From a virus, in IMG/VR virus record IMGVR_UViG_3300010368_000155, positions 1 to 20,740 of that record: DNA of 20,740 nt; one strand, written 5' to 3'. The position numbers were made by a program, and so were the translations under genes. Below, in pieces: positions 1 through 20,740 of the stretch (its first letter is position 1; the number at the start of each line of letters is the position of its first letter). The notes under the pieces are model-generated. The model saw nothing but the letters and a program-made list of their open reading frames with translations. It searched no databases and was not told the DNA's origin.

Positions 1-307
1 ATCTACTTATAATACCTTTTATTTCCGATACTTGATTGTCCAAATCATTAATTTCCTTCGTAAGAGAATCAAATTTCCTGTCAAGTTTGTCGTCACTTTT
101 ATTCCAGCGGTTAATAAGCTTAATAACCATACTTTCCATGTTTTCAAGTGTTTCACTTTGACCTCTATTCTCTGTCTTTAGGTCGTTTAAATTTTCTTCC
201 TGCACAGACCCTCTTTTGTTCATAGAGAATACCATATACACTAGCAAAGCCCCTACGACAGCGATCATACCCCCTTCTGCGTACACTTCTAAAAAATTCA
301 TTGTCAT
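1..307 (-). CDS. Small membrane protein with coiled coil, holin-like (partial)
   Basis: The frame is open from ATG 307 to the left edge, so the gene is truncated at its 3' end; about 102 residues are visible. The ATG overlaps the upstream gene's stop (ATGA), which favours it over a second in-frame ATG at 301. The N-terminus (MTMNFLEVYAEGG) leads into one hydrophobic membrane segment at about residues 12-28, ending in a basic MNKRG. The rest is polar and heptad-like (about 35-100), rich in N, D, E, K and L, and predicted to be coiled coil. One transmembrane helix plus a coiled coil is typical of small phage holin or holin-associated proteins (BhlA/XhlA style), but no diagnostic motif is present. 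It is the last visible gene of a cluster of tiny membrane and zinc-ribbon genes. Lysis or membrane function is inferred. Confidence 0.7.
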   Translation of the reverse strand, partial: MTMNFLEVYAEGGMIAVVGALLVYMVFSMNKRGSVQEENLNDLKTENRGQSETLENMESMVIKLINRWNKSDDKLDRKFDSLTKEINDLDNQVSEIKGIISR

Positions 308-417
308 TCTTCCTCTTCTCTAAAGACTTCTTCACCTTTTTTACACTCATCACAAGTTGCGTTAAATGCTTCTCTTACAGGTCTGTCGCATTCAATACAA
401 TGAAACGGTAATGGCAT
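304..417 (-). CDS. 37-residue zinc-ribbon-like mini-protein
   Basis: ATG 417 opens a 37-residue frame starting MPLPFHCIECDRPVREAF and ending in an acidic EEEE tail. Cysteines at 7, 10, 22 and 25 form two CxxC knuckles 11 residues apart, as in minimal zinc ribbons. A GGAG ribosome binding site lies 9 bases upstream at 427-430. The stop overlaps the next start as ATGA at 304-307. The start overlaps a TAA in the -1 frame of the upstream gene (TAATG at 415-419). These tight junctions and the spaced cysteines support a real gene despite its length. The role is unknown; a metal-stabilised adaptor or nucleic-acid-binding peptide is possible. Confidence 0.7.
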   Translation of the reverse strand: MPLPFHCIECDRPVREAFNATCDECKKGEEVFREEEE

Positions 418-481
418 TATCGAACTCTCCGCAATTCTCGATTAATAAAATAGTTATGATTAAAGTCATCCTCTGTTAACT

Positions 482-805
482 CTACTTTTTTCTTCTTTTT
501 TTCTTTCCCCAAGATAAGGGATTTAAGTTTAATTCTGTTTGATACCATTCTAATTGTTCTTGCATTTGTGTTATTTTTACTTCTTCTTCTGCTATATGTT
601 TGCTGACAAGGTCTTCAATTCTGGAATTAGCAAGTTCCATTCTTCGTTCAAGTTCTCCAATTCTGTTTTCAATCCGTAAGTACCCCATGACAACAATACT
701 AACTCCCACAATAATTTGCCCAAGCCACTTAATGTTAAGACTAATCCGCATATTATCGTCAAGTTTAGTGACTCCATAACTCCTGTACGTTTTCTCATCA
801 CTCAT
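482..805 (-). CDS. Membrane-anchored coiled-coil protein, possible -1 frameshifted extension
   Basis: This 107-residue protein has an N-terminal cytoplasmic-type segment, one hydrophobic helix at about residues 27-44 (WLGQIIVGVSIVVMGYL) and a coiled coil at about 45-90. The C-terminus is strongly basic (GKKKRRKK). Its start overlaps the stop of the 39-residue gene upstream (ATGA). In frame 0 it ends at TAG 482-484, leaving a 65-base gap before the next gene. Just before the TAG is A-AAA-AAG (485-491). Reading in -1 from there adds 22 residues (VELTEDDFNHNYFIN...) and ends in TAA 417-419, overlapping the next ATG. The full product may therefore be 129 residues, extending to 417. Function is unknown; the layout resembles small phage membrane proteins near lysis genes. 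Confidence 0.75.
   Translation of the reverse strand: MSDEKTYRSYGVTKLDDNMRISLNIKWLGQIIVGVSIVVMGYLRIENRIGELERRMELANSRIEDLVSKHIAEEEVKITQMQEQLEWYQTELNLNPLSWGKKKRRKK
485..491 (-). promoter_or_regulatory. Candidate -1 ribosomal frameshift site (A AAA AAG)
   Basis: On the minus strand the zero-frame codons AAA AAG are preceded by A and followed immediately by TAG. This is the dnaX-type slippery heptamer. A -1 slip avoids the stop and gives 22 more codons, ending exactly at the next gene's start (TAATG). A run of seven A lies just upstream at 496-502, so a homopolymer length error is an alternative explanation. A purine-rich stretch sits upstream; no clear downstream stem-loop was identified by eye. 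Confidence 0.4.
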
Positions 806-921
806 ACCTCATAACCAGCCACTGACCATCCACCATCGCAACTCCCAAACAAAACCAACCCACCAAGCACTATTACTAAAAATGCTATTATAGTTATGTA
901 ATCTTTTAAATCTTCATTCAT
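802..921 (-). CDS. 39-residue single-membrane-span protein
   Basis: ATG 921 opens a 39-residue frame beginning MNEDLKDYITIIAFLVIV. It has one hydrophobic stretch (about residues 9-25), then FGSC and a short polar tail (DGGWSVAGYEV). Its stop overlaps the start of the next gene as ATGA (802-805), which supports expression by coupling. FGSC loosely resembles a lipobox, but the N-terminus is acidic rather than basic, so a true lipoprotein signal is doubtful. No good ribosome binding site precedes it. It could be a small holin-type or spanin-like lysis peptide; this is inference from size and position only. Confidence 0.55.
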   Translation of the reverse strand: MNEDLKDYITIIAFLVIVLGGLVLFGSCDGGWSVAGYEV

Positions 922-936
922 AAGTTAAATTTACTT

Positions 937-1362
937 TTATTCAATACTAGATGTCCACTCTGAACCACCCAATACTGACATTACTTGGGAATGGCTTAGT
1001 TTGTCGTAAGAACTAAATACAGCAGGATCATTATCTGGATCATTATCACAGGCAAACTTTAAGAGTGCTTTAGAACTATCTCCATCATCTCCGTTATTCT
1101 TGCGTAATGTGTCTTTACCACTTTGTATTGCATTACCTATTAACGCATTCGATACAGGAATAGCTCCTAATAGCTCTGATTTGCTCATATCCGAGGTATA
1201 TTCATAACCATAGCTATCCATCCATGTTTTTATCTGTGCTTTTGTATTTGAGTCTGTAGGAGCATCTGCTGAATTAATATCAGCTACAGGCACAACTAAG
1301 TATGCTCTTGATTTCCAACGACCACTATAGTCATCTGACCATCTGTTTGTTATTTCACTCAT
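937..1362 (-). CDS. Hypothetical protein with HeH-like motif
   Basis: The 141-residue protein is acidic and probably soluble. Residues about 40-67 (KAQIKTWMDSYGYEYTSDMS then KSELLGAI) match the helix-extended-loop-helix (HeH/SAP-like) pattern. That pattern is common in short phage proteins near tail or capsid genes. The C-terminus carries DNDPDNDPAVF and ends in WTSSIE. An AAAGGA ribosome binding site lies 8 bases upstream of ATG 1362, just after the adhesin stop at 1375. HeH and SAP folds often bind nucleic acid, but versions in phage structural modules are of unknown role. I place it among accessory virion or tail genes by position. Confidence 0.7.
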   Translation of the reverse strand: MSEITNRWSDDYSGRWKSRAYLVVPVADINSADAPTDSNTKAQIKTWMDSYGYEYTSDMSKSELLGAIPVSNALIGNAIQSGKDTLRKNNGDDGDSSKALLKFACDNDPDNDPAVFSSYDKLSHSQVMSVLGGSEWTSSIE

Positions 1363-1374
1363 AATTATTTTCCT

Positions 1375-4300
1375 TTAAGGTGTATTATTACTTCTATTTG
1401 TTTCATTTTTGCTATAACCCTGTGGTTCTGCGTTTGGTGGTGATTTTAAGTCTCCTGCATCAGCATTTTGTGGAGAGCCATGATTTGAGTTCCCAGACCT
1501 ATCATATATGGTACTTATTGAATCAGATAATCCTGTTGAGGCATCTAAGGCACTCATTGCCCAATTACCAACTAAATTATCTGAGTAGCTATCTAAAAGA
1601 TTGCCATGCCTACCAAGATTGTAGATTGCACTTACTTCTGTTGCTGAAAGTGCTTTACTCCAAAATGCTACTAATGAAATTTGACCATTAAAAGCACCAC
1701 CATTCCATTCTTCAAATCTGCCAATTTCCAAATTTGCATTTGCGTATGTTGAATTATTTGAAGTTGTAGAAGATATAGTATTAGTGTATGTTGCTGTTTG
1801 AACATCGCCATTTAAATATATTTTAATCCTATCATTATTTGATGATTGAGTTCCATCATAAACTACTGTAACGAAAACCCAAGTACCTGTACTAAAAGAA
1901 TGTGTTGCAGTTGCCCTACCTCTTGTTGAACTATCACTACCATTGTAAACACCTGCTACAACAGTAGTGCTTCCTATATATAAAAATGTATTATGGTCAT
2001 CACTTCCTTTTTTACCAAAAATGCCATGTAATGTAGTATCATCAAATTTTATCCAAGAAGAATGAGTAAATGCTGATTTATTTCTTAATGTGTCATTAAA
2101 AGTATTTGATAATATATACTCATCAACCCCATCCAAGTCTATAAAGTTATACGCAGAGTTTACTCCTGTGAGAAAGGATTGGTCTGGCAGAACTGAGGAA
2201 TAGACTAAATCACTTGAGTCTTGATTTGTCATTGTGCCGACATTGCCTTGTACTTCTTTGGTTGAAAGATTTAAAATATATATTTCTTGTGAGCCATTTA
2301 CAGAATCAAAAAATAAAGATGCTGTACTTCCTGTAGCCACATAATAAATAATATGTTCAGTCTCTGTTGTATTTAATGCTTGTATTCCTGCAGTTTCTGA
2401 ACCTGTCCATATTTTTACATTAGGTGCAGTACCACCAAAATAATAAGCATTAAATTTTACTTTATATATTTTACCAGAAGTCGTAGTTGCATTTAATAAC
2501 TTTGCATCTGTGAAATCACCCTGTGCCCCACCTGCATTATCAACATGAGTAATTTTTACACCATTAGTTACATTAGCAACTGTATTACTACCATAAGCTG
2601 ACCATCCAGAAGATGTGTTAGCATCAACTAACTCTGCTCCAAGAACAGGCTCATTTACATCTATGATGGCAGGGTAAGTGTCTGATACTTCTGATTGTAG
2701 GACTTCTTTGACTGAGACATTATCTATAACAACATTTAAGCCTGTATAACTTCCTGTGGTTTGAAACCAAAGATATCCATTTTGTGTCATTGTAAAATAA
2801 GTTGTAAATGTATTATCTACTAATTTAGATGAAGTAATATAAGTAACTGCTCCACCACTTACCCTATATGCAAAAGCAGTTTTAGATAAAGTAGTAACAT
2901 CTAATTGTAGTTTATAAGTTTTGCCAGAGTATAAAAAATTAGAACCATAAGCAGTTAATTGACTATATTGACTTGCATTTGTAATAGATGCTACACCATT
3001 ACTTATAGTAAAATCTCCTACTGCTGTCCAATCTGTACTGTCATCAAAAGTGCTATTACTAATTAACTCACCACTCAACTCTTCTGAACTACTCTCAAAT
3101 GCCCCCATGTCATAACCTGCAACCATTTGCTGTACTATGTCATCTGATGCACCATTTGTGATTGTACCATCGTTTGAGTTAGAACTTGAATCTGCTATGG
3201 TAGGATATGCCTTACTTGTGTCATCGCCCATTCTCCAATAACCAACAAGTCCACTAAGTGAAGATTCATCATAAGTAATTCCTTGCTGATAGATAGCGTA
3301 AATTTCTTCTGCTGATTTGGCTGTGGAGTAAACTGCTACGGATGACATTGAACCATCAAAATGAAAAGCATTATTTCCTTTTCTACCAATTTCAAGAGAA
3401 ACATCATCATTATCTATAGAACCAGATGCTGATAAGGTATCTTTTAAATCTCCATCAACATATATTTTTAAAGAAGAGCCATCAAAAGTAGCTACTACAT
3501 GATACCAAACATTAGAACTATAAGAGCCACCATCAACTGTCTTACCAACCCCACTTATTCTTATTTGTGCATATATCTTACCATCACTCCATCCATATAA
3601 TATATAATTACTGTTAGTATTATCATCTCTTGCTAAGATAACATTAGTTCCTGTAGAATTAAAATTAACCCAAGACGATAAAGTAAGTTGGGATGTGGTA
3701 TCAAGTGAAGTACCATCACCACAATCTATATAATCATCACTACCATCAAAATCCACTACAGAAAAGCGATTGTCTCTCATGGGGGTGAATCTGCTCTTTG
3801 CCATCTGTGAAATGGTTTGAGCATCGAGGACTGTTTGGTAAATACCTACATTAGACATTTTACCTTCGTAATGCGTTGTAGAACCACCCTCATATTGACC
3901 TATCCATAATTTTTCTGCTCCAGACGCTCCCCACTTACCTGTAACATTAATTATTTCAACCCCATTTCTATATCCATAGACTTTTGTACCATCTGTCATC
4001 ATTACATAATGTTGCCATTCTCCAATACTTACAGGAATTTGAGTATCAGATGCAGTTCCTGTTGGATGATAGCTTCCTGCATCATTATCGTCATTAATAA
4101 AATTAATATGCCCATCTTGATACCCAATAATTACTGACCTGCAAAGACCTGCATTTTGGTCAAATAAATACTTATCACCTGTTACATTATCTGGATTAAT
4201 CCAGAAACTTATAGCAAAATTATCTGTAGTAAATGTTTGTTCCACTATTACTGAATCATTCGTACCATCAAAATCAGTATAGAAGTCACTTCTGGCGATT

Positions 4301-4971
4301 GAGGCATCACTTTCTGGTAGTACCTTATCCCCTGCTCTGAGCCATAATTTAAGGTTGGAAGTTCTATCTGTAGCGTAAGTTGATGCTTTGGAGAAATCTA
4401 CTGGCTTAGAGGCAATCTTTGCGACATCATCGGCACTTAAAGCAGTATTCCAAATCGCTACTTCATCGATGAGTCCATCCCATTCTCCACTATAATACTT
4501 ACCTACTAAAGCATTATTTCCTGTGAAATCAATACTTGAGGGTGGTGTTCCACCTGCTATAAGACTTTGTGCAAAACCATCAAAATAAATAACAATGGCA
4601 TTTGTACCATTATAAACAGCTACTATATGATGCCATGAAGAAGTATCTGTATTTGCAAAACCTGCATAAGCAGTAACAGGATTAGAGTCATTTGTATCTA
4701 AATTGAGATAATACTTACCACCAGAATAAGATAAAGTAAAATTACCTGCTGTACTACCTGTTCCGCCTATTTTAAAAACACCTGTATCTTGACTTGAGTT
4801 ATCATTTTTTACCCAAATAGATAAAGTGAGTGCAGTAGTAGTGCCTAATGAATTACCAAGTGAATCTCCACAATCTAAAAAATCATTAGAACCATCGAAA
4901 TTGAAGGAAAAGTTGTTAGGGAATTTTTTTATTACCCCACTTTTTGTTAGTAGGTTGCCTAAGCCGAGCAT
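1375..4971 (-). CDS. Multi-LamG adhesin / receptor-binding virion protein
   Basis: At 1198 residues this is the largest protein in the window. It holds four concanavalin-A-like LamG units at about residues 20-195, 230-395, 404-570 and 940-1120. Each has the family's landmarks: an opening FDG.xDyi, a [ST]xWxk strand (SIWVKND, SFWINPD, SSWVNFN, SSWIKFD), a WxHyV or WyHVV core and a closing [IM]s.VaiyxxaLsa.ei segment. Between the third and fourth units lie two related jelly-roll, carbohydrate-binding-like modules (about 634-757 and 778-908), each opening with GxELx and GWSxxG or DWTxVG patterns. No signal peptide or catalytic motif is apparent. LamG domains bind sugars or surface ligands, and in phages they occur in tail fibres and surface decorations. 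Host-surface binding is the likely role. Four nucleotides separate it from the upstream stop, consistent with one late operon. Confidence 0.88.
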   Translation of the reverse strand: MLGLGNLLTKSGVIKKFPNNFSFNFDGSNDFLDCGDSLGNSLGTTTALTLSIWVKNDNSSQDTGVFKIGGTGSTAGNFTLSYSGGKYYLNLDTNDSNPVTAYAGFANTDTSSWHHIVAVYNGTNAIVIYFDGFAQSLIAGGTPPSSIDFTGNNALVGKYYSGEWDGLIDEVAIWNTALSADDVAKIASKPVDFSKASTYATDRTSNLKLWLRAGDKVLPESDASIARSDFYTDFDGTNDSVIVEQTFTTDNFAISFWINPDNVTGDKYLFDQNAGLCRSVIIGYQDGHINFINDDNDAGSYHPTGTASDTQIPVSIGEWQHYVMMTDGTKVYGYRNGVEIINVTGKWGASGAEKLWIGQYEGGSTTHYEGKMSNVGIYQTVLDAQTISQMAKSRFTPMRDNRFSVVDFDGSDDYIDCGDGTSLDTTSQLTLSSWVNFNSTGTNVILARDDNTNSNYILYGWSDGKIYAQIRISGVGKTVDGGSYSSNVWYHVVATFDGSSLKIYVDGDLKDTLSASGSIDNDDVSLEIGRKGNNAFHFDGSMSSVAVYSTAKSAEEIYAIYQQGITYDESSLSGLVGYWRMGDDTSKAYPTIADSSSNSNDGTITNGASDDIVQQMVAGYDMGAFESSSEELSGELISNSTFDDSTDWTAVGDFTISNGVASITNASQYSQLTAYGSNFLYSGKTYKLQLDVTTLSKTAFAYRVSGGAVTYITSSKLVDNTFTTYFTMTQNGYLWFQTTGSYTGLNVVIDNVSVKEVLQSEVSDTYPAIIDVNEPVLGAELVDANTSSGWSAYGSNTVANVTNGVKITHVDNAGGAQGDFTDAKLLNATTTSGKIYKVKFNAYYFGGTAPNVKIWTGSETAGIQALNTTETEHIIYYVATGSTASLFFDSVNGSQEIYILNLSTKEVQGNVGTMTNQDSSDLVYSSVLPDQSFLTGVNSAYNFIDLDGVDEYILSNTFNDTLRNKSAFTHSSWIKFDDTTLHGIFGKKGSDDHNTFLYIGSTTVVAGVYNGSDSSTRGRATATHSFSTGTWVFVTVVYDGTQSSNNDRIKIYLNGDVQTATYTNTISSTTSNNSTYANANLEIGRFEEWNGGAFNGQISLVAFWSKALSATEVSAIYNLGRHGNLLDSYSDNLVGNWAMSALDASTGLSDSISTIYDRSGNSNHGSPQNADAGDLKSPPNAEPQGYSKNETNRSNNTP

Positions 4972-4975
4972 AGAC

Positions 4976-5272
4976 TTACCCTATGTAAGCTATTACAAGA
5001 CCAGATGTAAGGTCAATAGAGTTCCACCTACCGTAAATCGTAACACCTTGTGGTATTGTTTCAGATGCCATTGTATTACCATTATAACTACCCACACCAT
5101 AACCATTGGTAGTGTCTGTAGGTGTTAGTGCATTGAATACAGTATCCTCTAACATTGTAATTGCTACAAATGTACCTGAATGAACTGCTGTATCTGAAAT
5201 GAATTTAGCACCTGCTTGACCTAGTGCTACATTACTGGACTCGTTGACTGTATATTTATTTATGCTTGCCAT
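4976..5272 (-). CDS. Small conserved beta-rich phage protein, probable virion component
   Basis: The 98-residue protein starts MASINKYTVNESSNVALGQ and ends ETIPQGVTIYGRWNSIDLTSGLVIAYIG. This pattern (a FVAItmLEDTVF stretch, then GVTIYGRw..I.L.sG.viaY.G) recurs in small phage proteins encoded beside tail or head-fibre genes. An AGGAG ribosome binding site lies 7 bases before ATG 5272. It precedes the adhesin gene by 4 bases. No membrane segment or enzyme motif is visible. I infer a small structural subunit, perhaps part of a fibre or surface assembly with the LamG protein; the precise role is unknown. Confidence 0.75.
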   Translation of the reverse strand: MASINKYTVNESSNVALGQAGAKFISDTAVHSGTFVAITMLEDTVFNALTPTDTTNGYGVGSYNGNTMASETIPQGVTIYGRWNSIDLTSGLVIAYIG

Positions 5273-5328
5273 CTTGTTTCTCCTGTCTTATGCCTTACCG
5301 AGCTTGGCAACTCTCATGGGCATATTGG

Positions 5329-6156
5329 TTATTTAAAATCTACTGGGACTACCGCTCTAGTTCCACCTGTTTTACTTCTTTTTCTTGTACCATATTTCTT
5401 TACGGCATTATTAAAACTTCTTTCATGTTGAGCCATTAAACCCATTGCAACCTGTGCTATGTTTCCGTCATTTGATGTTCCAGCTCTATCCATATATAAG
5501 CATTTTTTTACATAATCTACAATAGCAGAATGAAATAAATTATCTACATCTGGTTTATCTGTAACCGCTGTAACTTTTTTAGGATTCCCATAGTAATGAA
5601 TTAATAATCCATTCACTACATTGTGATCTATCGCAGTATAAGATTTTCTAGCTGTCCTAGTTTCACTCTCTGAATCATAATTACTAATAAGACCCATGTG
5701 GTCACCACGAATAAAATAATTAACACTAGCTTCAGGATATTTTATATTACCAGCTAGTTGACCAGTACCTTGCGTAGTTGTAGATATTGCGTTGTTAGTA
5801 TTAAAGTCAGAAGCATCTGTAACACTACCCCTATTTGTATTTGTCACCGTAACTTCATTACTAGAAATAGATGCTGAAAAATTAGATAAAGCATCTAATG
5901 CATTTTTTACTGCTGTTGCAACTGTAGCGGCATTATCATCTGTAGATATATCTACTTCTATGCCTGTTTTACCAGATAAAGATGGATCTGACCCACCACT
6001 AGAAACATCAAGCCAAACATAATATTCAACTATTTTATACCCAACATCTGTAGTAGTATCTACTTCAATACCATTAATAAAAAAATAATTACTTTGCAAA
6101 CTCCCACCCTCATCAGGTCTGCATACTATTTTTGTTACTTCTTGTGCTAGTGCCAT
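5329..6156 (-). CDS. Probable head-tail adaptor with inserted beta domain
   Basis: This 275-residue protein looks composite. Residues about 1-40 and 140-275 read like a connector-class protein, with YEA- and HYYGNPKKV-type strands and a helix-rich C-terminal half holding VDNLFHSAIVDYVKKCLYMD. Between them (about 44-130) is a Ser/Thr/Gly-rich module: YYVWLDVSSGGSDPSLSGKT, GIEVDI, an alanine-rich helix TAVKNALDALSNF and TVTNTNRGSVTDASD. I recognise this module as recurring in phage structural proteins. The C-terminus is basic (GTRKRSKTGG). The start shares a base with the upstream stop (TAATG at 6156). Its place in the run of small proteins after the capsid supports a head completion or tail-proximal role; the exact position in the virion is inferred. 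Confidence 0.6.
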   Translation of the reverse strand: MALAQEVTKIVCRPDEGGSLQSNYFFINGIEVDTTTDVGYKIVEYYVWLDVSSGGSDPSLSGKTGIEVDISTDDNAATVATAVKNALDALSNFSASISSNEVTVTNTNRGSVTDASDFNTNNAISTTTQGTGQLAGNIKYPEASVNYFIRGDHMGLISNYDSESETRTARKSYTAIDHNVVNGLLIHYYGNPKKVTAVTDKPDVDNLFHSAIVDYVKKCLYMDRAGTSNDGNIAQVAMGLMAQHERSFNNAVKKYGTRKRSKTGGTRAVVPVDFK

Positions 6157-6512
6157 TATTCTGGTACGTTTATTGCACTTTCAGATGCAATGTCAAATTG
6201 TAAAGGTTCACCGTCTAATACTCTAGGTATTCTTATATAATCACCATCGTTATCTAAAATATCTACTCTATAAATTTTATTTACACCCATATCTTCCCCA
6301 GCAGAATCAGTAGACCCATCTCCGATAGCGTAAAACATTTTACCTGATTCTACATCTATTTTAGCAGATACTGCTTTTTGAGAATATTGACCAATCTCAT
6401 TTACTGCGTCATTAATTAAAGACATAATATATGTCTCAGGTGCATCTGGAAATACTTGCCTTATCCTACTGATGATTTGCTTTACTGTAAGTTCATGTAT
6501 TGGATGTGACAT
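6156..6512 (-). CDS. Head-tail connector-like protein
   Basis: The 118-residue protein has an N-terminal helical region (about 8-45, TVKQIISRIRQVFPDAPETY then IMSLINDAVNEI) followed by a beta-rich half holding KMFYAIGDG and VNKIYRVDILDNDGDYIRIP. Helices followed by a beta half about interaction with the next protein are common in small phage connector or adaptor proteins of this size. Start and stop codons overlap with its neighbours by a base or leave a one-base gap, which indicates translational coupling. The connector call rests mainly on position between capsid and fibre genes plus this general architecture; no signature motif is present. Confidence 0.55.
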   Translation of the reverse strand: MSHPIHELTVKQIISRIRQVFPDAPETYIMSLINDAVNEIGQYSQKAVSAKIDVESGKMFYAIGDGSTDSAGEDMGVNKIYRVDILDNDGDYIRIPRVLDGEPLQFDIASESAINVPE

Positions 6513-6513
6513 A

Positions 6514-7134
6514 CTACCTCACTAACTGGGATAACCCAGCTTTATAATCTTCTTTTAACTGATTTATAATCGGAATATACAACTCTATATCCTCTTCTCC
6601 ACTATATAATGCTTCTAAACTTTTTATTGTAGCATATAAAACTACCAAATACTCCGCCTCAATAGGGAAGTTAGATATAGCACTGTCCCCAAATGCTACT
6701 GTTGGAAAAATAACATGAAGTACCTTAGCGTTTTCTGATGCAGTAGGGGTTGGATAAACCTCTAATGTATTATCATATACCAAATACGCTGGATCTGTTT
6801 TTGTCGCAAAATCCATATCGCTAGAGTCTTGTATCTTACCTCTTTTATAATTAGGCACATACCTACAAGGCTGCTCAATATCATTAGCACCATTACCCTC
6901 AGCTCTTAAAGCGGCTAGAACCACACCTTTTTGATTAATATTTGTTAGTGTAGTTGTAGAGTTATCTAATGTAGCAATATCTGCACAATCTTCTAATAAA
7001 CTCTTTGGTAATGTATTTATTATTTCTTTAGCACCATCAGTTAAGAATTGAGTAAGCTGTGCTTGAGTAGGAGTACTACTTCCATCTATAGCGATAGAAG
7101 CTAGTGATTCTACTTGTGCTTCAAATGTTGCCAT
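6514..7134 (-). CDS. Head-tail adaptor / neck protein
   Basis: The 206-residue protein has the architecture of phage adaptor (gp6/DUF6682-like) proteins. It opens with helices (FEAQVESLASIAIDG and AQLTQFLTDGAKEIINTLP). A central strand-rich part includes QPCRYVPNYKRGKIQDSSD and DPAYLVYDNTLEVYPTP. It closes with a helical pair (NFPIEAEYLVVLYATIKSLE and IPIINQLKEDYKAGL). The order of helix pair, LevyPtp strand and AeylvvlyA helices matches the adaptors that dock on the portal ring. Its ATG overlaps the stop of the tiny basic gene upstream (TAATG). The family assignment is from remembered pattern, not a search. Confidence 0.65.
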   Translation of the reverse strand: MATFEAQVESLASIAIDGSSTPTQAQLTQFLTDGAKEIINTLPKSLLEDCADIATLDNSTTTLTNINQKGVVLAALRAEGNGANDIEQPCRYVPNYKRGKIQDSSDMDFATKTDPAYLVYDNTLEVYPTPTASENAKVLHVIFPTVAFGDSAISNFPIEAEYLVVLYATIKSLEALYSGEEDIELYIPIINQLKEDYKAGLSQLVR

Positions 7135-7232
7135 TATATCTTAACTGGCTTTCGCAAAGCTTCCATTACTGGATCTTTACTCTTTAAAACTTTTACTATT
7201 TTTTTCTTAGTAGCTTTCTTTTTAGTCGCCAT
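7134..7232 (-). CDS. 32-residue basic peptide
   Basis: ATG 7232 lies 11 bases inside the end of the zinc-ribbon gene, and its TAA overlaps the next gene's ATG (TAATG at 7132-7136). The product, beginning MATKKKATKKKIVKVLKSKD, is strongly lysine-rich and ends LRKPVKI. Both junctions are coupled and the frame closes the gap between two clear genes, so translation is plausible. Such Lys-rich N-termini suggest DNA or RNA contact, but no function is recognised. The ribosome binding site is weak, as expected for a reinitiating gene. Confidence 0.55.
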   Translation of the reverse strand: MATKKKATKKKIVKVLKSKDPVMEALRKPVKI

Positions 7233-7428
7233 AAAGTCTCTGTCTCATTTCTTTTGTATTTTGATCAATACTCTGTACAGACATTTCTACATCTGTTCTT
7301 TTGCCCATAGTAGACATCATATACATATTAGTAGTAAATATACTTTTTGAAGCTTTCTTACCACACTTTTTACAATAAAACCACCCTTCGTTATTAGGAT
7401 GGTTACAGTGTATACATTTCTTTTTCAT
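7222..7428 (-). CDS. Zinc-ribbon protein in capsid-connector interval
   Basis: The 68-residue protein has a zinc ribbon near the N-terminus: Cys5, Cys8, Cys19 and Cys22 in KKKCIHCNHPNNEGWFYCKK plus CGKK. A polar helical tail (about 45-68) holds SVQSIDQNTKEMRQRLYGD. An AAGGA ribosome binding site lies upstream of ATG 7428 at about 7435-7439. It sits between the decoration-like gene and the head-tail adaptor, inside the virion operon. A small zinc-ribbon gene at this point suggests a morphogenesis or minor virion factor rather than a regulator, but no homologue with known role is recalled. Confidence 0.7.
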   Translation of the reverse strand: MKKKCIHCNHPNNEGWFYCKKCGKKASKSIFTTNMYMMSTMGKRTDVEMSVQSIDQNTKEMRQRLYGD

Positions 7429-7449
7429 AATTTTTCCTTTTATAGTTTT

Positions 7450-7476
7450 GGGGAAGAACTTTTATTGAACTTCCCC
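7450..7476 (-). other. GGGGAAG/CTTCCCC stem-loop after decoration gene
   Basis: An inverted repeat (7450-7456 with 7470-7476) forms a 7-bp GC-rich stem in the 83-base gap after the decoration-like gene. On the minus strand it is followed by AAAAC rather than a T-run, so it is not a standard intrinsic terminator. It may be a partial terminator or an mRNA stabiliser that raises capsid and decoration expression over downstream genes. Similar G4/C4 stems occur at 17592-17621 and 18608-18630. Confidence 0.5.
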
Positions 7477-7511
7477 ACAGTACTATAAACTGTTATCCTT
7501 ATGTATTCGGA

Positions 7512-7940
7512 TTAAGATATGGTGATGTGAGCTACATCGTGAGCTGTTGCCTTCGCATAGAATACAGCACCGTCACAAAGAATCTCAACTTGATCTCCTA
7601 ACTGAGCACCACTGATAAATACTATTTCATCAACAGCAGACTCAGCAGAGCTACCAGCTCCACCATCTGCACCAACTGTCATTCCTACAATAGTATCTTC
7701 AGCTGTGTTATTAGCTATTGTAACAGCATTAGCTGCTACTTGACTCAAGACGAATTTAGCATTCCAACCAGAACCTGCATCTGCCGCCAATGGTAAGGTT
7801 ATTTCGTAAGCAGAATCTTGCTGTACTCCATATACCATTCCAGAATCAGAGGCAGTTAAGGTTTTAGCTGAATTGATAATACCAAATTTAGCCTGTGCTC
7901 CACTAGCACCACTATTATTATTTAAAGCATCACTTCTCAT
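7512..7940 (-). CDS. Capsid decoration / head-stabilising-like protein
   Basis: The 142-residue protein is small, Ala/Gly/Ser-rich and beta-rich, with YGVQQDSAYEITLPLAADAG, WNAKFVLSQVAANAVTIAN and a C-terminal DQVEILCDGAVFYAKATAHD. These strand patterns, and its position one base from the major capsid stop, are typical of head decoration or head-fibre proteins that bind the assembled shell. The N-terminal MRSDALNNNSGASGAQAKFG looks like a flexible arm. No start other than ATG 7940 fits better. Decoration is inferred from position and size, since such proteins diverge quickly. Confidence 0.65.
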   Translation of the reverse strand: MRSDALNNNSGASGAQAKFGIINSAKTLTASDSGMVYGVQQDSAYEITLPLAADAGSGWNAKFVLSQVAANAVTIANNTAEDTIVGMTVGADGGAGSSAESAVDEIVFISGAQLGDQVEILCDGAVFYAKATAHDVAHITIS

Positions 7941-7941
7941 C

Positions 7942-9327
7942 TTATACTCCTTCTAGGTTGTATAATGCGTGAGACTCAGCTAGAGTAACTTCTAGACCTG
8001 CTTCAGTTAAGATCATATCTTTTCTAAGATCTTCATCAGCAGACTGTACGTTAGTCATTACTTGTGTATCACGATTAATACTATTACCAATTAAAGGTCT
8101 GTAAGCTAGTTGACTCATATCAGCCATTAGCATGAAACCAGAAGCTTGACCTCTAAATAGAGGCTCTTTAACTAGGTTTAGTCTTCCATGAATCGTATCA
8201 ATTACTGTTATACTATGACCAAAAGCACCTTGTCTTTCAGACATGTTATAACGAGCAAGAGATGCACCAGTATTAACAGCGGTTGAAGAACCGGATTGCA
8301 TAGACTGGTTTAAGAAGGCATCTGCACCTAACTTGTTAAAGAATGTGATTACTGGTAATGAGCATAGAACTAGCTTGTCAGAAGCACCACCACGAGCCGG
8401 ATCAAAAATTACTTCAAGATCACTAAGTAATCTGTCGTAAGTCATCTCAGCCTGTGCTACACTTCTATGATAAGCACTCCCGGAAGAATAACTAAAAGCA
8501 CTGTCATCTACAACAGGGCTTGCATTCTTTAGAATGTGTCCTACTAGACCTTCAGTGTACTGAATGCCGCCTACACGAGCTTTTTGACCGAAGAGCATAG
8601 CTCTTTCAATGTCAACTTTATGCTCACGAAGCTTTGACGCCCAGATACGACTCCACTCATCAGGGTAACCCCTATAACGTGTAGCGTATGCTGTATTTGT
8701 CATTTCAGCAGCTGTTTTAAAGATCTGAGTGTAACCAAAACCATCTTCTAATTCACTTGACCAAACATCTGGAGAACCAGAACCTTCTTCAAATGAAGTA
8801 CCAATGATTTGTGCTACATCATCATCTGCAATGCTATTACTTCCTGTAACAGCTGATACATCAATTACTTTACCAGTAAAAGATGAATCATTTGCACCAT
8901 GTGAAATTGAACCATCTACTCTTACTAACGCTTGACCGTATCCCGCTGTAGTATCAACTGTACCTACAGAGAAAACCATTCCTTTAACTAAATATTCAAC
9001 AGCCGCTGCACCAGCAGTATCTACAGTAAATGAATACGAAGAACCTGCGGCAACAGTACCTATTGCACCTTTAATCAGAAAAGAACGATCTGAAAAACTG
9101 ATTTTATTTCTGTTTTCCAAGTAACGGAACACTGGGTCGTCGGTAGGAGCTTTAGCGACTTTATTCAAGTAAACGAAGAATGGTGATTCTTCCGGAGTTA
9201 ATTCAGCAACTCTGTCGCCAAAATTAAAGATCCGCCTTGCGTCTGGTCTTTGTCCTACACCTGCATCAGAAGTTTGAGCAGTAATATCGCTGGACTTTAA
9301 AGATCCAGTATTATATGATATTGCCAT
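7942..9327 (-). CDS. Major capsid protein (HK97 fold)
   Basis: The 461-residue protein follows the scaffold gene and precedes the decoration-like gene, the standard position. The N-terminal ELTPEESPFFVYLNKVAK is a landmark of many HK97-fold major capsid proteins (SU10-like, PF17236 type). The middle has FKTAAEMTNTAYATRYRGYP and WSRIWASKLREHKVDIERAM, resembling the long spine helix region. The C-terminal half holds GHSITVIDTIHGRLNLVKEP and LAYRPLIGNSI, matching P- and A-domain strands. The 28-base gap from the scaffold gene has no obvious terminator. Assembly into the icosahedral shell is expected; the family call is from memory of motifs. Confidence 0.88.
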   Translation of the reverse strand: MAISYNTGSLKSSDITAQTSDAGVGQRPDARRIFNFGDRVAELTPEESPFFVYLNKVAKAPTDDPVFRYLENRNKISFSDRSFLIKGAIGTVAAGSSYSFTVDTAGAAAVEYLVKGMVFSVGTVDTTAGYGQALVRVDGSISHGANDSSFTGKVIDVSAVTGSNSIADDDVAQIIGTSFEEGSGSPDVWSSELEDGFGYTQIFKTAAEMTNTAYATRYRGYPDEWSRIWASKLREHKVDIERAMLFGQKARVGGIQYTEGLVGHILKNASPVVDDSAFSYSSGSAYHRSVAQAEMTYDRLLSDLEVIFDPARGGASDKLVLCSLPVITFFNKLGADAFLNQSMQSGSSTAVNTGASLARYNMSERQGAFGHSITVIDTIHGRLNLVKEPLFRGQASGFMLMADMSQLAYRPLIGNSINRDTQVMTNVQSADEDLRKDMILTEAGLEVTLAESHALYNLEGV

Positions 9328-9354
9328 TTATATACCTCTTAGTATGTGTTATTA

Positions 9355-10146
9355 TTAGGGTAAAGCTGCTCCAGCACCTGTTCCCATGATACTTTCAAAG
9401 ACTTTATCCGTATCCGTTTTAGGGGATTGTGGAGCTTGTCCTTGTAAGACACCAGCAGTTCTGGGTGCTTGTTTAGCTGCATTTACCGCTTCCATTGTAT
9501 CGTTATTAGCAACAGAATTACCGTTTTGCATCTGCCAGAGCTTTACTAGGTTATTTAAACCTACTTGCTCTTTTGGTTTAGTAGTGAACTGCATAAAGTC
9601 TTGAATGTCATTATCTGACATCTTATAATTTCTGCGTAACTCACCAACTGTATTTTGCAGTTGCATTTCAGCCTGCATCTGTTGCTGTTGCTGGGCTAAC
9701 CTTTCAGATACTAACTGATCAACTTTACTTGTGATCTTTTGATCAACAAATTTACCTGATTCAGAAGTGTCATTTGTAAAGGCATCCCAAGGATTAAAGT
9801 CATCTACTGCGGGAGCTACTTCTTGAGTGCTCTGGTTTTGACCTTGTGGATTAGCTATACCGTCTTCAAGAGTTCTTACAAGATCAGGTCGCTGCTCTAG
9901 TAGCTGAAGTAATTGAGCACCTTGTTGCAGTTTAGCATTCTCAGCTTGTGACCGATCATACATAGACTGAAACTTTTTTGACTCTGCTTCATAATCTACA
10001 GCAGGGGCTTGTTCTTGAAACTCCTGTTGGTTTGCATCTACCTCTTGTGAGATAGATTGTTCATTGACGATATCTTCCACGAATGATTCATTACCACCTT
10101 GTATTCCGCTTTCGATACTTGCTTCCTGTTGTTCTAATGTAGACAT
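9355..10146 (-). CDS. Capsid scaffolding protein
   Basis: The 263-residue protein lies between portal and major capsid, where tailed phages encode scaffolds. It is acidic and Gln-rich, with low-complexity N-terminal QEQAPAVDYEAESKKFQ and central helices (QSMYDRSQAENAKLQQGAQL, SERLAQQQQQMQAEMQLQNT). A helical C-terminal region (about 175-205) holds NYKMSDNDIQDFMQFTTKPK. Coiled coils, low hydrophobicity and the gene order fit a scaffold that is removed during maturation. No protease is encoded nearby, so it may exit intact or be cleaved by a factor outside the window. Confidence 0.8.
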   Translation of the reverse strand: MSTLEQQEASIESGIQGGNESFVEDIVNEQSISQEVDANQQEFQEQAPAVDYEAESKKFQSMYDRSQAENAKLQQGAQLLQLLEQRPDLVRTLEDGIANPQGQNQSTQEVAPAVDDFNPWDAFTNDTSESGKFVDQKITSKVDQLVSERLAQQQQQMQAEMQLQNTVGELRRNYKMSDNDIQDFMQFTTKPKEQVGLNNLVKLWQMQNGNSVANNDTMEAVNAAKQAPRTAGVLQGQAPQSPKTDTDKVFESIMGTGAGAALP

Positions 10147-10166
10147 ATACTCTCCTTAGATGTCTC

Positions 10167-12197
10167 TTAGGCTTTTGGAGTGGAACTGACTTCTCTCTGA
10201 ACATCTTTCAGATTGTTTGACAATTTCTCCACCTCGAGCTTCACCTCGTTTTCTAGTTTACTACGTTGTACCCTTCTGTCTGCTTTAGATTCAGAATTAA
10301 CTTCGTTAAGTCTAGATTTAAACTTTTCGACTTCAACTCTTTTTCTATCACTGACAGACTCTCTTTGGGCTGTCTGCAAGTCACCTTGCAAATTCTTTAT
10401 TTGTTCTGACATAGCTTGCATTTGCTGCTGCATTAATTGTTTCTCTTCAGTCCTACGCATAATACCTTCCTTGTCAAATATCTCTGGATTCTTCTTAAGA
10501 ACCTCATAACGATCCACGATACCCATTTGAAATGCCTCAAGATACACAGCAAGTTCTGCATATTTACTAGAAGGCATAGTAGAACCTGATTCAATTCTAA
10601 TATCATGTTGATCTAAAATATGTCTATCTTTCTTTAAGTCTAAGACAGCACCACTAATATCTGTATAGAAGTTAGCCATAACTTCAGTAATGTTGTTGTT
10701 AGGTTGTGCTAATCTAAAAATCTTTTTATAGGTGTAATGACCCTTTGATAAATTATAAAGAACTTTACCAAGTTTGTTAATACTAAATTCAACATCTCTC
10801 AATTTAGATTTAGGTCTTTCACTCCCCAGAGCAATCATTCTTTCTGTTGCTTTATGTGTCTCTGGAGCTTTATCTGCAAAGCCATGCATCATCTCTGGTA
10901 ATCCAAAAATAAAATCTATATAAAATTCTGACTGTTGTATCAATCTATAAAATTCACCAGCTAATGGTTGTGGAGATGGATAATGTGGTTCACCTTGTGA
11001 TGAATCAACTTCGATTACCGCATTTGGGTTAGCCCAGTCTTTTTCTAATTGGTCAATGTCATCTACACTACCTAATGGTACTAATAGTTTAAGTCCCGCT
11101 GACGCTTGGGCATGTGAAAGGGCTAAAGACCATAATTTATTAAGCAATCTCTGCATTGGTCTAGCTCTGGATACATCGCTCTTGGGGTAAGGAGTACCTG
11201 TCCAGATATTTGGTAGCGGGACTATAGGATATTCATCTGTATTTAAAACTTGTTCATATAAAACAATTTCACCCAATGTAGCACATACTTTTATTCTTGT
11301 CTGTAAAACTTCTATTGCTGTATAAGCACCTATCTCAAACGCTTCTGCATTCTCACTCATCATCTTAGCGTATTCTTCCTGAGAGAGTATTTCCTCTTCT
11401 TGATTCTGCATATCAATAATTCGGTAAAAGGGAACTTTTATTTTATAAAAGCGTTCTAATATTTGATACTTCTTTACTTGAAAATAATCTTTATCCTTTA
11501 CTTCCGCTGGGGTAAACACACTCATTGAATTTCTATTTTGAGAAGATGGATAATCCTCATCGTCGTATGTAAACCCAGATATCTCACGAATAATACCCGG
11601 TATCTCTTCACCTGTGTTCGGGTCTACTGTATCATTTAATTCAGGGTAGAGGTTGACGACTTGTTCACCGGTAAGAATGGTAGAAAGGATAAGACCATCC
11701 GAATCACCGAACCAACGATCTCTTGAGCTGGGAGATGCGTATACCCTAAAAGGGTCAAGGTAAGTAAACTTGACATCACCTCTACCGAAATCTGATTCTC
11801 TATCAATATAAGCATACAAATAACCCATACCAGTAGTAGCATAGTCTTGTATCGCTTGTTTCATTTGCCAGTCACCATCTGACTTTTGCCAAACATAACC
11901 CATGATAGTTCTCCATAAAGAAGCTACCTGTACATCAGAGTCTTCTCTAGGGGTTATGGTAAATGCTGGGGGTCTAGATGTTAATACTGCTTTAAATTTT
12001 TCTATTGCAGCCGATACCCTATCCATCGGTATATCAGCTTGATTGCGTTGTGACAACTCATCAGACTCATCGTTGGTAAAGTGATTACCAAGATAAAAGT
12101 CTATATCTTTTCTAGCTTCAGTGTCCCACTCAGAACGAGCGTCACGCCATTGACGATATAACTCTTCGTTTTGTAATGCTCGAGGGTCTTGATCCAT
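10167..12197 (-). CDS. Portal protein (P22-like class)
   Basis: The 676-residue size and order (portal-scaffold-capsid) fit a portal. The N-terminal part has WRDARSEWDTEARKDIDFYL, the middle has PPAFTITPREDSDVQVASLW and TGMGYLYAYIDRES then VKFTYLDPFRVYASPSSRD. The D-P-f-rVy.sP pattern before wing-like strands is characteristic of P22-type portals. LNKLWSLALSHAQASAGLKL is probably stem or wing region. The C-terminus (about 590-676) is a long highly charged coiled coil with EKQLMQQQMQAMSEQIKNLQ, consistent with a barrel or crown helix. The portal forms the dodecameric vertex through which DNA is packaged and exits. The start overlaps the upstream stop by one base (TAATG at 12197). Confidence 0.88.
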   Translation of the reverse strand: MDQDPRALQNEELYRQWRDARSEWDTEARKDIDFYLGNHFTNDESDELSQRNQADIPMDRVSAAIEKFKAVLTSRPPAFTITPREDSDVQVASLWRTIMGYVWQKSDGDWQMKQAIQDYATTGMGYLYAYIDRESDFGRGDVKFTYLDPFRVYASPSSRDRWFGDSDGLILSTILTGEQVVNLYPELNDTVDPNTGEEIPGIIREISGFTYDDEDYPSSQNRNSMSVFTPAEVKDKDYFQVKKYQILERFYKIKVPFYRIIDMQNQEEEILSQEEYAKMMSENAEAFEIGAYTAIEVLQTRIKVCATLGEIVLYEQVLNTDEYPIVPLPNIWTGTPYPKSDVSRARPMQRLLNKLWSLALSHAQASAGLKLLVPLGSVDDIDQLEKDWANPNAVIEVDSSQGEPHYPSPQPLAGEFYRLIQQSEFYIDFIFGLPEMMHGFADKAPETHKATERMIALGSERPKSKLRDVEFSINKLGKVLYNLSKGHYTYKKIFRLAQPNNNITEVMANFYTDISGAVLDLKKDRHILDQHDIRIESGSTMPSSKYAELAVYLEAFQMGIVDRYEVLKKNPEIFDKEGIMRRTEEKQLMQQQMQAMSEQIKNLQGDLQTAQRESVSDRKRVEVEKFKSRLNEVNSESKADRRVQRSKLENEVKLEVEKLSNNLKDVQREVSSTPKA

Positions 12198-13552
12198 TAA
12201 TTACCTTCTGGAAAGTAATTAGGATTTATCATTTCTTCTCTGTATTTATCCATAAAATAGTCTTGCTGTGGTGTATTTCTATAATACATAGAGTCTTGAG
12301 GGCTTCTTTCTATCTTTTCCGATAAAGAATCCAATCTTAATCTTTCTAAAAAGTTTTGCATCTTATCCCTAGTCAACTCTTCATTTTCCATTTCTAACTC
12401 ACCCCTTAATGAGTTCATGTAATCACCAGACTGACCCCAATTACCAGTTGCTGGTGCTTGGTTAGGTCTTTGGTCAAAGGGTACAAAAGGACTAGGCTGC
12501 TCTTGCTGCATCATAGCAGAGTCTTGAACTGCACCACCTTCTTGCATACCTAAAAGCTTTTTAAGAAAACCACTTTTTTCTTCTTCAGGGTTTAATATTT
12601 GTTGAGCCATATCAAATGTAATAGAATCTTGTGGAGCGTTCATAGCTTTATTCCTAGCTCTTTTTATAGATAACTGACGACTTAAATTAGGTAAAGGTCT
12701 TTGAGCTTCTCCTAAGTAATACCTATCACCATCATCTGTTGGTGTTTGATAAACTGATTGAAAAACACTTTCAGGAGTTATATTAAGTCCCAATATTTCA
12801 CCACCATCTTGATAGCCGTACATTTCTTTTTTCTTCTTAGCTTTACCACCATGCATCATACCAATTAAACCTAATTTATCAGCTAAATCCATTAATTTTT
12901 CAACATCTTTACTGTCACCTTTTAATGGCTTTACACCTTGTTTAGAGGCATAATCCATTTCTTTTATTTTTCTTAAAATACCTTTATTCGTATCAACACT
13001 TTTACCATAACCTTCTTCTTCAGGGCTTAAATATCTTCCAGTTTTTGGGTCAGTAAACGCTTTTATGTCTGCAATTTTAAACAATAAAGATGAATAAGGA
13101 TCTTGTAAATTTGACATATTGGTTAAGTTTTGATATTCAGGATTTGCTAATTGCATTGGTTCTGCTCGTCTTAATGCCATATCTAATACAGAACCACCTT
13201 CCTGCATGTAACCCATTTTATTTCTAACATCTTCAGGGAGTTTACCAAGTCCGGGGTTATTATCAGGAACTGGTTTTAAGTTAGACATAGCCTGCCCACC
13301 ATTTTGATATTGATTAACCATACCACCATGACCATACTGCTTTGCATTGACCATACCGCCACCATACATGCCAGTCATATTCTTTAGTGTAGCCTGTGCA
13401 ATCAGTCTATCTATTTCAGAATGACCACCTGCCTCTGGCATATCGTTTAATTTTTCCAATGTGGGAACTCCTATCATATCCACAGCTTCTTTGCGAATCA
13501 CAAATTCACCGGGAGTTAAAATTGCTTTTACTGTATCTGTTGTATTTGGCAT
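12197..13552 (-). CDS. TPGEF-motif protein with Gly-Gly repeats
   Basis: The 451-residue protein begins with VKAILTPGEFVIRKEAVDMI (about 8-27), a motif widespread in marine phage structural and tape-measure-type proteins. It is followed by seven copies of a short motif of Tyr or Met, two residues, then GG (MYGGGMV 62-68, YGHGGMV 73-79, YQNGGQA 82-88, MQEGGSV 116-122, MMHGGKA 232-238, YQDGGEI 247-253, MQEGGAV 336-342). A lysine run KKKKE sits at about 239-243. The C-terminal half (about 370-450) is helical and charged. It lies between endolysin and portal with single-base overlaps on both sides. No enzyme motif is seen. A virion or ejection component is plausible, but the function is unknown. 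Confidence 0.75.
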   Translation of the reverse strand: MPNTTDTVKAILTPGEFVIRKEAVDMIGVPTLEKLNDMPEAGGHSEIDRLIAQATLKNMTGMYGGGMVNAKQYGHGGMVNQYQNGGQAMSNLKPVPDNNPGLGKLPEDVRNKMGYMQEGGSVLDMALRRAEPMQLANPEYQNLTNMSNLQDPYSSLLFKIADIKAFTDPKTGRYLSPEEEGYGKSVDTNKGILRKIKEMDYASKQGVKPLKGDSKDVEKLMDLADKLGLIGMMHGGKAKKKKEMYGYQDGGEILGLNITPESVFQSVYQTPTDDGDRYYLGEAQRPLPNLSRQLSIKRARNKAMNAPQDSITFDMAQQILNPEEEKSGFLKKLLGMQEGGAVQDSAMMQQEQPSPFVPFDQRPNQAPATGNWGQSGDYMNSLRGELEMENEELTRDKMQNFLERLRLDSLSEKIERSPQDSMYYRNTPQQDYFMDKYREEMINPNYFPEGN

Positions 13553-13947
13553 TACTTATCTCTTATTTCAAAATGGGGAAAATCGTCGAAACGGTTGTCC
13601 ATTACCTTAAAATCCATATCCCAGTCTCCGCCCCATCTCAGACGGTAACCCATCCCACGAGCAATGCCGATAACAAAACCAGCGAATAGTGTTTGCCTTT
13701 CCCTGTCCTCCCAATCCACAGGATAAGGGGTAACGTCAACGGCTTTAGAAGGACTAATATTGTGCCTACCGTTAGGATACTTAACTTTTGTGCGACCTTC
13801 ATCATATAATTTATTTTGCCTTTCTTTGCTCCTATGTCCCTCAAGAACAGAACAATCTACATGTTTGATTACTTCATTAAATACATTCTGTAAACGCTCA
13901 TCACAGGATGCTAATCTCTCTTTTGATCTTTTAGAATATCGTGGCAT
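13552..13947 (-). CDS. M15 family endolysin (L-Ala-D-Glu / D-Ala-D-Ala peptidase-like)
   Basis: The 131-residue protein matches the peptidase M15 (M15_4, VanY-like) phage endolysins. A GHRSKERQNKLYDEGRTKVK helix-turn is followed by NGRHNISPSKAVDVTPYPVD. The C-terminal RWGGDWDMDFKVMDNRFDDF leads into PHFEI. Expected zinc ligands are His62, Asp71 and His125, with PHFE at the C-terminus as usual. It cuts peptide bonds in peptidoglycan to release progeny. No signal peptide is present, so a holin or a SAR-type route elsewhere is required; the small membrane proteins at the left edge are candidates. It sits between TerL and the TPGEF gene, an unusual place far from other lysis-like genes. The ribosome binding site is weak. 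Confidence 0.9.
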   Translation of the reverse strand: MPRYSKRSKERLASCDERLQNVFNEVIKHVDCSVLEGHRSKERQNKLYDEGRTKVKYPNGRHNISPSKAVDVTPYPVDWEDRERQTLFAGFVIGIARGMGYRLRWGGDWDMDFKVMDNRFDDFPHFEIRDK

Positions 13948-14001
13948 GTGGATTTGAATTTAAATATAAGTCATACATAAACAAAAGACAAATAATATTT
14001 T

Positions 14002-15594
14002 TTATGCCCTAGATCCAGTCATCCAGTTATACGCTTTTTTCTTCATACGTCTTACTGGACTAGATTCTTCATTTAGTAATGATTCTCGTTTTGTTCTTGT
14101 ACTCTTAGGAGCTTTGGCAAAGTAGTCTGCATAGTATAACGCATCCATCACATCGTCATTTCTAGGTTTTGGGTGCTCAAAGAACTCATCTACCAATTCT
14201 GTCATTTCCCTTCTTATGTATAATTTCTTAGAATTGACAATAACACCTAAGCTTGTTTCAAGCCTATCTTGCTTTTTAATCCTAGCGGGTGGCTTAACAC
14301 CCTTAAAGATTCCGGGCATTAGTCTTTTTTCAGTAGCAGACATTCTTGTTACCATATCTCTAACCATTTCCTGTGCCGCTACTGTTTCTATCGTTACTCT
14401 CCTTACTGGAGTATATTTATTTGCTAACCTTATAATTTCTTTTGGAACATCAAAGGTAGGTATTCTTTCTCTAAAGTACTCTAGGACATATCTATTTTTA
14501 TTGGAATCAATCGCCATTACAAGTATAACTTGAAAGTCAGATGTTTCCGATGCTGTTGCTGCTAAATCTACCCCCAAGTAAATGTTTACTGGTATAGCAT
14601 CTTCACCGTCTATGAGGTAATTGAATTTGTTTCTACATTCTACCTTACCGCTGAAATATTGTATTCGATCTATTTTAAACGCTGCATTAGAAACATCTCT
14701 CGCATCATTCATGTATTCCTGTGCAAACTTATTAACAAGACCAGCTTCAATAAACTCTCTTTTCTTTGCTGCTAGTTTTTTAAGAGAGAATTGCTCTTTC
14801 CAAATAGACTTACCATCTTCTATTGCTCGCTTAAATGTCACCGCCCAAGGATATTCTCTACCTTCGTCTTGAGCTTTTTTGTTTCCATCTACTACTGCTT
14901 GCAAAAAGCTATCAAAATGAACTATCGTTCCCGCTAACCATATCCAACCTTCTCTTCCCGGAGTTTCCTCCAGTGCAGGATATACTGTTGATACGATCCA
15001 TTTCTTAATATCTGCTCTACGCTCTGGTGTTTTGGTATTTAGTTCTGATTCAAAGTCATCTAAGATGATACCAGTATAACGAACATCTACTTCTGCTCTA
15101 CCTCTAAGTCTCTGTGAAGTACCTTTTGCAATTAATCTGTCCCCTTTAGGTGTAACAATATCTTTTTCTGTCCAACGCTTTCCCGCTGCACCTCCATCTA
15201 AATTACCGAAGTAGTAACGAAGACGCTTATTCATTTCAAAATGATTGCGTAAATACTTTAAGTGGTCAATAGACTGGCTTTGCTCTTCGGATACCCATGC
15301 AATGAAGTGTTGCTCATCATCCTGAGCAAACACAAGCTTATGCATAATGGCTGCTTTCGATAAGATTGATTTACCAAAACCTCTAGGCATAATGATACAG
15401 CTACGACTACCGGGTTTAGAGGATATTAGTTTATCTGCTACATCAAAGTGAAATGCTGGTGATGCAGACTTTTTAAGAAAGTCATTTGGTAGAAAAGCTC
15501 TTCCAAAGTAAATAAGACTTTTATAGGACTTGGCTAATACTTCATCCCTGTCTTTCATTTCAGATGGAGATGGATTAATATTAAAATTATCCAT
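14002..15594 (-). CDS. terL: Terminase large subunit (ATPase and nuclease)
   Basis: The 530-residue protein powers DNA packaging at the portal and cuts concatemers. The Walker A motif is MPRGFGKS (69-76), Walker B with catalytic acid is IILDDFE (about 176-182), and a coupling motif is near WLAGTIVHFDS (219-229). The RNase H-like nuclease follows: Asp343 in GVDLA, Glu403 in TIETV and Asp480/481 in RNDDVMDALYYAD. The motif order and size are normal, so the enzyme should be active. A 54-base gap separates it from the endolysin gene, and 8 bases separate it from the hidden gene upstream. The window does not show whether packaging is headful or cohesive-end. Confidence 0.95.
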   Translation of the reverse strand: MDNFNINPSPSEMKDRDEVLAKSYKSLIYFGRAFLPNDFLKKSASPAFHFDVADKLISSKPGSRSCIIMPRGFGKSILSKAAIMHKLVFAQDDEQHFIAWVSEEQSQSIDHLKYLRNHFEMNKRLRYYFGNLDGGAAGKRWTEKDIVTPKGDRLIAKGTSQRLRGRAEVDVRYTGIILDDFESELNTKTPERRADIKKWIVSTVYPALEETPGREGWIWLAGTIVHFDSFLQAVVDGNKKAQDEGREYPWAVTFKRAIEDGKSIWKEQFSLKKLAAKKREFIEAGLVNKFAQEYMNDARDVSNAAFKIDRIQYFSGKVECRNKFNYLIDGEDAIPVNIYLGVDLAATASETSDFQVILVMAIDSNKNRYVLEYFRERIPTFDVPKEIIRLANKYTPVRRVTIETVAAQEMVRDMVTRMSATEKRLMPGIFKGVKPPARIKKQDRLETSLGVIVNSKKLYIRREMTELVDEFFEHPKPRNDDVMDALYYADYFAKAPKSTRTKRESLLNEESSPVRRMKKKAYNWMTGSRA

Positions 15595-15602
15595 TATTTA
15601 CG

Positions 15603-15743
15603 TTATTTAGACTCTTTAGTTGTAAATGCTATGTTATATCGATTGTTACCTAGTTTGATTGATTTAGGTACTGTATAGCTCCAAACAGAGCTAGTCTGTG
15701 TATTCCAATACCTATCATTAACTACTACTGCTTGTATTACCAC
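15603..15743 (-). CDS. Small GTG-start hypothetical gene between TerS and TerL
   Basis: A GTG at 15741-15743 starts a 46-residue frame that overlaps the end of the TerS-like gene by 26 bases. It fills the otherwise empty 123-base gap before TerL. An AGGA ribosome binding site sits 8 bases upstream. The product has VVIQAVVVNDRYWNTQTSSV followed by WSYTVPKSIKLGNNRYNIAF and ends TTKESK. It has an alternating strand-like pattern with three Tyr and two Trp, unlike random shadow frames. Function is unknown. An ATG frame at the same place gives only 22 codons and is less protein-like. Confidence 0.6.
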   Translation of the reverse strand: MVIQAVVVNDRYWNTQTSSVWSYTVPKSIKLGNNRYNIAFTTKESK

Positions 15744-16521
15744 TTGTTAATTCCTTTTTCTTACCTGTTAACATCCCTTGCTCAAATGCTTGTAACTTCT
15801 CTTTACTGAATCCAGTAAACTCTTGTATCAGTGCAATAGACTCGGACTTCTTATCTGTATTAAGCATTCCCGATATCTTCATTAATGTTTCTAGTGCTCT
15901 TAGTTTATCGCCATCTCTTACTTCAACTTTATCGACAACGCTCTTTGTGCTTTCTAATAAGTATCTTTTTGTAATACCTACGTCTGCCATTAACTCTTCT
16001 ATTTCTTTATCCACTTGATTCCTCACTGTTTTGCTCTTAAGTAGTAATGTTGATTTTCGTTTAGCTGCTTCTGCGTCTGTTGTCTTGGGATATGCTTTCA
16101 TATAAGCACTCTCAGGATCTAAGCCCATTGCAATGTATTTAGAAAACATTCTCTTCTCTCTAGTCATGCCGCCTTTTACTCTAGAGTCATAACTATTCTT
16201 TTTTACAAATCTATAAATAGAATCTTTTACTGTTCCATGAAGCTTTGTTTTCTTCTTTACATTAAACATACCAATGATTGTGCGGATATAACCATCTGTT
16301 GTGTTATTTCCTTTCATATACCCTTTCTTAAGGACTTGGACTATCTTACCGTCATCAGAGTGACACCACTGGTTTTCTTCAGCTTCTTTCCAATTCTTTA
16401 CAATAGGCTCTGTAGGATGTGCTGTACGGAACTCTTCTTCGCTTTCGTAAGCATAATGAACAACACCTTTGACTGTACGCTGTAACGCCAAGCTAGTTGG
16501 GTTGGTTAAGGTTATATTCAT
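15718..16521 (-). CDS. Terminase small subunit-like protein
   Basis: The 267-residue protein lies directly before TerL. Its second half (about 119-222) matches terminase small subunits: MTREKRMFSKYIAMGLDPES then AYMKAYPKTTDAEAAKRKST, a helix-turn-helix-like DNA-binding region, followed by long helices (NQVDKEIEELMADVGITKRY) that form the oligomeric ring. The N-terminal 90 residues (about 1-95, with VVHYAYESEEEFRTAHPTEP) are an extra part not typical of a minimal TerS and may be a specific DNA-recognition or regulatory domain. TerS selects phage DNA for packaging. The C-terminal Ser-rich tail overlaps the hidden gene downstream. Confidence 0.75.
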   Translation of the reverse strand: MNITLTNPTSLALQRTVKGVVHYAYESEEEFRTAHPTEPIVKNWKEAEENQWCHSDDGKIVQVLKKGYMKGNNTTDGYIRTIIGMFNVKKKTKLHGTVKDSIYRFVKKNSYDSRVKGGMTREKRMFSKYIAMGLDPESAYMKAYPKTTDAEAAKRKSTLLLKSKTVRNQVDKEIEELMADVGITKRYLLESTKSVVDKVEVRDGDKLRALETLMKISGMLNTDKKSESIALIQEFTGFSKEKLQAFEQGMLTGKKKELTSGNTSSSS

Positions 16522-16711
16522 CCATTTCTATTATTTGTAGTTCTGGCATATTATTCATTCGATATATTAACTCTGCAATTAATCCTACGTTTCTACCAGA
16601 CGGCTCTATAATGTCTAGTATCTTTAATTCTTTTGATATTTCTCTACACCGCTCTAGGTTAGTATAGATGTCTGTTATTTCATAATCACCGTATATTGCT
16701 TTTTCTAACAT
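16493..16711 (-). CDS. Small hypothetical protein heading the late operon
   Basis: The most likely start is ATG 16711, because GAGAG lies 6 bases upstream. Longer in-frame starts exist at ATG 16729 and 16762 without a ribosome binding site. From 16711 the product is 72 residues, starting MLEKAIYGDYEITDIYTNLE, with helical RCREISKELKILDIIEPSGR and a MNNMPELQIIEMDEYNLNQPN end. It overlaps the TerS-like start by 29 bases. It is acidic and probably soluble, with no recognised domain. As first gene of the leftward operon it sits just downstream of the divergence region and may be expressed first in that arm. Confidence 0.7.
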   Translation of the reverse strand: MLEKAIYGDYEITDIYTNLERCREISKELKILDIIEPSGRNVGLIAELIYRMNNMPELQIIEMDEYNLNQPN

Positions 16712-16825
16712 TGTTATCTCTCTATCCATATTTAAATTTAATAAAAACTTGACAAACTGCAACTATATATAATAATATTATCTATCCCCCCTTTATTTAG
16801 TCCGTTGGATTTATAGTAGTACTAT

Positions 16826-16947
16826 AGTATATATAGTATATAGTATATATAGTATATAGTATCTGTTATATATATATTATATATAATATATATTATATAT
16901 ATATAGTATATAGTATATATAGTATATAGTAAGTAGTATATATAGTA
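16826..16947. repeat. TA-rich array: 16-base direct repeat and palindrome
   Basis: The unit AGTATATATAGTATAT occurs at 16826-16841, 16842-16857 and 16912-16927, plus partial copies at 16905-16911 and 16935-16947. A long TA palindrome (about 16867-16904) lies at the centre. A 15-base near-copy recurs at 17259-17273 within promoter P1, and an 18-base identity (TAAGTAGTATATATAGTA) links 16930-16947 with 17254-17271. This could be an easily melted origin element, a tandem of -10-like sites or a binding array. It is not CRISPR: there are no spacers of equal length. Confidence 0.75.
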
Positions 16948-17152
16948 CCCGCTTTTTTTTATGTAGTACCCGCCCCGCAATAGATCCTAGATAACACCAT
17001 AGTAAACTTCAGAAAATTTTAAAAAAAATATTTTAGTATGTGTCTTTCTCTTTTATTACTAGGGGCTACCCCCCTTAACCATTTTGAGATTAGGTTTCTT
17101 GGGTTGAAAAAAACAAAACTAATAATGTATAGCTAAAGCTATCCATATTCAT

Positions 17153-17189
17153 AACGTCGCAGATTTTTTTTAAAAGAACGTCGCACGTT
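17153..17189. repeat. Paired AACGTCGCA motifs with dyad
   Basis: AACGTCGCA occurs at 17153-17161 and 17177-17185 (start to start 24 bases). The second copy continues into ACGTT, giving a 5-3-5 dyad AACGT-CGC-ACGTT (17177-17189). A third copy lies in the other non-coding block at 18767-18775, followed by a related ACGTTCGCA. GC-rich motifs in such AT-rich DNA are likely protein-binding sites, for example a repressor or origin-binding protein. Confidence 0.5.
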
Positions 17190-17237
17190 TTCAGGTTCGT
17201 AGCATGCAAAATTAATTTAAATTATTTTAAAATAAAT

Positions 17238-17264
17238 GGAACTTTTTAGGAACTAAGTAGTATA
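17238..17264 (+). promoter_or_regulatory. Promoter P1, GGAACT-N16-GTATA family
   Basis: GGAACT (17238-17243) and GTATA (17260-17264) are separated by 16 bases. The same spacing occurs at three other rightward sites. It lies upstream of the TTG-start gene and the DUF932 gene. GGAACT resembles the -35 of ECF-type sigma factors, with GTATA as -10; the recognising polymerase is unknown. Confidence 0.6.
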
Positions 17265-17331
17265 TATAGTATAAGTTTTTTTGACAATTTGATAGTGCCT
17301 TGAGTAGCAGAGAAAACAGGGGCATTAATTT

Positions 17332-17379
17332 ATGGACATGGTGTCCAACCTAATTAAAAAACAAGGAGGTTGTTTTTGA
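17332..17379 (+). CDS. Possible 15-residue leader peptide
   Basis: ATG 17332 opens MDMVSNLIKKQGGCF, and its TGA (17377-17379) overlaps the TTG start of the next gene (TTGA). A GGACA-TGG-TGTCC inverted repeat (17334-17346) covers its first codons. AGGGG lies 9 bases upstream. Such a coupled leader could control the TTG gene, but a chance short frame cannot be excluded. Confidence 0.3.
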   Translation: MDMVSNLIKKQGGCF

Positions 17380-17579
17380 AAGATAAACGTAAAGTTAATC
17401 TTGATGAAGCTACTTTATTTGGTAGTCGTGACAATTTAGATGAAGCATTTAAATATGCTCAATCTATTTTAGAACGTGAATCAAAAGATAGTGCAATTTA
17501 TTTTGCTACTTCTCTTATGGTTATATGGAACACTTTGGCAACAAAGTACGACATCTACGAAAAAAAAGTAGCTGAATAA
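17376..17579 (+). CDS. 67-residue hypothetical protein, TTG start
   Basis: No ATG starts this frame. A strong AGGAGG ribosome binding site (17364-17369) is 6 bases from TTG 17376, so I chose that over TTG 17370, which touches the site. The product opens LKDKRKVNLDEATLFGSRDN and holds LDEAFKYAQSILERESKDSA and YFATSLMVIWNTLATKYDIY. It looks helical and soluble, with a mildly hydrophobic middle. A G4/C4 stem-loop follows at 17592-17621. It is the first gene behind promoter P1. No family is recognised. Confidence 0.7.
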   Translation: MKDKRKVNLDEATLFGSRDNLDEAFKYAQSILERESKDSAIYFATSLMVIWNTLATKYDIYEKKVAE

Positions 17580-17591
17580 GATTCTGAGTTT

Positions 17592-17621
17592 GGGGCTAGA
17601 CTTGGAAACAGAACTAGCCCC
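17592..17621 (+). terminator. GGGGCTAG/CTAGCCCC stem-loop, attenuator or weak terminator
   Basis: An 8-bp GC-rich stem (17592-17599 with 17614-17621) and 14-base loop is followed by ACTTTTAAAAAC. The T-tract is short, so termination may be partial, letting some transcription reach the DUF932 gene that begins 36 bases later. Confidence 0.5.
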
Positions 17622-17657
17622 ACTTTTAAAAACACCTTATAATTCAAGGACAATATA

Positions 17658-18584
17658 ATGAATAACGTAATAGATAATATAGTACCTAACTTAAATGATG
17701 TTACAGATCTAATAATAGCTGATAGTTCTAAGACAATAGAACAACCTGTTATTAATAACTTAGGTGGTAAGCTAGACCCTTTTGTGGAAATACATAAGCA
17801 ACCTACGTTCTTACCTAGCGGTAAACAATCAGGTGCTTTTGCTGTAACATTAGGCGAGTCTGAAAAAGAGGTAGGTATTGTAAAAGAAAATTACTTACTT
17901 GTTGAAAACAAACAGATTTCTGAAATAGGACAAAATATAATGTCTGACTCAGGAATCGATTTCCAACCTGATAAGGTATTCTTTAATGGTAAGCAATTTA
18001 GAGAAATCTATGTAGCTAAAGATGCTGGGCTAGAAGTTCAAGTTCCTAAAGTTGGTGATTTACTTGGGTTAGTATTTGAAATACAAAACAGTTACGACTC
18101 TAGTATTAAGGCTGGTGTCAATGTTTACTTTCAAAGGCTAGTATGTGAAAATGGTATGTTATCTAAGGCTTTTGGTTTTGGACACACGTTTTGGCATACA
18201 ATGAACAATGTCAATTGGGACAATGAGATTTCAAGAGCAACGCAAGTTCTCAGAAATCAATCAGGTGGTAGACTTCGTTCATTTGCTGAAGCATGTGGTA
18301 AATTACAGAAACCGATAGAAACACAGGATATTGCTAACATTAGAGAAAATTATATTAGCAAACTACCTACCCAGCAATTTGGACAAATGTATGATAAATA
18401 CTTAGCTGATAAAGACTATTCAGCTTGGGGTTTATTAAATGCTGGAACGAATGTCTTATGGCATGCTGACAAGCTAACAACAGCTAACTTTAATAATAAC
18501 AGTTTAGTTGTTGATGGATTACTAGATTATGGTAAGGTTCTAACACCTGAGACTAGTGACCCTAATCAAATTAGCTTCGCCTAA
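17658..18584 (+). CDS. DUF932 (phage/plasmid-like) protein
   Basis: The 308-residue protein matches DUF932, also called the TIGR03299 phage/plasmid-related family. Landmarks include GKQFREIYVAKDAGLEVQVP, then a LVFEIQNSYDSSIKAGVNVY and FQRLVCENGMLSKAFGFGHT core (about 137-177). The N- and C-terminal halves are less conserved (LADKDYSAWGLLNAGTNVLW near the end). Length is within the normal range. The role is unproven; the family occurs on phages, plasmids and conjugative elements and is often placed with replication or early genes. AAGGA lies 7 bases before ATG 17658. It probably shares promoter P1 with the TTG gene, and a stem-loop follows at 18608. Confidence 0.88.
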   Translation: MNNVIDNIVPNLNDVTDLIIADSSKTIEQPVINNLGGKLDPFVEIHKQPTFLPSGKQSGAFAVTLGESEKEVGIVKENYLLVENKQISEIGQNIMSDSGIDFQPDKVFFNGKQFREIYVAKDAGLEVQVPKVGDLLGLVFEIQNSYDSSIKAGVNVYFQRLVCENGMLSKAFGFGHTFWHTMNNVNWDNEISRATQVLRNQSGGRLRSFAEACGKLQKPIETQDIANIRENYISKLPTQQFGQMYDKYLADKDYSAWGLLNAGTNVLWHADKLTTANFNNNSLVVDGLLDYGKVLTPETSDPNQISFA

Positions 18585-18607
18585 AAACTAGGACACCACA
18601 ACACCTC

Positions 18608-18630
18608 GGGGCAAGTGTATAAACTGCCCC
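18608..18630 (+). terminator. GGGGCA/TGCCCC stem-loop after DUF932 gene
   Basis: A 6-bp stem (18608-18613 with 18625-18630) with an 11-base loop follows the DUF932 stop by 23 bases. It is followed by ACTTACAC, not a T-run, so it is at best a weak or factor-dependent terminator, or a stabiliser of the upstream mRNA's 3' end. Confidence 0.45.
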
Positions 18631-18666
18631 ACTTACACAAATTAATCATATTACAGAATTTTATCA

Positions 18667-18675
18667 GATTACAGA
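18667..18675 (+). repeat. GATTACAGA element
   Basis: This is one of a family of GATTACA(C/G)A elements limited to this arm. It is directly followed by AAGGAG and the 18-codon frame at 18690. A related copy (ATTACAGAA) sits at 18650-18658 and another (GATTACACAA) at 18759-18768. Confidence 0.5.
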
Positions 18676-18689
18676 AAGGAGATCTCTTT

Positions 18690-18746
18690 ATGAATTTTTT
18701 TTTATTTTTTATATATATATTATATTATGTGCACGCACGTAGGTAG
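18690..18746 (+). CDS. Possible 18-residue hydrophobic peptide
   Basis: ATG 18690 is 8 bases after a strong AAGGAG and opens MNFFLFFIYILYYVHARR before a TAG. The hydrophobic run with a basic end would be a small membrane peptide or leader. The AT-rich sequence (poly-T, TA tract) can produce such frames by chance, so confidence is low; the ribosome binding site is its main support. Confidence 0.3.
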   Translation: MNFFLFFIYILYYVHARR

Positions 18747-18766
18747 GTGCTTCGCTCAGATTACAC

Positions 18767-18793
18767 AACGTCGCAATTATGCACGTTCGCAGA
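18767..18793. repeat. AACGTCGCA and ACGTTCGCA motif pair
   Basis: AACGTCGCA (18767-18775) and ACGTTCGCAGATT (18783-18795) echo the pair at 17153-17189. The AACGT and ACGTT halves form a dyad 11 bases apart. Recurrence in both non-coding blocks, and nowhere noted in coding DNA, suggests a shared binding protein. Confidence 0.45.
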
Positions 18794-19013
18794 TTATTTA
18801 TTTATATATATGCACGCACGCACGCACATAGTCTGTAATAGTATCGCATTTGTACAATATCGTATGAATTAGAGAGTTTTAGACGTGTTTAGTTATGCAT
18901 TATATACTACGTGTCTCCATACATTTATATAATATTTAAATATTGTACACCTTAGAAATACACCCTTTGCAACAAACCCCCCAATATATATTAAATATTT
19001 TTTAATGTTTTTT

Positions 19014-19040
19014 GGAACTTTCTTAATACTTATTAGTATA
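19014..19040 (+). promoter_or_regulatory. Promoter P2, GGAACT-N16-GTATA family
   Basis: GGAACT (19014-19019) and GTATA (19036-19040) have the same 16-base spacing as P1. The -10 lies 33 bases before ATG 19074, leaving room for the AAGGAG ribosome binding site at 19061-19066. Confidence 0.65.
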
Positions 19041-19073
19041 GTATATATAACAAAAAACAAAAGGAGTTTTAAT

Positions 19074-19295
19074 ATGTCTTTAAAAGAAAAATATATCGGT
19101 GAGTATGAATGTAGTTTTGGAGAAGAAGCAATTTTTACAATAATTAAAAAGGGTACAGAATTACTCGCAGGTGGTGTAACAAATGCGGGTTTCTATGAAG
19201 AATATAATTGGGAGTTCGACAACGATTTTACACTAGATGAAAATTTAAATGACTTTGTAGAATATATAAATGAATCAGAAATGAGATTAATTTAA
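19074..19295 (+). CDS. 73-residue acidic hypothetical protein
   Basis: A longer frame begins at 19005, but ATG 19074 is preceded by AAAGGAG with 7-base spacing, and the P2 promoter lies inside the longer version, so the short start is correct. The product opens MSLKEKYIGEYECSFGEEAI and has TIIKKGTELLAGGVTNAGFY, then an acidic NWEFDNDFTLDENLNDFVEY end. It is a small strand-rich protein with net negative charge. No family is recognised. Small acidic phage early proteins can act as nucleic-acid mimics or inhibitors of host proteins; that is speculative here. Confidence 0.7.
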   Translation: MSLKEKYIGEYECSFGEEAIFTIIKKGTELLAGGVTNAGFYEEYNWEFDNDFTLDENLNDFVEYINESEMRLI

Positions 19296-19302
19296 TTAAA
19301 AT

Positions 19303-19329
19303 GGAACTTTATTTAATTAAGATAGTATA
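19303..19329 (+). promoter_or_regulatory. Promoter P3, GGAACT-N16-GTATA family
   Basis: GGAACT (19303-19308) and GTATA (19325-19329) have the same spacing as P1 and P2. The -10 ends 26 bases before ATG 19356, with AGGGAG as ribosome binding site in between. Confidence 0.65.
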
Positions 19330-19355
19330 TAAGATATAACAGGGAGAAAAAAACA

Positions 19356-19688
19356 ATGGATGGAATAAATAAAATAAAAATAGAGTCGGGCTTTGGAACT
19401 GATAGAAAGGTAGTGAAGGCACGTTGCTGGAATGGTGTTGGATTATCTACATGGAAAGAAATGGAAGTCGGACAATTAGAGGATGAATATAAGAATATAG
19501 TTAGTATTGGAAGAGTAGCAAAAAAAGACTTTTCCGATCATAAAACAGAGGCTAGTTTATTTTTTAAACTTGAAGATATACCCGCACTGATTGCAACATT
19601 AACAAAAGTTGCAGAGGATTCACAAAAGCGAGAGTTTAAAAACCAAGTAAATTGGAACTTAACAGAAACAAATAAATTCAACAAATAA
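19356..19688 (+). CDS. 110-residue hypothetical early protein
   Basis: The protein opens MDGINKIKIESGFGTDRKVV, then KARCWNGVGLSTWKEMEVGQ and a strand-rich middle, and ends with ASLFFKLEDIPALIATLTKV followed by a charged helix. FFKLEDIPALI..L is a strand-plus-helix end that recalls small nucleic-acid-binding proteins of the PC4/YdbC type, but the match is too weak to name. Promoter P3 is directly upstream. The gene after it starts 15 bases on without its own P-type promoter. Confidence 0.7.
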   Translation: MDGINKIKIESGFGTDRKVVKARCWNGVGLSTWKEMEVGQLEDEYKNIVSIGRVAKKDFSDHKTEASLFFKLEDIPALIATLTKVAEDSQKREFKNQVNWNLTETNKFNK

Positions 19689-19692
19689 AGGA

Positions 19693-19701
19693 GATTACAC
19701 A
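19693..19701 (+). repeat. GATTACACA element before a start codon
   Basis: The element follows AAGGA and ends 2 bases before ATG 19704, at a gene lacking its own GGAACT promoter. It may be part of a translation or regulatory signal. Confidence 0.5.
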
Positions 19702-19703
19702 AT

Positions 19704-19898
19704 ATGCGAACATTTGACAAATACAAACAGAATCTAAGAGCAACAGACAACCACGTATATAGTTATGAAACGAAGGTAGCAGAGATTGACCACGAAACTA
19801 GAACAATTAAGCCTCTTGGGTGGTGGTCTATGACAAGTTCAAAACATATAAATTACGTAGGTTCTGAATACGGATACGAAGTACAGAAAGTAAAGTAA
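19704..19898 (+). CDS. 64-residue hypothetical protein with SSKHINYVG motif
   Basis: The product opens MRTFDKYKQNLRATDNHVYS and continues with YETKVAEIDHETRTIKPLGW, then WSMTSSKHINYVGSEYGYEV. The T-S-S-K-H-I-N-Y-V motif is one I associate with very small phage proteins of unknown function whose strands end in a short helix. An AGGAG-plus-GATTACA start region precedes it. It is probably co-transcribed from P3 with the 110-residue gene. Confidence 0.7.
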   Translation: MRTFDKYKQNLRATDNHVYSYETKVAEIDHETRTIKPLGWWSMTSSKHINYVGSEYGYEVQKVK

Positions 19899-19915
19899 TT
19901 ACACAATATATAAAG

Positions 19916-19926
19916 GATTACAGAAT
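19916..19926 (+). repeat. GATTACAGAAT element, second copy nearby
   Basis: The element lies 8 bases before ATG 19935, just after AAAG. A related ATTACACAAT is at 19898-19907, so two copies are packed into the 36-base gap between genes. Confidence 0.5.
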
Positions 19927-19934
19927 AAATAGAT

Positions 19935-20135
19935 ATGTCAGAAATTAAATACAAGCACATAAAACTAAAGATATCACACAAAGTCTTTAGAGATGTACAA
20001 AACTCATTAATTACACGAGCGATGGCAGATAATACAAACGGAATTACTGACCAAATACTAATTAAAATAATTAAGTATATATCAGATAAAGAAAAAGAAG
20101 TGCAAATAGAATACAAGAAAGAAAGAGAAAAATAA
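19935..20135 (+). CDS. 66-residue basic hypothetical protein
   Basis: The protein opens MSEIKYKHIKLKISHKVFRD and has RAMADNTNGITDQILIKIIK, then a long charged tail with KEKEVQIEYKKEREK. It is helical and strongly basic, consistent with DNA or RNA contact or a helical partner. No known family is recognised. It starts behind the paired GATTACA elements and has no GGAACT promoter of its own. Confidence 0.65.
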   Translation: MSEIKYKHIKLKISHKVFRDVQNSLITRAMADNTNGITDQILIKIIKYISDKEKEVQIEYKKEREK

Positions 20136-20147
20136 ATAAAATAATAC

Positions 20148-20174
20148 GGAACTATTTTTAAATAGAGGCGTATA
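20148..20174 (+). promoter_or_regulatory. Promoter P4, GGAACT-N16-GTATA family
   Basis: GGAACT (20148-20153) and GTATA (20170-20174) keep the 16-base spacing. The -10 ends 25 bases before ATG 20200, with AAAGGA between. The spacer differs in sequence from P1-P3, so the conserved parts stand out. Confidence 0.65.
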
Positions 20175-20199
20175 GTAATAAACAAAAGGATAATTAAAC

Positions 20200-20442
20200 A
20201 TGACAAATAAACAATTTAATAAAGCAGTAAAAGGAATTACAATCCCTATAGTAAAAAATTTAAAAGGTGGGGAAATGTTACAACATAATGACGATTATTA
20301 TTTATATAGTTATGAGTTAGATGAAGACCACGAAGAAGGCGAGAGTTACGTAACATTAAGAGAAGTTGCAAACGATGAAGAAATTGCAGTATTATGTTTG
20401 AATCTGAAAGAAACACAAATAATATACCAAATGTTAATTTAA
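20200..20442 (+). CDS. 80-residue acidic hypothetical protein
   Basis: The protein opens MTNKQFNKAVKGITIPIVKN and holds GGEMLQHNDDYYLYSYELDE, then an acidic DEDHEEGES and a C-terminal strand-helix with IAVLCLNLKETQIIYQMLI. It is strongly acidic in the middle. Promoter P4 is directly upstream. Size and charge are typical of early phage proteins that bind host factors, but no partner can be named. Confidence 0.7.
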   Translation: MTNKQFNKAVKGITIPIVKNLKGGEMLQHNDDYYLYSYELDEDHEEGESYVTLREVANDEEIAVLCLNLKETQIIYQMLI

Positions 20443-20448
20443 TTAGGA

Positions 20449-20457
20449 GATTACAGA
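20449..20457 (+). repeat. GATTACAGA element abutting a start codon
   Basis: The element follows AGGA and abuts ATG 20458 of the last gene, which lacks a GGAACT promoter. It is the clearest case of the element replacing the usual spacer. Confidence 0.5.
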
Positions 20458-20740
20458 ATGAAAGATATATTATACAAACCCGCACCAATTACGTGCCACC
20501 ATTGCGACAGAGGATTATTTTGGGGTGTGCATATAGAAGGGATTAACGCATGTAGTGAGGAATGCAGAAAGTCGTTAGGTATCACAGATGCAGACTTAGA
20601 AGAATGTGACCATGACGATAGTGAAATATATTACACAGATTATATTGCAATGTACGATGAATTAGAAGAATGGAGCAGACCACCGATTACAGAAGAGCAT
20701 TACAATTACCTAATAAAAATTGGATACATAAACAAAGACC
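20458..20740 (+). CDS. Zinc-finger-like hypothetical protein (partial)
   Basis: The frame is open to the window end; 94 residues are visible. The N-terminus has Cys13, Cys16, Cys32 and Cys36 in PITCHHCDRGLFWGVHIEGI and ACSEECRKSL, a treble-clef or zinc-finger pattern (CxxC, 15 residues, CxxxC). The downstream part is strongly acidic (EECDHDDSEIYYTDYIAMYD) with Tyr and Trp. It is preceded by the GATTACA element and an AGGA ribosome binding site. The role is unknown; zinc-finger-like small phage proteins can bind nucleic acid or host proteins. Confidence 0.7.
   Translation, partial: MKDILYKPAPITCHHCDRGLFWGVHIEGINACSEECRKSLGITDADLEECDHDDSEIYYTDYIAMYDELEEWSRPPITEEHYNYLIKIGYINKD

Follow-up and report, generated by a model that had tools for sequence, protein, structure and literature searches.

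Results

Gene content of the window and of its relatives

The window, by which we mean the whole 20.7-kb stretch of virus DNA analysed here, is a fragment of the genome of an uncultured marine podovirus-like phage. Its minus-strand arm contains the genes for the terminase, the portal protein (phrog_156), the major head protein (phrog_1328) and an adaptor of the SU10 type, and its plus-strand arm opens with a DUF932-like gene that is followed by small genes. The features relevant to this work are the following:

14002..15594, minus strand: terminase large subunit (phrog_38, E 4e-69), which marks the late arm and identifies the phage family
16749..16776, plus strand: σ70-like promoter (TTGACA and an A/T-rich −10) at the divergent junction, separate from the elements below
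17226..17237, plus strand: UP-like, A/T-rich tract that adjoins copy 1 on its upstream side, as defined by the logo over 95 unique sites
17238..17264, plus strand: putative ECF-type promoter, copy 1; exact match, ahead of a leader and the DUF932 gene
17370..17579, plus strand: small ORF, 69 aa from its first TTG, no Pfam match
17658..18584, plus strand: DUF932-like gene, 308 aa, with which the large genes of the early arm begin
19014..19040, plus strand: putative ECF-type promoter, copy 2; exact match, matrix score 19.1, ATG at 19074
19074..19295, plus strand: small early ORF, presumably driven by copy 2
19303..19329, plus strand: putative ECF-type promoter, copy 3; exact match, matrix score 29.8, ATG at 19356
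19356..19688, plus strand: small early ORF, 110 aa, presumably driven by copy 3
20148..20174, plus strand: putative ECF-type promoter, copy 4; exact match, matrix score 27.5, ATG at 20200
20200..20442, plus strand: small early ORF, 80 aa, presumably driven by copy 4

In the 69-aa ORF, a second TTG in the same frame, six bases further along, has the better position behind an AAGGAGG sequence; the ORF listed from 19005 overlaps the copy 2 promoter, and the ATG at 19074 lies in its frame. The DUF932-like protein of the window gives weak PHROG matches and is 52% identical to its homologue in the relative G001, which matches PF06067.

We found no nucleotide match to the window among known phages, and hundreds of related contigs in IMG/VR, with terminases that are 40–100% identical. 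Relatives whose contigs overlap themselves end to end measure ~40–43 kb; in two of them, G003 and G013, the self-overlap is exact and gives genomes of ~42.7 and 42.9 kb. Genes for a Cas4-like exonuclease, a RusA-like resolvase and an HNH endonuclease lie in their early arms, together with one for a protein with a −PF end that resembles single-strand-binding proteins. In isolates, tblastn gave no match for the portal, DUF932, exonuclease, 132-aa or 1332-aa proteins of the clade. The best isolate identities were ~26% for the terminase and 29% for the capsid; as these matches are weak and the isolates come from various hosts, we do not infer a host from them. Nor does the terminase have a relative in 85,000 bacterial and archaeal genomes, and therefore no host could be assigned via a prophage. 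Searches for tRNAs and Rfam families found none. SD-like sites precede 47% of the conserved clade genes compared with 8% of the background, which suggests that the host uses Shine-Dalgarno sites and speaks against a typical Bacteroidetes host.

Four promoter-like elements in the early arm

The pattern GGAACT-N16-GTATA occurs four times in the window, always on the plus strand, compared with 0.02 matches (s.d. 0.14) expected from dinucleotide shuffles, and none of 100 shuffles reached four. The pattern is absent from the minus strand of the window, and its reversed form gives no match in the window. These counts bear out the initial annotation, which had noticed four plus-strand copies and none in the minus-strand late arm. 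With a position weight matrix derived from other contigs, the four copies score 19–30 bits and no further independent site appears in the window.

The GTATA of copies 2, 3 and 4 ends 33, 26 and 25 bases, respectively, ahead of the ATG codons at 19074, 19356 and 20200, with an AGGAG-like site in between in each case (AAAAGGAG sits between copy 2 and its ATG), in agreement with the distance of 25–33 bases and the ribosome-binding site noted earlier for three of the copies. The next likely start behind copy 1 is ~105–111 bases away, leaving a leader. Tracts equivalent to the UP-like tract of copy 1 precede copies 2–4 and most sites in relatives. The T residues that had been described as fixed two and four positions after GGAACT are indeed invariant in the four copies, but not in the whole family, where T occupies these positions in ~65–78% of sites.

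Copy 1 has an equivalent at the corresponding place in the close relatives L005, L006, L007 and L010, where a single spacer base varies, and near-identical counterparts of copies 3 and 4 are found in L006 at 4717 and 5754.

Conservation of the elements across the clade

Because the motif had been chosen after the sequence was seen, we take its replication in relatives as the strong evidence; to guard against circularity, contigs fetched via the motif were kept apart from contigs fetched via proteins. We left out of the statistics G015, a 101-kb contig with a σ gene that might have counted as support: it comes from an unrelated phage of Bacteroidetes type, and its composite promoter is a different one.

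Each relative has between 1 and 11 copies of the element, which cluster in the early arm, point along the early strand and lie a median of 32 bases ahead of a start codon with a ribosome-binding site. GGAACT-N15-18-GTATA gives 21 matches, compared with 2 for the reversed control, in 11 contigs fetched by terminase or DUF932 similarity, and 20 compared with 0 in 7 further contigs fetched by an early protein, i.e. 41 exact matches compared with 2 in all 18 protein-fetched contigs. Two of the contigs without a match (G004 and G005) end before the early-proximal segment. A matrix built from 17 sites finds 39 sites of at least 16 bits in held-out genomes, compared with 0, 0, 1, 0 and 0 in five shuffles. 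The −35-like part stands out even when no condition is placed on the −10: six A/T bases followed by GGAACTT occur 51 times, whereas permuted words average 2.4 occurrences and reach 10 at most, and GTAYA lies at exactly +22/+23 in 34 of these 51 occurrences, compared with 0.7%. Moreover, 70% of 57 unique sites lie 20–50 bases ahead of an ORF with an SD site and an ATG, compared with 3% of random positions. Within a clade genome the exact sites share a single strand, the early one; the exception is G026, where two divergent sets of sites lie around position 14,000.

Our data show that the four elements belong to a family of promoter-like sequences that is conserved throughout an uncultured clade of marine phages. 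It might be argued that they are instead a repeated early-arm signal, for protein binding or for packaging or recombination, that lies before genes by chance; the copies are dispersed ahead of small genes, and an inverted repeat spans the −10 of the first copy in several relatives. Such a signal would, however, have to account for the fixed strand, for a spacing between the two blocks that is fixed apart from a one-base alternative, and for a constant distance to the SD site and start codon together with the UP-like tract, and we regard it as very improbable.

The motif is nearly confined to this clade and is kept down to 40% terminase identity. Most viral contigs holding GGAACTTT-N13/14-CGTATAATA carry the clade terminase or repeat the clade promoters, and this sequence is thus a usable DNA marker for the clade.

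Consensus sequence and promoter class

The wider consensus, built over 126 unique cores, is (UP-like A/T tract)-T-GGAACTTTT-N12/13-(C/A)GTATAA. The core consists, in this order, of the A/T-rich tract (typically TAAAATAATT), a T, GGAACTTTTT, then after a few bases a weak AA, and (C/A)GTATAA; a conserved A (93%) follows 7 bases after GTATA. In the UP-like tract, the logo over 95 unique sites has A at 80–85% at positions −9, −8 and −5, and T/A elsewhere. These 95 unique sites have the short spacing, 30 are one base longer and 1 is two bases longer, with the longer spacing frequent at the first promoter ahead of the DUF932 gene. GT is present in all conditioned sites, preceded by C in 47% of the sites with short spacing and in 77% of those with long spacing, the remainder being mostly A.

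ECF promoters, including the ECF group 4 promoters of E. coli RpoE and B. subtilis SigW, are recognized by their AAC at −35 and CGT at −10, and the −35 of RpoE, GGAACTT, is identical to the phage −35 (PMC8103513). In the phage elements AAC lies within GGAAC(T), which is over-represented when joined to the A/T tract (51 compared with 2.4 for permuted words), GT is found in all conditioned and several imperfect sites and is preceded by C or mostly A, and ~16–17 bases separate the two boxes. The −35 of B. subtilis SigW is ATTGAAACCTTT. ECF promoters have ~16 bases between their boxes with a flexibility of one base, like the phage sites; the −10 of RpoE is TC-rich, and the (C/A)GTATAA of the phages differs from it. 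The phage promoters also differ from those of RpoE and SigW in that they are found in phage early genes.

The elements depart from the σ70 pattern of a TTGACA-like −35 and a TATAAT −10, as their −35 is GGAACT and the last T of their −10 is weak in the main class. They could nonetheless be read as promoters of the host primary σ factor, with a TATAAT −10 after a conserved G, 17 bases from a weak −35, and with strength supplied by the UP-like tract: GTATAAT contains TATAAT, 17 bases lie between GGAACT and TATAAT, and the upstream tract is A/T-rich. However, GGAACT is strongly kept with no drift toward TTGACA, the final T of TATAAT is conserved in only 49% of the 95-site class, several imperfect sites (CGTTTAA, GTTATA) retain GT rather than TATAAT, and a TTGACA promoter is present elsewhere in these genomes. 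We therefore consider a primary-σ promoter improbable and favour an ECF-type −10, given that imperfect sites keep GT and the last T is weak.

TTGACA is conserved in the junctions that we read, and its promoter points right. Since these junctions carry a TTGACA promoter in addition to the GGAACT elements, the sequences indicate that the phage family has two distinct promoter classes. Taken together, position, ribosome-binding sites, strand, UP-like tract, spacing and conservation support the proposal of the initial annotation that the elements are an ECF-like promoter family for early-arm genes, and we infer that they are promoters of the ECF σ type. To judge from genome layout and gene order, they would be early or middle promoters.

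Search for a phage-encoded σ factor or polymerase

The clade genomes give no Pfam match above cut-off to Sigma70_r2 or Sigma70_r4 (PF04542, PF08281), and the phage σ family phrog_1740 was not found in the clade, although the positive control was detected. Reading of the large clade genomes revealed no DNA polymerase, RNA polymerase or σ factor; no polymerase was seen among the conserved genes, the conserved large proteins searched in G001 gave no RNA polymerase match, and the 1332-aa late protein has no RNA polymerase match in the PDB. We likewise found no known activator in these genomes, and no homologue of MotA or AsiA was identified in Pfam and PHROG searches. The initial annotation had also suggested a phage-modified polymerase, which these results neither support nor refute. 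Given that neither a σ factor nor a polymerase was seen in the clade, the host RNA polymerase is the likely enzyme.

It is possible, but in our judgement doubtful, that the phage supplies the specificity factor itself. This could be a highly divergent ECF-like σ, as phiEco32 has in gp36, or an activator that takes the place of the −35 contact, as MotA does in T4; the TTGACA promoter would then act first, with the GGAACT promoters following as delayed-early or middle ones. The near-confinement of the motif to one clade, down to 40% terminase identity, the σ70-like promoter upstream of the GGAACT promoters, and the match of the window adaptor gene to the SU10 adaptor family all argue for such a factor, as does the promoter sequence of phiEco32 gp36, tAATGTATA, which also ends in GTATA (PMC4331800). 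Pfam barely detects gp36, a known phage ECF σ (E 0.002), so that a divergent phage σ could be missed. Moreover, in a phmmer comparison of gp36 with the family ORFs, the five best matches all fall on a single conserved early protein of 132 aa (lowest E 0.0024). We rejected this protein as a hidden σ: profile comparison by hhalign gives a probability of 0.6%, and its low-confidence model (pLDDT 65) matches no σ fold. Also against a phage factor stand the lack of any σ family found in the clade genomes and the phiEco32 consensus, which as reported has no comparable −35. The gene of the 132-aa protein would lie past the end of the window fragment.

Occurrence of the motif in bacterial genomes

Exact matches to the long motif number 16 in the 85,000 bacterial and archaeal genomes (257 Gb). 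At least 6 of the 16 bacterial matches lie outside long ORFs, 23–87 bases ahead of SD-preceded genes, and the genes behind them mostly encode exported or membrane proteins. These matches loosely resemble envelope-stress ECF regulons and may thus lend support to transcription by a host ECF σ. One class of 142 genomes has 7 motif matches compared with 1 for the control. No bacterial group examined shows a dense regulon with the motif, and the matches are too sparse to name the host.

Discussion

We consider it somewhat probable that the early genes of this clade are transcribed by the unmodified host core RNA polymerase with an envelope-stress-type ECF σ of the host. This is the simplest model because no σ factor was found in the phages. 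The σ4 domain of the ECF σ would read GGAAC(TT) at −35 and its σ2 domain would melt the DNA at (C)GTATA, whereas the α-CTD would contact the upstream A/T tract, in the putative role of an UP element; the RNA start would probably be close to the conserved A that follows GTATA by 7 bases. That the σ is the host's own and works with an unmodified core is the less certain part of this proposal. On entry, the phage would activate numerous small early genes through individual promoters, and envelope damage during infection may free the σ from its anti-σ. The earlier suggestion of an alternative host polymerase would fit best in the form of a host core with an alternative ECF σ.

Two observations weigh against a host ECF σ and would also fit a phage-encoded factor: the bacteria examined show no dense motif regulon, and the motif is nearly confined to the phage clade. 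To our knowledge, SAR11 has few σ factors; if the host were SAR11, transcription by a host ECF σ would be unlikely.

The organization of these promoters has parallels in other phages. As in the clade, T4 middle promoters, which combine a MotA box with TATAAT, have a conserved box a set number of bases ahead of a TATA-like −10, but the sequence of the box and the spacing differ. In T4-like early promoter cassettes (promoter early stem-loop), many small early genes each have their own promoter, as here, whereas we saw no consistent stem-loop with the clade promoters. The phiEco32 and 7-11 phages use a phage-wide set of ECF-like promoters, and those of phiEco32, tAATGTATA, end in GTATA (PMC4331800), as in the clade; there, however, the σ (gp36) is phage-encoded, with no homologue found here, and serves middle and late genes, whereas the clade promoters have a strong −35 and belong to the early arm.

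A further, speculative and on balance unlikely, proposal is that this ocean phage clade starts its early genes via an envelope-stress ECF σ that is released by infection damage, and thereby uses the σ as an infection sensor; in the literature that we searched, we found no description of early phage promoters that depend on a host ECF σ. If confirmed, the outcome of infection would depend on the state of the host envelope. Our work proposes how a large clade of uncultured marine phages, with hundreds of contigs and no isolate close enough to match it in our searches, transcribes its early genes, and the −10 and −35 sequences of its promoters would predict which host σ, and hence which host, to look for.

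Inverted repeat and leader at the first ECF-type promoter

In relatives, the first ECF-type promoter is accompanied by an inverted repeat of 14-22 bases (77-94% complementary), whose promoter-side arm begins at the −10 CGTATA, an operator-like dyad. The window itself carries no inverted repeat at this promoter. The relatives' loci with the repeat and the leader that follows the promoter are:

L131:4075-4117, inverted repeat
L179:8193-8248, inverted repeat
L138:8871-8927, inverted repeat
L147:9749-9811, inverted repeat
L149:6080-6141, inverted repeat
L182:124-163, inverted repeat
L131, about 3890-4110, minus strand, leader from first promoter to first early gene

The leader of L131 and its equivalents on contigs G002, G013 and G016 are about 180-230 bases long. 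Strong secondary structure is predicted for them, at −31 to −54 kcal/mol, and they gave no Rfam match.

At one site, an ECF-type promoter with GGAACC, the −35 element lies inside a hairpin, possibly the preceding gene's terminator fused to the promoter:

L008:11296-11322, −35 within hairpin GGAAGTCGGGAA/TTCCCGACTTCC

Early protein and atypical contigs

A conserved helical early protein found clade-wide is encoded directly beside the exonuclease gene and is weakly similar to gp36, the phiEco32 σ factor:

L008:17474-17869, 132-aa protein (DWDKITEGKIRHG...)

Contig G009 (56,959 bases) encodes two terminase large subunits, 80% and 31% identical to that of the window, which suggests either a chimaera or an element insertion. 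Contigs G015 (L143-L145, L150) and G033 (L178) are Bacteroidetes-type phage contigs, with genes that lack Shine-Dalgarno sequences, with TAnnTTTGC elements, and with composite promoters (GAACTTTT-...-TAnnTTTGC-GTAYAAT). G015 encodes its own σ factor:

L150:979-1851, 290-aa σ factor

Divergent junction

Two features of the window recur in most relatives, a conserved box pair at a spacing of about 19-21 bases and, in most of those read, repeats between the divergent arms:

16943-16973, two copies of the TAGTACCCGC box at a spacing of 21 bases (late-strand reading GCGGGTACTA)
16815-16950, A/T-rich repeats (AGTATATATAGTATATAGTA) adjoining the TTGACA promoter

The box pair is a candidate regulator site for the late arm, and the A/T-rich repeats may constitute a replication origin.
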